64,000 bases of DNA from Flavobacteriaceae bacterium UJ101 (lineage in GTDB: Bacteria; Bacteroidota; Bacteroidia; Flavobacteriales; UJ101): positions 1,436,501 through 1,500,500 of the forward strand of contig CP016269.1 of assembly GCA_001880285.1 (NCBI GenBank), written 5' to 3'. This document shows, in pieces, positions 1 through 64,000 of the stretch. The notes under the pieces were generated by a model that had not been told where the DNA came from, did no database searches, and worked only from the letters and a program-made list of their open reading frames with translations. Within the stretch, counting starts at the first letter, position 1; each line of letters opens with the position of its first letter. The position numbers were made by a program, and so were the translations under genes.

Positions 1-1
1 A

Positions 2-1432
2 GCAAAATCGGTAGTATTAACCAATGGTACTTTTCTTAATGGGTTAATTCATATTGGAGAAAAACAATTTAGCGGAGGAAGAACAGGAGAAAGTGCAGCT
101 TTTGGAATCACAGAACAATTAGTATCATTAGGGTTTGAATCTGGAAGAATGAAAACAGGCACACCTCCAAGAGTCGACGGACGATCATTAGATTTTTCAA
201 AAATGATTCCTCAACCAGGAGACCAAAACCCTGATAAATTCTCTTACTTAGACACTATCAAATTAACAAAACAATTGGACTGTCAAATGACTTACACTTC
301 AGAAGAAGTTCATGATATTTTGCGTTCAGGTTTTGATCGATCTCCAATGTTTAATGGTGCAATTCAAAGTACCGGACCTCGATATTGTCCTTCTATTGAA
401 GATAAAATAAACCGTTTTGCAGATAAAAACAGGCATCAGATTTTTGTAGAACCAGAAGGTTGGAAAACATGTGAAATGTATGTAAATGGATTTTCTACTT
501 CTTTACCTGAAGATATTCAAGCAAAAGCTTTACGAAAAATAGCCGGTTTTGAAAATGCCAAAATATTCAGACCTGGTTACGCCATTGAATATGATTATTT
601 TCCACCTACACAACTTAAACACACTTTAGAAACAAAACTAATTGATCAATTATATTTTGCTGGACAAATAAACGGAACAACTGGTTACGAAGAAGCCGGA
701 GCACAAGGTCTAATGGCTGGAATTAACGCTGCTTTAAAAACACAAGAAAAAGAACCTTTAATACTAAATCGTGACGAAGCTTATATTGGTGTTTTAATTG
801 ATGATTTAATTACTAAAGGAACAGAAGAACCGTATCGAATGTTCACTTCTCGTGCAGAATATCGTTTATTGCTAAGACAAGACAATGCCGACGAACGTTT
901 AACTCCATTAGGCCATGCTATTGGTCTAGCATCAGAAGAACGATTAAAGAGACTAGAAAAGAAAACAAAAAAGACGGAAAACTTTATTAATTTTTTTGAA
1001 AAAACTTCTGTCAAACCAGAACGAATCAATCCAATATTAGAAGATTTAAATTCAAGCCCTGTAAAAACAAGTCTTAAAATGAAATCAATTGTTTTACGAC
1101 CTCAAATAAGTCTTTATGATTTAAAACAAATATCAAGAGTTTCAAGTTTTATTGAAGAAAATCAAATAGACAATGAAGTCTTAGAACAAACCGAAATTAG
1201 AATCAAATACGACGGCTATATTTCTAGAGAAAAAGAAAATGCAAAAAAATTAAATCGATTAGAAAAATTAAAATTAGCAGAGGATTTAGACTATTGGAAA
1301 TTTGCATCACTATCACATGAGGCAAAAGAAAAATTATCTCAAATTAAACCAACTACTATCGCACAAGCATCACGAATTTCAGGTGTATCGCCATCTGATA
1401 TTTCAGTTTTACTAGTATACTTAGGAAGATAA
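2..1432 (+). CDS. mnmG: MnmG (GidA), tRNA U34 carboxymethylaminomethyl modification enzyme, 5'-truncated by window edge
   Basis: FAD-dependent subunit of the MnmE-MnmG complex, which modifies the wobble uridine of certain tRNAs in the cytoplasm. The frame is open from base 2, so the N-terminal FAD-binding part lies outside the window and 476 residues remain; the E. coli protein has about 629. Family signatures are clear: TGTFLNG-like and GGRxGE blocks at the start, KTGTPPRVDGRS, QING(T)TGYEEAGAQG, and TSRAEYRLLLRQDNAD, then the helical C-terminal domain that ends in LLVYLGR. The methionine at 149 is internal, not a start. The gene is followed closely by a parS-like palindrome and a methyltransferase gene. 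Confidence 0.97.
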   Translation, partial: AKSVVLTNGTFLNGLIHIGEKQFSGGRTGESAAFGITEQLVSLGFESGRMKTGTPPRVDGRSLDFSKMIPQPGDQNPDKFSYLDTIKLTKQLDCQMTYTSEEVHDILRSGFDRSPMFNGAIQSTGPRYCPSIEDKINRFADKNRHQIFVEPEGWKTCEMYVNGFSTSLPEDIQAKALRKIAGFENAKIFRPGYAIEYDYFPPTQLKHTLETKLIDQLYFAGQINGTTGYEEAGAQGLMAGINAALKTQEKEPLILNRDEAYIGVLIDDLITKGTEEPYRMFTSRAEYRLLLRQDNADERLTPLGHAIGLASEERLKRLEKKTKKTENFINFFEKTSVKPERINPILEDLNSSPVKTSLKMKSIVLRPQISLYDLKQISRVSSFIEENQIDNEVLEQTEIRIKYDGYISREKENAKKLNRLEKLKLAEDLDYWKFASLSHEAKEKLSQIKPTTIAQASRISGVSPSDISVLLVYLGR

Positions 1433-1455
1433 AAAGAATACAAATTTTTAACAAC

Positions 1456-1469
1456 GTTCCACGTGGAAC
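1456..1469. promoter_or_regulatory. parS-like palindrome (probable ParB-binding site)
   Basis: The bases GTTCCACGTGGAAC form a perfect 14-bp palindrome in the short gap between mnmG and the methyltransferase gene. This matches the widely conserved chromosomal parS core, TGTTnCACGTGnAACA, with the outer base also matching on the right side. In many bacteria parS sites cluster near the replication origin and are bound by ParB. The match is read directly; binding is inferred. Confidence 0.7.
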
Positions 1470-1488
1470 ATTGTTTCTTATTAATCAA

Positions 1489-1496
1489 TATATTTG
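1489..1496 (+). promoter_or_regulatory. Putative -7 promoter element for the methyltransferase gene
   Basis: TATATTTG fits the Bacteroidota -7 consensus TAnnTTTG. Transcription would begin about seven bases further on, just upstream of the TTG start at 1514. I could not identify a well-spaced -33 element. Confidence 0.4.
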
Positions 1497-1513
1497 CACA
1501 AATTGATATTATT

Positions 1514-2341
1514 TTGAAACTCAAAGATTATTTTTTAACTCAAGAAGAATTCGAATTAGAAGAAAATTCTTTTGGTATTTTGGAAACAAAACCTCAACCA
1601 AAAGTTGAAAATCTTTCTAATTATTATCAAAGTGAAAATTATATTTCACATACTGATTCAAAAAAATCAATCTTTGATTTTGCTTATCAATTTGCAAAAA
1701 AAATCAATTTAAAAAACAAAAAAGTTGTATTACAAAAATACAAAGCTTCAGGAAAACTTCTCGACTACGGATGTGGAACAGGTGATTTTCTAAATTATAT
1801 AAAAGACAAATTTGAAGCAACAGGAATTGAGCCTAATGAAAAAGCAGCTAATTTTGCTAGAAAAAAAAGTTCTTTAAAAATAACTAATCAAACTGATTTA
1901 TCACAATTCAAAAATGAGACTTTTGATATTATTACATTATGGCATGTTTTAGAACACATTCCTAATTTAAAAGAAATTTCAATTGAATTAAAACGTATCT
2001 TAAAAGAAGAGGGTATTTTAATTATTGCCGTTCCTAATCATAAAAGTTATGATGCTAATTATTATCAAAATTTTTGGGCTGCTTATGATGTTCCTAGACA
2101 CTTATGGCATTTCTCAAAAACAGCGATGAAAAATTGGTGGAATCAATTTGAAATGCAAATTATTGAAATTGCTCCTATGAAGTTAGATGCATTTTATGTT
2201 TCTATTCTATCCGAACAATACCGTAATAAAAATATTTTCAGTTTAATTAAGGGAGTCTTTCGAGGTATACTTTCTAATCAAAAAGCTAAAAAGAGTGGAG
2301 AATATTCTTCTCTAATCTATATTTTAAAGAAAAAACAGTAA
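1514..2341 (+). CDS. Class I SAM-dependent methyltransferase
   Basis: A methyltransferase of 275 residues with a Rossmann-type SAM-binding fold. Motif I is LLDYGCGTGDFL, followed by the acidic GIEPNE strand, then the ITLWHVLEHIPN and LKEEGILIIAVPNH motifs typical of the Methyltransf_11/23 type. The substrate cannot be read. The frame extends up to a GTG at 1463, but that codon lies inside the parS-like palindrome and upstream of a good -7 element, so I chose TTG at 1514, which gives an N-terminus beginning LKLKDYFLTQEEF. The position just behind mnmG suggests, as inference only, a housekeeping role. Confidence 0.85.
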   Translation: MKLKDYFLTQEEFELEENSFGILETKPQPKVENLSNYYQSENYISHTDSKKSIFDFAYQFAKKINLKNKKVVLQKYKASGKLLDYGCGTGDFLNYIKDKFEATGIEPNEKAANFARKKSSLKITNQTDLSQFKNETFDIITLWHVLEHIPNLKEISIELKRILKEEGILIIAVPNHKSYDANYYQNFWAAYDVPRHLWHFSKTAMKNWWNQFEMQIIEIAPMKLDAFYVSILSEQYRNKNIFSLIKGVFRGILSNQKAKKSGEYSSLIYILKKKQ

Positions 2342-2475
2342 AAAAAGCTCAAATAAAGCCTTTTAACAGCATTTTGAATCCAAAAGGTGCTGTGTATTCT
2401 TTTTTCAAAAATAATGAAATACCGCAAGCCAACCTTGAAACCATCATAAATAAAAGGTTTCAGAGAAAACCATAT

Positions 2476-2516
2476 AAAAAAAGCCCCTAATTTTAATAAA
2501 ATTAGGGGCTTTTTTT
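2476..2516. terminator. Bidirectional rho-independent terminator
   Basis: A strong hairpin (arms 2481-2494 and 2498-2512, containing AGCCCCTAATTTT and its complement) has an A-run on the left and a T-run on the right. It can serve both the upstream plus-strand methyltransferase and the convergent minus-strand gene. Confidence 0.85.
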
Positions 2517-2527
2517 ATCTTTTAAAC

Positions 2528-3466
2528 TTATTTTAATGTTTTAACACTTTCTCCTACTTTATAACCATTTTGATATAAAACTATTCTATAATCACCTTTT
2601 TCAAAATTTTCTTGTTCCCAATCAAAAGCAACTGGAATTTTATCACGGCTATTATAATTAAAAGCTAACTGATCTGAATAATAAATTTCTTCACCTGTTC
2701 TACTTGTAATTGATCCATTCTCACTTTCATTAAATTTCGCAAGATGACCATTAGGTTTATACAAACAAATGTATAAATCTTTTGGTCCAAACGGTGTTAC
2801 TTCATTTTTATCAATATCAAAAGAAACACGTAATTTATTTACTCTACGAGAACGCACTGTTTCTACTTCTTTACCACTATTTCTAACTTTAATTCCTTCA
2901 ATTGCAAAATTAGAAGCTTTAAGTGTAGAAGCTGTATTCAACAAACTATCTTTTTCTACAATTTCTTCTTTTGCAATTTTAAGTTTTCTTTTCACTGAAT
3001 CACGTTGGATGATCGTTCCTTGATTTTGAACTAACAAATGATCTTTTTGAACTTTCAAAGTCGAATTTTCATTTTGTAATAAAACAATTTGTTCTTTGTA
3101 TGAAACTATCTCTCCTTTTAATGAAGCAATTAAACTTTTTGCTTTATCAACTTCATTTTGAGATAATTTATTCTTGCTCAATAATTTTTTAATTTCATTT
3201 TGCTTATTTATGATCAAAGAATCTTTTGCATTAATCAATACATCTTTACCATCAGAATCTTTTTGCAAAGATTTAAATTCATCTTCCAAAATTCTCAATT
3301 CTAGTTTTAAATCTTCATGAGATGCTATCTCTTGTTCTGATTCTTGAATAACTTCTTGAGTTTCTCCCTCTTGAGCTAAAAAGTAGGCCCACGATCCAAT
3401 TAAACTTATTGTTAGTAAAGAAATAATGACAGCTGGAATAAGTTTTTTGTTATTTTGAGTAGTCAT
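2528..3466 (-). CDS. Membrane-anchored coiled-coil protein of unknown function
   Basis: 312 residues. A single transmembrane segment at about residues 10-30 is followed by a long, Lys/Glu/Gln-rich region (about 35-180) whose heptad pattern indicates a coiled coil. A compact C-terminal region (about 200-312) contains VSFDIDKNEVTPFGPKDLY and a Tyr-rich end, which looks like a beta-sandwich. This order suggests a protein anchored in the inner membrane with the coiled coil and folded domain in the periplasm. I do not recognise a named family; similar flavobacterial proteins are usually annotated as hypothetical. It converges on the methyltransferase and shares the terminator between them. Confidence 0.75.
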   Translation of the reverse strand: MTTQNNKKLIPAVIISLLTISLIGSWAYFLAQEGETQEVIQESEQEIASHEDLKLELRILEDEFKSLQKDSDGKDVLINAKDSLIINKQNEIKKLLSKNKLSQNEVDKAKSLIASLKGEIVSYKEQIVLLQNENSTLKVQKDHLLVQNQGTIIQRDSVKRKLKIAKEEIVEKDSLLNTASTLKASNFAIEGIKVRNSGKEVETVRSRRVNKLRVSFDIDKNEVTPFGPKDLYICLYKPNGHLAKFNESENGSITSRTGEEIYYSDQLAFNYNSRDKIPVAFDWEQENFEKGDYRIVLYQNGYKVGESVKTLK

Positions 3467-3680
3467 AATAAATAAATATTTAATTTTTCCAATATTACAG
3501 ATTTCGTGAATACAATCTTATTAATAAATTCCTAAACTTTATAAAACATCACATTAATTTTACTAAAAAAAGTTAATATAATACAATTTAAAATAGCGAA
3601 TAATAAAATTTCGTTTAACAACTCGAAAAAAATATACTAACTTTCGGATCTAAAACGTTTTAATAAACAAAAAAGAGAAT

Positions 3681-4922
3681 ATGAGGATTTTTAAATTAAT
3701 AATCGTTTTCTTCACAATCACTCTTCTAATGATACAATGTTCAGAGGATGAATCGATTATACGTGACATTACAACCAATCTTCCTCCAACAGCTTCCAGT
3801 TTGAATATTAGTGGAGCTCCTGTTGTTGGACAAATCTTGAAAGGGAATTATACGTATACTGATAAAGAAGGAGACCAAGAAAATGGATCTGAATACAAAT
3901 GGTATAGAGCTGATAATAACACAGGACTCAATAGAATTGAAATTCCTAATGCTACCGATACAGTATATACGGTTACTGATGCCGATGTCTCAAAATTTTT
4001 AAGTTTTGAAGTAACTCCTAAACAAATTGATAGTCAAAAAGGAGAAACTATGCTTTCAAATTATGTTGGCCAAGTAAATGATAATTCTTCTATTTCACAA
4101 TCTATGATTACCGTCTATCAAGTAAACAATGGAGAAATAACAGATCCTTTTAACTATAATGTTATAGGAGAACTATATGAAGCACAACAAGATATTGCTA
4201 AACATAATGAAATATGGGATCTAGTAAAAAAGAGTGTACCCGATTCTTATATCAACCGTATCGCTGAATTTAAAATATTTTGGGGTGTAACCGATGGTCG
4301 TAAATTAGGTTATGTAGAAGCAAATTCTGATTTAACAGTTTGGAATTTTGCAATGGCTATTGATTATGCATATCCTGATGGTGTATTTGACGAAGCTGGA
4401 ACTCTAGAAACCACACTACACGAATTTGCCCATATTTTAACTTTAAACGACACTCAAGTAGATGAAGAAATATCTGTAGGAAATTGTGATAACTATTTTC
4501 CAGATTATCCTAAAGAAGGTTTTGCTCGTTACGGTTGTTCTTTCACAGATTCTTATATTAATCAATACTACGTTCCTTTTTGGGAAAATATATGGAATGC
4601 AGCTCAAAATAATGGATTAATTAATAGCGAAGTTGAATACTTTAGTAATACTTATCCAGAAGAGTTTATAACTAGCTATGCCGGTACCACACCTAGTGAA
4701 GATTTAGCGGAAACATATATTGCTTATATATTAAATCAAAATTCATTAAAACCCATTGTTCAACAGAAAATTGATTTCTTTAAAACATTACCTGAATTTG
4801 AACAAATAAAAACAGAAACAAGAGATAAATTAGGTTCTTTAGCAGGCCGTGTTAGTTCAAAAGTAAGTACCAATCATAGATCGACAGGTGCAATACGCCA
4901 TGGATGTGTAAGAATTCGTTAA
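3681..4922 (+). CDS. Putative zinc metallopeptidase lipoprotein
   Basis: 413 residues with a lipoprotein signal peptide (LLMIQC, lipidated Cys20). Residues about 35-130 look like an Ig/PKD-type beta domain (a GAPVVGQILKGNYTY block). The second part carries HEFAH at 247-251, the HExxH zinc site, and a downstream ExxAE motif at 340-344 that could give the third ligand, as in gluzincins. A GFARYGCS stretch lies between them. It is therefore probably an outer-membrane or surface lipoprotein peptidase; the substrate is unknown. The next gene, also a lipoprotein, begins 1 nt after the stop, so the two are likely co-transcribed. Confidence 0.7.
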   Translation: MRIFKLIIVFFTITLLMIQCSEDESIIRDITTNLPPTASSLNISGAPVVGQILKGNYTYTDKEGDQENGSEYKWYRADNNTGLNRIEIPNATDTVYTVTDADVSKFLSFEVTPKQIDSQKGETMLSNYVGQVNDNSSISQSMITVYQVNNGEITDPFNYNVIGELYEAQQDIAKHNEIWDLVKKSVPDSYINRIAEFKIFWGVTDGRKLGYVEANSDLTVWNFAMAIDYAYPDGVFDEAGTLETTLHEFAHILTLNDTQVDEEISVGNCDNYFPDYPKEGFARYGCSFTDSYINQYYVPFWENIWNAAQNNGLINSEVEYFSNTYPEEFITSYAGTTPSEDLAETYIAYILNQNSLKPIVQQKIDFFKTLPEFEQIKTETRDKLGSLAGRVSSKVSTNHRSTGAIRHGCVRIR

Positions 4923-4923
4923 T

Positions 4924-5346
4924 ATGAGATATTTAATTATTATACTATCATTTATATTGGTTAGTTGTAATTCAACTAAATCGGTTAAAAACGAGCCTTT
5001 ACTTTATTTACAAAAAACAGCTTGTTTTGGTGCTTGTCCCATATATAAAGCCACTATCTATTCTGACGGTAAAATTATGTATAATGGTGAAAAATTTACA
5101 CCTTATATTGGTGAAACGGAAACTCAATTATCAAAAAAAGAGCTGAATGATCTAATTCAAGATTTTGAAGATATTCAATTTGAACAATACAGTTCACATT
5201 ATGTAAATAATAAAATAAGTGATATTCCGTCAACCATTATACAATACAGAGGGAAACAGGTAACCATAAGAGGGTTTAAAGTTCCACCTAAACTAACGGC
5301 TTTGATCAATAAAACACAAAAAACAATTGAACAAACCTTACCATAA
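4924..5346 (+). CDS. DUF6438-type lipoprotein
   Basis: 140 residues with a short lipoprotein signal peptide (ILVSC, Cys15). The core TACFGACPIYKATIYSDG matches the CFGxCPxY pattern that I associate with DUF6438, a small beta-rich domain of unknown function found in Bacteroidota lipoproteins. It starts 1 nt after the metallopeptidase-like lipoprotein gene, which suggests one transcript and possibly a shared location in the envelope. No catalytic site is visible. Confidence 0.65.
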   Translation: MRYLIIILSFILVSCNSTKSVKNEPLLYLQKTACFGACPIYKATIYSDGKIMYNGEKFTPYIGETETQLSKKELNDLIQDFEDIQFEQYSSHYVNNKISDIPSTIIQYRGKQVTIRGFKVPPKLTALINKTQKTIEQTLP

Positions 5347-5379
5347 TAAAAAAAGCTCCTTTTCTAGGAGTTTTTTTTA
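5346..5379. terminator. Bidirectional terminator between lipoprotein gene and holB
   Basis: An A-run, the stem CTCCT/AGGAG with a small loop, then a T-run. The minus-strand holB stop codon lies inside the hairpin. Confidence 0.7.
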
Positions 5380-6488
5380 TGTAAAAAACGTGTGATTTTT
5401 ATTGAAAGATCTAAAAATACAATCTTAGCATTAGCATTTCGTTCAATATGATAAAAAGCAGTATTCATTTCTTCTAAAATATCTTGAATATTGGCTCCGT
5501 GAATAAAAGGAGCAAATTTTTCCCAATTAAAACCACTTTCAGTTAATTCCATAAAAGTTAAATCATCTGTATGATAATTAGTTAATAAAGCTTGACGAAA
5601 TACTTGTAAACTATAATTTAAAAATTGTTTTTGTTTTTCTCTTCCCCAAGAATTAATTTCATTGGCCCATTCTACTAAATTTTTTAATACCTGAGGACGT
5701 GTTTTTGCCATAAAAGCATTACGAATCCAATTCACAAAATAGTGTTCAAATTCATTATCCACTTCATCCGACACTAATTTTAAAGCTTTATTATAATTAC
5801 CTTGTGCTTCAAAAGCAATTTCTTTAGCCCTATTTTCATCTAAGACATAATTGGATACTAACTCTGAAGAAATCTCTTCATCACTTATCCTTTTGAAATT
5901 GATTAATTGAGTTCTAGATCGAATGGTTTGTAAGATATTATCTTCATTTTCAGCAATTAATATAAAAACAGTTTTTGCTGGTGGTTCTTCAATTATTTTC
6001 AATAGTTTATTTGATGCAGCTGTATTTAATTTATCAGCTCCCCAAATAATCATAATTTTATACCCTCCTTCATAACTTTTCAAAGCTAACTTTTTAATAA
6101 TTTTTTCAGCTTCATCAACCCCAATTTGTCCTTGTTTATTTTCAATTCCTAAAAATTGATACCAATCAAATAAAGACCCATAAGGATACTCATTTATAAA
6201 TTCACGCCATTCCTTCAAAAATGAATCGGAAGTAGGTTTAGATTTTACTTTATCATTTGTTGCTACAGGAAAAGCAAAATGTAGATCAGCATGCTGTAAA
6301 TTTTCAACTTTATCTAAAGCCGATTTATTTATAGATAATAATTTTTCAGCATATTGAATAGCCACCATTAATTTACCAACCCCTTGTGGACCTATAAATA
6401 ATTGAGCATGGGGTACTTTACCATATTCTATCGATTCAAAAATATGTTTTTGTAAAGTACTATTACCGATAATTTTATTAAAAATCAT
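5364..6488 (-). CDS. holB: DNA polymerase III subunit delta'
   Basis: 374 residues. Clamp-loader AAA+ protein that loads the beta sliding clamp at the replication fork. The N-terminus has the usual GNSTLQKHIFESI block, a P-loop GPQGVGK at 33-39 and the strongly conserved ADKLNTAASNKLLKIIEEPP region with the TRSRTQ block after it. A bacterial delta' often has a four-cysteine zinc module; here I see no cysteines at all, so the module appears absent. The gene diverges from the sensor-kinase cluster. Confidence 0.92.
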   Translation of the reverse strand: MIFNKIIGNSTLQKHIFESIEYGKVPHAQLFIGPQGVGKLMVAIQYAEKLLSINKSALDKVENLQHADLHFAFPVATNDKVKSKPTSDSFLKEWREFINEYPYGSLFDWYQFLGIENKQGQIGVDEAEKIIKKLALKSYEGGYKIMIIWGADKLNTAASNKLLKIIEEPPAKTVFILIAENEDNILQTIRSRTQLINFKRISDEEISSELVSNYVLDENRAKEIAFEAQGNYNKALKLVSDEVDNEFEHYFVNWIRNAFMAKTRPQVLKNLVEWANEINSWGREKQKQFLNYSLQVFRQALLTNYHTDDLTFMELTESGFNWEKFAPFIHGANIQDILEEMNTAFYHIERNANAKIVFLDLSIKITRFLHKKNS

Positions 6489-6564
6489 ATAGACAAAGAT
6501 AGTTGAATGTTATCGTATTTCGATAATTTATATTTATATTTAAGCATAAACGACTATACAGCAC

Positions 6565-8472
6565 ATGAAGACGAAGAATCTGTTTTATATTATATTATTA
6601 GTTTATGTTCCCTTGTTTTCTCAAATAAATATTTCGGAAAATCCACTTTTTAACGAATTTTTTGGAAATGATGAATTTGAATTAGTGCTTGAAAAAACAG
6701 ATAAAATACTTGAAAGAGGTACTCATGAAGAAAAGGTTTCTGCAAATCTTATCAAAGCTAGTTATATTTTATACAGAGATGATACAGAAAAAGCACTTCA
6801 ATATTTAAATAGAGCTAAAGCACTCTTAGACATCGATAGTGACCCTATTAATCTTTATATATACTATTATATTGAGGCTTTGTATAATATGTATATTCAT
6901 AAAAATTTTGAACGATTAAATAGTTTTGTTGAAGCAATCAAAGTAAAAAAGAAACACAATATTATAGATCCTTTTTTTGTAATTGAAGTAGGTTTAGTGG
7001 AGTATTACTTAGAAATCGAAAATTATCCAAAAGTATTTTCTATTTCTAATTCTGTTTTCAAACAATTAAAAGAAAATAATATTAAATATAACTCTAATAA
7101 AAGTGCTCTTTTTAGATTTAGAGCTGTTTCGGCCAGAAACTTAAAAAGATACGATGAAAGTAAACAGAATTTAGATTCTGCGATGCTATATGCAAAATAT
7201 TACAATGATTCGACCCAAATTGCCCGGGTCATCAAGTATAAAGCAGATTTACTTTTAGATTTAAAACAATATGATAAAGCACTTGAAACTGCAACAAAAG
7301 CTAAAGAACTTTTCGAACGTCATGATCAAAAAAATATGGTCGTTATTTATGATCTTTTAGGGTTCATTGCTTTTGAGCAAAAACAATATGATAAAGCCAA
7401 AATATACCTCGAAAAGGTTCTTAATCAGGATTATATTTATTATTTAACTGACTATGTAAAAACCTCTCAATATTATAGGCGTATTTTAGAAAAGGAAAAT
7501 GAAATTGAAAAAGCTTATCTAACTTTAAAAAAAGAAGATTCTATTAAGCATGCTATTTCGGGACAAAATATTGACAATAAAATACTCAATTTAGAATTAG
7601 ATTATCAAGAATTTCAAAACAATGCTATTTTAGAAAAAAGTAAGAAACGTACTTGGTGGATTATTTACATGCTTATATTTTCATTAATGGGTATTGGATT
7701 ACTGAGTTTTCTTCTCTATCAGCGATCTGTTAACATCAAAAAACTCAAAAAAACCCAGATTAGTATTGAAAATACCAATAGAAAGTTGAAAAAAGTTAAT
7801 TTTAAATTAAGCAAATTCGGAAAAATCGTTTCACATGATTTAAAAGCTCCAATTCGCTCTATAGGCTCTTTAGCAACCTTCATTTTAGAAGATGAACCTC
7901 AACTAAGCAAAAATTCAAAAAAGTACATACACCTCATCCATGAGTCTGTAATGGCAACTGAAAATTTAATTTTAAATATGTTAACATTAGCTCGTGCTGA
8001 AAACAATACTTTTGAAAAAAGAAAAATTTCTTTTGACCAAATAATTCAACAAGTAGAAGTCAATCTATTCTATGATATTCATAGAAGTAATGCAACCCTC
8101 ACCTTCATAAAAAAACCTCAATATATTTATGGAAATAAAATATTACTAATTCAATTATTTCAAAATTTCATTCAAAACTCCATTAAATATAGAGATGAAA
8201 ACCGACCATTAATCATTGAAATTAACTATCACCCAGAAGAAAATAAAATTACTATAGAAGATAACGGTATTGGGATTGATGCAGATAATTTAGATAAATT
8301 ATTCAAAGCATATAATCAAGAAAATTTTGAATCAGTCGATAGAGGTGTTGGACTAGGCTTATACATAACAAAAACTATAGCCGATCTACATGAAATAATT
8401 ATCAAAATATTAACAAAAAAACACGAAAAAACAATAATTAATTTATATTTTGAAAAAAACCATATTCAATAA
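6565..8472 (+). CDS. TPR-containing sensor histidine kinase (paralogue 1)
   Basis: 635 residues. A signal peptide (cleavage near LFSQ) is followed by a TPR-like helical region to about residue 350, one transmembrane helix at about 363-388, a short coiled linker, a HisKA domain with phospho-acceptor His424 (VSHDLKAPIRSI), and a HATPase_c domain with N-box QNSIKY, DNGIGI and GVGLGLYI boxes. The TPRs would therefore lie in the periplasm and the kinase in the cytoplasm. No response regulator is encoded nearby, so it is an orphan kinase. It is very similar to the next gene and 3 nt away from it, which points to tandem duplication. Confidence 0.9.
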   Translation: MKTKNLFYIILLVYVPLFSQINISENPLFNEFFGNDEFELVLEKTDKILERGTHEEKVSANLIKASYILYRDDTEKALQYLNRAKALLDIDSDPINLYIYYYIEALYNMYIHKNFERLNSFVEAIKVKKKHNIIDPFFVIEVGLVEYYLEIENYPKVFSISNSVFKQLKENNIKYNSNKSALFRFRAVSARNLKRYDESKQNLDSAMLYAKYYNDSTQIARVIKYKADLLLDLKQYDKALETATKAKELFERHDQKNMVVIYDLLGFIAFEQKQYDKAKIYLEKVLNQDYIYYLTDYVKTSQYYRRILEKENEIEKAYLTLKKEDSIKHAISGQNIDNKILNLELDYQEFQNNAILEKSKKRTWWIIYMLIFSLMGIGLLSFLLYQRSVNIKKLKKTQISIENTNRKLKKVNFKLSKFGKIVSHDLKAPIRSIGSLATFILEDEPQLSKNSKKYIHLIHESVMATENLILNMLTLARAENNTFEKRKISFDQIIQQVEVNLFYDIHRSNATLTFIKKPQYIYGNKILLIQLFQNFIQNSIKYRDENRPLIIEINYHPEENKITIEDNGIGIDADNLDKLFKAYNQENFESVDRGVGLGLYITKTIADLHEIIIKILTKKHEKTIINLYFEKNHIQ

Positions 8473-8475
8473 TAA

Positions 8476-10386
8476 ATGAAAAGTTTATTGTTTTCACACA
8501 TTTTTCTATTCTTTTTTACTTTTGCAGATGATGAAAATATTGCAGATAATACACTTTATCGCTTATATTATGGTCAAAATAAATATACAGCTGCTGTTGA
8601 AAAAGCAGACTCTATTCTAAAAATAGGAAAAGGAGATCTTATTACTGCTAACATTATCAAAGCAGATTACATTTTATATAGAGGTAATACACAAAAGGCT
8701 TTAGCTTATATTATTAACGCTAAAAAACTATTACAAGAAAAAGAAACTATTGATCCTGTTAATCAATATATGCTATATTATATTCAGTCTGCATTTAATG
8801 TTTATGATAACAATTATTTCAACCGCTTAGATAATTTTGTTAATGCTAAAAAAATTAAAGAAGAATATGGTTTAATTGATCCTTATTATTTAACGGAGGA
8901 AAATATCGTATTCTATTATAATGATAACAAAAACTATACTAAAACTTTTTCGATAATACATTCAGTTTTCACTGAATTAAAAAATCATAATATCAAATAT
9001 CATCCTATAAAAAGCGCTTTATTTCGTGCTAATTCTATTGCTTTACGAGAAACAAAAAAATATGTACAGAGTCAATCTAACTTAGATTCAGCTATGCTAT
9101 ATGCACACTATTATAATGATTCCACTCAAATAGCTCGAGTCTATAAATATCAATCTGAATTATATTTTGCTAAAAAACAGTATCAAAAAGCTTTAAAAAC
9201 CGCATTACATGCTAAAGAACTTTTTGAAAAATATGATCAAAAAAATCTGCTAGTTATCTATGAATTATTGGGTAAAATATATTATCAACTTGAAGATTTT
9301 GTTAACTCTAAAAAATACTTGCAAAAAGTAGTGGTTAACCCTCCTTATATTTTCAATTTAAAAATATTTAAAAATGCTTCTTATTTATACCAACAATTAT
9401 TAAGAAAAGAAGGTAATATAAATAAAGCCTATGAAATTTTAAAAAATGAAATTGCCATACAAAGAAAAATATCTGGTCAAAACGTTGATATTAAACTTCA
9501 TAATTTAGAATTAGATTACCAAAAATTTAAAAATAATGCTACCTTAAAGAAAAGAAAACAACGTACTTTATCCATTTTATATATTCTTGTTTTTGTTCTA
9601 ATAGGTATGGGGTTACTAAGTCTTTTACTTTATCAAAGATCCATTAATATCAAAAAACTCAAACAAACTCAAAAATCCATTGAAAAAGCTAATAAAAAAC
9701 TTAAAAACATTAATTTTAAATTAAACAAATTCGGTAAAATAGTTTCACACGATTTAAAAGCTCCAATTCGTTCTATTGATTCTTTGACCACTTTTATAGA
9801 GGAAGATGAACCCAATTTAAGTGAAAGTTCTAAAAAATATATAGAACTTATACATGAATCTGTCATGACAACGGAGAATTTAATTCTCAATATGTTAACC
9901 TTAGCTCGTAGTGAACATAATACACTTAGTAAAAATAAGGTTCATTTTAATGAAATCATTAAACAAGTAAAAGCCAATTTGTTATATGATATTAATAGAA
10001 GTAACGCTCAAATTATTTTGAAAAATAGTCCTCATATTATTTACGGCAATAAATTATTATTAATTCAACTCTTTCAGAACCTTATTCAAAATTCTATCAA
10101 ATATAGAGAAGGGAATCGAAATTTATTAATTGAACTCGATTATGATTCAGTTGAAAGAAAAATGACCATTCAAGATAATGGAATTGGAATTGATTCTAAA
10201 AATTTAGATAAACTTTTCGAAGCTTATAATCAATTACAATTTGAATCTACTGACAAAGGGATTGGACTTGGTCTATACATTACAAAAACAATAGCTAATC
10301 TTCATGATATTACTATAAAAATTGAGTCTAAAATAAATGAAGGTACTTTAATCAATTTATATTTTAAAGAAAACACTATTCAATAA
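8476..10386 (+). CDS. TPR-containing sensor histidine kinase (paralogue 2)
   Basis: 636 residues, with the same order of parts as the preceding gene: signal peptide, periplasmic TPR-like helices, transmembrane helix near residues 365-390, HisKA with His425 (VSHDLKAPIRSID), and HATPase_c with QNSIKY, DNGIGI and GIGLGLYI. Long stretches can be aligned with paralogue 1 without gaps, for example around LDSAMLYA and YYNDSTQIARV, so duplication is clear. It begins 3 nt after the previous stop and is probably translated from the same mRNA. No partner regulator is adjacent. Confidence 0.9.
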   Translation: MKSLLFSHIFLFFFTFADDENIADNTLYRLYYGQNKYTAAVEKADSILKIGKGDLITANIIKADYILYRGNTQKALAYIINAKKLLQEKETIDPVNQYMLYYIQSAFNVYDNNYFNRLDNFVNAKKIKEEYGLIDPYYLTEENIVFYYNDNKNYTKTFSIIHSVFTELKNHNIKYHPIKSALFRANSIALRETKKYVQSQSNLDSAMLYAHYYNDSTQIARVYKYQSELYFAKKQYQKALKTALHAKELFEKYDQKNLLVIYELLGKIYYQLEDFVNSKKYLQKVVVNPPYIFNLKIFKNASYLYQQLLRKEGNINKAYEILKNEIAIQRKISGQNVDIKLHNLELDYQKFKNNATLKKRKQRTLSILYILVFVLIGMGLLSLLLYQRSINIKKLKQTQKSIEKANKKLKNINFKLNKFGKIVSHDLKAPIRSIDSLTTFIEEDEPNLSESSKKYIELIHESVMTTENLILNMLTLARSEHNTLSKNKVHFNEIIKQVKANLLYDINRSNAQIILKNSPHIIYGNKLLLIQLFQNLIQNSIKYREGNRNLLIELDYDSVERKMTIQDNGIGIDSKNLDKLFEAYNQLQFESTDKGIGLGLYITKTIANLHDITIKIESKINEGTLINLYFKENTIQ

Positions 10387-10400
10387 TTTTAAGAGAACTG

Positions 10401-10408
10401 TATATTTG
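10401..10408 (+). promoter_or_regulatory. Putative -7 promoter element for the PfkB kinase gene
   Basis: TATATTTG matches TAnnTTTG and lies about 27 bases upstream of the ATG, between the second sensor kinase and the sugar kinase gene. A matching -33 element is not convincing. Confidence 0.4.
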
Positions 10409-10435
10409 TAAAAATTTAATTCAATATTTTAACCC

Positions 10436-11353
10436 ATGAGTTTATTAATAGTAGGCGTAATTGCATTTGATCACATTGAAACTCCATTTGGAAAATCTGA
10501 AAAAATGCTAGGAGGTCCTGTTACTTTCTCTGCTCTTGCTGCCTCTCATTTCAATATTAAAATTGATGTAATTTCTGTAGTTGGAGGTGATTTTGGAGAT
10601 CAAAACCTTCAATTATTAAACAATCAAAATATTTCTACTAAAAATATTATGGTATACCCTGATGAAAAAACCTTCTTCTGGGCTGGAAAATACCACAACG
10701 ATATGAACTCTAGAGATACTTTAGCTACGGATTTAAATGTTTACCAAAATTATACTCCTACTGTATCTAAAGAATTAAATCCCACTATATTATTATTAGG
10801 TAATGATCATCCTAAAAACCAATTAGAAGTCATTAACCAATTAACTAATAGACCTAAACTCATTGTCTTAGATACTATGAATTACTGGATGGATAATTTT
10901 TGGGATGAATTAATTCATGTAATTAATGAAGTAGATATTATTACTATTAATGATTCTGAAGCAAGACAACTTTCAGGAGAATACTCTTTGGTTAAAGCAG
11001 CAAAAAAAATCCTACAAATGGGACCTCAATTTCTCATTATCAAAAAAGGAGAACATGGTGCTTTATTATTTAGTAAAGAAGAAGTCTTCTTTGCTCCTGC
11101 TTTACCTCTAGAAGAAGTATTTGACCCAACCGGAGCTGGTGATACCTTTGCAGGTGGTTTTGTAGGCTATTTAACTAAAACACAGGATTTTTCATTTGAA
11201 AATTTAAAAAGAGCTGTTATTTATGGCAGCGCTATGGCTAGTTTTTGTGTAGAAAAATTTGGTCCAGAACGATTATTTGAACTAAACAAAGATTCATTTA
11301 ATCGAAGAATTAAAGCATTTGAACGCCTAACTAACTACCAAATAAAGATTTAA
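10436..11353 (+). CDS. PfkB-family carbohydrate kinase
   Basis: 305 residues. Ribokinase-type fold; such enzymes transfer phosphate from ATP to a sugar or nucleoside hydroxyl. The N-terminal IVGVIAFDHIETPFGK and GGPVTFSALAAS blocks and the C-terminal signature DPTGAGDTFAGGF (Asp230 to Asp236, with Asp236 the predicted catalytic base) identify the family. The substrate cannot be deduced. It sits between the second and third paralogous sensor kinases, which may be chance insertion of a duplicated kinase next to it, or a functional link; the sequence does not decide. Confidence 0.88.
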   Translation: MSLLIVGVIAFDHIETPFGKSEKMLGGPVTFSALAASHFNIKIDVISVVGGDFGDQNLQLLNNQNISTKNIMVYPDEKTFFWAGKYHNDMNSRDTLATDLNVYQNYTPTVSKELNPTILLLGNDHPKNQLEVINQLTNRPKLIVLDTMNYWMDNFWDELIHVINEVDIITINDSEARQLSGEYSLVKAAKKILQMGPQFLIIKKGEHGALLFSKEEVFFAPALPLEEVFDPTGAGDTFAGGFVGYLTKTQDFSFENLKRAVIYGSAMASFCVEKFGPERLFELNKDSFNRRIKAFERLTNYQIKI

Positions 11354-11404
11354 ATATACTGTAGAAACAATAGATAGTAAATTAGTCTTCATTTAAGAAA
11401 TTTT

Positions 11405-13306
11405 ATGAAGATTTTTCTTTCAATATTTTTTATTCTTTCATCTATTTTTCTTTTTTCAAAAGAAAAATTACCTGAAAATACCTTCTTTAAGCTAAGGAAG
11501 CAATATTCTGATGAGTATATATATATAAAAGCAAAAGATGCTCTTAAAAAAAGTAATCTATCTCAAAAAAATACTTTTGACGCAAACGAATTTTTGTTAG
11601 TTTATCATTTAAACAAAAATAATATAGAAACTGCTACCAGATACCTAAATAAATTAAACCCACGAACAGAAGCACAAAAATATCTTTTCAATTGTAGAAA
11701 AGCATATTATTATTATCGTCTAAATAAGCCATTTGAAGAATTCAATTGTTACTTAAAAGCTAAATCTATCATCAGTAAAAGTAAATTTTATGATCATGAA
11801 TTTATTATAAATTATAACTTATCTCAATTTTATTTACTTTATAAAAATAGTGAAAAAGTATTAGAAACATGTCATGATTTCTTTAAGAATATATCTATAA
11901 TAAAAGACAAATATCATTATAAAAAAAGTGAGTTTTATAGATTTGAAGCAGAAGCTTATATGAATCTTGGTAAATATAAAAAAAGTCTAGCTAAAATTGA
12001 CTCTTCATTATTTTATTCTATATATAATAATGATACAACTCAAATATTTTTAGGAAAACGATTAAAATCTCAAATATTTTTAGAAAAAAAGGACTATAAT
12101 AAAGCCAAAGAGATTGTTAAAGAATTAAAATCTTCTATTTATAATGCTAAAAATGTTAACTTTTATCAACATAATGATCTATTAAATGATTATATATTAG
12201 GTAGAATTTATTTCGAAAATAATCAAAATGAAATAGCAAAACCTTATTTAAAAAAAGTTACCTACAGTGTTATAGAATTTCCCTATCATGAAATATACCA
12301 TAACTCTGTAAAAATTTATACAGAAATTTTAAATAAAGAAAATAAACATAAAGAAGCTTATAATCTTTTGTTTAGAATGGAAGAAAAAAAAGATTCTATT
12401 TATAATTCACATGAATACAATAAGATTCTTAATAAAGAAATTGATTATATACAAGAAAAAGAAGAAATTCATTATGAATTAAAAGAATTAAAATGGAGGT
12501 GGTTAATCATTGGTTTTCTAGTACTTTCTACTACTCTTGTTTTTCTTTACATTTTTAGATTAAAAAATATAGAAAATTTAAAAGTAAAGAATAGACTTAT
12601 TGCAAAGAATAATAGAGAACTTAATACCTTAAATGAAAGTTTAGAGAAATTTGCCCAAATTACTTCTCATGATTTGAAAGCACCTATTCGCTCAATTGGA
12701 CATCTTGCTACTTTTATACAAGAAGATGAGCCTAATTTATCAGAAGAATCTAAAAAGAATTTAGAGCATATTCAATCTTCCGTTGAAAATTCTAATAATT
12801 TAATTCTCAACATGTTAGCTTTAGCTAAAAGTAATGATAAAAACATAAGCAGAGAAAAAGTAAACACTTGGGTAATTTTTAGAGCAGTAGAGTCCAATCT
12901 CTTAAAAATGATATCCGATTCGAATGCTAAAATTATTTATAATGAACGATTACCTATTTTTATAACTGGAAATCAATCTTTACTTATTCAACTTTTTCAA
13001 AATATTATTCAAAATTCAATCAAATATGCCAGAAAAGGTGTTGATCCATTAGTTGAAATATCTGCTGTTGAATCAGGAAAATCCACAATTTTTTATATAA
13101 AAGATAATGGTGTAGGAATCAAAGAAGATAAAAAAGGTTATCTATTTAATGCTTTTTCACAAGAAAATTTTGAATCGCTTGATAAAGGAGTTGGTTTAGG
13201 TTTATATATTACTAAAAAAATAGCCGATATTCATAATGCTAAAATCACAATCAATTCCAATGATAAAAACGGTACTATTGTAGGTATTATTTTTAATAAG
13301 AAGTAA
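11405..13306 (+). CDS. TPR-containing sensor histidine kinase (paralogue 3)
   Basis: 633 residues. More divergent than the other two but with the same plan: signal peptide, Tyr/Lys-rich helical TPR-like region, transmembrane helix near residues 365-385, HisKA with His422 (TSHDLKAPIRSI), and HATPase_c with QNSIKYA, DNGVGI and GVGLGLYIT. It ends 2 nt from the convergent ruvC gene, with no recognisable terminator between them. It is an orphan kinase like its paralogues. Confidence 0.88.
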   Translation: MKIFLSIFFILSSIFLFSKEKLPENTFFKLRKQYSDEYIYIKAKDALKKSNLSQKNTFDANEFLLVYHLNKNNIETATRYLNKLNPRTEAQKYLFNCRKAYYYYRLNKPFEEFNCYLKAKSIISKSKFYDHEFIINYNLSQFYLLYKNSEKVLETCHDFFKNISIIKDKYHYKKSEFYRFEAEAYMNLGKYKKSLAKIDSSLFYSIYNNDTTQIFLGKRLKSQIFLEKKDYNKAKEIVKELKSSIYNAKNVNFYQHNDLLNDYILGRIYFENNQNEIAKPYLKKVTYSVIEFPYHEIYHNSVKIYTEILNKENKHKEAYNLLFRMEEKKDSIYNSHEYNKILNKEIDYIQEKEEIHYELKELKWRWLIIGFLVLSTTLVFLYIFRLKNIENLKVKNRLIAKNNRELNTLNESLEKFAQITSHDLKAPIRSIGHLATFIQEDEPNLSEESKKNLEHIQSSVENSNNLILNMLALAKSNDKNISREKVNTWVIFRAVESNLLKMISDSNAKIIYNERLPIFITGNQSLLIQLFQNIIQNSIKYARKGVDPLVEISAVESGKSTIFYIKDNGVGIKEDKKGYLFNAFSQENFESLDKGVGLGLYITKKIADIHNAKITINSNDKNGTIVGIIFNKK

Positions 13307-13308
13307 CT

Positions 13309-13866
13309 TTATTTAATGCGATCTGGATTCTGTTTTATAAAAGCATCCCATCCTGAATACGATTTTCCTAAATCAGGTTTCCTCATATTATAAAAATGGC
13401 AAACTGCTGCAGCCAATCCATCTGTACCATCTAAGTGTTTTGGCATTTCTTTTATTTTAAATTGACTCATTAACATACCTGCTACTTGCTCTTTAGATGC
13501 TGTTCCATTACCCGTTATAGACATTTTAATTTTTTTAGGAGCATATTCAGTTATGGGAATCTCTCTAAAAAGTCCAGCAGCCATTGCCACACCTTGAGCA
13601 CGTCCTAATTTTAACATCGATTGTACATTCTTTCCAAAAAAAGGTGCTTCCAAAGCCATTTCATCAGGATGATATTCATCTATAATTCCTAATATTCTTT
13701 CAAAAATTTTCTTTAATTTCATTTGATGATTAGGTAATTTTCCTAACATAATTTCACCAAAATGAATCAATTCCATTTTTTTTCCAATAACACGAATCAC
13801 ACCATATCCCATAATAGTGGTTCCTGGATCAATTCCTAATATTATTTTTTCAGTATTTTTTGACAA
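13309..13866 (-). CDS. ruvC: Crossover junction endodeoxyribonuclease RuvC
   Basis: 185 residues. Dimeric nuclease that resolves Holliday junctions with RuvAB during recombinational repair. RNase H-like fold: first catalytic acid Asp13 in [13 protein letters not shown], Glu73 in [10 protein letters not shown], and the C-terminal [13 protein letters not shown] region (Asp146/Asp149) that supplies the remaining metal ligands. Length fits the family. It converges on the third sensor kinase. Confidence 0.96.
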
Positions 13867-13958
13867 AATTTATTCTATGTATTAAGGATTAAGTTGTAAA
13901 GATTAAGTCATAAGAACCGAATCTTTTTCAAAAATACATAAACCTTTTTATATAAAAC

Positions 13959-13984
13959 AAAAGCTTCTCAAATGAGAAGCTTTT
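13959..13984. terminator. Rho-independent terminator downstream of glnS
   Basis: Near-perfect hairpin AAAAGCTTCTCA / TGAGAAGCTTTT with a two-base loop in the gap between ruvC and glnS. It would stop minus-strand transcription of glnS. Confidence 0.8.
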
Positions 13985-14006
13985 AGTTATTATAAATAAT
14001 AATAAA

Positions 14007-15698
14007 TTATGTATTCTTTTTAGCCCAAGTATCTTTTAAGGTTACGGTCCTATTAAATACCTTTTTAGCTTCTGTTGAATCTCTATCGACCACAAAGTAC
14101 CCTAAACGTTGAAACTGGAATCTATCACCTTCTTTTGCCGTTTTAAGATAAGGTTCTGCATAACCTGTAATGGTTTTCATAGAATCTTCATTTAAAAACT
14201 TCATAAAATCAATTGAATTTCCTTCATCATCTTTATGACTATCAGGTGCTGGATCTTTAAATAAACGATCGTAAATACGAACTTCTACTTCTTCAGCATG
14301 CTTTGCTGAAACCCAATGCAATGTTCCTTTTACTTTACGTTTACTTGCCTCTGTACCACTTCCACTTTTACTATCTGGATCATAGGTACAATAAACGGTT
14401 GTAATATTTCCATCTGCATCTTTATCACAACTTTCAGCTTTGATAATATAAGCATTTTTAAGTCGTACTTCTTTTCCTAATTTTAATCGGAAGAACTTTT
14501 TATTAGCTTCTTCTCTAAAATCTTCTTTTTCTATATAGATTTCTCTTGAAAAAGGAACTTCTCGAGTTGAATCATCCTCCTCATTAGGTGAATTTTCTGC
14601 AATGAGTATTTCTTCCTGATCTTCAGGATAATTCGTAATCACTATTTTTAAAGGATCTAATACAGCCATCACACGAGGTGCCATTTGATTTAAATGATCG
14701 CGAATTGCATATTCTAATAATGAAATATCAATCACATTATCTCGTTTAGCAACCCCTACTTTTTCCCAAAATGTACGAATACTCTCAGGTGTATATCCTC
14801 TACGTCGTAAACCTGAAATGGTTGGCATACGTGGATCATCCCATCCCGTTACAATACCTTCTTCAATTAATTTATTCAATTTACGTTTAGAGGTAATCAT
14901 ATATTCTACATTTCCTCTTGCAAATTCACGTTGTTTATTACGCACTTTTGTAGCATCATAAACTTGATCTAAATACCAATCATATAATGGTCTATGATGT
15001 TTAAATTCTAATGAACATAATGAATGTGATATTTGTTCAATATAATCTGATTCACCGTGAGCCCAATCATACATTGGATATATATTCCATTTAGAACCTG
15101 TTCGATGATGTTCTTCTTTTAAAATACGGTACATAACTGGATCACGCATAAACATATTAGAAGAACTCATATCAATTTTAGCACGTAATACTTTTGAACC
15201 TTCTTCAAAATCACCGTTTTGCATGCCTTCAAACAGAACTAAATTTTCTTCTACAGAACGATTTCGAAAAGGACTTTCTATACCTGGTTCACTCGGAATA
15301 CCACGTTGTTCATTAATAACATCTGAAGACTGATCATCTACATAGGCTTTCCCTTCTTTTATTAATTGAATAGCCCAATCATACAATTGTTGAAAATAAT
15401 CAGAAGTAAACAACACTTCATTCCATTGATATCCTAGCCATTCTATATCTTTACGAATAGCATCAACATATTCTTGTTCTTCTTTTGCTGGATTGGTATC
15501 ATCAAAACGCAAATTAACCGGAGCTCCATATTTTTCTCCTAAACCAAAGTTTAAACAAATGGCTTTCGCATGCCCTAAGTGTAAATAACCATTAGGTTCA
15601 GGTGGAAAACGAAAACATAGTTTTTCTTTTGGAAAACCATTAGCTAAATCTTCTTCTATAATTTGCTCAATAAAATTAAGAGACTTTTCTTCAGACAT
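14007..15698 (-). CDS. glnS: Glutaminyl-tRNA synthetase
   Basis: 563 residues. Charges tRNA-Gln with glutamine. Class I synthetase: HIGH-like HLGH at 40-43 after PPEPNGY, and the KMSKS-like ITSKRKLNKL. GLRRRGYTPESIRTF and MAPRVMAVLDPLK are typical of the GlnRS subgroup, which separates it from GluRS. Length is close to that of E. coli GlnRS (about 554). Presence of GlnRS suggests direct charging of tRNA-Gln rather than only the amidotransferase route. Confidence 0.96.
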   Translation of the reverse strand: MSEEKSLNFIEQIIEEDLANGFPKEKLCFRFPPEPNGYLHLGHAKAICLNFGLGEKYGAPVNLRFDDTNPAKEEQEYVDAIRKDIEWLGYQWNEVLFTSDYFQQLYDWAIQLIKEGKAYVDDQSSDVINEQRGIPSEPGIESPFRNRSVEENLVLFEGMQNGDFEEGSKVLRAKIDMSSSNMFMRDPVMYRILKEEHHRTGSKWNIYPMYDWAHGESDYIEQISHSLCSLEFKHHRPLYDWYLDQVYDATKVRNKQREFARGNVEYMITSKRKLNKLIEEGIVTGWDDPRMPTISGLRRRGYTPESIRTFWEKVGVAKRDNVIDISLLEYAIRDHLNQMAPRVMAVLDPLKIVITNYPEDQEEILIAENSPNEEDDSTREVPFSREIYIEKEDFREEANKKFFRLKLGKEVRLKNAYIIKAESCDKDADGNITTVYCTYDPDSKSGSGTEASKRKVKGTLHWVSAKHAEEVEVRIYDRLFKDPAPDSHKDDEGNSIDFMKFLNEDSMKTITGYAEPYLKTAKEGDRFQFQRLGYFVVDRDSTEAKKVFNRTVTLKDTWAKKNT

Positions 15699-15777
15699 GA
15701 TTTAAAAATATTTAAACTACAAAGATAGGTAATAATGTAGCAAAATAAAAGAGATCTGTAATGCCTCCCTTTTTATA

Positions 15778-15816
15778 AAAAAGCTCCTATTAGAATATCA
15801 TCTAATAAGAGCTTTA
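15778..15816. terminator. Hairpin terminator upstream of glnS
   Basis: A long imperfect stem, AAAGCTCCTATTAGA against TCTAATAAGAGCTTT with a short loop, lies in the gap between the glnS start and the fibre-like genes. It could terminate rightward transcripts or read-through from either side. Confidence 0.5.
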
Positions 15817-15866
15817 AATAATCAATTATATTAACATCTATCATAGATTTATAAAATAATACTAAA

Positions 15867-15954
15867 AAGCCCTCTTTTTTTCAGATTAGGAGCAATATAA
15901 CAATATTAACTAACCAAAATAAACTATTGAAGGGGTCGAAAAAAATGAGGGCTT
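15867..15954. other. Long-range inverted repeat downstream of the 259-residue secreted protein gene
   Basis: Left arm 15867-15882 (AAGCCCTCTTTTTTTC) pairs with right arm 15938-15954 (GAAAAAAATGAGGGCTT) with one bulged base and a loop of about 55 bases. It may act as a terminator for the minus-strand fibre-like genes or as a structured RNA; see findings. Confidence 0.5.
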
Positions 15955-15985
15955 AAATATTTAGTATTAATTCTTTTATAATTTT

Positions 15986-16765
15986 TTAAAAAGCTTGAAT
16001 GGTTAATTTAAATCCTGATGTTGAAGCTGCAGTTGGTGTTGTTCCATTCTTTTTTATTGCATTTACTACTAAAATTGTTCCTGCAGTTAAATCTTTTACT
16101 CCAATAAATTTACATTCACTTGATTGACCTACATAAGCTGTAATATAAGGACAACGTTGTCCTCCTACAACTTCACCTCCTGTAGTTCTGATCTCAACAG
16201 TCCAAAATGTACTAGCAGAAGTTGTCATCATCCAATCTATAGAACCATCTACAATATAAGTTCCATCTTGAAGAATCTCAAATTCTGTATCAGATAGTTG
16301 TCTTATATATTCAGGTGATAATGTTATAGAAGAAGATCTACTCGGAATTGACACTCGATTAGTAGATCCACCCAAATTAGTAAAAACTTGATTATTATCA
16401 GAAATAATAGCTGCTGCCAAAACAGGTATCTTAGTCTTTTTTATTTCTTGTTCTAATGAATGACTATTAATTAATTTTTCCCATGCTGTTCCATTAAATC
16501 CATAAATATTTCCTTCTTCTACTGCTAAATCTCCACTATTAGCTGTTGCTGTATTAATTACTAACATTCCTGGTTGTGGATCTGTTATGGTTGTAAGATC
16601 ATCTTTACCTGTTAGGGCTACTCTATTAATATATAATGCTTTACTTGTAGACGTTAAATCTAATACAGCTGAAGAATTGGGAGGTACATTGGTATCTCCA
16701 ATTGCTACTTGCCCATAAAGATTAAAAGACAAAACGGTTAAAATTACTAAAACTATATTTTTCAT
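15986..16765 (-). CDS. Secreted tail-fibre-like protein
   Basis: 259 residues. Signal peptide ending near LYGQ. The mature N-terminus VAIGDTNVPPNSSAVLDL is the VGIGTxxPxxSAxLDL motif common at the start of Bacteroidota secreted fibre-like proteins. The C-terminal half (about 130-259), with ITLSPEYIRQL, an EILQDGTYIVDGS turn and alternating hydrophobic strands, resembles a C1q/TNF-like jelly roll. It has no T9SS C-terminal sorting domain. It lies 20 nt behind a related gene on the same strand and faces the TPR/LuxR regulator. Role in surface attachment is inference. Confidence 0.7.
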   Translation of the reverse strand: MKNIVLVILTVLSFNLYGQVAIGDTNVPPNSSAVLDLTSTSKALYINRVALTGKDDLTTITDPQPGMLVINTATANSGDLAVEEGNIYGFNGTAWEKLINSHSLEQEIKKTKIPVLAAAIISDNNQVFTNLGGSTNRVSIPSRSSSITLSPEYIRQLSDTEFEILQDGTYIVDGSIDWMMTTSASTFWTVEIRTTGGEVVGGQRCPYITAYVGQSSECKFIGVKDLTAGTILVVNAIKKNGTTPTAASTSGFKLTIQAF

Positions 16766-16785
16766 TTTTATTTATTTTTAAATTA

Positions 16786-17631
16786 TTAATTGTAATATTT
16801 GACTACTAATCCTGAAGAAAAAGGAACTCCTAAGCTACTATTTGCAGCAACTCTTACATATTGAGGTGTATTACCACTCAAATAACTTATATTTATTTTA
16901 AATCGATCTCCTTTATTTAATGTTAAAATGGTTTTATAATAACAAGGTGCTGTCAAACTATTATAGTTTGTTAAAATATGACATACATCCCTACTTTCAG
17001 CGGTATAAGAAGATCCTACTCTTTTAACATAAACATCTGTTGTTCTTCTTATATGAGTTGAATTAAGTTTAATAAGCATTGAAAAAAAACCATATATTTC
17101 ATATGTTCCATCTTGCACAACTTCAAATTCATTACGATTAATTTTCTTAATAAGATCAGTTGAAGTATCCGATTTCATTATATCACTTCCTCTTGATTCA
17201 AATGCAAAAGTTGATGTTCCACCTGTACTATAACTATTACCAGAAGCTGTAGCATAAGTTGTAAAATAATACCCTGCTAATTTTGGTATTCCTAAATCTT
17301 CCAAATAAGTTGTTAAATCATCTTCATCTATTTTATTAGACCAACCATTAGTTGTGTAAACATAAAAATCATTTGCTTTTACTTCATTATCTAATCCTGT
17401 ATTGGCATCTGAAGTATTATAAACAATCATACCTAATTCTGGATTTATAATAGTTGTGACATCATCAGTTCCTGTTAATGAAACTTTAGTAATTATAAAA
17501 CCTTTTCTTGTATTAGATCCTAAATCAAGAGAAGAAGAAGGATGAGGTGAATCATTATTAATCCCAACTTGGGATCGTAAAATTCCAAAGCCCAATAAAA
17601 TACTGAGCATCATAACAACAGTTTTTTTCAT
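16786..17631 (-). CDS. Secreted tail-fibre-like protein
   Basis: 281 residues, with a signal peptide (cleavage near LRSQ) and the mature start VGINNDSPHPSSSLDL, homologous in pattern to the downstream gene and to the head of the giant repeat protein at 22.6 kb. The middle has LTGTDDVTTIINPELGMIVYNT, nearly the same as the LTGKDDLTTITDPQPGM block of its neighbour. The C-terminal part contains FEVVQDGTYEIYGF and several strands, as in C1q/TNF-like folds. It is the first gene of a minus-strand pair and is preceded by phased TACTC repeats. Confidence 0.7.
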   Translation of the reverse strand: MKKTVVMMLSILLGFGILRSQVGINNDSPHPSSSLDLGSNTRKGFIITKVSLTGTDDVTTIINPELGMIVYNTSDANTGLDNEVKANDFYVYTTNGWSNKIDEDDLTTYLEDLGIPKLAGYYFTTYATASGNSYSTGGTSTFAFESRGSDIMKSDTSTDLIKKINRNEFEVVQDGTYEIYGFFSMLIKLNSTHIRRTTDVYVKRVGSSYTAESRDVCHILTNYNSLTAPCYYKTILTLNKGDRFKINISYLSGNTPQYVRVAANSSLGVPFSSGLVVKYYN

Positions 17632-17699
17632 TTTAAGTGTTAATTTTTATTAGATAGGCAAATCTAATGGCATAGGAACCACTTAACATAGTTTTAACG

Positions 17700-17769
17700 T
17701 ACTCAAAACCTACTCAAATTATGTAATAACAACTGTTTAGAACTACTCACTTACTACTCATAACTACTA
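17700..17769. promoter_or_regulatory. Helically phased TACTC repeats (candidate operator)
   Basis: TACTC occurs at 17700, 17711, 17744 and 17755, and the variant TACTA at 17765. The intervals are 11, 33, 11 and 10 bases, so all copies lie on about the same face of the helix. The site is in the gap between the divergent fibre-like genes and the TPR/LuxR regulator gene, which makes that regulator a natural candidate ligand. Spacing is read directly; function is inferred. Confidence 0.45.
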
Positions 17770-17929
17770 AATACTTCATTTTTAAAGCTAATTATTTATA
17801 AAACTTATAAAAAACATATTCTAGCATGATTATAATTCAATTTCCAATATTATGTTTGTAAACTAATTAACTTAATGATCTTTTAATAAACTTAAATATC
17901 TTTTATTAACCATGCCTATTACATTTTCA

Positions 17930-19360
17930 ATGAAGAAAAGTATATCCTTTATACTCATAGTATTTCAAATGCATTTATTTGGACAATACAATGAATATGT
18001 CAAAAAAAAGCTTACTCAAATTGATAGTTTATATGGAATAGATGAAGAATTGACCATACAAATAAGTAATGAACTGGCAGAATATGCAACACAACATCAT
18101 AATGATGAACTTTTTGTTCAATCTCAGTTATATGCTGTTCAATTATTATTTAATCAAAAAAAATATAATGAAGCTATTGTAAAAGTTAAAGAATTAATTG
18201 AAACAGCTAAAACTACTAACAAAAATCAATTAGTTTATTGTTTAACCATTTTAAACAATTTTTATGTACAATTAGGTTTAAATAACGAATCTGATCAGTT
18301 AACCAATCAAATTTTAAATCTTTATAAAGGAGAAAACTCTTCAAATGCTTACTTAACAAAAGGAAATATCTATATATCTAAAATACAATTATTAACAAGC
18401 TATTCTGAATTTAATGATCTAAACCTTGATGAGCAAAAAAATAAAAATACAATTTTAAACTATGCCAAGAAAGCCTATCATTATTATAATAAAATAGATT
18501 CATCTAATCAAAATTATTTATTTTTTAAATTAAATGGATTAAATACAATGCATTTAGCATATTACAATCTAAATAACGTAGATTCTACAATCTATTATAC
18601 TAATCAATTAAAATATTATTTTGAAAAAAATAATCAACTAAAAGAAAATAAACTCATCTTCTTTTTTTATTATTTTGCTCAAGGTAGAACCTTCTTATTA
18701 AAAGAAGAGTATTCAAAAGCATTATTTTATTTTAATAAAGCATTAAAAAATATTGAATATAACTCTTCTCCAGAATCTAAAATGTATTTATATAAAGATT
18801 TATCCAAAACCTATACTTATTTATCTGATACCCTAAAAAATAAAGAATACACACTACAATACTTTCATTTAAAAGATAGTATAAGTAATGTTAGAAATAA
18901 TATACGAAATGCATATCATGATGAAATTATAAAAAAATCTCAGAAAAGAGAATCTGAAAAATATTATGGATTAATTATAAGCTTTTTCATTCTATTATTG
19001 TTAATAAGTCTTTTCTTTATTTTCTATAAAAAGAAAAAAAGAGAATTAACCGATCAAACCAATAAAACACTCGTTTTAAATAATCTTGATAAATTATTAG
19101 AATTAGCAAAAAGTAATGATATTTTGTTTCAGACTACTTTTAATGAACTATATCCAGAGTTCATTGCAAAAATACCAACATTTTTAACAGAAGATGAAAT
19201 CAAAATTTGCTCTATGATTAAATTAAATTTTTCTTCAAAAGAAATTTCACAATATACTTTTACAAGTATACGAACTATTGAAAATAAACGATATAGAATA
19301 CGAAAAAAGCTTGATTTAGATACTAAAACCAAGTTAAACCAATATTTAAAAAATTTATAA
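17930..19360 (+). CDS. Membrane TPR protein with C-terminal LuxR-type HTH (regulator)
   Basis: 476 residues from the ATG at 17930, chosen over an in-frame ATG at 17912 because it directly begins the signal peptide MKKSISFILIVFQMHLFGQ. TPR-like helices fill most of the protein, one transmembrane helix lies about two thirds along (YYGLIISFFILLLLISLFF), and the C-terminal 60 residues form a LuxR-like HTH (LTEDEIKICSMIKLNFSSKEIS, then SIRTIENKRYRIRKKL). The HTH would be cytoplasmic and the TPRs periplasmic, so it may pass an envelope signal to DNA. Divergent from the two fibre-like genes. Confidence 0.82.
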   Translation: MKKSISFILIVFQMHLFGQYNEYVKKKLTQIDSLYGIDEELTIQISNELAEYATQHHNDELFVQSQLYAVQLLFNQKKYNEAIVKVKELIETAKTTNKNQLVYCLTILNNFYVQLGLNNESDQLTNQILNLYKGENSSNAYLTKGNIYISKIQLLTSYSEFNDLNLDEQKNKNTILNYAKKAYHYYNKIDSSNQNYLFFKLNGLNTMHLAYYNLNNVDSTIYYTNQLKYYFEKNNQLKENKLIFFFYYFAQGRTFLLKEEYSKALFYFNKALKNIEYNSSPESKMYLYKDLSKTYTYLSDTLKNKEYTLQYFHLKDSISNVRNNIRNAYHDEIIKKSQKRESEKYYGLIISFFILLLLISLFFIFYKKKKRELTDQTNKTLVLNNLDKLLELAKSNDILFQTTFNELYPEFIAKIPTFLTEDEIKICSMIKLNFSSKEISQYTFTSIRTIENKRYRIRKKLDLDTKTKLNQYLKNL

Positions 19361-19367
19361 AAGAAAA

Positions 19368-19466
19368 CCTCGTCCAAACTTTGAACGAGGTATAACTCAC
19401 TTGTGTAACTTTACTACTACTAACTCTAAAACTTAACAACTATTTAAATACAAACAGTGTGCCAAA
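19368..19466 (-). ncRNA. Candidate small RNA or repeat element, copy 1
   Basis: Bases 19381-19454 are identical to 36739-36812 over 74 positions. Read on the minus strand the element ends in a hairpin (arms inside 19368-19390, CCTCGTTC...) followed by a T-rich run, like a terminator. The hairpin arms differ from copy 2 but keep pairing through G-C/G-U exchanges. It sits in the gap between the TPR/LuxR regulator and pgk, beyond the pgk terminator, so it would need its own promoter. RNA status is inferred. Confidence 0.45.
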
Positions 19467-19487
19467 AACACTTTTTAAAACAAAAAA

Positions 19488-19512
19488 ATCCTTTATATTT
19501 TTATAAAGGATT
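19488..19512 (-). terminator. Rho-independent terminator of pgk
   Basis: Stem AATCCTTTATA / TATAAAGGATT with a three- to four-base loop, followed on the minus strand by a T-run. It lies 24 bases past the pgk stop codon. Confidence 0.85.
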
Positions 19513-19535
19513 GTATTATACATAATTAACTTTAT

Positions 19536-20726
19536 TTATTTTAAAATAGCCGCTACACCTGGTAATTCTTTTCCTTCTAAAGATTCTAACATAGCTCCAC
19601 CACCAGTTGATACATAAGAAACTTTATCAGCATAGCCAAATTGTTTTACAGCAGCTACTGAATCACCTCCTCCTACTAAAGAGAATGCACCATTCTGAGT
19701 AGCTTTAAATATAGCATCACCAATAGCCTTTGTTCCAACTGCAAAGTTTTCCATTTCAAAAACACCTAAAGGTCCATTCCATAAGATTGTTTTTGAATTA
19801 TAAATTACTTCAGAAAATTTTGCAATCGTTTTAGGACCTATATCTAAACCTTGCCATCCAGCAGGAATTTCTTTAGTTAACACAATTTTTCTATCTGCTT
19901 CGTTAGAAAAAGCATTAGCAGCAATTGAATCTTCTCCTATTAATACTTCAACATTTTGTTTTTTAGCAGCCTCTAAAATATCCAATGCTAATTGTAATTT
20001 ATCATCTTCACAAATAGAATCTCCAATATCTCCACCAAGTGCCTTTACAAATGTATAAGTCATTCCTCCACCAATAATCAAATTATCAACTGCAGGTAAA
20101 ATATTTTCAATAATGGTAATTTTAGAAGATACTTTAGATCCTCCTAAAATAGCTGTAACAGGCTTTTCTCCATCTTTCAACACTTTATTAATTGCTTCAA
20201 TTTCTTTAGCTAATAAATAACCAAAGCATTTATTCTCTCCAAAAAATTCTGCTACAATTGCAGTGGAAGCATGAGCTCTATGCGCTGTTCCAAAGGCATC
20301 ATTCACATAAATATCACCTAATTTAGCTAATTTTTCAGCAAAGGCTCTATCACCATCTTTTTCTTCTTTGTGAAAACGTAAGTTTTCTAATAATAAAATT
20401 TCACCAGGTTCTAGATTTGCAACAACTTGTTCAACTTCTGGACCTACACAATTAGGTACAAACTTAACTTGAACATTTAAAACTTCTGTAAGATGATCCA
20501 CTACATGTTTCAATGAAAAATCATCTGAAACAATCCCTTTAGGACGTCCCAAATGTGACATCAAAATACAACTTCCTCCATCTTCTAAAATTTTTATAAT
20601 TGTCGGTTTTGCAGCTTGAATTCTAGTATCATCTGTTATTTCTCTATTTTCATTCAATGGAACATTAAAATCAACACGAATAAGCGCTTTTTTATCTTTA
20701 AAATTAAAATCGTTGATGGTCTTCAT
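19536..20726 (-). CDS. pgk: Phosphoglycerate kinase
   Basis: 396 residues. Glycolytic enzyme that transfers phosphate from 1,3-bisphosphoglycerate to ADP. Signatures: [14 protein letters not shown] near the start, [33 protein letters not shown], the [11 protein letters not shown] block and the nucleotide-binding [13 protein letters not shown] and [19 protein letters not shown] at the end. Full length for a bacterial PGK. It diverges from rpiB across a 577-bp A+T-rich gap. Confidence 0.97.
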
Positions 20727-21303
20727 TTATATAATAATTTGGATTCTTAAAATTGAATTACAAATTTAGTTTTTTAAATTGAATTTTTTGGAAGGATTTC
20801 AAAATCATTTTTCAACGAATAGTAATACATATTATATTATTTATTTAAATTTTTAAAAAAGAATAATTGTTTATAATATAGGGACTGTTGATAAGTTAAT
20901 AACTTTTGTTTAATTAATTTTTTAAGATTGATTTCAATAGATTTATCAACGTATTATTTAAAATATATAATTGTTAATCAATAATTTAATTAGTTATAAA
21001 CAAAATTTATTGAATTGTTAATTTATCTATTTTTTGATATAAAAAATGTTTAAAATAGTGTAAATTTGTAGAAAAAGTTGTCATTATTTTTAGCCATAAA
21101 AAGAATAAAAAATACTTGACTTGAATTGTTTTTTTTCGAATTACTTTTTTTAGAATATGAGTCAAGAAAAAGGTTTCATATTTAATTAAAATTTAGTTTA
21201 TTTTTATTAACAATTTAGTAAAGTTTGTTTTAACTTAATTTTAAATAACTTAGCATTTTCGAATAAGAATGATTGTTGAAAACTAAAACTTAAAATAAAT
21301 AAA
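20727..21303. other. 577-bp A+T-rich intergenic region; possible origin-type region
   Basis: No gene is visible. It holds the promoters of pgk and rpiB and is extremely A+T-rich. DnaA-box-like 9-mers occur at 20886-20894 (minus strand, TTATCAACA) and 20943-20951 (TTATCAACG), each departing from TTATCCACA by one or two bases. The base skew of same-orientation genes appears to change sign around here. A replication origin is possible but unproven; a plain promoter region is the simpler reading. Confidence 0.3.
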
Positions 21304-21735
21304 ATGAAAATTTCATTAGGATCAGATCATGCAGGAGTAGAATATAAAGCTAAAATTATTGAGTTATTAACATCTCAAGATATTGAAATAAAAGATTTTG
21401 GACCTTTTTCAACAGATAGTGTTGATTATCCAGATTATATTCACCCTGTTGCACATGATGTTGAAAAGGGAAATGCAGATTTAGGTATTATATTATGTGG
21501 TAGTGGAAATGGTGCTGCTATGACAGCTAATAAACACCAAGGAATTCGTTGTGGTTTGGTTTGGACATCCGAATTGGCCGAATTAACACGTTTACATAAT
21601 GATGCTAATATTATTTCAATTCCAGCTCGTTTTGTTGATTTGGAAACAGCTCTTGAAATTGTTAAAACATTTATATCAACTGATTTTGAAGGCGGAAGAC
21701 ATCAAAAAAGAGTTGATAAGATAGCATGTAACTAA
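21304..21735 (+). CDS. rpiB: Ribose-5-phosphate isomerase B
   Basis: 143 residues. Interconverts ribose-5-phosphate and ribulose-5-phosphate in the pentose phosphate pathway. RpiB/LacAB family marks: LGSDHAGVEYK at the N-terminus, DYPDYIHPVAHDV, the catalytic-loop block LCGSGNGAAMTANKHQGIRC, and the HNDANIISIPARF segment. Full length for the family. The following lipoprotein gene starts 21 nt after the stop. Confidence 0.95.
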   Translation: MKISLGSDHAGVEYKAKIIELLTSQDIEIKDFGPFSTDSVDYPDYIHPVAHDVEKGNADLGIILCGSGNGAAMTANKHQGIRCGLVWTSELAELTRLHNDANIISIPARFVDLETALEIVKTFISTDFEGGRHQKRVDKIACN

Positions 21736-21755
21736 TATTGAGTTACTATATAAAA

Positions 21756-22277
21756 ATGAGAATATTAGGTTTAATAATTTTTATATTTATTTTTTTAAAT
21801 TGTTCATCCAATTATTCAGGAATTGTTTATGAAGGGAATAAATTTAATACTATCATTTTACATGAGACTACTATGTTAGATGTAATTAAGATCTATGGTA
21901 AACCAAAAAAAGTAATCAATTGGGAAGGTAATAAAGAAAATTTTTATAAAAAAAAGATTTCTTTTACTTACGATATTTCTGATTCTATCCATAAGATTAA
22001 TTATATAACCTTTTTTAAAAATTTTAAAGGTAAAACTACTAAAGGATTACTATTGAATAATGCTTTAATTTTAGATAGTGTGTTGAAATATTATCCAAAT
22101 GGTAATTGGGAAATTTCTTATGATTCATTAGAATTATCGTATTGGAAGAATAACATATATTTTATTTTAGATTATAAAAATAAAAGCCCCTTTACTTATA
22201 ATTCTTTTCAAGAAAGAGATTCTATTTTAAAAGATCAATATCGTTTGAAAAAAATCAAAGAAACGATAATATATTAA
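21756..22277 (+). CDS. Small lipoprotein of unknown function
   Basis: 173 residues from the ATG at 21756; an upstream in-frame TTG at 21738 would put extra residues ahead of the signal peptide, so I reject it. The signal peptide MRILGLIIFIFIFLNC places the lipid Cys at residue 15. The rest is Lys/Asn/Tyr-rich with a TMLDVIKIYGKPKK segment that resembles the start of many small SmpA/BamE-like or periplasmic lipoproteins, but I cannot assign a family. Likely co-transcribed with rpiB. Confidence 0.65.
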   Translation: MRILGLIIFIFIFLNCSSNYSGIVYEGNKFNTIILHETTMLDVIKIYGKPKKVINWEGNKENFYKKKISFTYDISDSIHKINYITFFKNFKGKTTKGLLLNNALILDSVLKYYPNGNWEISYDSLELSYWKNNIYFILDYKNKSPFTYNSFQERDSILKDQYRLKKIKETIIY

Positions 22278-22605
22278 TAAGATAATTTGTTGATAATGTA
22301 AATATTAAAATGATTTTATTATAAGTTTTTAACAAATATGTATATTATATTAAATAGTATATCGATATTTTATAGATATATAACAAAAGTAGGTTCATAA
22401 ATACGATCTAAAAAAAGAATTTATTTTTTGAATAATAATTAATGTATTTGTAATAATTAATATATTTTTTTTTATATTTTATAAAATATTCATTATTATA
22501 TTATAATTATTATTAAAATAGATTTTAGTATTAATCGAAAAATAACTATGAATTTTAACATTTTTTTTGTATTCTTATGATTATATATACAAACAAAATG
22601 ATATG
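22278..22605. other. A+T-rich intergenic region upstream of the fibre operon
   Basis: About 325 bases with almost no G or C and several short palindromes (for example around 22356-22384). Another TTATCAACA is present on the minus strand at 22288-22296. It must contain the operon promoter, but I found no perfect TAnnTTTG; ATGTATTTG near 22443 is the nearest match. No gene is visible. Confidence 0.4.
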
Positions 22606-25600
22606 ATGAGGGGCTTTTATATTTTATGTTTGACTTTTTTTTCAGTTATTCATATTTTTTCACAAGTAGGGGTTAATACAGATAATCCAACAGAAACTTT
22701 AGATGTTAACGGGACATTACGTGTTCGTGAAATTGATAATGGTACTACATTAGCTACTAGAGATTCAATTTTAGTAGTAAGTGGGAAGGGAATTGTACAA
22801 AAAGTTTCAGCTGCAGCTGTAGTAGCTGAAGGGGGAAATTCACCAGGAAATGTTTCTGTTTTAACAGATGGAACCGTTATTGTTGGTTCCGGAACTACAA
22901 ATCAAGAAATAACGTTGGGACAAAATGGAGCTACTACGAATCAAGTATTAAAATGGAATGGTACTTCGTGGGTTGCTTCTGATGATTTAAATACGGATAA
23001 TCAAACGTTGACTAATTTAAGTTTAAATTCGAGTAATGTATTAAGTATTAGTTTAGAAGATGGGGGAACTAAGACACTTGATTTAAGTAGTTTGAACAAT
23101 ATAGGCACAGACGATCAGCAATTAAGTTTAACGGGTAATAGTTTATCTTTAGAAGATGGCGGTACCGCGATTGATTTAAGTGGTTATTTAGACAATACAG
23201 ACGATCAGCAATTAAGTTTAATGGGTAACAGTTTATCTTTAGAAGATGGTGGCACAGCAATTGACTTAAGTAGCTACTTAGATAATACAGATAATCAACA
23301 ATTAAGTTTAACGGGCAATAGTTTAGCCCTAGAGGACGGAGGCACCGCGATTGATTTAAGTGGCTACCTAGATAATACGGACAATCAGACAATTACGGAT
23401 TTAAGTTTAAACTCGAGTAACGTATTAAGTATTAGTATAGAAGATGGTGGCACAGAGACGTTAGATTTGAGCAGTTTAAACAATAGTGGAACGGATGATC
23501 AACAGTTAAGCTTAACCGGCAATAGTTTGGCTTTAGAAGACGGAGGCACAGCAATTGACTTAAGTAGCTACTTAGATAATACAGACAATCAGACGATTAC
23601 GGATTTAAGTATAAACTCAAGTAATGTGTTGAGCATTAGCATAGAAGATGGTGGCACGGAGACCTTAGATTTGAGTAGTTTAAACAATAGTGGAACAGAC
23701 GATCAGCAATTAAGTTTAACGGGCAATAGTTTAGCTCTAGAGGACGGAGGAACAGCGATTGATTTGAGTGGCTACTTAGATAATACGGATAATCAGCAAT
23801 TAAGTTTAACGGGCAATAGTTTATCCTTAGAAGACGGAGGCACTGCAATTGATTTAAGCGGCTACCTAGATAATACGGACAATCAAACAATTACGGATTT
23901 AAGTATAAACTCGAGTAACGTATTGAGTATTAGCATAGAAGATGGTGGTACGGAGACGTTAGACTTAAGTAGTTTAAATAATAGTGGAACGGATGATCAA
24001 CAATTAAGCTTAACAGGTAATAGTTTAGCCCTAGAGGACGGAGGAACCGCGATCGACTTGAGTGGTTACTTAGATAATACGGACAATCAAACAATTACGG
24101 ACTTAAGTATAAACTCGAGTAACGTATTGAGTATTAGCATAGAAGATGGCGGTACAGAGACGTTAGATTTGAGTAGTTTAAACAATAGTGGAACAGACGA
24201 TCAACAATTAAGTTTAACCGGCAACAGTTTATCTTTAGAAGATGGCGGCACAGCAATTGACTTAAGTAGCTACTTAGATAATACAGACAATCAGACGATT
24301 ACGGATTTAAGTATAAACTCAAGTAATGTGTTGAGCATTAGCATAGAAGATGGTGGCACGGAGACCTTAGATTTGAGTAGTTTAAACAATAGTGGAACAG
24401 ACGATCAGCAATTAAGTTTAACGGGCAATAGTTTAGCTCTAGAGGATGGAGGAACCGCGATCGACTTGAGTGGTTACTTAGATAATACGGACAATCAAAC
24501 AATTACGGACTTAAGTATAAACTCGAGTAACGTATTGAGTATTAGCATAGAAGATGGCGGTACAGAGACGTTAGATTTGAGTAGTTTAAACAATAGTGGA
24601 ACAGACGATCAACAATTAAGTTTAACCGGCAACAGTTTATCTTTAGAAGATGGCGGCACAGCAATTGACTTAAGTAGCTACTTAGATAATACAGACAATC
24701 AGACGATTACGGATTTAAGTATAAACTCAAGTAATGTGTTGAGCATTAGCATAGAAGATGGTGGCACGGAGACCTTAGATTTGAGTAGTTTAAACAATAG
24801 TGGAACAGACGATCAGCAATTAAGTTTAACGGGCAATAGTTTAGCTCTAGAGGATGGAGGAACAGCGATTGATTTGAGTGGCTACTTAGATAATACGGAT
24901 AATCAGCAATTAAGTTTAACCGGCAATAGTTTATCCTTAGAAGACGGAGGCACTGCAATTGATTTAAGCGGCTACCTAGATAATACGGACAATCAAACAA
25001 TTACGGATTTAAGTATAAACTCGAGTAATGTATTAAGTATTAGCATAGAAGATGGCGGTACAGAGACGTTAGATTTAAGTAGTTTAAATAATAGTGGAAC
25101 AGACGATCAGCAATTAAGTTTAACCGGCAATAGTTTATCCTTAGAAGACGGAGGCACTGCAATTGATTTAAGCGGCTACCTAGATAATACGGACAATCAA
25201 ACAATTACGGATTTAAGTATAAACTCGAGTAATGTATTAAGTATTAGCATAGAAGATGGCGGTACAGAGACGTTAGATTTAAGTAGTTTAAATAATAGTG
25301 GAACAGACGATCAGCAATTAAGTTTAACCGGCAATAGTTTATCCTTAGAAGACGGAGGCACTGCAATTGATTTAAGCGGCTACCTAGATAATACGGACAA
25401 TCAAACAATTACGGATTTAAGTATAAACTCGAGTAATGTGTTGAGCATTAGCATAGAAGATGGAGGTACAGAGACGTTAGATTTGAGTAGTTTAAACAAT
25501 AGTGGAACGGATGACCAACAATTAAGTTTAACAGGTAATAGTTTAGCTCTAGAAGATGGCGGCACTGCAATTGATTTAAGTGGCTATTTAGATAATACAG

Positions 25601-28600
25601 ACAACCAACAATTAAGTTTAACGGGTAACAGTTTATCTTTAGAAGATGGAGGTACCGCGATCGACTTGAGTGGCTACTTAGATAATACAGACAATCAGCA
25701 ATTAAGTTTAACGGGTAACAGTTTATCCTTAGAAGATGGAGGTACCGCGATCGACTTGAGTGGCTACCTAGATAATACGGACAATCAGACAATTACGGAT
25801 TTAAGTATAAATTCGAGTAACGTATTGAGTATTAGTATAGAAGATGGAGGTACAGAGACGTTAGATTTGAGCAGTTTAAACAATAGTGGAACGGATGATC
25901 AACAGTTAAGTTTAACAGGCAATAATTTGGCTTTAGAAGATGGCGGCACTGCGATTGACTTAAGTGGCTACTTAGATAACACGGATAATCAACAATTAAG
26001 TTTAACGGGTAATAGTTTAGCTCTAGAGGACGGAGGAACAGCGATCGACTTAAGCAGCTACCTAGATAATACGGACAATCAAACAATTACGGATTTAAGT
26101 ATAAATTCGAGTAATGTATTAAGTATTAGCATAGAAGATGGTGGCACGGAGACCTTAGACTTAAGTAGTTTAAACAATAGTGGAACGGATGATCAACAAT
26201 TAAGCTTAACAGGTAATAGTTTAGCTCTAGAAGACGGAGGCACTGCAATTGATTTAAGTGGTTATTTGGATAATACGGACAATCAGACGATTACAGATTT
26301 AAGTATAAACTCGAGTAATGTATTAAGTATTAGTATAGAAGATGGTGGTACAGAGACGTTAGACTTAAGTAGTTTAAACAATAGTGGAACGGACGATCAG
26401 CAATTAAGTTTAACGGGTAACAGTTTATCCTTAGAAGATGGAGGTACCGCGATCGACTTGAGCGGCTACCTAGATAATACGGACAATCAAACAATTACGG
26501 ATTTAAGTATAAATTCGAGTAATGTATTAAGTATTAGCATAGAAGATGGTGGCACGGAGACGTTAGACTTAAGTAGTTTAAATAATAGTGGAACGGATGA
26601 TCAACAATTAAGCTTAACAGGTAATAGTTTAGCTCTAGAAGACGGAGGCACTGCAATTGATTTAAGTGGTTATTTGGACAATACAGATAATCAACAATTA
26701 AGTTTAACAGGCAATAGTTTAGCTCTAGAGGACGGAGGAACCGCGATTGATTTAAGTGGCTACTTAGACAATACAGATAATCAGCAATTAAGTTTAACGG
26801 GTAACAGTTTATCCTTAGAAGATGGAGGAACCGCGATCGACTTGAGTGGCTACTTAGATAATACGGACAATCAGACAATTACGAATTTAAGTATAAATTC
26901 GAGTAACGTATTGAGTATTAGTATAGAAGATGGAGGTACAGAGACGTTAGATTTGAGCAGTTTAAACAATAGTGGAACGGATGATCAACAATTAAGTTTA
27001 ACAGGTAATAGTTTAGCTCTAGAAGACGGAGGCACTGCAATTGATTTGAGCGGTTATTTGGACAATACAGATAATCAAACGATTACCGATTTAAGTATAA
27101 ATTCGAGTAATGTATTAAGTATTAGCATAGAAGACGGTGGCACGGAGACGTTAGACTTAAGTAGTTTAAATAATAGTGGAACGGATGATCAACAGTTAAG
27201 TTTAACGGGTAATAGTTTAGCTCTAGAAGATGGCGGCACAGCGATCGACTTGAGTGGTTACTTAGATAATACGGATAATCAACAATTAAGTTTAACGGGT
27301 AATAGTTTATCTTTAGAAGACGGAGGAACCGCGATCGACTTGAGTAGCTATTTAGATAATACAGACAATCAGACGATTACAGATTTAAGTATAAACTCGA
27401 GTAACGTATTGAGTATTAGCATAGAAGATGGCGGTACAGAGACCTTAGATTTGAGCAGTTTAAACAATAGTGGAACGGATGATCAACAATTAAGTTTAAC
27501 GGGTAATAGTTTGGCTTTAGAAGATGGCGGCACTGCGATTGACTTAAGTGGCTATTTGGATAATACAGACAATCAACAATTAAGCTTGACAGGTAATAGT
27601 TTATCTTTAGAAGATGGAGGAACAGCAATTGACTTAAGTAGCTATTTAGATAATACAGATAATCAGACAATTACAGATTTAAGTTTGAATTCGAGTAATG
27701 TATTAAGCATTAGCATAGAAGATGGCGGTACAGAGACGTTAGATTTGAGCAGTTTAAACAATAGTGGAACGGATGATCAACAATTAAGTTTAACGGGTAA
27801 TAGTTTGGCCCTAGAAGATGGCGGCACAGCAATCGACTTAAGTGGCTATTTAGACAATACAGATAATCAGCAATTAAGTTTAACGGGCAATAGTTTAGCC
27901 CTAGAGGACGGAGGAACCGCGATCGACTTGAGTAGCTACTTAGATAATACAGACAATCAGACGATTACGGACTTAAGTTTAAATTCGAGTAACGTATTAA
28001 GTATTAGCATAGAAGATGGAGGTACAGAGACGTTAGATTTGAGCAGTTTAAACAATAGTGGAACGGACGATCAGCAATTAAGTTTAACGGGCAATAGTTT
28101 AGCTCTAGAAGACGGAGGCACTGCAATTGATTTAAGCGGTTATTTGGACAATACAGATAATCAGCAATTAAGTTTAACCGGCAATAGTTTATCTTTAGAA
28201 AATGGCGGCGCAGCAATCGATTTAAGTAGTTATTTGGATAATACGGACAATCAAAATTTAGATTCAGTATTAACTCAAGGGAATGATGCTAGTGGAAATA
28301 CTATTGAAAATTTAGCAAATCCAACAAATGCACAAGATGCAGCAACAAAGAATTATGTAGATACAGCAATCAGTGCTTTAACCGATACAAAAAATGAGCA
28401 ATCTATTACCTATAATACAACAGATGATAAAGTTCAATTATTAAATGATGATAATTCAGAAAATAGCTCTGTTTCAAGATCAGATATTGATAAACAAAGT
28501 ATTGATACTTTTGAAATAAGTGGAAATGCAGTTAATTTGAAGATTGAAAATGCAACACAAGAATCCTTTAATTTATCGGCAACTACACCAACTGATGGTC

Positions 28601-29106
28601 AAACACTTACATGGAATAATACAGATAGTCAATGGGAAGCTCAAAGTGTTTTTTCACAAACTACAGCTGAAATTTATGATGTAGCAGGAGGTCAGACATT
28701 AAATGAATCATCTTTTAGTGATATTAATTTTGCTACAACAGGAATTGTTGATACGAGTGATTATAGTAGTTCAAGTAATTCGATTACGATCTCTAAAACG
28801 GGAAGATATGAAATAACCTATAGAGTGAGTACAGCTGTTCCTACTACGGTTAATAATCGAACTGGAGGTGAATTTTATTTAGAAGTAGGTGGTTCTGAAT
28901 CTCCTGGAACAAGAGCTTATACATATCAAAGAAATAGATTAATTGATAAAAATACGATAACAGTTGATAAAATTATTGAAGTTACATCAGCTCCTGTAGT
29001 TATTAAGGTTAAAGGAAAAGTCTATGCTTCTTCTCAAAATGGAACATCAGCAACTCTAGAAACAGTAGCAAATGGTTCATCATTAATTATAAAGAGAATT
29101 AAATAA
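22606..29106 (+). CDS. Giant secreted repeat protein, fibre-like
   Basis: About 2166 residues from ATG at 22606 (an adjacent ATG at 22603 is equally possible; a TTG at 22567 is too far upstream of the signal peptide). Order: signal peptide ending IHIFSQ; head of about 110 residues starting VGVNTDNPTETLDVNG, with a QVLKWNGTSWVASDD motif; 1750 residues of repeats; then a 287-residue tail. The tail has NPTNAQDAATKNYVDTAIS, a motif familiar from phage tail fibres, and ends in a C1q/TNF-like jelly-roll segment (GRYEITYRVS ... SLIIKRIK). It has no T9SS sorting domain. First gene of a six-gene run; role as adhesive fibre is inference. Confidence 0.85.
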   Translation: MRGFYILCLTFFSVIHIFSQVGVNTDNPTETLDVNGTLRVREIDNGTTLATRDSILVVSGKGIVQKVSAAAVVAEGGNSPGNVSVLTDGTVIVGSGTTNQEITLGQNGATTNQVLKWNGTSWVASDDLNTDNQTLTNLSLNSSNVLSISLEDGGTKTLDLSSLNNIGTDDQQLSLTGNSLSLEDGGTAIDLSGYLDNTDDQQLSLMGNSLSLEDGGTAIDLSSYLDNTDNQQLSLTGNSLALEDGGTAIDLSGYLDNTDNQTITDLSLNSSNVLSISIEDGGTETLDLSSLNNSGTDDQQLSLTGNSLALEDGGTAIDLSSYLDNTDNQTITDLSINSSNVLSISIEDGGTETLDLSSLNNSGTDDQQLSLTGNSLALEDGGTAIDLSGYLDNTDNQQLSLTGNSLSLEDGGTAIDLSGYLDNTDNQTITDLSINSSNVLSISIEDGGTETLDLSSLNNSGTDDQQLSLTGNSLALEDGGTAIDLSGYLDNTDNQTITDLSINSSNVLSISIEDGGTETLDLSSLNNSGTDDQQLSLTGNSLSLEDGGTAIDLSSYLDNTDNQTITDLSINSSNVLSISIEDGGTETLDLSSLNNSGTDDQQLSLTGNSLALEDGGTAIDLSGYLDNTDNQTITDLSINSSNVLSISIEDGGTETLDLSSLNNSGTDDQQLSLTGNSLSLEDGGTAIDLSSYLDNTDNQTITDLSINSSNVLSISIEDGGTETLDLSSLNNSGTDDQQLSLTGNSLALEDGGTAIDLSGYLDNTDNQQLSLTGNSLSLEDGGTAIDLSGYLDNTDNQTITDLSINSSNVLSISIEDGGTETLDLSSLNNSGTDDQQLSLTGNSLSLEDGGTAIDLSGYLDNTDNQTITDLSINSSNVLSISIEDGGTETLDLSSLNNSGTDDQQLSLTGNSLSLEDGGTAIDLSGYLDNTDNQTITDLSINSSNVLSISIEDGGTETLDLSSLNNSGTDDQQLSLTGNSLALEDGGTAIDLSGYLDNTDNQQLSLTGNSLSLEDGGTAIDLSGYLDNTDNQQLSLTGNSLSLEDGGTAIDLSGYLDNTDNQTITDLSINSSNVLSISIEDGGTETLDLSSLNNSGTDDQQLSLTGNNLALEDGGTAIDLSGYLDNTDNQQLSLTGNSLALEDGGTAIDLSSYLDNTDNQTITDLSINSSNVLSISIEDGGTETLDLSSLNNSGTDDQQLSLTGNSLALEDGGTAIDLSGYLDNTDNQTITDLSINSSNVLSISIEDGGTETLDLSSLNNSGTDDQQLSLTGNSLSLEDGGTAIDLSGYLDNTDNQTITDLSINSSNVLSISIEDGGTETLDLSSLNNSGTDDQQLSLTGNSLALEDGGTAIDLSGYLDNTDNQQLSLTGNSLALEDGGTAIDLSGYLDNTDNQQLSLTGNSLSLEDGGTAIDLSGYLDNTDNQTITNLSINSSNVLSISIEDGGTETLDLSSLNNSGTDDQQLSLTGNSLALEDGGTAIDLSGYLDNTDNQTITDLSINSSNVLSISIEDGGTETLDLSSLNNSGTDDQQLSLTGNSLALEDGGTAIDLSGYLDNTDNQQLSLTGNSLSLEDGGTAIDLSSYLDNTDNQTITDLSINSSNVLSISIEDGGTETLDLSSLNNSGTDDQQLSLTGNSLALEDGGTAIDLSGYLDNTDNQQLSLTGNSLSLEDGGTAIDLSSYLDNTDNQTITDLSLNSSNVLSISIEDGGTETLDLSSLNNSGTDDQQLSLTGNSLALEDGGTAIDLSGYLDNTDNQQLSLTGNSLALEDGGTAIDLSSYLDNTDNQTITDLSLNSSNVLSISIEDGGTETLDLSSLNNSGTDDQQLSLTGNSLALEDGGTAIDLSGYLDNTDNQQLSLTGNSLSLENGGAAIDLSSYLDNTDNQNLDSVLTQGNDASGNTIENLANPTNAQDAATKNYVDTAISALTDTKNEQSITYNTTDDKVQLLNDDNSENSSVSRSDIDKQSIDTFEISGNAVNLKIENATQESFNLSATTPTDGQTLTWNNTDSQWEAQSVFSQTTAEIYDVAGGQTLNESSFSDINFATTGIVDTSDYSSSSNSITISKTGRYEITYRVSTAVPTTVNNRTGGEFYLEVGGSESPGTRAYTYQRNRLIDKNTITVDKIIEVTSAPVVIKVKGKVYASSQNGTSATLETVANGSSLIIKRIK
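22993..28242 (+). repeat. Coding tandem repeats: 33 x 90-bp units and 20 x 114-bp units
   Basis: The tract is 5250 bp and is fully accounted for by two in-frame units. Unit A is 30 residues, pattern TDxQQLSLTGNSLxLEDGGT then AIDLSxYLDN. Unit B is 38 residues, pattern TDNQTITDLSxNSSNVLSIS then IEDGGTETLDLSSLNNSG. I count 33 A and 20 B (33x30 + 20x38 = 1750 residues). B units are never adjacent; runs of one to three A units separate them. The two units share the core xLSxEDGGTxxxDLS. A block at 24041-24453 recurs identically 408 bp downstream. Confidence 0.95.
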
Positions 29107-29107
29107 A

Positions 29108-29497
29108 ATGAAAACGATTTATACTACAATAGTGTGGATGATAAGTTTATGTTTTATGAATTTTTTAAGTTCACAAATAAACATTACATCAAGTGAAGTA
29201 AAAGATTATAACACAGCTTCACAAGGTGATTATTATGTTACGACTGATACAAATGAACTGTATATAGGGTTAGAAGATGGTAGTTTACGATTTGTTTCAG
29301 ATTTTACAAATAAATTAGTACAAAATGAATTAGCCTTTGAAGATGATGATTACCTCTATATATCGATGAAAATCAATACAAATGACTATTTGGTAATTCG
29401 TTATAATAAGACAGATTTGAATATAGAAAAAGAAGCATCTGGAACAGGAACACAACCTTCAGATTTACAAACAGTACAAGGCCTAACATATAATTGA
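29108..29497 (+). CDS. Small secreted protein with shared ITSS/TTDTNELY N-terminal domain
   Basis: 129 residues. It starts 1 nt after the giant gene stop. Signal peptide ends near FLSSQ. The mature start INITSSEVKDYNTASQGDYY plus TTDTNELYIGLEDGSLR is nearly the same as in the genes at 31.7 and 33.4 kb, which carry longer C-terminal parts. Here the domain is followed only by about 50 residues. No catalytic motif. Position and shared domain suggest a minor subunit or accessory part of the same surface structure. Confidence 0.75.
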   Translation: MKTIYTTIVWMISLCFMNFLSSQINITSSEVKDYNTASQGDYYVTTDTNELYIGLEDGSLRFVSDFTNKLVQNELAFEDDDYLYISMKINTNDYLVIRYNKTDLNIEKEASGTGTQPSDLQTVQGLTYN

Positions 29498-29503
29498 TGA
29501 TAT

Positions 29504-31621
29504 ATGAGCAATGTATATTCTTTAAAATATTACTTAGTTATTATAGCCGTTTTAATAACGGGTTCATTACAAGCAGCTTTCTCAATTTCAGGCTCTGTTA
29601 TTACACAAACAGGTACAGATACTGATTTATCAGGTTTATCAAGTATTTCGGGAGTAACTATTTCGAGTCAAACAGGTGTTAATGTTTATAATATTGGAAA
29701 TCGAAGATTAATCGTTCAAGGAACTTTAACCATAGACCCTGAAAAAGAAATGTTGATTATAGGATATGATTCAGGTGAATTAGTTCGAGTAGAAGGTTCA
29801 GGTCATTTAATCATAGGAAAAGAAATTATACAAAACGGTTTTGCTAGATATAGTGAAGGAATGGCTATATTTTTAGAAGATACACCACAAGGATTTACAA
29901 ATAGATTTAGTTTTTATAATAATGCAACGTTTACTTGGAATGGAGGTGTTATTTCTATTTATGCTGGTAAATTTGGGTTTTATGGAGATACAGTTACAGT
30001 TCGAGCAAAGAGTAGTAATGCTAAGCTAATTTATAGAACACAGGATCCAGAAAACCAAATAAGACAAGAAACAGATGACTTTATTTCAACAGGTTTTTCA
30101 TTAATACATGGTGATTTAACAATTGTAGGAACAGGTCAACAATTAAATGGATATCAACCAACACAGTCAACAGGAGCGATTGCTTTTTCTTCTGCAACAC
30201 CTAATGTAGATGTTATTTTGAAAGGATATGAAGGAGGAGGAAGAGGAAATACAGTTGATATAAAACACTGGGGTGGATCAAGACCTATTTTGATTAATTC
30301 AGCCTTAGGATCTAATTTAATTTGTGGACCACATATTTCAGGTCATGGAAATGCTTATGGCGTTGCATTAGTTAAACAAGAATTTAAATTAACAGCAAAA
30401 AATGTTGCAGGAAATGGTATTTCTAATGCTAAATTTTTTATTAAAGACACTAATCACGGCAATAGAGAAACGTATAGTAAAGAAGGACATACAGTAAATA
30501 ATAGTGCTGATAAAATTTATACAGGCGTAACAAATTCCAGTGGTTCAACACCAACTGTAGAAATTCTCTTAGCAGCTAATATTGTAAATACTGGAAATAG
30601 TGATGCACCAAATACAGGAAGTTATGCGTGGGATTATAGAGGAAAAAATAATGATCATTCCGATTTATTTGATGTGAACGTTTGGTCATACAAACATTCT
30701 TATGTACAACTTTCAAATATAGAAATGAAAGGAGTAAATGAAAAAGAAGTTAGTACTACTCTTTTTGATGATCCTAACATTACAAAAGCAAATGAAAGTG
30801 ATGCAGCAGCTATTAGTGGAATTGCCGTTACACATAATACTTCAGACGATACAGGAACGATAACGATTACAGGAACGGTAACTTTATGTGATTTATATGA
30901 TAAAATAAAATATGATAAAGTAAATAATAATATTAATGAGCCTACTATTAGTACATTAGCAACAACGGTAACAGGTAAAATTTTAAAACTAGGAAACTAT
31001 CAATTGATTTTAGCAGAGGGTTCAAAAATTCAACCTTGTTATAAATTTGAAAAAATAGAGACAGATGTTGTTTCCTCAATTCATGATGCAAATACCAATT
31101 TAGAAATAGCTTTAGAAGACCCTAATGGAATTTATAAGCTAATACGTTTACAAGATGTTATAAGTGGAAATGTTACTATTCGTGATGAAACGACGGATAC
31201 TGTTTTAAAAGAAATAACTAATTTTACTGGAGATCTGAATCTAGTACTTCAAAGTAATAGTACTAATGTAAGTGTTTATTTAACGCGTGATGGTTATACT
31301 AATTGGGCTACGAACATTGATTTGACAACCGATGAGGTATTTAGTTTTATTATCAACCAAGCTATTCTTTCTGAAAACTTAGGAAATGCAGCTACATTAG
31401 AAAATCAAACAGCTGAATTATTTTTGATGCGTAAGATTTTACAAAAAAGTCAAGCTATTCAAACAGAGTTAAATAATAAAACTGAATCGACTATAAATTT
31501 AAATTCTATTAACCAACCTGGTGCTACGGATGCTACTATGGAAAAACAAGAAGAGTTGTTAGAATTATTAAAGCTTATTCTAGGTAAAACGATAACGGTT
31601 AGAGAAAGTATGAATAATTAA
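29504..31621 (+). CDS. Large secreted protein, beta-rich, unknown family
   Basis: 705 residues, starting 6 nt after the previous stop. Signal peptide cleaved near SLQAAFS. Residues about 25-270 show regular short strands with turns (SGVTISSQTGVNVYNIGNRR, LIVQGTLTIDPEK, HLIIGKEI), compatible with a beta-helix. The middle has a DTGTITITGTVTLCDLYDKI block, then a domain with NVTIRDETTDTVLKEI. The last 100 residues are helical (FLMRKILQKSQAIQTELNNK) and may form a coiled coil. I do not recognise the family. Context suggests a structural surface protein. Confidence 0.75.
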   Translation: MSNVYSLKYYLVIIAVLITGSLQAAFSISGSVITQTGTDTDLSGLSSISGVTISSQTGVNVYNIGNRRLIVQGTLTIDPEKEMLIIGYDSGELVRVEGSGHLIIGKEIIQNGFARYSEGMAIFLEDTPQGFTNRFSFYNNATFTWNGGVISIYAGKFGFYGDTVTVRAKSSNAKLIYRTQDPENQIRQETDDFISTGFSLIHGDLTIVGTGQQLNGYQPTQSTGAIAFSSATPNVDVILKGYEGGGRGNTVDIKHWGGSRPILINSALGSNLICGPHISGHGNAYGVALVKQEFKLTAKNVAGNGISNAKFFIKDTNHGNRETYSKEGHTVNNSADKIYTGVTNSSGSTPTVEILLAANIVNTGNSDAPNTGSYAWDYRGKNNDHSDLFDVNVWSYKHSYVQLSNIEMKGVNEKEVSTTLFDDPNITKANESDAAAISGIAVTHNTSDDTGTITITGTVTLCDLYDKIKYDKVNNNINEPTISTLATTVTGKILKLGNYQLILAEGSKIQPCYKFEKIETDVVSSIHDANTNLEIALEDPNGIYKLIRLQDVISGNVTIRDETTDTVLKEITNFTGDLNLVLQSNSTNVSVYLTRDGYTNWATNIDLTTDEVFSFIINQAILSENLGNAATLENQTAELFLMRKILQKSQAIQTELNNKTESTINLNSINQPGATDATMEKQEELLELLKLILGKTITVRESMNN

Positions 31622-31693
31622 CATAAAAGATTAAAACTAAGAAAAAACTTACAAGCTGTTGTATAAACCAATAATAATTATAAAAAAAGAAAA

Positions 31694-32422
31694 ATGAAAT
31701 ATGGTTTTGCACTCAGTATAATAAGCATTTGTTGTACTTGCCTTTTAAATGCTCAAATTAGAATCACTTCCAGTGACGTTAGTGGTTATAATTCTGCGTC
31801 GGATGGAGACTTTTATATTACTACCGATACGGATGAATTGTATGTAGGATTAGAAACGGGAAGTTTAAGAAAAATTAGTAGTCCCAATGAAATTACCACT
31901 TTATCGGATAATAATGATGGTACAATTACCTATAAAAATGAAAGTAATACAAGTTCCACTATTACAAAATCAAGTTTAACAGACAATACAGATGGAACGT
32001 ATACATTTTCTAATGCTACGGGAACTTCCGATGATGTACAATTAAATTTGAATTTTCCTAAGTACATTAGTATTAATGAATATGTTAGAAATGAACCTGT
32101 ATTAGAACAAGCTGGACGAATTATGTTTAGTGTGCATAATGAATTTGCAGGTTATAAAACCGATAAAATGATATGTTCTATATATAAATTAGGTAATTCT
32201 ACATCATTAACTATAACTCCCGTTTTAAGAAGAGGAAATGTGGATACTTCTATAAGTGAATCGGTATCGTTTAATCCAAGTACACTTTACTCGGGCTCAA
32301 GTAGTGGTGGAAGTGGAACGATTTTACAAGCAGGAGATATTATTTTATTAAATATTACAACACCTACTTCTTTTTCCGATGCTGCAGAAGGTTTAACATG
32401 TACAATAAAACTTTTTAAATAA
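31694..32422 (+). CDS. Secreted protein with ITSS/TTDTxELY domain and beta C-terminus
   Basis: 242 residues. Signal peptide ends LLNAQ. The shared N-terminal domain (IRITSSDVSGYNSASDGDFY, then TTDTDELYVGLETGSLRKIS) is followed by two turns of a DNxDGTxTYKNE / DGTYTFSNATGTSDDV repeat and a C-terminal beta domain of about 120 residues. The same arrangement is seen in the gene at 33.4 kb. Its stop codon overlaps the next start (TAATG), which indicates translational coupling to the lectin-like gene. Confidence 0.75.
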   Translation: MKYGFALSIISICCTCLLNAQIRITSSDVSGYNSASDGDFYITTDTDELYVGLETGSLRKISSPNEITTLSDNNDGTITYKNESNTSSTITKSSLTDNTDGTYTFSNATGTSDDVQLNLNFPKYISINEYVRNEPVLEQAGRIMFSVHNEFAGYKTDKMICSIYKLGNSTSLTITPVLRRGNVDTSISESVSFNPSTLYSGSSSGGSGTILQAGDIILLNITTPTSFSDAAEGLTCTIKLFK

Positions 32423-33333
32423 TGAAAACGATGGTACGCTTGTTTATGTTAATATTAGGAATATCATTGTATGGTCAACATATTGAAGTACAACGTTTTC
32501 AGAGTGAGTCTTCCTCTTCTTTAGGAGCTTATTGGGTTGAAAGAGAAATTCCTAAAACATTAAGTCCTTATTTGTGGTTAGATGCCTCAAAAGATTTTTA
32601 TTTTGAAGATACTTCAGGAAATCTAATATCGTGTAATTCAACTACAAGCCATTCAGTAAAAAAATGGTTGGATAGAAGTGGAAATGATAGACATTTTCAA
32701 TCGGTTTCCAATAGTGCAAACCCTACTTATTATTGTGATAGTCAAACAGATCCATATTATTTGTTTGATGCTAAAGTTTCAGGAGATGGAATTGACGATG
32801 ATATGCGTTTCGATTTTAGTTCTGCATCAGCAGGAACTTTAGATGGTCTTTCTGGAGTAATAGATCAAGATTTTACCTTTGTATTTGTTTTGCAAGCAAT
32901 TGATACCTCTCCATCAACTTATGATAGTTTTATTGCAAGTGGAAATTCTCCTGGTACAGCAAAAAATTGGCAGATTAGTTTGACAAATGATACCAATAAT
33001 TTTTACTTTTTATTGCGAGGTAATAGTAATGCCAATACAAAAACAAAATTATTAATACCTTATGATACTAATCCTCATGTATTTATTTTGCAACGTTATA
33101 CAGTTGGAAGTACAATAAGAATTAAATTTTCTATAGATGGTAATTTAGCGTTTGATGAAACAACGAATGCTGCTTCAGCTCCAACTTTGAGTTTGATGAA
33201 ATTATATAAGAATCGAAATGATGAAAAATATAAAGAAGCTAATTTTAAAGAACTCTTTGTATTTAATAAAGAATTAACAGCCGATGAAGAATATGAATTA
33301 GAGCAATATTTATTGTCCAAATGGGGATCATAA
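32422..33333 (+). CDS. Secreted LamG/concanavalin-like lectin-fold protein
   Basis: 303 residues, with a signal peptide ending SLYGQ. The pattern LSPYLWLDASKDFYFEDTSG, VKKWLDRSGNDRHF, GDGIDD, a central DFTFVFVLQA strand, and a closing FKELFVFNKELTADEEYELE with YLLSKWG is characteristic of the concanavalin A-like (LamG/laminin-type) jelly roll in tail spikes and surface proteins of Bacteroidota. It would bind a sugar or similar ligand; this is family knowledge, not shown here. Start overlaps the previous stop by one base, so the two proteins are probably made together. Confidence 0.78.
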   Translation: MKTMVRLFMLILGISLYGQHIEVQRFQSESSSSLGAYWVEREIPKTLSPYLWLDASKDFYFEDTSGNLISCNSTTSHSVKKWLDRSGNDRHFQSVSNSANPTYYCDSQTDPYYLFDAKVSGDGIDDDMRFDFSSASAGTLDGLSGVIDQDFTFVFVLQAIDTSPSTYDSFIASGNSPGTAKNWQISLTNDTNNFYFLLRGNSNANTKTKLLIPYDTNPHVFILQRYTVGSTIRIKFSIDGNLAFDETTNAASAPTLSLMKLYKNRNDEKYKEANFKELFVFNKELTADEEYELEQYLLSKWGS

Positions 33334-33379
33334 AAATAAATTGCGTAAATTAGAAGATAACTAAAACCAATAAATTAAG

Positions 33380-34198
33380 ATGAGAACTTGTTTTTATATA
33401 GTATTCCTACATTTTGTATGGTTTAATTTTTTAAATGCTCAAATTGAAATTACATCAAGTGCAGTTGATAGTTTTTCAACTGCTGCACAAGGTGATTATT
33501 ATATTACAACGGATACAAATGAATTATACGTTGGATTGGAAGGAGGAACTTTGCGTAAAATAAGTAATCCTAATGAAGTTACATCTTTAATTGATAATAC
33601 AAATGGTACTTTGACATTTAAAAATGAGTTGAACATAAGCAACACTATTAATAAAGCAAATTTAGTAGATAATGGAGATGGAACCTATACATTTTCTAAT
33701 GCTACCGGAACTAGTGATGATGTTACTTTTTTAACAAATTCTAGTTCTGATAATCAAGTTGTTTCTTCTACTTTTTGGATTGATACTACTGCTGTAACTG
33801 TTTCAAGTACTTCTTGGGGAGTACATCAAAAGTCATTTGTTATACCTGGAAATACATTAGGAACAGGAAATGCTGTTCGTATTGTTTGTTATCGAATTAA
33901 TCCGGGAGGTAGTACTCAAATTCGCCTTAGTTATGGAGGACAAACATTTTATACCTCAGGTAATATTGGTAATAATTCTTCAAGAATGGAATTTATTATC
34001 TTTGGAAATGGTACAACAAATTCGCAAAAATCTTTTATGGATGATGCCAATACAGGAGGTAATGGACAAAGGTTTGGTGTTAGTACAGTAGATTCTACTG
34101 TTGATCAAACCGTTAGTATTCAAATAAGAAAGGTAAGTGGATCTGATAAAACTTTAGATTTCTGCTCCGCTGAAAAAATGATTATCAGTACTTCTTAA
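33380..34198 (+). CDS. Secreted protein with ITSS/TTDTNELY domain and beta C-terminus
   Basis: 272 residues. Signal peptide ends FLNAQ. The mature protein starts IEITSSAVDSFSTAAQGDYY, then TTDTNELYVGLEGGTLRKIS, the LIDNTNGTLTFKNE and LVDNGDGTYTFSNATGTSDDV turns, and a C-terminal domain of about 140 residues rich in Ser, Thr, Asn and Gly with alternating strands (FVIPGNTLGTGNAVRIVCY). Clear paralogue of the 242-residue protein, differing mainly in the C-terminal domain. Last gene of the plus-strand run. Confidence 0.75.
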   Translation: MRTCFYIVFLHFVWFNFLNAQIEITSSAVDSFSTAAQGDYYITTDTNELYVGLEGGTLRKISNPNEVTSLIDNTNGTLTFKNELNISNTINKANLVDNGDGTYTFSNATGTSDDVTFLTNSSSDNQVVSSTFWIDTTAVTVSSTSWGVHQKSFVIPGNTLGTGNAVRIVCYRINPGGSTQIRLSYGGQTFYTSGNIGNNSSRMEFIIFGNGTTNSQKSFMDDANTGGNGQRFGVSTVDSTVDQTVSIQIRKVSGSDKTLDFCSAEKMIISTS

Positions 34199-34255
34199 AA
34201 ACAGAATTTACACCTTTCCCTCTACTTTTTTATAGAAGAAAAGATGTAAATGATA

Positions 34256-36421
34256 TTAAAATTGGATGTTCAGCCCAGCTAAGAAGTTAATTCCTGCTTG
34301 TGGATAATAATAGGATTCATGAATTAATTCATTTGGATCAGGGGTTCCTTTTTCAAAGTAATTATAATAATAACCGTTGTTTTCATATTGATTGTTAAAT
34401 AAATTATTAATTAATAAAGAGATTCCAATTTGTGGATGTTTTTTGTTTAAAGGAATTTGATATTGAGCTAATAAATCGGTTACAAAATATCCATCAAGTT
34501 TAGCTTCAATAAATTGTTCATTTGACATAAATTGTTCTCCTACATATTTTCCTGTTAAGTTTAATAATAATCCTTGAATCGGTTTATATTGTAGAAAAGC
34601 GTTGGTAATAATTTCTGGAGAATAAGAAATATTGGTGTTTCCTAAGTGCAAAATTTTATAATCATCTTTTCCATCCCCATTAATATCACCTTGATTTATA
34701 GCTTTTTCATAATCTATATTTTGATTTTTTGAAAAAGTGGCATTAGCACCTAGTTGCCATTTTGAACTGAAAGCATAATTAGCTTCTAACTCAACTCCTA
34801 ATCGATAACTTTTACCACTATTTTCACGAAGAGGTGTTCCTACATCTTCATCTAAGGTACCCGTTAAAACTAGCTGATCTCGATAATACATTAAATACCC
34901 ATTTATATTGTAATTAAACTGCGTACTACCTTTACGGTACCCTAATTCTATATTGTGCATTTTTTCAGGTTTGATATTAGGATTACTTTCATAATCATTA
35001 CGATTAGGTTCTTTATGTCCAAAACCATAATAACCATAGATTTTGCTTTTTCCTAGATTCCAATCCCATCCTAATTTTGGATTGAAAAAGGTTAAGTTAT
35101 CTGAAAAATTCACCTCATCTTCTTCATTTTTAGCAAATTTAGAATACCCTTTATAATCAATATTTCTAATTTGAATATCTCCAAAAATATCTACATTTTC
35201 AAAAATATCATTCCATTCTGCTTTTACATAACCTGAAATTTCATCTTTAAATGCTTTGTTGTTATAATATTGATTTCCTAATTCAATATCATTTCGTCCA
35301 GGTGTTGCTATAGCCAATCCAAAATGATCTCCTTCATAACGGTTTGCATTACCTCCAATAATTACTTCAATATCACCTAATCTCTTTTTAGTGTCAAAAG
35401 TAATTCCATAAAAATGATTTTTTAGCCATTTTTGACGTACAACATCGCCTTTTTCTGTAGAACTTAAGTTATAATAACCATAAGCTTGATCATTTTTATA
35501 ATTTTCAAAAAAACCACTTCCTCGAGTGTAATGCAAAGCAGTATGGGTTTTCCATCCAGACAGATTAAAATTATAATGCAGTTGGTAATGATTTTGTCTA
35601 TAATCATCTACTTCATTATCGTAAAAACCTACCAAATTTCCTGCATCATCATAAATTTCACCTGCGGTATTATAAGTGCGATCAGATTCCAATGTTTTTT
35701 GATCAATTCCGTTCCATGCTTGATAGGTTTTCTCACGACCTCCAAAAGCTAAGAATTTTAATTGATCATTATAACTGGCTTTAAAAGAATAGCCGAATAA
35801 ATCGGAACTTGCACGGTCAATATACCCATCTGAATTGATAAAAGAAATACGTCCGTCTACGTTAAATTTACCAATATCTCCTGTTCCTAATTTCAAATTA
35901 ATTTTTCGAGAATCAAATGATCCGTATGAGGTATTCAATTCAGCAAATTTGTCATGATTTGTATCTAAAGTACCAATATTGATACTTCCTCCAAAAGCTG
36001 CAGTTCCGTTTGTAGAAGTTCCTAAACCACGTTGAATTACAATAGAATTGGTTGAAGAAGCAAAATCAGGCATATTTACCCAAAAAACACCTTGGCTTTC
36101 CGAATCATTTAACGGAATTCCATTAACGGTAACATTTATACGTGTTGCATCAGATCCACGAAGACGCATTCCTGTATAGCCAATTCCAGCTCCAGCATCA
36201 CTGGTTGTTACAATTGAAGGTGTGTTTTTTAATAAAATAGGTAAGTCTTGCCCTAAATTTTTTTGATTGATTTCTTTTTCACGTAAGGTTTTTGCCGTGA
36301 TGGGTTTGTCAATTTCAATTGTAACGGTTTCAATTTCACCTATCGAGTCAATTTCTTCTTGTGCTTTTATATAGGTAATTCCTCCTATAAAAAATGCCAA
36401 AACAAATAATCTTTTGTCCAT
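34256..36421 (-). CDS. TonB-dependent outer-membrane receptor, probably for thiamine or a precursor
   Basis: 721 residues from ATG at 36421; an in-frame ATG at 36439 would precede the signal peptide MDKRLFVLAFFIGGITYIKAQ, so I chose the later one. The plug domain (LLKNTPSIVTTSDAGAGIGY, GMRLRGSDATRINVTVNGIP, VIQRGLGTSTNGTAAFGGSI) is followed by a 22-strand-type barrel ending in INFLAGLNIQF, with a terminal Phe. No carboxypeptidase-like N-terminal domain. A TPP riboswitch lies in its leader, and TPP-regulated TonB receptors are known in Bacteroidota as thiamine importers, so thiamine is the likely substrate. No SusD or permease gene is next to it. Confidence 0.85.
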   Translation of the reverse strand: MDKRLFVLAFFIGGITYIKAQEEIDSIGEIETVTIEIDKPITAKTLREKEINQKNLGQDLPILLKNTPSIVTTSDAGAGIGYTGMRLRGSDATRINVTVNGIPLNDSESQGVFWVNMPDFASSTNSIVIQRGLGTSTNGTAAFGGSINIGTLDTNHDKFAELNTSYGSFDSRKINLKLGTGDIGKFNVDGRISFINSDGYIDRASSDLFGYSFKASYNDQLKFLAFGGREKTYQAWNGIDQKTLESDRTYNTAGEIYDDAGNLVGFYDNEVDDYRQNHYQLHYNFNLSGWKTHTALHYTRGSGFFENYKNDQAYGYYNLSSTEKGDVVRQKWLKNHFYGITFDTKKRLGDIEVIIGGNANRYEGDHFGLAIATPGRNDIELGNQYYNNKAFKDEISGYVKAEWNDIFENVDIFGDIQIRNIDYKGYSKFAKNEEDEVNFSDNLTFFNPKLGWDWNLGKSKIYGYYGFGHKEPNRNDYESNPNIKPEKMHNIELGYRKGSTQFNYNINGYLMYYRDQLVLTGTLDEDVGTPLRENSGKSYRLGVELEANYAFSSKWQLGANATFSKNQNIDYEKAINQGDINGDGKDDYKILHLGNTNISYSPEIITNAFLQYKPIQGLLLNLTGKYVGEQFMSNEQFIEAKLDGYFVTDLLAQYQIPLNKKHPQIGISLLINNLFNNQYENNGYYYNYFEKGTPDPNELIHESYYYPQAGINFLAGLNIQF

Positions 36422-36514
36422 GTTTAATTTTATAAACACAAATAAAAGGGGTCTTTATTCGTTTGTTTAGTTCGTATTAAAATTTTGTGATGTGAGTTTT
36501 ACTCAAACCACGCT

Positions 36515-36665
36515 TTGCGTGTGTCCCTTAGCAGCATTACCTGCTCAGGTTCATCGGGTATCATCTCAGCCACACTAAATTAAGAGTTTAGAGTGAAGAA
36601 TGTAGATTTAAAATTCTGCATTCTTAATTCATTATTCTCAAATTAAAAAGTAGCACCCCTTTGAG
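36515..36665 (-). promoter_or_regulatory. TPP (THI-box) riboswitch
   Basis: On the minus strand the segment has all the conserved blocks of the thiamine pyrophosphate aptamer: GGGGTGCT near 36651-36660, then CTGAGATGATACCCGATGAACCTG and CAGGTAATGCTGCTAAGGGA spanning about 36571 to 36524. Between the first two blocks is an extended, A+T-rich P3 arm of about 75 bases. Two small hairpins follow (CACGCAAAGCGTG and TGAGTAAAACTCA) before the receptor gene, and may form the expression platform. Confidence 0.93.
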
Positions 36666-36675
36666 ATCGGTATTG

Positions 36676-36683
36676 CAAATATA
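36676..36683 (-). promoter_or_regulatory. Putative -7 element of the riboswitch transcript
   Basis: TATATTTG on the minus strand matches TAnnTTTG. A start about seven bases on, near 36669, would place the transcript 5' end just ahead of the TPP aptamer, which fits well. Confidence 0.5.
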
Positions 36684-36726
36684 GTAAGAACAAAAAGAAA
36701 AAATGAAGATTTTATAAAAAGAATAC

Positions 36727-36823
36727 CCCGTTCAACTATTGAACGAGGTATAACTCACTTGTGTAACTTTACTACTACTAACTCTAAAACTTAACAACTA
36801 TTTAAATACAAATAGCATGCCAA
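36727..36823 (-). ncRNA. Candidate small RNA or repeat element, copy 2
   Basis: Bases 36739-36812 are identical to the first copy at 19381-19454. On the minus strand the element ends in the hairpin CCTCGTTCAA-TAG-TTGAACGGGG followed by a T-rich run. Compared with copy 1, two stem positions change between A-U/G-C-type and G-U pairs yet stay paired. It lies between pepE and the TPP riboswitch, downstream of one and upstream of the other, in a stretch with no gene. RNA status is inferred. Confidence 0.45.
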
Positions 36824-36984
36824 AGTTGTAATTTTAAAAAGAAAATGTATTTTTTACACTATGTTTAATATCTACGTTAATAAAAACTCCTTTTTAAATG
36901 TCTGTTGATGTATTATGACGGTATAAAAAACAGTTCAAGATCAATTGAATAAATTGAAATCTAAAAAAATTTAATGTAGGAAAT

Positions 36985-37686
36985 CTAAAATTGAATTAAA
37001 GAATTGGTTTCTAATTCGTATATATTTTCTAAAGATTCAAATATTCTAGCCGAAAAAGATCCTCGTAAATAAATGGTTTCATTTTTAACTTCTAACCAAC
37101 TTCCTTCTCTTAAACCTACTACGGGTACTGTGTTTTGATGTAAATATTCTTTAATTCGTGTTTCGCGTGTTTCACCATTATGTTTTAACCCTGGAATAGG
37201 ATCTAGATAGTGAGGATTTATATTAAAAGGAACTACTCCTAATGCTTCAAAACTAGGTGGGTATACAATAGGCATATCATTGGTGTTTTTAATATTTATT
37301 CCTCCAAGATTACTTCCAGCACTTGTTCCTAAATAGGGTGTTCCTGATTCTACTGTTTGTTTTAAAGTAGGTATAAGATTTAGTTCGTATAATGTTTTGA
37401 GTAATAAAAAAGTGTTTCCACCTCCTGTAAAAATTCCTTGAGCTTCTTGAATGGCTTTTGATTTATTTTCAAAGGTATGAAGCCCTATAATATTAATGCC
37501 AATTGTTTTAAAAACCTGAGAGGCTTTTTCAGTATAAGCATCCAATGAAATACCATCGGGTCTTGCATAAGGTATAAAAATAATTTCTGAAACTTCTGTA
37601 AAATGTTCTTTGAGTGTTGGTAGTATATAATCTAAGTATTCTCCTCCATAAACTGTTGAAGTACTGGCCAGAATTATATTTTTCAT
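36985..37686 (-). CDS. pepE: Peptidase E (alpha-aspartyl dipeptidase)
   Basis: 233 residues. Serine peptidase of family S51 that releases N-terminal aspartate from dipeptides, in the cytoplasm. The nucleophile is Ser122 in LGTSAGSNLGG; GIFTGGGNTFLLL, NDMPIVYPPSFEALG (Asp137) and NINPHYLDP (His159) match the rest of the catalytic set and substrate pocket. Length is the usual one. It stands alone on the minus strand, with the candidate small-RNA element downstream. Confidence 0.93.
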   Translation of the reverse strand: MKNIILASTSTVYGGEYLDYILPTLKEHFTEVSEIIFIPYARPDGISLDAYTEKASQVFKTIGINIIGLHTFENKSKAIQEAQGIFTGGGNTFLLLKTLYELNLIPTLKQTVESGTPYLGTSAGSNLGGINIKNTNDMPIVYPPSFEALGVVPFNINPHYLDPIPGLKHNGETRETRIKEYLHQNTVPVVGLREGSWLEVKNETIYLRGSFSARIFESLENIYELETNSLIQF

Positions 37687-37740
37687 TGTATTGTAAGTTT
37701 TAGAATAATAAAGGATGAGGTTAGTAATGTCTTTAAATAA

Positions 37741-37767
37741 AAAACATCAACTAATTAGTTGATGTTT
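37741..37767 (-). terminator. Rho-independent terminator of the 65-residue protein gene
   Basis: Hairpin ACATCAACT-AATT-AGTTGATGT, followed on the minus strand by a T-run. It overlaps the stop codon of the small membrane protein gene. Confidence 0.75.
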
Positions 37768-37952
37768 CGACCTTGAGGTCTTTCCATTTCTTTATCTTCT
37801 TTACCAAATTTTTTCAATTGTAACATCCACCAAATAAACATAGTAGCTCCTACAACCATAAGGATGAAATTTGGAATATTCCCTAAAACGGGTAAAATTT
37901 CAAAACTTGCTTCAAAAAGATTGCCTATTCCGTGAAATAAATCGCTTAACAT
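37755..37952 (-). CDS. Small single-span membrane protein (DUF6341-like)
   Basis: 65 residues: an N-terminal LFHGIGNLFEASFEIL amphipathic segment, one transmembrane helix (NIPNFILMVVGATMFIWWMLQL) and a charged tail (KKFGKEDKEMERPQGR). The pattern, with a WW-containing helix and LKKFG at its end, resembles the small flavobacterial family DUF6341, often located near a DUF6427 membrane protein, as here. Function unknown. It diverges from the 289-residue membrane protein gene. Confidence 0.6.
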   Translation of the reverse strand: MLSDLFHGIGNLFEASFEILPVLGNIPNFILMVVGATMFIWWMLQLKKFGKEDKEMERPQGRNIN

Positions 37953-37974
37953 ATTGTAATTTTTTTATTCTGAT

Positions 37975-38050
37975 TAAGAAAAATCTATATTTAAATTCAA
38001 AATTAGTAAAAAAATGTTGGACAACATTATAAAAAGATAAATATTCTTAA
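37975..38050 (+). pseudogene. Decayed duplicate of the upstream region and first codons of the 38215 gene
   Basis: About 75 bases here align with 38175-38244 at an offset of 201 bases, including the leader (AAAATTAGTnAAAAAATGTTGGA) and first codons. The copy would read ATG-TTG-GAC-AAC-ATT-ATA-AAA-AGA then TAA, against MLDDIIKTKN in the real gene. It is a remnant of a local duplication. Confidence 0.6.
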
Positions 38051-38214
38051 AGGAAATTTGTCTTCAATTAAAGGTTAATAGGTCGTTAGGAAGAAAACAT
38101 AGATGTTTAGAGAAGAAATATGGGATCAAATTTTTGTGAATAATGAATTGAACTTAGTGTATTTTTTTATTGTAACTGAAAGAATCTATATCTTGCATTA
38201 AAAATTAGTGAAAA

Positions 38215-39084
38215 ATGTTGGATGACATTATAAAAACAAAAAATATTCTTCCAAGTGTTCTTTTCATATTAATAGTCGTTGGGATCACAAGTTATTATCA
38301 TCAGTTAGGGTGGCCAGAAATTACTTGTATTACAGGTGTTTGTGCATTGGTTTTGTTGTATACAAAGGTCAGTCATCTAATTAAATCCATGCTGATTGTG
38401 AACGCTATTTTTGTTTCAGGTTTGGTTTTAATGGATTTTAGTAAAATAAATCATGATGCTTTAATTGCAGAGGTTTTTATTTTATTGGCTTTTCTTGTGG
38501 GACGCTATTTTTATAAAGTGAATGGACGGTTTATTTTTGTGGAAGTGACCTTATTAGTATTTTTAGCCTTACTTTTCTATCCTCCAGCTATTTTTTATAT
38601 TCTTTTTATTTATTCATTAATGCTTTTTCATTCAGTAAAAAAGTTTTCTACTTGGTTGTTACCTATATTTTGCCTTATAATGTTTATGTTAGGGGCTTTT
38701 GGAATTAGTTTTTTGGTAGATTTTAATTTTTGGAATTATGTGAAAAATCAATTTTCACATTTTCAACTAGTTTATTATCAATTTAGTATACGACAATTGT
38801 ACTTACTCATTTCATTAGCTTTATTTGGTGTTTTTGCTTTATTTGATCACTTTCGTGTAACTTTTAAGCAGTCTATTGATAATAAGAAAAATTATGAATT
38901 AGTATTGTATTTACTGATTATCTCATGTTTACTTTTTTTATTATCAAAAAATGCACTTCTTTTTATTTTGTTTCCTTGTTCCGTTATTATAAGTAAGTAC
39001 ATTTATTACCAAAAAAATAAATGGGCAAAATGGTTTATGATTCTATATTTTCCAGTAAGTGCGCTAGTTTGGAGTGTGATTTAA
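38215..39084 (+). CDS. Polytopic membrane protein (DUF6427-like)
   Basis: 289 residues, almost wholly hydrophobic, with about nine or ten predicted membrane-spanning helices separated by short Lys/His-rich loops. The beginning MLDDIIKTKNILPSVLFILI and overall size recall the flavobacterial DUF6427 membrane proteins. No transport motif is visible. It converges with lpxH and overlaps it tail to tail by 50 bp. A broken copy of its first codons lies 201 bp upstream. Confidence 0.65.
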   Translation: MLDDIIKTKNILPSVLFILIVVGITSYYHQLGWPEITCITGVCALVLLYTKVSHLIKSMLIVNAIFVSGLVLMDFSKINHDALIAEVFILLAFLVGRYFYKVNGRFIFVEVTLLVFLALLFYPPAIFYILFIYSLMLFHSVKKFSTWLLPIFCLIMFMLGAFGISFLVDFNFWNYVKNQFSHFQLVYYQFSIRQLYLLISLALFGVFALFDHFRVTFKQSIDNKKNYELVLYLLIISCLLFLLSKNALLFILFPCSVIISKYIYYQKNKWAKWFMILYFPVSALVWSVI

Positions 39085-39841
39085 GGTACTTCAGTGTAAG
39101 TTCCTCTCCGTCAAATTCAGCATATGAAAAATAAGAAATCCAATCTCCTAGATTAATATAACGACTATTATCTGTGATAGGTAAATCCATTGGTAAATGA
39201 CGATGGCCGTAAATAAAATAGTCACGATGTTCTTCTTTTTGCTTCATTTTGGAATAAATGATAAGCCATTCTTTATCTTCTCCTAAAAAGTGAACATCTT
39301 CTTCTCCAGAAATCGTTTTATTTTTACGTGATAAGTATTCTCCTAAAGCAATCCCAAGATCTGGATGAAGCCATCTAAAACACCAATTAAAAAAAGGAAA
39401 ACGAAAAACTTTTTTCATTCTTTTATAACCTTTATCTCCAGGGCCTAAACCATCACCATGTGCTATATAGAAACGTTTATTATTAATAAGGTATTCTTGT
39501 TTTTCAAAGTAAACCTCCATACCAATTTCTTCTTGAAGATAATTCTTCATCCACATATCATGATTTCCAGTAAAAAAGATAATTTGAATACCTGAATCAG
39601 CTAATTCAGCTAATTTTCCAAGAACTCGAACAAAATATTTAGGAACAGCCTTTTTGTATTCGAACCAAAAATCAAATAAATCACCTACTAAAAATAATAC
39701 TTGGGCATCCTGTTTAATTTCATCTAACCATTTAATGAAAATTTTTTCTCGAACTAAACTTTTTTCATAGTTCGGTAATCCAAAATGTTGATCTGAAGCA
39801 AAATATACTTTTTTATGAGGTTGTAATTGAATTGTTTCCAT
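39035..39841 (-). CDS. lpxH: UDP-2,3-diacylglucosamine diphosphatase (LpxH-type metallophosphoesterase)
   Basis: 268 residues. Removes UMP from UDP-2,3-diacylglucosamine to give lipid X in lipid A synthesis, at the cytoplasmic membrane face. Calcineurin-type metal motifs: FASDQHFG (DxH), LVGDLFDFWFEY (GDxxD), FTGNHDMW (GNHD), IAHGDGLG and YGHRHLPMD. FDFWFEY and GDGLGPGDKGYK are typical of the flavobacterial LpxH group. It overlaps the 3' end of the convergent membrane protein gene by 50 bp and lies 3 nt after queD on the same strand, so they are probably co-transcribed. Confidence 0.85.
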   Translation of the reverse strand: METIQLQPHKKVYFASDQHFGLPNYEKSLVREKIFIKWLDEIKQDAQVLFLVGDLFDFWFEYKKAVPKYFVRVLGKLAELADSGIQIIFFTGNHDMWMKNYLQEEIGMEVYFEKQEYLINNKRFYIAHGDGLGPGDKGYKRMKKVFRFPFFNWCFRWLHPDLGIALGEYLSRKNKTISGEEDVHFLGEDKEWLIIYSKMKQKEEHRDYFIYGHRHLPMDLPITDNSRYINLGDWISYFSYAEFDGEELTLKYLKSHSKLAHLLENIES

Positions 39842-39844
39842 AGT

Positions 39845-40297
39845 TTATTGATTATCCTCGGCAAACCATTCTCCATAAGAGTTTTCCGTTTCATATAAAC
39901 GTAAAGAGTGCAATTTGATTGTAGCAGGAAGTTTATTTTGAATTTTAGAAGCAAAGTCTAATAACATATTTTCACAAGTAGGTTGGTAATCTGTGAAAAT
40001 GATTTTATGACCTTCTTGACTTAAATGATTTCCTAAGTTTAAGTGAGGTGTTTTTTGATTTAAAACAATTGCATGATCAAATGGATCGATAATTTCTTGA
40101 TTTACAATCTTTTTTAAATCGCCAAAATCATAAACCATTCCAAATTTAGGGTTTGTTTGATCTTCAATAGGAGTTCCAAGAATGGTCACATAGAGTTTAT
40201 ATGAATGTCCATGAAGATTTTTACATTTTCCATCATAGCCATATAATGCGTGTCCTGATTCGAAATTGAATATTTTGGTTAATCGAATGTTTTTCAT
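39845..40297 (-). CDS. queD: 6-carboxy-5,6,7,8-tetrahydropterin synthase (QueD family)
   Basis: 150 residues. Converts dihydroneopterin triphosphate to carboxytetrahydropterin for queuosine synthesis, or acts on related pterins. Zinc ligands His16, His29 and His31 in FESGHALYG and NLHGHSYKLY; catalytic Cys25 in DGKCKNLHGH; plus MVYDFGDLKK, FDHAIVLNQ and the C-terminal LRLYETENSYGEW with the usual glutamate. Family members include 6-pyruvoyl-tetrahydropterin synthases, but this Cys position and short form favour QueD. Just upstream of lpxH. Confidence 0.88.
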   Translation of the reverse strand: MKNIRLTKIFNFESGHALYGYDGKCKNLHGHSYKLYVTILGTPIEDQTNPKFGMVYDFGDLKKIVNQEIIDPFDHAIVLNQKTPHLNLGNHLSQEGHKIIFTDYQPTCENMLLDFASKIQNKLPATIKLHSLRLYETENSYGEWFAEDNQ

Positions 40298-40364
40298 AAG
40301 AGAAAATTTTCGTATTTTGAGATTTAGAAATACCTAACTCAATACAAATTTATAAGAAATTACC

Positions 40365-41027
40365 ATGTTATTTGATTTATTTCAGTTGTTTTTTCCAAAA
40401 TATTGTACTCATTGTCAAAATACACTTCTAAAAGAAGAAACGATAATTTGTAATAAATGCTATCAAAAATTACCTTTTCGGTTTCAATCTTACCATAATG
40501 AATTAAAAGAAAATTTAAATTGTCTTTTTAAAGTAGAAAAAGCCTATTCATTGCTGTATTTTAAAGATCAAAGTATTACTTCAAATTTAATTTATACTTT
40601 GAAATATAAAAAGAAGCCCAAAATTGGGTATGAACTGGGTATTCTTTTAGGGGAGAGAATTTTAGATCCTATTGATATGATTATACCAATTCCATTACAT
40701 CCTAAAAAGCAAAAGAAGCGGGGGTATAATCAATCTGAAGAAATTGCAAAAGGAATTGCAAAAAAGCGTAATATTTCAATAGATTTGGAAAATTTAATTC
40801 GAACCAAAAATAATCCATCACAAGCCTATCTGAAAAATCAAACTGAGCGTTTACAAAATACATTGAATATTTTTGAAGTTTTGAACCCTAAATTGTTTGA
40901 AAATAAACATATTTTATTAGTTGATGATATTATAACGACCGGTTCTACCGTTTATAATAGTGCCTACCCTCTTTTACAAATAAAAAATGTTAGAATAAGT
41001 GTGGCATGTATTAGCTTCGCAGGATAA
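40365..41027 (+). CDS. comF: ComF-family amidophosphoribosyltransferase-like protein
   Basis: 220 residues. An N-terminal double-CxxC zinc ribbon (YCTHCQ and ICNKCYQ) is followed by a phosphoribosyltransferase domain with the KKRGYNQSEEIAKGIA block and the PRPP loop ILLVDDIITTGST. ComF proteins take part in DNA uptake in competent bacteria and, in others, in DNA repair; the role in Bacteroidota is not settled. Start at ATG 40365 places the zinc ribbon right at the N-terminus. Confidence 0.88.
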   Translation: MLFDLFQLFFPKYCTHCQNTLLKEETIICNKCYQKLPFRFQSYHNELKENLNCLFKVEKAYSLLYFKDQSITSNLIYTLKYKKKPKIGYELGILLGERILDPIDMIIPIPLHPKKQKKRGYNQSEEIAKGIAKKRNISIDLENLIRTKNNPSQAYLKNQTERLQNTLNIFEVLNPKLFENKHILLVDDIITTGSTVYNSAYPLLQIKNVRISVACISFAG

Positions 41028-41067
41028 TTTTTTGAAAAAAGCGTACCTTGCGTAAAATTTTGTTTTA

Positions 41068-42747
41068 ATGAAAAAAGAATATCAATATTCTATTTATATA
41101 CTACTATTTTTTAGTCTTATATATTCGTGTGCTCGGGTTTCTTCTCCAACAGGAGGACCTGAAGATGAAGATCCTCCTAAAATTTTGAAGTATTCTATTG
41201 AAAATGAATCAAAAAATGTAGCTATAGATACTAAAGAAATTAAAATTGACTTTGATGAATACATTAAGTTAGAAGATGCAACTAGCCAAATTATCATTTC
41301 ACCTCCAATGGAGATTGTACCTACTTTTGCTCCCATTGGATCTCCACAAAAATACCTTACTATAAAATTTAATGAACCGTTAAAACAAAATACAACCTAT
41401 TCAATTAATTTTGGAGAAAGCATTGAAGATAATAATGAAGGGAATAAACTATCTAATTTTGTATATGTTTTTTCTACTGGAGAAAATATTGATTCTTTAA
41501 CGTATTCAGGAAAAATACATAATGTAAAGTCGTTAGAATATGATGAAAAAGCATTGGTAGGATTATATAAAATTGATACAGCTTTTAATGATTCTACTAT
41601 TTTCAAGCAAAAACCATATTATGTAACACGACCTGATTCATTGGGGAATTTTAAATTCAAATATTTACACGAAGGTGATTATTTTTTGATGGGAATTAGT
41701 GATGGGAATCGAAATTTGAAATATGATCCAGTTATTGACAAATTAGCATTTAAAAAAGAAACATTTACAATACCAATAGAGGAAAAACCTAATTTAAAAC
41801 TTTTTACAGAGCGAGATAAGTTTGCTGTAAAATCACCTTCATTTAAAGAATGGGGAAAAATTATTTTTGAATTTTTAGGAAATCCAGATAGTGTACGTGT
41901 TGAAAATCGTGATAAAGCATATACAAAAGAAGTACAGTTGCCTTCTCAAACACGAGATTCGTTAATTTATTGGTTTAAACCTTTAGCAAAAGACACGTTG
42001 AAAGAAAGTAAAAAAGATACAATGAGCTTTTTTGTTTTTCATAATAATCAACCTGTTGATACGCTTACGTTTAGAAAAAAGACACGTTTCAGGCCTAAAA
42101 AATTAAAACTAAATCTTAAACGGTCTGAAAATGATTTCAGCACGATGGAATTTACATCAGAAACACCGTTAATAACGTTTAATAAAGAACGTGTCTCTGT
42201 TTTGAAAGATTCTACTGCAATTGATTTTGAAATAATTCATGAAGAAAATAAACCTTATACATTTGGATTAGATTTTGAAAAGAAGTTTGAAGGAAAATAT
42301 ACAGTTAAGCTTTTACCGAATGCTGTGGAAGATTTTTTTGGAGAAACTATTGATACGGTTACTTACTCAGTTAAAACATTTAAAGAGCAAGAATATGCCA
42401 ATTTAGAAGTAGTGATCGAAAATAAACCAAAATCTAAATTTTGGTTACAATTAATGCAAGATAAGAAAGTAAAAAGAGAACAATATGTTCAAGATAGTAT
42501 TGTGAAATTCAATCATATAAAACCAGGAACGTATACTTTACAGATGATTGTAGATTTAAATAATAATGGTTCATGGGATACTGGAGATTTTTTTAAGAAA
42601 ATTCAGCCAGAGCCTTATTTATTTAATAATGAAGAAATTCTGTTGAATGCCTATTGGGATGTTAAAAAAACCTGGGATATTACGAAGGAAGTTAAACTGA
42701 AAAAGAAGAAAAAAGAAGACGGACAATCAAAAAGCCCAAAACGTTAG
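41068..42747 (+). CDS. Ig-like (SbsA-type) domain lipoprotein
   Basis: 559 residues with a lipoprotein signal peptide (LIYSC, about Cys21). After PTGGPEDEDPPKILKYS comes a typical SbsA Ig-like domain (residues about 35-140, with NVAIDTKEIKIDFDEYI and NTTYSINFGESIEDNNEGN) and then other beta domains to the end. A PGTYTLQMIVDLNNNGSWDTG segment resembles a prealbumin-like domain. Function unknown; family members are abundant outer-membrane lipoproteins of Flavobacteriia. Its TAG stop overlaps the GTG start of the next gene (TAGTG), so the two are translationally coupled. Confidence 0.8.
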   Translation: MKKEYQYSIYILLFFSLIYSCARVSSPTGGPEDEDPPKILKYSIENESKNVAIDTKEIKIDFDEYIKLEDATSQIIISPPMEIVPTFAPIGSPQKYLTIKFNEPLKQNTTYSINFGESIEDNNEGNKLSNFVYVFSTGENIDSLTYSGKIHNVKSLEYDEKALVGLYKIDTAFNDSTIFKQKPYYVTRPDSLGNFKFKYLHEGDYFLMGISDGNRNLKYDPVIDKLAFKKETFTIPIEEKPNLKLFTERDKFAVKSPSFKEWGKIIFEFLGNPDSVRVENRDKAYTKEVQLPSQTRDSLIYWFKPLAKDTLKESKKDTMSFFVFHNNQPVDTLTFRKKTRFRPKKLKLNLKRSENDFSTMEFTSETPLITFNKERVSVLKDSTAIDFEIIHEENKPYTFGLDFEKKFEGKYTVKLLPNAVEDFFGETIDTVTYSVKTFKEQEYANLEVVIENKPKSKFWLQLMQDKKVKREQYVQDSIVKFNHIKPGTYTLQMIVDLNNNGSWDTGDFFKKIQPEPYLFNNEEILLNAYWDVKKTWDITKEVKLKKKKKEDGQSKSPKR

Positions 42748-43193
42748 TGAAGACGGTTCTTAAAATAATAGGTGGAATTATTTTAATAGGGATTGTGATT
42801 CAGTTTTACCCTGTGGATCGATCGGTTAAACGTGTACCGAAATCATATGATATTTTACAGCAAGAAAATGCGCCTCAAAAGATAGTGGATTTAATGACAA
42901 AGGCCTGTTACGATTGTCATTCTAATGAAACAAAATATCCTGAGTATGCATTCTATGCACCCATTTCATGGTATGTTGAATTTCATGTAGAAGAAGGGCG
43001 GAAAAATGCTAATTATTCACGTTGGAAGAAGTATGATAAGGATCAAAAAAATAATATTATACAAAACAGTATTGAAACGCTGGAATATAATACCATGCCT
43101 TTAAAATCATATACTAATAAACATCCTGAAGCCAATCTTTCATTACAAGATCGACAATTACTTATAGAATGGTTTCAACACCTTATAAAATGA
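42747..43193 (+). CDS. Haem-binding domain protein (Haem_bd, c-type)
   Basis: 148 residues, GTG start overlapping the preceding stop by one base. A signal anchor (residues 3-20) is followed by the haem motif CYDCH (Cys54, Cys57, His58) in the context CYDCHSNETKYP and AFYAPISWYVEFHVEEGRK, which is characteristic of the PF14376 Haem_bd domain. It would be an inner-membrane or periplasmic c-type cytochrome; the partner is unknown. The di-haem peroxidase lies 560 bp further on the opposite strand. Confidence 0.88.
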   Translation: MKTVLKIIGGIILIGIVIQFYPVDRSVKRVPKSYDILQQENAPQKIVDLMTKACYDCHSNETKYPEYAFYAPISWYVEFHVEEGRKNANYSRWKKYDKDQKNNIIQNSIETLEYNTMPLKSYTNKHPEANLSLQDRQLLIEWFQHLIK

Positions 43194-43340
43194 TATAAAT
43201 TTATTGTGTATAGAATTTTAAAATACTTTTAATTAGTTTATGAATTAATCAATGTTGATTTAAAATAAATAATAAAAAAACATGAATGTATGATTTTTTT
43301 TATTATATTAGGAATTATAAACCATAAATTTTTTATTATT

Positions 43341-43748
43341 ATGATTAAATATTTTTTTATTACCGTATTGTCTGTATTAACTCTAACATCTATTATAGAA
43401 AAGAAAGAGAACAATGACCCTATATTAGGAGAATGGGAACTATGTGATTTAAAGTTAAATGATCAAAATGTAAATTTTTCAAAACAAACAAAATGTAAAT
43501 TTGATGAATCAGGTGTTTATACAGGTAATCATTTTGGTATTAATTCTTTATCAGACTTGAATTCTATCGTGAACCAAAAAGGAAATTGGATTAAAATAAA
43601 TAATACTACATATAAATTATCAGATGATAATTATGCTGAAGAGTATTATATCAAATTTTCGAATGATCATAAAAGTTTTGTAACGTATTTTCCTTTGGTA
43701 ACAAAAAAAGGGAAAATAGTTTATCAAGCTGAATTTAGTAAAATATAA
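43341..43748 (+). CDS. Small secreted lipocalin-like protein
   Basis: 135 residues from the ATG at 43341, which begins the hydrophobic signal MIKYFFITVLSVLTLTSI; an upstream in-frame ATG at 43290 would extend it by 17 unlikely residues. The ILGEWELCDLKLN motif, a GxWxL at the first strand, and a row of alternating strands (KGNWIKINNTTYKL) look like the small lipocalin-like domain of Bacteroidota. Function unknown. Confidence 0.6.
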   Translation: MIKYFFITVLSVLTLTSIIEKKENNDPILGEWELCDLKLNDQNVNFSKQTKCKFDESGVYTGNHFGINSLSDLNSIVNQKGNWIKINNTTYKLSDDNYAEEYYIKFSNDHKSFVTYFPLVTKKGKIVYQAEFSKI

Positions 43749-43752
43749 TTCT

Positions 43753-44889
43753 TTAATAAAAAGGATTTGTAAATTTTTCATTAGTATAGATATCTATACT
43801 AGTTAATGTTTTTAAAAAGGCTTTTAAGGCCTTTTTTTCTTTAGGTGTAAGTTGAAGATTTTGAGGTTGTTTATTATAAGTTAATTTTGGGTCAATACTA
43901 TCAATAAGATAAGTTTTTGGGTGATTGTAGTGTTCAATAATTGTATCAATTTTAATTTTTCCAAAATGGGTCAATCCACTATTTAAAAAACCTTCAGGAT
44001 TATATAAATCTCTTAAAGAAGGAGATTTGGTAACAGTTAAATCCAAATTGTTATTATATTGAATACCATTATTTTTAATATTAGGGTGGATATTGAATTC
44101 TGGAGGAATATGGCATTGAGCACAACCAGCACCTCCTGAAATTCGTTTTTCGTCAAATCCAAAAATAGGGTTTTTTAAAAAAAGTAGTTTTCCTTTGTTT
44201 TCTGAATCTGTAAAGTTTGGGAAAGGCTTTTCAATATCATTTGTTAGTCTTAATCCTTTATCAAATTTACTATCAAAAGAATGTATAGAACGAATAAAAT
44301 GTATTAATGAGGTTTGTAGTTTTAGTTTAGTAATAATAGTATCGTTACCATATGCCCAATCAAATAATTCTGTATAATAATTAGTATTATTTAATTTTAA
44401 CATTAATGAATCGAAATTGGGTTGATTTTCTTTTCCAGAGAATCCCATTTCGTTATGATCCTGTATAGGGCTAATAACTTGTTCTAATAAATTTAAAGCT
44501 CTTTTATCCCAAAAGTAACGAGGCTCATCAGAAAATTTTAAATAACCTAACCTCATGCTGTGTCGTAAAGTTTTTCTATTATAAACACCATCTGATAAAG
44601 GTAAACTATCACTAAACCCTATAGTTTGTATATGGCAACTAGAACAACTAATAGTATTATCTACAGATAGTTTTCTATCATAAAATAATATTCTACCTAA
44701 TAATGCTTTCTTATTATCAATTTTAACTCCACCGCTATTATCTTTTAAGATATATTTTGGAATATTATAATTGTAATTAGGGATTTTTTCGAAATTTATT
44801 TTTTCAAATTTATTTTTAGATATAGGTAATTCTTCTTTACAAGAACTTAAAAATAGTATTAATCCTATAAATTTTATATAAATTTTCAT
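43753..44889 (-). CDS. Di-haem cytochrome c peroxidase lipoprotein
   Basis: 378 residues. Reduces hydrogen peroxide with electrons from cytochromes in the periplasm (CcpA/MauG family). Lipoprotein signal with Cys17 (FLSSC). Two haem motifs, CSSCH at 82-86 and CAQCH at 256-260, with LGRILFYDRKLS before the first and a PSLRDLYNPEGFLNSG block after the second. Also the conserved GFSD, RHSMRLGYLKF, PRYFWDKRA and MGFSG stretches. Family knowledge gives activity; some members (MauG-like) oxidise proteins instead. Confidence 0.88.
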   Translation of the reverse strand: MKIYIKFIGLILFLSSCKEELPISKNKFEKINFEKIPNYNYNIPKYILKDNSGGVKIDNKKALLGRILFYDRKLSVDNTISCSSCHIQTIGFSDSLPLSDGVYNRKTLRHSMRLGYLKFSDEPRYFWDKRALNLLEQVISPIQDHNEMGFSGKENQPNFDSLMLKLNNTNYYTELFDWAYGNDTIITKLKLQTSLIHFIRSIHSFDSKFDKGLRLTNDIEKPFPNFTDSENKGKLLFLKNPIFGFDEKRISGGAGCAQCHIPPEFNIHPNIKNNGIQYNNNLDLTVTKSPSLRDLYNPEGFLNSGLTHFGKIKIDTIIEHYNHPKTYLIDSIDPKLTYNKQPQNLQLTPKEKKALKAFLKTLTSIDIYTNEKFTNPFY

Positions 44890-44922
44890 TAGATAGAATA
44901 TTCAAAAACAGTAATTAGATTT

Positions 44923-45693
44923 TTACTTGAATTCAGGTTTTCTTTTATTTAAGAAAGCATCTACACCTTCCTTAAAATCAGTATGTTTAAACCCTTTTCC
45001 AAAATTTTTAATTTCTTTTCTATATCCCTTAGGTGTTCCGGCTAAGTTAATAGCTTGGATAGCATTTTTAATGGCATTTCCAGAATTTTTATTAAAACGA
45101 TTGGCCATTTCTTCTGCTTTAGTTAATAATTCTTCCGCAGTAGTTTTTTGATTGATTAAACCAAGAGCTAATGCTTTATCTGCATCAATCATTTCAGCAG
45201 AAAAAATTAATTCTGATGCAATACCTTTTCCAACTAATTGAGGTAAACGTTGCGTTCCTCCATACCCTGGGATTAGACCTAAAGTAGTTTCAGGAAAACC
45301 TAATTTAGCATTTTCAGAAGCAATTCGAACATGACATGCTAAAGCAAGCTCTAAACCTCCTCCTAATGCAAAACCGTTAATAGCAGCAATAATAGGTTTT
45401 GGAAAATTTTCAATTTTGTTAAAAATCTTTTGTTGATTTTTTTTGGCTAGTTTTGAACCTTGTTTGTCATTAAAGCTGGCAAATTCTTTAATATCAGCTC
45501 CTGCAACGAAAGCTTTTTCACCACTTCCTGTTAAAATAACAGAACGAACAGTATCATCTTTCCTTAATTCTTTTAATGTTTTAGCTAAATCTAAAAAAAC
45601 TTGTGCGTTTAAGGCATTTAATGCTTTTGGACGGTTAATCGTTACAATAGCATTCTGATCTTTTTTTTCTACTAATATGGTTTCTAAATTCAT
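44923..45693 (-). CDS. Enoyl-CoA hydratase/isomerase family protein
   Basis: 256 residues from MNLETILVEKK; an in-frame ATG at 45798 would overlap the preceding gene and add 35 unlikely residues, so I chose 45693. Crotonase fold: VTINRPKALNALN, AFVAGADIKEF (oxyanion-hole block), AAINGFALGGGLELALACH and FPETTLGLIPGYGGTQRL, with the two catalytic glutamates (ELALAC and PETTLG) both present. This strongly fits a hydratase acting on short-chain enoyl-CoA or 3-hydroxybutyryl-CoA. It closes a minus-strand set with a second crotonase and a MATE transporter. Confidence 0.9.
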   Translation of the reverse strand: MNLETILVEKKDQNAIVTINRPKALNALNAQVFLDLAKTLKELRKDDTVRSVILTGSGEKAFVAGADIKEFASFNDKQGSKLAKKNQQKIFNKIENFPKPIIAAINGFALGGGLELALACHVRIASENAKLGFPETTLGLIPGYGGTQRLPQLVGKGIASELIFSAEMIDADKALALGLINQKTTAEELLTKAEEMANRFNKNSGNAIKNAIQAINLAGTPKGYRKEIKNFGKGFKHTDFKEGVDAFLNKRKPEFK

Positions 45694-45718
45694 TTTATTA
45701 ATGGTGTTTTTATAAATA

Positions 45719-46147
45719 TTACATTGTTGTGATGGTCTCTTTTCCAGAAACTTTAAAAATATGACAGGCATCTGCGCTGAAAACATAAGGTTCTTCAATA
45801 ATCTGAATACCTGATTTTACAGCAATCAATGTGTAAGGTACTTTTTTATCTTGTAAATCTTTTTGTAAAGAATCATCTATCAAAGTATAATAGGCAGTAT
45901 TGTTTTGTGAATTATTTGGAGCTGCGATAATTCTTTTCTTTTCCTTAGTTTGATTGTTCAATAAGTAAAACTCATCAAAAAGGTGATCAGAGTCTGTAAT
46001 TTCTACTCCAATAGATTTAAATAGGGTTGTGCATATAACCATTTCGTCTTCTGTTTTTTGAGAAGATGGAGTGGTTACATCCTTATTAGAGCTACAACTC
46101 ATAATAAATAACCCACAACTTATAATGAATAATTTTTTTAATATCAT
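45719..46147 (-). CDS. Small lipoprotein of unknown function
   Basis: 142 residues with a lipoprotein signal peptide (LFIMSC, Cys18). The rest contains KTEDEMVICTTLF, a DEFYLLNNQTKEKKRII block and a QIIEEPYVFSADACHIFKV end. I do not recognise the family. It overlaps the preceding crotonase-type gene by 4 nt (ATGA), so the two are coupled, and lies 25 nt ahead of the second crotonase gene. Confidence 0.65.
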   Translation of the reverse strand: MILKKLFIISCGLFIMSCSSNKDVTTPSSQKTEDEMVICTTLFKSIGVEITDSDHLFDEFYLLNNQTKEKKRIIAAPNNSQNNTAYYTLIDDSLQKDLQDKKVPYTLIAVKSGIQIIEEPYVFSADACHIFKVSGKETITTM

Positions 46148-46896
46148 TTTTCTTTAATTTTTGCTAAAGTATTTTGTGTAAATTTGGATAAAGCTAAACG
46201 CCCGGAGGTTGCCGCTCGATCTTCAAATAAAGCTTCCATGTCTTCAGCATCTTTCCAAAAGGCTTTTTTAATTTCGGCTGAAGCTTCTAAGTTATAGCGA
46301 GTCATTTCTTGAGCAAAGTTAAGACTTTCTTTGTGAATATCTTTTGAAATTTTATGAAATAAGCCTTTTTTCTTCCCCCATTTTGCTAAGCGCCATTGGG
46401 TTGGATTTAGAGTAAGTTCTGTTAAAGCATTTAACCCAATACGACGACGAACACTAGGTTCAATAACAAAAGGACCAATACCAATAGAAAGTTCAGACAA
46501 TTTGATGGAAGAATTTTTAGTTGCAAAAGCATAATCGCATGCAGCAGCAATTCCTACGCCTCCACCAACAGTTTTCCCTTCAATACATCCTACAATAATT
46601 TTAGGACATTTTCGCATAGCATTAATTACATTGGCAAAACCCATAAAAAAAGTTTTTCCTTTTTCAGGTGAATCAATTGCTAATAATTCATCAAATGAGG
46701 CTCCTGCACAAAAAACACGCTCTCCTTTACTTTTTAAAAGAATTACCTTGACTTCATCATTTTGACCTAATGTATCAAAAGATTCTGCTAAATTTTTAAG
46801 CTGAGAAGAAGGCATAGAATTACTTTTAGGATGAAAAAATTCAATAATTCCTACCCCATTTTTTATCTCAATATTTACATAAGGTTGTGTTGTCAT
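46144..46896 (-). CDS. Enoyl-CoA hydratase/isomerase family protein (second)
   Basis: 250 residues. Crotonase fold with IEFFHPKSNSMPS, VFCAGASFDEL, and KTVGGGVGIAAACDYAFA plus LSELSIGIGPFVIEP. The second catalytic region reads GIGPFV where hydratases usually have the GL(I/T)PG block, and the region is less conserved than in its partner, so the reaction may differ. The 4-nt overlaps on both sides (with the MATE gene upstream and the lipoprotein gene downstream) show that these genes form one transcript. Confidence 0.8.
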   Translation of the reverse strand: MTTQPYVNIEIKNGVGIIEFFHPKSNSMPSSQLKNLAESFDTLGQNDEVKVILLKSKGERVFCAGASFDELLAIDSPEKGKTFFMGFANVINAMRKCPKIIVGCIEGKTVGGGVGIAAACDYAFATKNSSIKLSELSIGIGPFVIEPSVRRRIGLNALTELTLNPTQWRLAKWGKKKGLFHKISKDIHKESLNFAQEMTRYNLEASAEIKKAFWKDAEDMEALFEDRAATSGRLALSKFTQNTLAKIKEK

Positions 46897-48203
46897 ATAG
46901 TATTGTATTTTTGCTTAAATTTAAAAAATAATACGGAACTTCTTATGATCATCCAGACAAAAAATGCTATCCAAATACTATAAAGTTTAAATCCTAGTGA
47001 GTCCATAAAATATAAAGTAGGAAGAAACCCTACAAAAGTAGCAATTAATAAAACATTTCGTAATTCTTTGGCTTCACCTAAGCCTTTGAAAATTCCATCA
47101 AATAAAAAGGCAATAGCACAAATAGGCTGCATCAAAATTATCATCCAAAAATGGTCATCAAATAGCGTTAAAATGGTAGTGTCTTGAGTAAATAATAATC
47201 CTAAAGGATTATAAAAAATAAACATGAATAACATGATGATCAAACTACATATTAGCATAATCTTTATTAAGTCTTGACTTAAAATCCAAAGTCTTTTAGT
47301 ATCATTTTGGCCTTTTAACATACCTGAAAGAGCATTTCCAGCTACTGAATAACCATCTAAAAGAAAAGCAGATAATAACCAAATTTGAATTAATATAGAT
47401 TGTGTGGAAATATATTCTTCACCATAACTAGTAGCAAACTTATTAGCAAACCAAATAGCAATATTCAAGGAAAGTGTTCGAATAATTAAATTAATACTCA
47501 TAATAATCAATCCTTTAAAATCAGGATGGATTTTAGGGTTCCATTTTAAATAAAAAGGGGTTCGATCAAATAATACATAAAGCGCTCCAATAAACATAAT
47601 AATTTGAGCAATGATACTTGCATAGGCAATTCCTTCTATATTCCATTTAAAGATGTAAACAAAAAGTAAATCCAGTATGATATTGGTAAGACCTCCTATC
47701 AACCCAATGTACATAGCCCATCTAGTATTTTGGTAGCCTCTAAAAACACCAAAAAGGGTAAAGGTCAGAAGGGTAAAAGGGAAACCCCAAACTCGAATTT
47801 GAAAATAATCAGAAGTTAGTTCTAAAATGGTTCCTTTAGCACTTTGTATAGTAAAAATGAATTCGGTAAAGGTATAAGCCAGAAAAGCAATGGTGATTCC
47901 TAAAATCAAATTCATATAAAAAGTTTGAGAAACCAAAGGCCGAACAGCTTGAATTTGTTTTTTTCCATAGCTAATAGCTACATAGGAAGAAATAGCTGAT
48001 CGAGTTTGTGCAAAAATCCAAACAAAGGCAGAAAGTAAGGCTCCGGCGAGGCCAATTGCACCCAAATAAGGTAAATTATTATGCTCGATTATGTTAATTT
48101 TTCCAGCAATAATGGTATCCGTAATAGAGATCAAAGGTTCAATAATACCTGCAAAAATAGCGGGAATAGCTAATTTGTTTATTTCGGGTAGTGATACTTT
48201 CAT
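46893..48203 (-). CDS. MATE-family efflux transporter (DinF-like)
   Basis: 436 residues with about 12 transmembrane helices in two symmetrical halves. N-terminal PEINKLAIPAIFAGIIEPLI followed by SITDTIIAGKIN is the typical MATE start, with later GYQNTRWAMYIGL and LFDGIFKGLGEAKELRN blocks in the middle and end. These proteins expel cationic drugs or organic ions in exchange for protons or sodium. Substrate unknown. First gene of the minus-strand set, overlapping the second crotonase gene by 4 nt. Confidence 0.88.
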   Translation of the reverse strand: MKVSLPEINKLAIPAIFAGIIEPLISITDTIIAGKINIIEHNNLPYLGAIGLAGALLSAFVWIFAQTRSAISSYVAISYGKKQIQAVRPLVSQTFYMNLILGITIAFLAYTFTEFIFTIQSAKGTILELTSDYFQIRVWGFPFTLLTFTLFGVFRGYQNTRWAMYIGLIGGLTNIILDLLFVYIFKWNIEGIAYASIIAQIIMFIGALYVLFDRTPFYLKWNPKIHPDFKGLIIMSINLIIRTLSLNIAIWFANKFATSYGEEYISTQSILIQIWLLSAFLLDGYSVAGNALSGMLKGQNDTKRLWILSQDLIKIMLICSLIIMLFMFIFYNPLGLLFTQDTTILTLFDDHFWMIILMQPICAIAFLFDGIFKGLGEAKELRNVLLIATFVGFLPTLYFMDSLGFKLYSIWIAFFVWMIIRSSVLFFKFKQKYNTI

Positions 48204-48258
48204 AAAAGCAAATTTCGTAAATGTTTTATAAAAGACGATAGTTTATTTTTCAAATTAG

Positions 48259-48266
48259 TATCTTTG
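48259..48266 (+). promoter_or_regulatory. Putative -7 element for the 126-residue membrane protein gene
   Basis: TATCTTTG matches TAnnTTTG and lies 15 bases ahead of the ATG at 48281. The predicted transcript start would leave only a few bases of leader. Confidence 0.4.
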
Positions 48267-48280
48267 CCAAAACTTAAGTA

Positions 48281-48661
48281 ATGAACCTTACACGGGCTTT
48301 TATTATTTTTATTGGAATTTCATTAGCTTTAATGTTGATGCATTTTGTTGTAATGTATTCTGTATCAGATAATGACGTACCTGTTCTATATAACATGTAT
48401 GGTTTTACTTATTTGGTAAGTGTACCTATTTTTGGTATCTATCTTTTTATAGAAACAAAGCATAGTGATTATGTAGGTTATGCTTATATATTTTTTAATG
48501 GATTAAAGGCCGTCCTGTCTATTGTATGGGTTTTGTATTTGATTAAATTACTAGAATTAGATATTAAAAATACTTTTTTAAACTTCATGGTAGTTTCTTT
48601 TGTTTTCACCATTGCAGAGTTAATCCCACTTTTTAAATTAGTAGGGAAAGAAAAAGAGTAA
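48281..48661 (+). CDS. Four-helix membrane protein of unknown function
   Basis: 126 residues with four hydrophobic helices (FIIFIGISLALMLMHFVVMY, YLVSVPIFGIYLFI, YIFFNGLKAVLSIVWVLYLI and FMVVSFVFTIAELIPLFKL). Short basic and acidic loops. Might belong to the flavobacterial DUF6168 family, but I am not sure. It is followed 53 nt later by nadC on the same strand and diverges from the MATE gene. Confidence 0.6.
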   Translation: MNLTRAFIIFIGISLALMLMHFVVMYSVSDNDVPVLYNMYGFTYLVSVPIFGIYLFIETKHSDYVGYAYIFFNGLKAVLSIVWVLYLIKLLELDIKNTFLNFMVVSFVFTIAELIPLFKLVGKEKE

Positions 48662-48714
48662 AACGTCTATTAAAATGAAAATCTTTAGTATCTTACCTCT
48701 TAAAAAATAAGTAC

Positions 48715-49575
48715 ATGAATTTTCCTCCTTATATTACTTCGGAAAATATCCACCATTTTATTTCAGAAGCTTTAAAAGAAGATGTTGGAGATGGTGATCA
48801 TTCCACATTAGCCGCTGTCCCAGCTGATACTGAAAAAAAGGCACGTCTTTTAGTAAAAGAAGATTGTGTTTTGGCAGGAATAGAAATGGCTAAAATGATT
48901 TTTCATCATTATGATAAAAATTTAGAGATAGAAGTCTTTATGAAAGATGGTGATCATGCTAAAGTAGGTGATGTTGCTTTTCATGTAAAAGGAAATGCTC
49001 AATCTATTTTAACAACAGAACGATTGGTACTCAATACCATGCAACGCATGAGCGGGATTGCTACACATACTCATGAATTAAATCAATTGATTGAAGGAAC
49101 AGGAGCAAAGTTATTGGATACTCGAAAAACAACACCTAATTTTAGATTATGTGAAAAATGGGCTGTTGTGATTGGAGGTGGAATTAACCATCGTTATGGC
49201 TTATATGATATGGTGATGTTAAAAGATAATCATATTGACTACTGTGGAAGCATTACACAAGCAGTTTCTAAAACAAAGAAGTACTTAGAAGAGCATAATA
49301 AAAATTTAAGAATCGAAGTAGAAACGCGTAATTTGGAAGAAGTAAAAGAAGCATTAAATGCTAATGTAGATCGAATTATGTTGGATAATATGAGTCCAGA
49401 GTTAATGAAGGAAGCTGTATCCATAATTCAAGGTAAATGTGAGACAGAAGCCTCTGGAGGAATTACAAGACAAACAATTCGAGCTGCGGCTTTATCAGGT
49501 GTAGATTATATTTCTGTTGGAGCATTAACGCATTCATCTCAAAATAAAGATCTTAGTTTGAAAGCCTTATCATGA
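48715..49575 (+). CDS. nadC: Nicotinate-nucleotide pyrophosphorylase (carboxylating)
   Basis: 286 residues. Makes nicotinate mononucleotide from quinolinate and PRPP in de novo NAD synthesis. Conserved blocks: EDVGDGDHSTLA, TERLVLNTMQRMSGIAT, LDTRKTTPNFRLCEKWAV and GGGINHRYGLYDMVMLKDNH, then RIEVETRNLEEV, DRIMLDNMSPELM and EASGGITRQTIRAAALSGVD. Full length. No nadA or nadB is in the window. Confidence 0.96.
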   Translation: MNFPPYITSENIHHFISEALKEDVGDGDHSTLAAVPADTEKKARLLVKEDCVLAGIEMAKMIFHHYDKNLEIEVFMKDGDHAKVGDVAFHVKGNAQSILTTERLVLNTMQRMSGIATHTHELNQLIEGTGAKLLDTRKTTPNFRLCEKWAVVIGGGINHRYGLYDMVMLKDNHIDYCGSITQAVSKTKKYLEEHNKNLRIEVETRNLEEVKEALNANVDRIMLDNMSPELMKEAVSIIQGKCETEASGGITRQTIRAAALSGVDYISVGALTHSSQNKDLSLKALS

Positions 49576-49696
49576 AATTATAGAGATACTTCATTTTTGA
49601 AATGTTAAAACCTTTCATTGTTAACACTGAGTTAACATATAATGATAAAAGATAAAGCAATTTTGCATTAAAATCAAAAACGTTAAATATTTTATA

Positions 49697-52444
49697 ATGA
49701 GAGCAAACTTTACACTCATAGCAACGGTGTTGCTAACCTTAATTACAACTTTTGCCTTTGGGCAAAATATCGTTACAGGGACTGTAGTGGATAGTAATGG
49801 AGAACCATTACCTGATGCAGACATAACGATACAAGGTACAGGGGAAACTGTATCGACAGATTTAGATGGAAATTATTCCATCGAAGCTCCAAATGGAGAA
49901 CAAGTACTTTTAATTGAGTTCTTAGGATTAGAATCTAAAGAACAAAAAGTAAATGTTAATGGAGATACAGCTTTAGGACCAATCACCTTAACAGATGGAG
50001 GTGCTATTGATGAAGTTGTTTTTGTTGGGCAAGGAGTTTTAGATGTAGCGAAAGATCGTGAAACACCTGTTGCAGTGTCTACGATTAAAGCAGAAACAAT
50101 TCAAGAAAAATTAGGTAATCAAGAATTTCCTGAAATTTTAAAAACAACACCTTCTGTATATGCTACAAAGCAGGGAGGAGGATATGGTGATGCACGTATT
50201 AACATTCGTGGATTCGATCAAATAAATACGGCTGTTATGATTAATGGTCAACCAGTAAATGATATGGAAAACGGACGTGTGTTCTGGTCAAACTGGTCAG
50301 GTTTACAAGATATTGCTACTGGAGTACAAGTTCAAAGAGGTTTAGGAGCTTCTCGTTTAGCTGTTCCTTCAGTTGGAGGTACGATTAACGTAGTAACAAA
50401 ATCAACTGAAAAAGAAGAAGGTGGTTTTGTTAGCTTAGGTATCGGAAACGATTGGTATAACAAGACATCAGCGGGATATAACACAGGAATAAATGATGAT
50501 GGTTGGGCTGCAAGTTTCTTATTAAGTAGATGGCAAGGTAATGGTTATGCTGATGGAACTAAGGGAGAAGGATATACGTATTTTGCATCAGTTGGTTATA
50601 AACCAAATGATACACATGCCTTTAATTTAGTATTCACTGGTGCTGGACAATGGCATGATCAAAGAGATTTAGATTTATCTATTCGTGATTTTCAAAACTT
50701 TGGAGGAGAGGATTTCAGAAGATTTAATGGAGATTGGGGACATTTAAATGGAAACGAATATACATATAGAAGAAATTTTTATAACAAACCAATAGGATCT
50801 TTAAACTGGGATTGGAATATTAGTGATCGTTTATCATTATCATCTGTAGTTTATGGTTCTTGGGGACGTGGTGGAGGAACCGGTCCTAGAGGAAGAAATT
50901 TTGGAATTTATCCTTTTAGAAATGATTTAACAGGAGCAATTGCTGATGGAAATTTACCGTACAGACGTGCTGATGGTACAATTAACTTTGATGCAGTTGT
51001 AGCCAATAACCAAGCAGGAACTCCGTATACAGGACAAATTAGTAATTATTCAGGACAAATTATAGGTTCTAATGGTTATTCTGAAGATGGGGTTAATACA
51101 AATGTATCAGTAAGAAGAGCATCAATCAATTCACATGATTGGTATGGTGCGATTTCAAATTTAAAGTACGAAGGAGAAAAGATATCATTAGGTATTGGTG
51201 CTGATTTGAGATCTTACAAAGGGTACCATTATAGAGTATTAAATGATCTATTAGGATTAGATGGGTATTATAGTACAGGTAATAGTAATGATAATGGAAG
51301 AATTGTAGCCACTACGGTTAAAGCAAAACCATTTAGTAACATTACAGAGGCTGAAAAAATTAATTATTATAATATTGGTAAAGTAAATTGGGCTGGTTTA
51401 AATGGAGTTGCTGAGTATAAGCACGAAGCTATTTCTGCTGTTGTTCAGGCAGGTATGTCAAACCAACGTTACCAAAGAATTGATTATTTTGCTTACCCTT
51501 CTGGACAAGCAGAAAGTGAAAAAGAAGATATCTTCGGAGGATATGTAAAAGGAGGTGTTAATTATAACATTAATTCGCATCATAATGTATTTGGTAATGC
51601 TGGATTTATTTCACGTCAACCATTATTTGATGCTGTTTTTCCTAATTTTTCAAATACTATAAACGATGTTGATAATGAAGAAGTAACTTCATTCGAATTA
51701 GGATATGGATACCGTTCTAATATTTTCAATGCTAATGTGAATTTATATAGAACTCAATGGGATAATAGATTTATATCAAGAAGTGTAAATAGTCAAGGTG
51801 TAGAGGGGTCTGCGAACTTTTCTGGAATTGGTCAATTACACCAAGGAGTTGAGGTTGATTTTAACGTAAAACCAATTCATAAATTAAAAGTAAATGGTAT
51901 GTTCTCTTATGGAGATTGGAAATATACGGATAATGTTACAGCAACTACTTTTGACGATAATCAACAACAAACAGGTACGGCAACATTATATATTGATGAT
52001 GTACATGTTGGTGATGCAGCGCAATTAACAACTTCATTAGGTTTAGATTATGAAGTATTAAATGGACTTTCTTTTGATGCAACATGGCATTATGCAGATA
52101 AATTATATTCTGATTTTACTTTCCGTTTAGATGAAAGAGATTGGGCAAATGATACATGGGCAACAGTTGAAAACCATGGAAGAGATAATTTAGAATTACC
52201 AGATTACCATTTATTTGATGTGGGTATGACTTATAAGAAAGAAGTTTTAAATGATAAGATATTAATCTTCCGTGTAAACGTAAATAACTTATTTGATGAA
52301 ACGTATATTTCTGAAGGTAACTCAAGTATAATGAATGGTGATGCTAATGCAACTGGTCAAACATACCAAGGAGTTGATACGGCGAACCAAGTATGGTTTG
52401 GTTTTGGAAGAACGTGGAATGCGTCTTTAAAATTCCAATTCTAA
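49697..52444 (+). CDS. TonB-dependent outer-membrane receptor with carboxypeptidase-like N-terminal domain
   Basis: 915 residues: signal peptide (TFAFGQ), CarboxypepD_reg-like domain at about 24-105 (VTGTVVDSNGEPLPDADITI, LDGNYSIEAPNGE), plug domain (LKTTPSVYATKQGGGYGDAR, NIRGFDQINTAVMINGQPVN, QRGLGASRLAVPSVGGTINVV) and barrel ending in ASLKFQF with terminal Phe. It is not SusC-like in its plug, and no SusD gene adjoins it. Substrate cannot be deduced. It has its own terminator. Confidence 0.9.
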   Translation: MRANFTLIATVLLTLITTFAFGQNIVTGTVVDSNGEPLPDADITIQGTGETVSTDLDGNYSIEAPNGEQVLLIEFLGLESKEQKVNVNGDTALGPITLTDGGAIDEVVFVGQGVLDVAKDRETPVAVSTIKAETIQEKLGNQEFPEILKTTPSVYATKQGGGYGDARINIRGFDQINTAVMINGQPVNDMENGRVFWSNWSGLQDIATGVQVQRGLGASRLAVPSVGGTINVVTKSTEKEEGGFVSLGIGNDWYNKTSAGYNTGINDDGWAASFLLSRWQGNGYADGTKGEGYTYFASVGYKPNDTHAFNLVFTGAGQWHDQRDLDLSIRDFQNFGGEDFRRFNGDWGHLNGNEYTYRRNFYNKPIGSLNWDWNISDRLSLSSVVYGSWGRGGGTGPRGRNFGIYPFRNDLTGAIADGNLPYRRADGTINFDAVVANNQAGTPYTGQISNYSGQIIGSNGYSEDGVNTNVSVRRASINSHDWYGAISNLKYEGEKISLGIGADLRSYKGYHYRVLNDLLGLDGYYSTGNSNDNGRIVATTVKAKPFSNITEAEKINYYNIGKVNWAGLNGVAEYKHEAISAVVQAGMSNQRYQRIDYFAYPSGQAESEKEDIFGGYVKGGVNYNINSHHNVFGNAGFISRQPLFDAVFPNFSNTINDVDNEEVTSFELGYGYRSNIFNANVNLYRTQWDNRFISRSVNSQGVEGSANFSGIGQLHQGVEVDFNVKPIHKLKVNGMFSYGDWKYTDNVTATTFDDNQQQTGTATLYIDDVHVGDAAQLTTSLGLDYEVLNGLSFDATWHYADKLYSDFTFRLDERDWANDTWATVENHGRDNLELPDYHLFDVGMTYKKEVLNDKILIFRVNVNNLFDETYISEGNSSIMNGDANATGQTYQGVDTANQVWFGFGRTWNASLKFQF

Positions 52445-52470
52445 AAAGAAAAACAAATTTTTTATAAATA

Positions 52471-52503
52471 AAACCCTTCTAAAATCTTAGAAGGGTTTTT
52501 CTT
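52471..52503 (+). terminator. Rho-independent terminator of the TonB receptor gene
   Basis: Stem AACCCTTCTAA / TTAGAAGGGTT followed by a T-run, about 30 bases past the stop. Confidence 0.88.
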
Positions 52504-52545
52504 TATGCAAAAGATTTGCTATCTTTTGAAAAATTATGCTTGCAT

Positions 52546-53004
52546 ATGAAAATAACTCCATCTAAAATCAATTGGTTTTTGTTAGCCAAGTTACCTTCCG
52601 CTTACTTTACAGGAGTGCGTTTAAAGAGCTTAGACGATAATAAAGCGATGACAACAGTCAAACACCGCTGGATTAACCAAAATCCCTTTAAATCGATGTA
52701 TTTCGCTGTGCAATGTATGGCATCCGAATTATCAACAGGAATTTTAGTTATTAAAAAAATACATGATTCAGGAAAAAAAGTTTCTATGTTAGTAACTGAA
52801 CAAAAAAGTACGTTTACAAAAAAAGCACGTGGGAGAATTTACTTTACCTGTTCTGATGGACATAAAATTGATGCAGCTTTAGAAGAAACCTTGAAAACAG
52901 GAGAAGGGCAAATACTAGAACTTACCTCAATAGGAGTAGATGAAAAAGGTGATGAAGTTTCATCCTTTACGTATCAATGGAGTATTAAATTGAAAGAAAA
53001 ATAA
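52546..53004 (+). CDS. DUF4442 (hotdog-fold) protein
   Basis: 152 residues from ATG at 52546; a TTG at 52516 in frame lies partly in the preceding terminator region and would add 10 residues. The KINWFLLAKLPSAYFTGVRL, HRWINQNPFKSMYFAVQCMA and SELSTG stretches are characteristic of DUF4442, a thioesterase-like hotdog family. KARGRIYFTCSDG gives the second half of the fold. Likely cytoplasmic acyl-CoA or acyl-carrier hydrolase; the substrate is unknown. It converges with the Lrp-type gene. Confidence 0.82.
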   Translation: MKITPSKINWFLLAKLPSAYFTGVRLKSLDDNKAMTTVKHRWINQNPFKSMYFAVQCMASELSTGILVIKKIHDSGKKVSMLVTEQKSTFTKKARGRIYFTCSDGHKIDAALEETLKTGEGQILELTSIGVDEKGDEVSSFTYQWSIKLKEK

Positions 53005-53010
53005 TCTAAT

Positions 53011-53472
53011 TTATAGTCTTACAGCTGTTTTAAAACAGACCTCTTTCATAGCAAAAGAACTGTTAATTTTACTAATCGAATCAAAATTAGAAAACTCTTG
53101 TGTAAGGAATGCTCTATATTCCTCAATGTCGTGTACTGCAATTTTTAATAAATAATCATAATCTCCACCAATATGATGGCATTCCATTACTTGATCTAAA
53201 TTTTTCACCTTTTCTTCAAACTCATTTACATACCGCATTAAATGTTGCTTTAAAGAAATATTACAAAACACAATGAGATCTTTCCCTACTTTTTTACGGT
53301 CAACCAAAGCCACTTTTTTACGAATTAAACCCTCTTTTTGAATCCGTTTAATCCGTTCATAAGTGGGAGTAACACTTAGATTGATTTCATGTGCGATTTG
53401 TTTGGTATTTAACTCACAATTTTCCTGTAAAAGATTGATTATTTTTCGATCTTTTTCATCTAGTTTTTGCAT
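53011..53472 (-). CDS. Lrp/AsnC-family transcriptional regulator
   Basis: 153 residues. N-terminal winged HTH (LDEKDRKIINLLQENCELNT, then SVTPTYERIKRIQKEGLIRK) and C-terminal RAM/AsnC ligand-binding domain (MECHHIGGDYDYLLKIAVHD, EEYRAFLTQEF). Such proteins bind an amino acid and form oligomers on A+T-rich DNA. It diverges from the histidine decarboxylase gene across 147 bp of A+T-rich sequence, so local regulation of that gene, perhaps with histidine as effector, is a reasonable guess. Confidence 0.92.
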   Translation of the reverse strand: MQKLDEKDRKIINLLQENCELNTKQIAHEINLSVTPTYERIKRIQKEGLIRKKVALVDRKKVGKDLIVFCNISLKQHLMRYVNEFEEKVKNLDQVMECHHIGGDYDYLLKIAVHDIEEYRAFLTQEFSNFDSISKINSSFAMKEVCFKTAVRL

Positions 53473-53593
53473 ATAATTTCTGTTTCAAGAAAAATAGATT
53501 GTAAATTTAGTAGTATTATACTTAATATGTATTAAATATAGTGTAAAAAAACTAAATATTATATTAGTAATAGTATATTATATCTTTATAAAA

Positions 53594-53601
53594 TACTTTT
53601 G
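53594..53601 (+). promoter_or_regulatory. Putative -7 element of the histidine decarboxylase gene
   Basis: TACTTTTG matches TAnnTTTG, 18 bases ahead of the ATG at 53620. The region just upstream (about 53505-53585) holds several overlapping TATA/TTAGTA palindromic stretches that an Lrp-type protein could bind. Confidence 0.45.
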
Positions 53602-53619
53602 TAGTATAAAACAAGTGTG

Positions 53620-54723
53620 ATGAAAGAAAAGTTGGTTGAATTAAAGAATAAACTGGAAAAATACCACGATACACTGCTAGGTTACCCTGTTTCTGATGAT
53701 TTAGATTATACAGAGCTAAGTGATTTTTTAGATTTTCCGATCAATAATATTGGGGATCCGTTTGTACCTTCAAACTATAGAATTGACACCCGTGAATTTG
53801 AGAAAAAAGTAGTGGAATTTTTTGCTGATTTATTTAATGCTCCAAAAGAAAATTGGTGGGGTTATGTAACCAACGGAGGTTCTGAAAGTAATTTATATGG
53901 CTTATATATTGCTCGAGAAATGTATCCAAGGGCAATGTTTTATCATTCAGAATCAACACATTATAGTGTTCAAAAGAATTTACAATTATTGGGTGTTCCT
54001 AGTGTAGTGATTCGTTCGCAAGAGAATGGTGAAATGGATTACGAAGATTTTGAAAATACATTACGTATAAACCGTCATAAACCAGCTGTTATTGTGGCTA
54101 ATATTGGTACAACCATGACAGAAGCACGCGATGATGTTTCTAAAATTAAACAAATTTTAAATAAATTGGTAATTAGTAAACATTATATTCATGCAGATGC
54201 TGCTTTATCAGGAGGTTATACGGCTTTTTTAAACCCAAAACCTTCATTTGATTTTAAAGATGGAGCTGATAGTATTGCGATAAGTGGTCATAAGTTTATA
54301 GGTTCTCCAAACCCTTCAGGAGTAGTAGTGGTTAAAAATGATAACAAAGAACGTATTGGGCAAGTAGTTGAATATGTGGGAAGTCCAGATACTACAATAA
54401 CAGGGTCTCGAAATGGTCATTCACCTTTATATTTATGGTATTCCATTACGAAATATGGAAAAGAAGGATTAAAAAAACGAGCTGATTTTTCTTTAGAATT
54501 AGCTGAATATGCTGAAACGAAATTGAATGAGTTAGGAATGAATGCTTGGCGTAATAAAAATACCATTACGGTTGTTTTTGATAAACCGAATAAAGAAGTT
54601 TGTGAAAAATGGCAATTGGCAACTCAAGGGGATTATGCTCATATCATTTGTATGCCAAGTGTTACAAAAGAGCGAATTGATCGATTTTTAGAAGATTTAA
54701 GAAAAAAGAATAATGAATTGTGA
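53620..54723 (+). CDS. hdc: PLP-dependent histidine decarboxylase
   Basis: 367 residues from ATG at 53620 (a GTG at 53617 immediately precedes it). Group II PLP decarboxylase: DFPINNIGDPFVPSNYRI and the NGGSESNLYGLYIARE block, His114 in ESTHYS (stacking on PLP), Asp193 in HADAALSGGY and the PLP-binding Lys225 in SGHKFIGSPNPSG. These stretches match bacterial PLP-type histidine decarboxylases such as that of Morganella, which make histamine. Histidine as substrate is inferred from this likeness. Divergent from the Lrp-type regulator. Confidence 0.87.
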   Translation: MKEKLVELKNKLEKYHDTLLGYPVSDDLDYTELSDFLDFPINNIGDPFVPSNYRIDTREFEKKVVEFFADLFNAPKENWWGYVTNGGSESNLYGLYIAREMYPRAMFYHSESTHYSVQKNLQLLGVPSVVIRSQENGEMDYEDFENTLRINRHKPAVIVANIGTTMTEARDDVSKIKQILNKLVISKHYIHADAALSGGYTAFLNPKPSFDFKDGADSIAISGHKFIGSPNPSGVVVVKNDNKERIGQVVEYVGSPDTTITGSRNGHSPLYLWYSITKYGKEGLKKRADFSLELAEYAETKLNELGMNAWRNKNTITVVFDKPNKEVCEKWQLATQGDYAHIICMPSVTKERIDRFLEDLRKKNNEL

Positions 54724-54798
54724 TTAAAAATATAGACTTAACTTATAATCATTGAATTATATTTTGCTATGATGAACCTACATGGAATTCATTTTAAA

Positions 54799-54833
54799 TA
54801 AAAAAGGAAGCTTTTTAAGCCTCCTTTTTTATT
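54799..54833. terminator. Bidirectional terminator between hdc and dodecin gene
   Basis: A-run, imperfect stem GGAAGC / GCCTCC-type arms with a T-rich loop, and T-run. Serves the convergent hdc (plus) and dodecin (minus) genes. Confidence 0.65.
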
Positions 54834-54850
54834 ATGAAATAGATTTACAA

Positions 54851-55051
54851 TTAATCAATTGCAAATGTTAATTTTAAATTCACACGGAATTCGGTTACTT
54901 CACCATCTTTTACAATTGCAGACTGATCTTGAACATAAACCGATTTAATATTTTTAACGGTTTTAGATGCTTTTTTTACAGCTTTTGCTGTTGCATCTTC
55001 CCATGATTTTTCTGAACTTGATAATACTTCAATAACTTTTAATACTGCCAT
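54851..55051 (-). CDS. Dodecin family flavin-binding protein
   Basis: 66 residues, close to the usual dodecin length. The VIEVLSSSEKSWEDATAKAV block has the conserved Trp of the flavin-stacking site, and VYVQDQSAIVKDGEVTEFRV contains the conserved Gln of VQDQ and the following strand. Dodecins form hollow dodecamers that store or buffer riboflavin and FMN, or bind CoA in some species. Between the histidine decarboxylase and egtD genes. Confidence 0.92.
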   Translation of the reverse strand: MAVLKVIEVLSSSEKSWEDATAKAVKKASKTVKNIKSVYVQDQSAIVKDGEVTEFRVNLKLTFAID

Positions 55052-55175
55052 AATGCTGCTTTTTAAAATTTTTAATTGATTTTTTTGAATTCTAAATTTA
55101 CTAAAAAAAATACAATTCTATTTTCTTTTAAGAAACCTCGATTATAACGAGATGATTTTTAATGGTAAAGAAAAT

Positions 55176-56123
55176 TTAAAACCTTTTTAAAATATAATCT
55201 GCAAATAATTTTTGAGTATCCATTAATTTTTGAGTAATTCTAAAGTCTGTATTTTTAATCAAGCCTTCAACAATAGTATCATCATATTTCCTAGATATTT
55301 CTGTATGAATGTATTCTCCTTTCTTGAAAAAATAGGTCTTTTTAATTGAAGAAATCATTACTTTTTGATCTATTTTACTTTGAATATAGCTTTTTGCAAC
55401 ACCTTCTTTTTCATTATATTCTGGAATATGTTTAAACTGAGCGATATCAAAATTACCACCTAATTCACGATTAATTCGTTCCAACAAATTTAAATTAAAA
55501 TCACGTGTAATTCCTTGTTTATCATTATAAGCAGGAAGGATGATAGAGGAAGATTTCTTTAAATCAAGACCTAAAAATAGATAATCACCTCTTGTTAGGT
55601 TAGCGCCTAGTTTGTAAATAAATTCTCCAGCTTGCTTATCATTCATATTTCCAATATTTGATCCTAGAAAAAGGATCACTTTCGGAATAGTAGAATTTTT
55701 TAAAGAAGCTAAAACATCAAAATAATCACCTTGTTGTTTTTTTACTGATACATTGGGTAGTTCTTTATTTAAACTAACTTCTAATTGATCTAAAGCATTT
55801 TGAGAAATGTCAATAGGAAAATAATCAAATTGATAGGCTTCTTCACTTAAAACTTTTAAGAGTTCTTTTGTTTTGGTTCCATCTCCAGCTCCTAATTCAA
55901 TTAATTCAAAATAGGTATTGGGTTTTAAGTCAAGTGCTTTAATAATATCATGGGTTTGATTTTTAAAAATATCCATTTCAGCTCTTGTTAGATAATACTC
56001 TGGTGTATTCATTATTTTAACAAAGAATGCATCACCTTTTTTATCATAAAAATATTTAGATGGAAGGTGTTTTTTTTCAGCAGATAACCCATTATCTACA
56101 TCTTTTTTAAATTGTTCAATCAT
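55176..56123 (-). CDS. egtD: L-histidine N-alpha-methyltransferase (EgtD type)
   Basis: 315 residues. Trimethylates histidine to hercynine in ergothioneine synthesis. DUF2260/Methyltransf_33 fold: FYDKKGDAFFVKIMNTPEYY, TRAEMDIF, the SAM motif ELIELGAGDGTKTKELL, VILFLGSNIGNMN, DYLFLGLDLKKS and FNLNLLERINRELGG. EgtB lies 3 nt upstream on the same strand, so the two are coupled. The C-terminal DYILKRF is typical. No EgtE-type lyase is visible. Confidence 0.92.
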   Translation of the reverse strand: MIEQFKKDVDNGLSAEKKHLPSKYFYDKKGDAFFVKIMNTPEYYLTRAEMDIFKNQTHDIIKALDLKPNTYFELIELGAGDGTKTKELLKVLSEEAYQFDYFPIDISQNALDQLEVSLNKELPNVSVKKQQGDYFDVLASLKNSTIPKVILFLGSNIGNMNDKQAGEFIYKLGANLTRGDYLFLGLDLKKSSSIILPAYNDKQGITRDFNLNLLERINRELGGNFDIAQFKHIPEYNEKEGVAKSYIQSKIDQKVMISSIKKTYFFKKGEYIHTEISRKYDDTIVEGLIKNTDFRITQKLMDTQKLFADYILKRF

Positions 56124-56126
56124 GGT

Positions 56127-57275
56127 TTATTGTGCTAATCGGATTCCTGTAAATTGCCATTGGAGGTGAGGGTGAAAAAAGTTACGGTATGTAGGTCGAC
56201 TATGGCCTTTGGAAGTAGCTACTGAAGCACCTCGTAAAACCATTTGATTGATCATAAATTTACCGTTATATTCACCTACGGCTCCTTCTGCAATGGTATA
56301 GTTAGGGTAGGGTAAGTAAGCCGAATTAGTCCATTCCCAGCGTTTTCCCCAAGAAAGATCTTTAGAAGCAACTTCCCATTCAAACTCGGTAGCTAATCGA
56401 TAGCCTTTCCATGCTGCGTATGCATGAGATTCATAAAATGAAATATGAGAAAGAATAGCATTTTTATCTACTTTTTGTAATCCCGATAAGGTATAATGAT
56501 ACCATTCTCCATCTATTTTATACCAATAGAGAGGATTTTCAATATTATTTTCAGTGACCCAAGACCATCCTTCATCTAACCAAAATTGAAATTTCGTATA
56601 ACCACCGTCTTCTATAAATGATATAAATTCACCATTTGTAACCAAAGATTTAGCAATTTTATATTCGTGAAGGTAAACTTTATGTATACCTAATTCATTG
56701 TCAAAACAAAAATCGCTAGATGCATGTCCAATAGAATAAACTCCTTCAGGAATGGTTAACCAACCTGTTTCAGTATTAGTGTCTTTAACTAGATTAAAAT
56801 CAGATTGATAAACAGGAAAAATAGGGTTTAGGCTTAATGTATATTTTAAATCGGTGAGCAACAACTCTTGATGTTGTTGCTCATGATTTAGACCTAAAAT
56901 AACCAATTTTTTTACCTCTTCAGTAATGGGAGAAGATAATAATTTAGACATATGTTGATCTACATGTTTTCGGTATTCGTATACTTTTTCTACAGTAGGG
57001 CGTGTCATTACACCTCGTTGAATTCGAATAGCACGTTCTCCAATAGTTTGATAATAACTATTGAATAGAAAACTAAACTCTTTATGAAAAATAGTGTAAT
57101 TCTCAACAGTATGTTTTAAAATCATTTCCTCAAAGAACCATGTTGTGTGAGCTAAATGCCATTTGGGTGGACTTGCGAATACGACAGGTTGAGGCACATA
57201 ATCTTCAGTTTGAAGAGGAGAACATAAAGTTTCTGAATGTTTTCTTACAGTTAAAAATTGGTTTAGTAGCGTCAT
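56127..57275 (-). CDS. egtB: Ergothioneine biosynthesis protein EgtB (iron(II) sulfoxide synthase)
   Basis: 382 residues. Couples hercynine with a thiol donor and oxygen to a sulfoxide. Order: DinB_2-type helical bundle with HLAHTTWFFEEMILK and the NHEQQHQELLLTDL block, whose histidines supply iron ligands, then an FGE-sulfatase-like domain with GVYSIGH, HAYAAWKGYRLATEFEWE, RWEWTNSAYLPYP and VLRGASVATSKGHSRPTYRN, FTGIRLAQ at the end. Gene directly before egtD. Lacks the fused methyltransferase seen in ovothiol OvoA. Confidence 0.93.
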   Translation of the reverse strand: MTLLNQFLTVRKHSETLCSPLQTEDYVPQPVVFASPPKWHLAHTTWFFEEMILKHTVENYTIFHKEFSFLFNSYYQTIGERAIRIQRGVMTRPTVEKVYEYRKHVDQHMSKLLSSPITEEVKKLVILGLNHEQQHQELLLTDLKYTLSLNPIFPVYQSDFNLVKDTNTETGWLTIPEGVYSIGHASSDFCFDNELGIHKVYLHEYKIAKSLVTNGEFISFIEDGGYTKFQFWLDEGWSWVTENNIENPLYWYKIDGEWYHYTLSGLQKVDKNAILSHISFYESHAYAAWKGYRLATEFEWEVASKDLSWGKRWEWTNSAYLPYPNYTIAEGAVGEYNGKFMINQMVLRGASVATSKGHSRPTYRNFFHPHLQWQFTGIRLAQ

Positions 57276-57286
57276 AAGTTTTGTTT

Positions 57287-58057
57287 TTAAAATTTACCTG
57301 TATTAGCCCATTCAGTACGAGGTGGAATCGGCTCCATATTATCCCAATGTTCCACAATTTTACCATTTTCGATTCTAAAAATATCAAAAACAGCTAATTC
57401 TTGCCCTCCAAAAGTTGCTTTAGAATAACTTACCACATGATCTCCTTGCCCTATAATTTTAAAAATAAAATCATATTGAAAATCCTGAGTTGCTAAAAAT
57501 TGTTTAACGGCATCAATTCCATTAGGAACTTGAGGGTTGTGTTGAATATATTGTGTTGTAGAGATGTATTGTTCTACATTTTGATGGTTTCCATTTTGAA
57601 AAACATCTACTAAAAAACTTCGAACTAACTTTTTATTCTCTTCTGTTTTGTCAAGATCTTTTAATTCAAAATCTCCTAAAACCACATCATTTCCAGAAAC
57701 CGTTTGATCTTTTTCAACGTAAGCTGCAATGACATCCCAATGTTCGATCATTTTATCATTCTCATCCGTATCAAATAAATCAGTTGTTACCCATTTTGCG
57801 GTTCCATTATCAATATCTTGATAAACATGCACGAATACATTATTTCCATCTTCGATGGCACGAATGACACGAATATCACGGTCGTTAGTACGATTTAAAA
57901 AATCGGCAAAAAATTCTTTAAATCCTGCTGCTCCATCAGGAACACCTGTACTATGTTGTGTGTAACGATCTCCTGTATATTCATCTACAACATCGATATG
58001 CCCTTCTTTAATACCTTTTAAATAAAGGTTTTTGGCTGTTTCTAATTTTTTACTCAT
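57287..58057 (-). CDS. Double SnoaL-like (NTF2-fold) protein
   Basis: 256 residues made of two tandem NTF2-fold/SnoaL-like halves: the first (about 1-125) has RYTQHSTGVPDG, and VFVHVYQDID with MIEHWDVI; the second has QYIQHNPQVPNG, VVSYSKATFGG, VFDIFRIENGKIVEHWDNM. The YIQHNxxxxDG and VEHWD pair is the mark of COG4922, sometimes called SnoaL-like aldol condensation enzymes. No substrate can be assigned. Gene starts 16 nt from the DoxX-like gene and 11 nt before egtB. Confidence 0.85.
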   Translation of the reverse strand: MSKKLETAKNLYLKGIKEGHIDVVDEYTGDRYTQHSTGVPDGAAGFKEFFADFLNRTNDRDIRVIRAIEDGNNVFVHVYQDIDNGTAKWVTTDLFDTDENDKMIEHWDVIAAYVEKDQTVSGNDVVLGDFELKDLDKTEENKKLVRSFLVDVFQNGNHQNVEQYISTTQYIQHNPQVPNGIDAVKQFLATQDFQYDFIFKIIGQGDHVVSYSKATFGGQELAVFDIFRIENGKIVEHWDNMEPIPPRTEWANTGKF

Positions 58058-58073
58058 TGTTCTTTGGTTTTTA

Positions 58074-58439
58074 TTATATTTTAAAAAGTTGTTTATTAAA
58101 GGAATAGGATAGTGCTAATAAAATTAATCCAATAGCGGCAGGTAAAAATTCACCATCATTTACCATAATATGGGCTGACAAAGCAAGGACAAGGTCAAAA
58201 AATAGTCCTGCATAAACCCATTCTTTTAAAGTACCTGTTTTTTTACTTAATAATGTAATGATAGCAAGAATTTTAGCAATAGCTAAAGGGTAAATAATAT
58301 AAGTTGGATAGCCTAGTTTGATAAAAGATTCTTGAACCATATCATTTTTTGCAAAATACATTATGGCAGAAAATAGCATCAATAGAGATAAGAGCCCTGT
58401 ACTGACCCAATAAATTGTTTTAAGTGTTTTTGAGTTCAT
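58074..58439 (-). CDS. DoxX-like (DoxX_2) membrane protein
   Basis: 121 residues with four transmembrane helices: IYWVSTGLLSLLMLFSAIMY, the LGYPTYIIYPLAIAKILAII block, WVYAGLFFDLVLALSAHIMV and AIGLILLALSYSF. YPLAIAKILAI with a preceding LGYP is a hallmark of DoxX-like family proteins. The molecular role is poorly known. Sandwiched between two double SnoaL-like genes. Confidence 0.83.
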   Translation of the reverse strand: MNSKTLKTIYWVSTGLLSLLMLFSAIMYFAKNDMVQESFIKLGYPTYIIYPLAIAKILAIITLLSKKTGTLKEWVYAGLFFDLVLALSAHIMVNDGEFLPAAIGLILLALSYSFNKQLFKI

Positions 58440-58471
58440 AAGATTACCATTAACGTGAAAAGATTGTGTTT

Positions 58472-59242
58472 TTAAAATCCAAACTTACCATTCTTATTTT
58501 TCCAATCAGAGCTTGGTGGAATTGTTTCAACTGCATCCCAATGTTCTACAATCTTATTTTTTTCAACTCTAAATAAATCGTAATATGCAGTAGGTTTTCC
58601 AGAAAGTTCTCCTTCTGAAATTGTGAGTACAAAATTACCTTCTCCAAGAACCTTATGTAGCTTTTTATACTCCATTAAAATACCTTGTTGTGCTCTTTCT
58701 TTACGAAAATCTGCTAACGCAGAAAGACCATCACCAATAAGAGAGTTATGTTGAAAATAGGTGTTGCCCTCAAAAAAATCGATTGCTTTTTCTCTTTTTT
58801 CATTAATTAATACAGAAGTGATAAAGTCTTTTAATAATGTTTTATTTGTTTCTGTTTTGTCTTGATCTTTAATTTCAACAGGTCCATCCAATTGTGTTCT
58901 TCCACTAGGGTTAGGAGGCGTTATTTCAGTTAAGTTATCCCAATGTTCCACAATAAGGTTATTCTCAAATCGAAATACATCAAATCCTATTTTAGGACCA
59001 AAAAAATCATATTCTGTATGAGTAAAGACAAAATCACCATCTTCAAAAGCACGTATTACTTTTGCTTTGAAACCTCCTTCAGGAGCATTTTGTATAACGG
59101 CTCCAAACCCTGCTAACCCATCTGCAACAGCTAAATTATGTTGAATATATTTTTCAGGGTTAATGTACCCTACTGGAGTTGAGTCTCCATTTTCTAAACT
59201 TTCTAATAAGGCTACAGCCTTTTCTTTGTTTGATAAACTCAT
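58472..59242 (-). CDS. Double SnoaL-like (NTF2-fold) protein, second paralogue
   Basis: 256 residues, tandem NTF2-fold halves with KYIQHNLAVADG, VFTHTEYDFFG, FDVFRFENNLIVEHWDNL, and then TYFQHNSLIGDG, LTISEGELSGKPTAYYDLFRVEKNKIVEHWDAV and PPSSDW. It is the same length and domain order as the 57.3-kb paralogue, and the linker DGPVEIKDQDKTETNK has DFELKDLDKTEENK as its counterpart, so both arose by duplication. Closely followed by the DoxX-like gene. Confidence 0.84.
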   Translation of the reverse strand: MSLSNKEKAVALLESLENGDSTPVGYINPEKYIQHNLAVADGLAGFGAVIQNAPEGGFKAKVIRAFEDGDFVFTHTEYDFFGPKIGFDVFRFENNLIVEHWDNLTEITPPNPSGRTQLDGPVEIKDQDKTETNKTLLKDFITSVLINEKREKAIDFFEGNTYFQHNSLIGDGLSALADFRKERAQQGILMEYKKLHKVLGEGNFVLTISEGELSGKPTAYYDLFRVEKNKIVEHWDAVETIPPSSDWKNKNGKFGF

Positions 59243-59263
59243 TTTTTATAGTATAATTAATTT

Positions 59264-59725
59264 TTATTGTTTTTCAACCAGTTTTAAATTTTCAATAATA
59301 CCTCCATCAAACAAAGTAAATTGATCTTTAGTACCAAAACGAAGAATAGCTGAAGAATATACAACATTATTATTGAAGTTAAATAATAAAGTAACATAAT
59401 CGGGGTGTGCCTCTTCCAACCAACTCATTAAATACATTTTGTCACCTACTTTACGAGAAGCATATTTTAAATCTTTGTTCCCATGTCCTTTTCGAGGCCC
59501 TGCAATCCATTCGTATTTAATCATTCCGTTATAAAATTCAAAATGGATTCCAGTTCCGTTTTGATAGTAATAATTCATAGAGGTTCCATCCAATAGATGT
59601 TCTGGTTGTTTCTCATTAACCGTTTTTCTCACATTTTCTAATGAGTTATCTGATGTATTTTTCTGAGCTAACAACAGCCCAGAAGAAATGCAAAAAGCGA
59701 CAAGTGCAATAATTAATTTTTTCAT
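59264..59725 (-). CDS. Secreted MoaF-like (calycin-like) protein
   Basis: 153 residues with a cleavable signal peptide (GLLLAQ). The mature part contains LLDGTSMNYYYQNGTGIHFE, MIKYEWIAGPRKGHGNKDLKY and MSWLEEAHPDYVTLLFNFN; these fit the small beta-barrel fold shared by MoaF-type and phenolic acid decarboxylase-like proteins. No enzymatic function can be assigned. Gene lies between the radical SAM gene and a SnoaL-like gene. Confidence 0.6.
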   Translation of the reverse strand: MKKLIIALVAFCISSGLLLAQKNTSDNSLENVRKTVNEKQPEHLLDGTSMNYYYQNGTGIHFEFYNGMIKYEWIAGPRKGHGNKDLKYASRKVGDKMYLMSWLEEAHPDYVTLLFNFNNNVVYSSAILRFGTKDQFTLFDGGIIENLKLVEKQ

Positions 59726-59758
59726 ATTAAGGTTGTTAAATATTATCTAATATAAGAA

Positions 59759-60634
59759 TTAAATAGCTTCTTTTAAATTTTGATTACTTTCATGATGAAC
59801 AATTTCATCAAATTTTAATTTTAAACCATGTTTTTGAATACTCTTTCTTAACAGAGGTTCCATTTCTTCTCTATATTTTTTCAGTTGAGATGAAGCATAA
59901 ACTTCTTGGATATCATGAGTTTCTGTTTTTAAAATTTTGTTTAATCGAGGTTTTACATGTTTTGGAAGGTTGAGGTATTCAATTTTAATATCATGAGTCC
60001 CTGAGTTTTTAATTTCAGAAAATAATTGATCAATAGAATTGGGTTTTAGTTTCATATGAGGAAGAAGAGGTCCAACAAAAGCATAGGTTTTAATGCCTGC
60101 TTCATTTAATTTTTTAAGCGTACGTAATCGAGCACTTGCTAAAGGAGCTTTTACTTCTAAAAAACGACTTAATTGATCATCAGTTGTCGTAATGGATATA
60201 CCTACCTCAAGATTGGGAATCTGTTTTAATAATTCTAAATCATCTAAAATCATAGGAGATTTTGTTAAAATACCAACTCTTCCTTGGTAATGATGTTTTG
60301 CGAAAACTTCTAAAATTCCTCTTGTTAATCGGTACTTCTTTTCAACTCCTTGATAAGGATCGGTAACGGTACTTAAAACTACCTTAGGATGAGGATGTTT
60401 TTTCATTAAACGTTGAATATCTTTTTCCATTAATTCAACAGCATTTGTTTTTACATAAACATAATTTCCCCAATTTTGATTGGATTCTCCTACAAAACGC
60501 CCCATAAAGCTTGCAAAACAATACATACAGGCAAATTGACAACCTGTATAAGGGTTCATTACATAATCGGCACTAGGTACTTGAGTATGACCAATAATGG
60601 ATTTAGCTTGAATTTCTTTAATTTGAAAAGACAT
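59759..60634 (-). CDS. Radical SAM protein, spore photoproduct lyase (SplB)-like
   Basis: 291 residues. Cluster-binding cysteines at 32, 36 and 39 in the CxxxCxxC motif of NPYTGCQFACMYCFASF. Also QNWGNYVYVKTNAVELM, VVLSTVTDPYQGVEKKYRLT, RVGILTKSP and VGISITTTDDQLSRFLEVKAP, as in SPL-family radical SAM proteins. The true substrate of the non-spore relatives is mostly unknown. It is the first gene after the AraC-type regulator on the same strand, with a -7-like element of its own ahead of it. Confidence 0.88.
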   Translation of the reverse strand: MSFQIKEIQAKSIIGHTQVPSADYVMNPYTGCQFACMYCFASFMGRFVGESNQNWGNYVYVKTNAVELMEKDIQRLMKKHPHPKVVLSTVTDPYQGVEKKYRLTRGILEVFAKHHYQGRVGILTKSPMILDDLELLKQIPNLEVGISITTTDDQLSRFLEVKAPLASARLRTLKKLNEAGIKTYAFVGPLLPHMKLKPNSIDQLFSEIKNSGTHDIKIEYLNLPKHVKPRLNKILKTETHDIQEVYASSQLKKYREEMEPLLRKSIQKHGLKLKFDEIVHHESNQNLKEAI

Positions 60635-60650
60635 AAAAGTAGTTTTATTG

Positions 60651-60658
60651 CAAATTTA
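60651..60658 (-). promoter_or_regulatory. Putative -7 element ahead of the radical SAM gene
   Basis: TAAATTTG on the minus strand matches TAnnTTTG, about 16 bases ahead of the radical SAM start. It may drive the downstream series of SnoaL-like, DoxX-like, egtB and egtD genes. Confidence 0.4.
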
Positions 60659-60721
60659 CACTTGATAGAACCTGTATGAAAGGTTAATTATTGCAATAAA
60701 AAACGAAAAAAGGTGAATCTT

Positions 60722-61591
60722 TTAATTAGTGAGTTTTTCTTTGAAATGTTTAGGTGTTTTTCCCGTATGTTTTTTGAAAAATTTTATAAAGTTGGATGGT
60801 TCATCAAAGCCTATTAAATAGGCAATTTCATTTGTATTGTGAGTAGGATCTGCCAGTAGTTTTTTAGCATTGAGTATTACCATATCATCAATAAAGACTT
60901 TTGCTGTTTGATTAACGAGTGTTTTACACGCTATATTAAGCTGATGATACGAAACATTTAGCATTTCACAATAGTCTTTTACATTTCGGGTAAGGGTACT
61001 ATTTTGATTTAAAAGCTTTTGGAAATCAATGAAAATATTTTTTAAATAAGGATCTACTGTTTTTTCATTTTGAGGAGTTTGTGATTGTATTTTTAGAATA
61101 AATACACGAAGTAAACATTGTAGAATTTCTTCTTTAGAAGTATTGGATTCTGTATTATATTCTTGATAAAGAAAATTAGTTAAGGAAGAGAGTGAAAGAA
61201 AATCTTGTTGCGTGGTTTGAACTAAGGGACTATATAAATTAATGTTATAAGGATAGCCGTATGATAATTCGTTAAATTCCAATTGATTTTGGTATAAAAA
61301 ACGTTCTGTAAAAAGGGTGATATATCCTTGGAGTTGATTATTTTTTACCCATGAGTGTACTTGATTTTTTCCAATAAATAATAAACTTCCTTTTTTTAAA
61401 GAATAGGATTCGAAGTTGATATAATGTTTCCCTGTTCCTTCTGTTATAAAAAGAATATTATAAAAGTTAATTTTATGAGGAGCACTTAAATTAGGGTAAT
61501 TACGTTTACGAAAATCGTCTAAAGATATCATTTCAAAACCTAAATCTTCAAAATCAGTTCTGAAGTTATATTCAGGAAATTTTTTGGGCAT
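60722..61591 (-). CDS. AraC-family transcriptional regulator
   Basis: 289 residues. N-terminal cupin-like sensing domain (HKINFYNILFITEGTGKHYI, KKGSLLFIGKNQVHSWVK) and a C-terminal double HTH of the AraC type (VKDYCEMLNVSYHQLNIACK, DDMVILNAKKLLADPTHNTN, EIAYLIGFDEPSNFIKFFKK, HTGKTPKHFKE). The position just upstream of the radical SAM/SnoaL/egt series on the same strand suggests that it regulates that series; this is inference. Confidence 0.92.
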   Translation of the reverse strand: MPKKFPEYNFRTDFEDLGFEMISLDDFRKRNYPNLSAPHKINFYNILFITEGTGKHYINFESYSLKKGSLLFIGKNQVHSWVKNNQLQGYITLFTERFLYQNQLEFNELSYGYPYNINLYSPLVQTTQQDFLSLSSLTNFLYQEYNTESNTSKEEILQCLLRVFILKIQSQTPQNEKTVDPYLKNIFIDFQKLLNQNSTLTRNVKDYCEMLNVSYHQLNIACKTLVNQTAKVFIDDMVILNAKKLLADPTHNTNEIAYLIGFDEPSNFIKFFKKHTGKTPKHFKEKLTN

Positions 61592-61615
61592 AAAATGGAT
61601 TTTTTATTTAAATAT

Positions 61616-61649
61616 AAAAAAAAGAGTATACATGATGCATACTCTTTTT
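61616..61649 (-). terminator. Rho-independent terminator after the lipoprotein SnoaL gene
   Basis: AAAAAGAGTAT / ATACTCTTTTT stem with a nine-base loop and flanking A and T runs, between the AraC regulator gene and the lipoprotein SnoaL-like gene. Confidence 0.85.
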
Positions 61650-61669
61650 AAATTATATAAAATTTTTAA

Positions 61670-62539
61670 TTACCATTTACCATTACTGTTGACCCACTCA
61701 GATGCTGGAGGAATGGTTTGTTGTGTGTCCCAGTGCTCTATGATATAACCATTTTGAAGTCTGAATAAATCAAAATAAGCTGTTGATTCAACTCCGGCAG
61801 CTTGGCTTCCTTGTGACATGATTAATACAAAATTTCCTTCTCCATGAATAAATCGAGGACTCTCACTATCGTAGAATTGGAAGTTATCACCAAAACTAGC
61901 AAACCAATCAATTCCATTAGGCATTCCAACACTATGTTGGAAGTATTGTCCCAATCCATCAAAATAAGTAGGTGCTTGAGTAACCCATGATCCTCCAACT
62001 AATACGTTTTGAGCAAAATTTGAAATCACTTCTTTATTAGAAGTAGTAAGAGATGTATCGGTAACTGTAGTAGGACCGTCTACTTGTGTGTTACCATTAA
62101 CAGCATCTACTTGAGGATCAGAAACATCTTGTAAGTTATCCCAGTGCTCTACTATTAAGCCGTTTTCAAAACGGAAAACATCAAAAGCTACTTGAGGTGT
62201 TCCATTATTCCATGTTCCACCATACGTACTATGAAGTACTACATAATTACCATCAGTAAAAGCTCTGTGGTTGGTTACAGTTGTTCCAGAAGGACCTCCA
62301 CTGAAAAAATTTACTAAGACTTCTTTACCATCAGGGAAGTTAGCATTATGTTGAATATACGTTTCATCACTAACATAATCCAATGCAGTTTGATCTCCTG
62401 TTTCAAACCCTTTGATTAATGCAATCGCTTTTTCTTGATTGCTTAAAGTTGCAACATTATTGTCATCATCATCGTTACATGATGTAAAGCCCACAACAAG
62501 TACACTTAATACAGTTAAATTCAAAATTTTTTTAATCAT
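61670..62539 (-). CDS. Double SnoaL-like lipoprotein (third paralogue)
   Basis: 289 residues from the ATG at 62539; an upstream in-frame ATG at 62563 would place eight residues ahead of the signal peptide. Lipoprotein signal with Cys21 (VGFTSC), then Asp/Asn-rich linker and two SnoaL-like halves with TYIQHNANFPDG, VVLHSTYGG, VAFDVFRFENGLIVEHWDNL and then QYFQHSVGMPNG, IMSQGSQAAG, YFDLFRLQNGYIIEHWDTQ with PPASEW. It is a periplasmic or outer-membrane form of the cytoplasmic SnoaL-like proteins nearby. Separated from the AraC gene by a terminator. Confidence 0.86.
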   Translation of the reverse strand: MIKKILNLTVLSVLVVGFTSCNDDDDNNVATLSNQEKAIALIKGFETGDQTALDYVSDETYIQHNANFPDGKEVLVNFFSGGPSGTTVTNHRAFTDGNYVVLHSTYGGTWNNGTPQVAFDVFRFENGLIVEHWDNLQDVSDPQVDAVNGNTQVDGPTTVTDTSLTTSNKEVISNFAQNVLVGGSWVTQAPTYFDGLGQYFQHSVGMPNGIDWFASFGDNFQFYDSESPRFIHGEGNFVLIMSQGSQAAGVESTAYFDLFRLQNGYIIEHWDTQQTIPPASEWVNSNGKW

Positions 62540-62639
62540 AATTATCTTTATTAATTTTAACACAAAAATATAATAGGTTATGATTTTGAAAAAGGTGAAT
62601 TATTTTAAAAATTTCTTAAAAATGGTAAATATTTAAATA

Positions 62640-64000
62640 TTAGGAGCTACAGGATAACATAGAGCAACCTACTTTTTTTCTTGCCCATTCAGGTCTTTTA
62701 GCAAACCATTTTTCATGTTCAGGCTGTTCTTCGTAAGGATTTTTTAAAAGTTCATATAGTTCATTTAATAAGGAATAATCACCTTTGTCAGCAGCATCAA
62801 TAGCTAATTGGGCCATATAATTGCGTAAGACATATTTTGGGTTTATTTTATTCATATAATCTTTTCGTTCTAAGTCGGAAAGAGATTCTTTTTCCAATCG
62901 TTTAATATAATAGGAAAACCATTCCTTCCATTCTTTTAAGATTACCTCTTTTATTTCATCAAAAGCGTAAAAAGCATCTTGGATAGTAGTTAAAAAAGTA
63001 TTTGAGTCGTCGATTTTTATAGATTTAGAAATAGAAGCTAAGCTTCTAAAAAATAGAGTCATATCGGTTTCTGATAATTGTAAAATACGTTCTAAATCAT
63101 CAATTAGTTTTTCATCTGTTTTTAATGTTTCTATTAATCCTAGTTTGTTACGCATCATTTGATAATGTTCGATCTTATAGGCTGTATTATAGTTGTTTAA
63201 AGCTTCTTCTAAAGGTTTAGCATCTTCAATTAAGGGAAATAAAGCATTAGCTAGTTGATACAAATTCCATAATCCAATTTTAGGTTGATTTCCATAGCTA
63301 TAGCGTTTAAATTGTCGATCGGTTGTATTGGGGGTCCAGTTATGATCATAACCTTCTAACCATCCGTAAGGTCCATAATCAATAGTTAAGCCCAAAATTG
63401 ACATGTTATCAGTATTCATGACCCCATGAACAAAACCAACACGTTGCCAATGGATAATCATATGTAAAGTTTGTTGTACTACGGTATTGAAAAAATCGAG
63501 ATACCCTTCTTTAGTTCCAGCTTGAATAGTTGGATAAAATTCAGTAATGGTATAATCTAATAAGGTTTTAAGTGTATTTTTATCATTTCTACTTGCAAAG
63601 ATTTCAAAATTTCCAAAACGTATAAAACTAGGAGCAGTTCTGCATACAATAGCTCCTTTTTCATAAGCTGAATTTCCATCATACAATATATCACGAAGCA
63701 CTTGATCCCCTGATAATGCTAACGACAAAGATCGTGTAGTTGGAATACCTAAATAATGCATAGCTTCACTACATAAATGTTCGCGAATTGAAGAACGTAA
63801 AACAGCTAATCCATCGGCAGTTCTAGAATAAGGTGTCTCACCTGCTCCTTTTAATTGTAGTGCCCATCGTTTATTTTGATGCTCAATTTCCATTAAATTA
63901 ATGGCTCTTCCATCACCTAATTGACCTGCCCAATTTCCAAATTGATGCCCACCATAACACATGGCATAAGGGTTGGTGTTTTTAGTTACTTTATTTCCTG
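62640..64000 (-). CDS. selO: Protein adenylyltransferase SelO (YdiU/UPF0061), N-terminus beyond window
   Basis: The frame stays open to the window edge, and the codons beyond 63962 read GNKVTKNTNPYA before MCYGGHQFGNWAGQLGDGRA, so the methionine at 63962 is internal. The segment contains the SelO kinase-like core: LQLKGAGETPYSRTADG, AVLRSSIREHLCSEAMHYLG, RTAPSFIRFGNFEIFA and MNTDNMSILGLTIDYGPYGW. It ends in CSMLSCSS, with Cys in the third-last place that selenocysteine occupies in animal SelO. These proteins attach AMP to other proteins and respond to oxidative stress. Confidence 0.95.
   Translation of the reverse strand, partial: GNKVTKNTNPYAMCYGGHQFGNWAGQLGDGRAINLMEIEHQNKRWALQLKGAGETPYSRTADGLAVLRSSIREHLCSEAMHYLGIPTTRSLSLALSGDQVLRDILYDGNSAYEKGAIVCRTAPSFIRFGNFEIFASRNDKNTLKTLLDYTITEFYPTIQAGTKEGYLDFFNTVVQQTLHMIIHWQRVGFVHGVMNTDNMSILGLTIDYGPYGWLEGYDHNWTPNTTDRQFKRYSYGNQPKIGLWNLYQLANALFPLIEDAKPLEEALNNYNTAYKIEHYQMMRNKLGLIETLKTDEKLIDDLERILQLSETDMTLFFRSLASISKSIKIDDSNTFLTTIQDAFYAFDEIKEVILKEWKEWFSYYIKRLEKESLSDLERKDYMNKINPKYVLRNYMAQLAIDAADKGDYSLLNELYELLKNPYEEQPEHEKWFAKRPEWARKKVGCSMLSCSS

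Follow-up and report, generated by a model that had tools for sequence, protein, structure and literature searches.

The locus described here raises the question of what a flavobacterium makes from a run of exported proteins, some of which resemble parts of phage virions: a surface appendage of its own, a set of adhesins that act separately, or the remains of a phage tail. It lies in a stretch of 64,000 nucleotides of Flavobacteriaceae bacterium UJ101 (contig CP016269.1, positions 1,436,501 to 1,500,500 of the forward strand), hereafter the window, to which all coordinates refer unless another locus is named.

Operon layout, export signals and the giant fibre protein

Six plus-strand open reading frames follow one another with gaps of 1, 6, 72, -1, and 46 nt, and their coordinates agree with an initial annotation, made from the sequence alone, that had described six packed genes spaced in this way. 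The features of the operon are:

22606–29106, plus strand: giant fibre protein, 2166 aa, with a signal peptide, a 'VGVNTDNPTETLDVNGTLRV' module, 53 repeats, a tail-fibre motif and a putative BclA/C1q-like C-terminal jelly roll
22996–28245, plus strand: repeat shaft of the giant, tandem arrays of 33 units of 30 aa and 20 units of 38 aa
28660–29103, plus strand: BclA_C/C1q-like putative jelly-roll tip of the giant (E 2.2e-5, below the curated cut-off)
29108–29497, plus strand: p129, 129 aa, with a signal peptide, the shared N-domain and a unique C-half ending in ...QGLTYN
29504–31621, plus strand: 705-aa relative of Syn5 gp54, with a signal peptide, a phage-like beta-rich body, LYD/beta-sandwich domains and C-terminal helices
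31694–32422, plus strand: 242-aa companion, with the shared N-domain and a C-terminal domain of its own
32422–33333, plus strand: 303-aa LamG/lectin-like companion with a phrog_10356 match
33380–34198, plus strand: 272-aa companion, with the shared N-domain and a C-terminal domain as in a 222-aa protein of the G012 cluster
34206–34251, no strand assigned: hairpin with a 20-bp stem, in the gap that separates the operon from a convergent gene for a TonB receptor; resembles a minus-strand terminator

The operon has genes for PGK, RpiB, a TonB receptor, a class I (Glu/Gln) tRNA synthetase and a peptidase S51 as neighbours, its GC content is 33% (30% for the window), and no tRNA genes were found in the window. 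An alternative TTG start of the giant is possible at 22567. Neither the promoter scan nor the count of terminator-like hairpin sites exceeded what was obtained with shuffled sequences. Upstream of the operon (17912–19360, plus strand) lies a gene for a 482-aa protein with a signal peptide, TPR, a transmembrane segment and a LuxR-type HTH, a possible regulator candidate, with the PGK and RpiB genes standing between it and the operon.

All six proteins start with a hydrophobic, signal-peptide-like stretch as read from the sequence, in line with the signal peptides assigned to them initially; a plausible cleavage site beside a Q was seen in five of the six and a clear lipobox in none. The lack of T9SS sorting domains was likewise borne out, with no C-terminal type A or B domain found in the six proteins using Pfam and NCBIfam models at E-values up to 1. 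The genome itself encodes SprA and six CHU_C cargo proteins scoring above the cut-off, and therefore a T9SS is present.

The 53 complete repeat units of the giant (residues about 131–1880) share 94.5% (30-aa units) and 97.6% (38-aa units) protein identity at a DNA identity of only 85% and 90%, and 87% and 91% of their codon differences, respectively, are synonymous. Because the protein is near-identical while the DNA has diverged through mostly synonymous changes, the shaft is under purifying selection at the protein level; judged by these comparisons, the array is old and protein-selected rather than a product of recent DNA expansion. The tail-fibre motif noticed initially (NPTNAQDAATKNYVD) indeed matches solved tail-fibre and tailspike chains (E 3e-5 to 1e-3). 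The jelly-roll end proposed at the same time gained some support, as the last 148 residues align with positions 18–127 of the 128 of the BclA_C profile (TNF/C1q-like jelly roll; E 2.2e-5), a weak match whose 24.7 bits lie under the Pfam cut-off of 38. This tip is 53% identical to its counterpart in the cluster of genome G012. Matches of the whole giant to Yop-YscD, Dyp peroxidase and FlgB in the family scans were discarded as false and repeat-driven. Sequence matches in the PDB were found neither for the repeat of the giant nor for p129, the 705-aa family or the 303-aa lectin-like protein.

The 'GVNTDNPTETLDVNGTLRV' module is widespread among secreted proteins of Flavobacteriia. A module of this type, as at the N-terminus of the giant, is also carried by a small Flavobacterium phage protein whose start is signal-peptide-like (78 phage records, mostly of F. 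columnare), one example being:

L075:3992–4435, Flavobacterium phage FCL-2: phage protein with the 'GVNTDNPTETLDVNGTLRV' module

From their sequences, phages of the FCL-2 type apparently export a host-type fibre module.

For the 129-, 242-, and 272-aa proteins a common N-terminal domain had been proposed, and these domains are 58–65% identical to each other. Compared with its orthologues, the p129 of the window is 47% (G012) and 21–33% (Tenacibaculum) identical in the N-domain, and 69% and 48–56%, respectively, in the C-half. As the identity within the locus exceeds that between orthologues, the N-domain seems to come in a locus-specific version that several proteins of the locus share. Such matching suggests a shared docking site, which would predict it, and tandem duplication would look similar. 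Domains of this type were also found at 26 weaker places elsewhere in the genome, in other secreted proteins, and because the type is so widespread a common N-domain may not mean a common docking site. Against Mtd_N (major tropism determinant) the 129-aa protein scored 13.5 bits, under the curated cut-off of 26.3, and a structure search with the shared N-domain returned several Mtd_N proteins at weak E-values only.

The 272-aa companion is 37.8% identical over 264 aa to the 222-aa protein of the G012 cluster; a candidate second copy in the genome (L004/L015, E 0.007) was rejected, being a 1055-aa protein whose start is carboxypeptidase-like, as is typical of SusC-type transporters. The 303-aa companion matches phrog_10356 ('virion structural protein', 2e-9) and a minor tail protein of Arthrobacter phage Mendel (2e-3). 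The lectin fold first read into this protein is thus indirectly supported by its phrog match, and no Pfam family matched it.

A relative of Syn5 gp54 and its partner p129

The 705-aa protein had been entered as an unknown, and phage structural genes had been reported absent; that nothing viral is present does not hold, since the protein has clear virion-protein relatives and the 303-aa companion matches a virion structural family. From its mature N-terminus on, the 705-aa protein is, by sequence homology, a full-length relative of gp54 of the Synechococcus phage (cyanophage) Syn5, a virion structural protein. A tblastn search of 50,697 phage records (2.3 Gb of phage DNA) recovered Vibrio phage GR7B (2e-21), Syn5 gp54 ('structural protein', 2e-16) and Vibrio phage 1.031.O (3e-12). 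An HMM built from 14 bacterial gp54-like members scored 88.7 bits against Syn5 gp54, with HMM positions 21–565 covering residues 2–594 of its 622. When the predicted model of the 705-aa protein, confident for residues about 430–617 only, was searched against BFVD, the best viral structure was again Syn5 gp54 (1.7e-10, 701 columns).

Syn5 has a horn at the vertex opposite its tail (PMC10575957). Its gp54 is homologous to the bacterial protein nearly throughout, including the N-terminal 'ITQ(S/T)GTDTDLSGL', the LYD motif and the C-terminal beta domain, but has neither the signal peptide nor the C-terminal helices. The Met of gp54 aligns just past the bacterial signal peptides, and the first ~90 residues are 46% identical: gp54 starts with 'MSFNISNNVITQSGTDTDLSGLAGVTGVT', the window protein reads '...GSLQAAFSISGSVITQTGTDTDLSGLSSISGVT' past a signal peptide of ~25 residues, and the Tenacibaculum proteins read '...VQATFTLTSATIITQTNTDTDLSGLASISGVT' at the matching point. 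Because the alignment starts there, the bacterial form can be read as the phage protein with a signal peptide added (along with C-terminal helices). Unlike in the window, the gene upstream of gp54 in Syn5 is gp53, which is not p129-like; gp53 and gp54 presumably form the horn.

The Vibrio phage proteins GR7B_00187 (vB_VcorM_GR7B) and NVP1031O_152 (1.031.O) match the same 14-member gp54-like profile in two or three stretches (266.7 and 127.4 bits; E 4e-82 and 6e-40, values that come from a small database), but they are multi-domain phage proteins of 1924 and 1224 aa with no signal peptide and no annotated function. When gp54 was compared profile to profile with the Tenacibaculum-rich alignment A4, the probability was low (1.1%) and the alignment collinear. 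In IMG/VR, no viral relatives were retrieved with the 705-aa protein, the 705-aa alignment or p129 as queries; the N-terminal stretch of the 705-aa protein alone matched one contig of 46,214 bases, equal in size to Syn5. Structure comparison of the C-terminal region with the PDB returned Ig-like beta-sandwiches, including cytolysin domain 4, and was uninformative (Z < 8). The predicted beta-rich body and helical end would fit a scaffold role, with which they are compatible without proving it.

A p129-type gene lies 1–23 nt upstream of the gp54-like gene at 24 of the 25 distinct loci, counting L027, where it is truncated by the contig end; the sole unpaired gp54-like gene (L012) is a second, solitary copy in G012. 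These partners are usually about 135 aa long (129 aa in the window) and reach 213–551 aa in one subtype. The C-half of p129 has no second occurrence in the genome of the window. Its AlphaFold model has a mean pLDDT of 85.6, and comparison with PDB structures yielded propeller-blade-like meanders, uninformative at Z < 8. GR7B_00186 and NVP1031O_153, encoded upstream of the Vibrio phage gp54-like genes and ending in '..RESLTY' or '..RETLTY', looked like p129 relatives by eye, a reading that was dropped because an HMM of the p129 C-halves missed both. The same HMM weakly matched CDS0101 of Maribacter phage Panino (E 0.0027 in a small set, 14-residue core). By eye, this phage (L058:5277–10964) has relatives of Syn5 gp53 and gp55, and gp54 C-terminal domains on LamG-like heads, with blast support for one such domain.

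Fibre clusters and stand-alone pairs in other flavobacteria

Relatives of the gp54-like protein were found in Tenacibaculum, Aquimarina, Algibacter, Flavobacteriaceae strain Hp32, a Saprospiraceae MAG and another family of Flavobacteriales, with a patchy distribution: 14 of 98 genomes in the genus group that contains Tenacibaculum, 6 of 394 in the order and 3 of 392 in the phylum. The initial annotation had proposed looking for the same gene order in Flavobacteriia, and the core of the cluster does recur in other flavobacteria. The pair of p129-type and gp54-like genes stands inside a fibre cluster at 10 loci (the window, G012, L017–L020, L028, L036, L037, and L081), with the giant gene first and often cut by the contig end. 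In Tenacibaculum, exported N-domain companions with C1q-like or other heads come between the giant and the pair, and further tips come after it; the companions of the window and G012 lie downstream of the pair. Several Tenacibaculum genomes share both the cluster and the genes that flank it, and companion content differs between loci. The giant of the complete Tenacibaculum genome G348 is collagen-like and 2200 residues long (Pfam Collagen 3.8e-290). Since the giant is collagen-like in Tenacibaculum and made of another repeat in the window, the shaft appears to be exchangeable and the pair constant. The Tenacibaculum clusters close with a CHU_C (T9SS type B) protein (one tested, the rest homologues by position), which is absent from the clusters of the window and G012.

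A distant subtype of the pair, in which the p129 variant is enlarged, was found near ffh and folD in five further genomes of the Tenacibaculum group; in four of them (not at L077) the genes of other small exported proteins of about 174, 228, 390–404, and 250 aa come ahead of it:

L076:11214–15206, L078:4355–8504, L079:12013–16067 and L080:3332–8289: second cluster type, Tenacibaculum group

At L077:9457–11582 (minus strand; genome G802, Tenacibaculum group) the gp54-like gene is split into overlapping ORFs of 307 and 404 aa, which is a frameshift or sequencing error.

The pair also occurs without the fibre cluster at at least eight loci (L016, L021–L026, and L083) and so presumably has some function alone. 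A secreted protein of ~1123 aa is conserved upstream of the stand-alone pair in Tenacibaculum (L022, L024, L083, and L085); the one tested had no Pfam match.

A probable surface fibre and competing readings

Since its core recurs in other flavobacteria, we consider it fairly probable that the operon encodes a virus-related fibre, exported by Sec, that is adhesive, sits on the cell surface, has interchangeable tips and is built on a scaffold of modules shared with phage virion appendages. All six proteins would reach the periplasm by Sec and then the cell surface, for which the T9SS is the likeliest vehicle (possibly with the proteins carried along by other cargo) and another outer-membrane route the alternative. 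There, the gp54-like protein and p129 would form a base or scaffold. The giant, probably as a trimer, would make up the long shaft and carry a binding head, while the lectin-like protein and the remaining N-domain proteins would attach to this same base and serve as alternative tips, with glycans or other surfaces as their targets. The self-contained surface appendage of the initial annotation stands in so far as this is an exported, fibre- or adhesin-like cluster with a recurrent core in a housekeeping setting; that it makes one single appendage we infer, as we do its surface location, assembly, export route, trimeric shaft and adhesion by the heads. Against this model, tandem duplication could also have produced the matching N-domains of a locus with no co-assembly involved, a T9SS sorting domain could be recognised in none of the six, and the pair also stands alone.

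The same proteins could instead be co-expressed but unassembled adhesins or biofilm-matrix proteins that act separately, their phage-like modules being common building blocks of Bacteroidota fibres. The spread of the N-domain and the 'GVNTDNPTETLDVNGTLRV' module through secreted Flavobacteriia proteins, the latter also in the F. columnare phage protein with its signal-peptide-like start, would fit such an origin, as would the varying companions; the adjacency of the pair at nearly all loci across divergent genera and the matching of N-domains within loci suggest assembly, and we regard separate action as rather unlikely. A surface trap, in which displayed phage-appendage-like proteins block receptors or adsorb competing phages, would explain why a bacterium apparently exports virion-like proteins and why related modules (the gp54 C-terminal domain and the weak p129-like match) occur in Panino, a phage of a Flavobacteriaceae host. 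With no defence genes among the scanned neighbours of the operon, and with the closest full-length phage relatives infecting Synechococcus and Vibrio rather than flavobacteria, we think this very improbable.

Virion-protein homologues had been named initially as the sign of a prophage tail remnant, and they are present: the 705-aa and 303-aa proteins and the tail-fibre motif of the giant would all suit a remnant of a prophage tail or of a tailocin (a non-replicating phage tail particle). The remnant itself was not borne out. Phage_sheath_1 (PF04984) and Terminase_6N (PF03237, one terminase family) were absent from the whole 3.07-Mb genome, in which control families were detected; the genome-wide scan comprised these two families rather than other capsid or portal families, and among the scanned neighbours no capsid, portal, terminase, sheath or lysis genes were found. 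Because of the housekeeping flanks and the lack of a sheath gene or a terminase of that family, the operon does not appear to be such a remnant, and the same observations, together with its signal peptide, contradict the 705-aa protein being part of a phage virion. Every protein carries a signal peptide, for which a virion protein assembled in the cytosol has no use, the cluster sits between the same flanking genes in several Tenacibaculum genomes, and the shaft is under purifying selection, so that this origin is highly unlikely.

The exported adhesive fibre that we favour can be set beside several known kinds of structure, namely BclA-like fibres, SprB-like adhesins and domesticated phage tails. 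Bacillus BclA, the exosporium hair with a collagen-like shaft and a C1q/TNF-like head, resembles the collagen-like giant of Tenacibaculum, and BclA_C-like ends (with scores below the Pfam cut-off) are found on the window giant and a Tenacibaculum companion; here, however, there is no spore, the gp54-like pair stands alongside and the window shaft is a non-collagen repeat. The SprB-type T9SS adhesins of gliding Flavobacteriia are also giant secreted repeat proteins from the same bacterial class, and SprA is encoded in the genome of the window, whereas the six window proteins are without T9SS sorting domains. The known domesticated phage appendages (T6SS, eCIS, and tailocins) share with the operon the reuse of phage appendage modules by the host, but they assemble in the cytosol with a sheath and tube, while here all proteins have export signals and no Phage_sheath_1 gene exists. 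No description of such a cluster was found in the literature searched, whose coverage left subscription papers largely outside, and as far as our searches reach a fibre operon centred on a gp54-like protein that is exported by Sec and has a dedicated partner seems not to have been described. The reuse of phage appendage modules is known, and there is a real chance that the operon is a class of its own. Going further, it is possible, if somewhat doubtful, that several genera of Flavobacteriia possess an undescribed class of appendage, in which a Sec-exported relative of a virion appendage and its small partner would form an extracellular scaffold where giant collagen-like or beta-repeat trimers and lectin- or C1q-like tips dock via a locus-specific N-domain.

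A relative of a virion structural protein has thus been kept, with an export signal and a constant partner, in several bacterial genera, and the 705-aa protein offers an accessible bacterial homologue for the study of gp54. If a surface fibre is built, it would represent a second route from phage appendage parts to bacterial organelles and would give a direct genetic handle on flavobacterial adhesion to surfaces and hosts.
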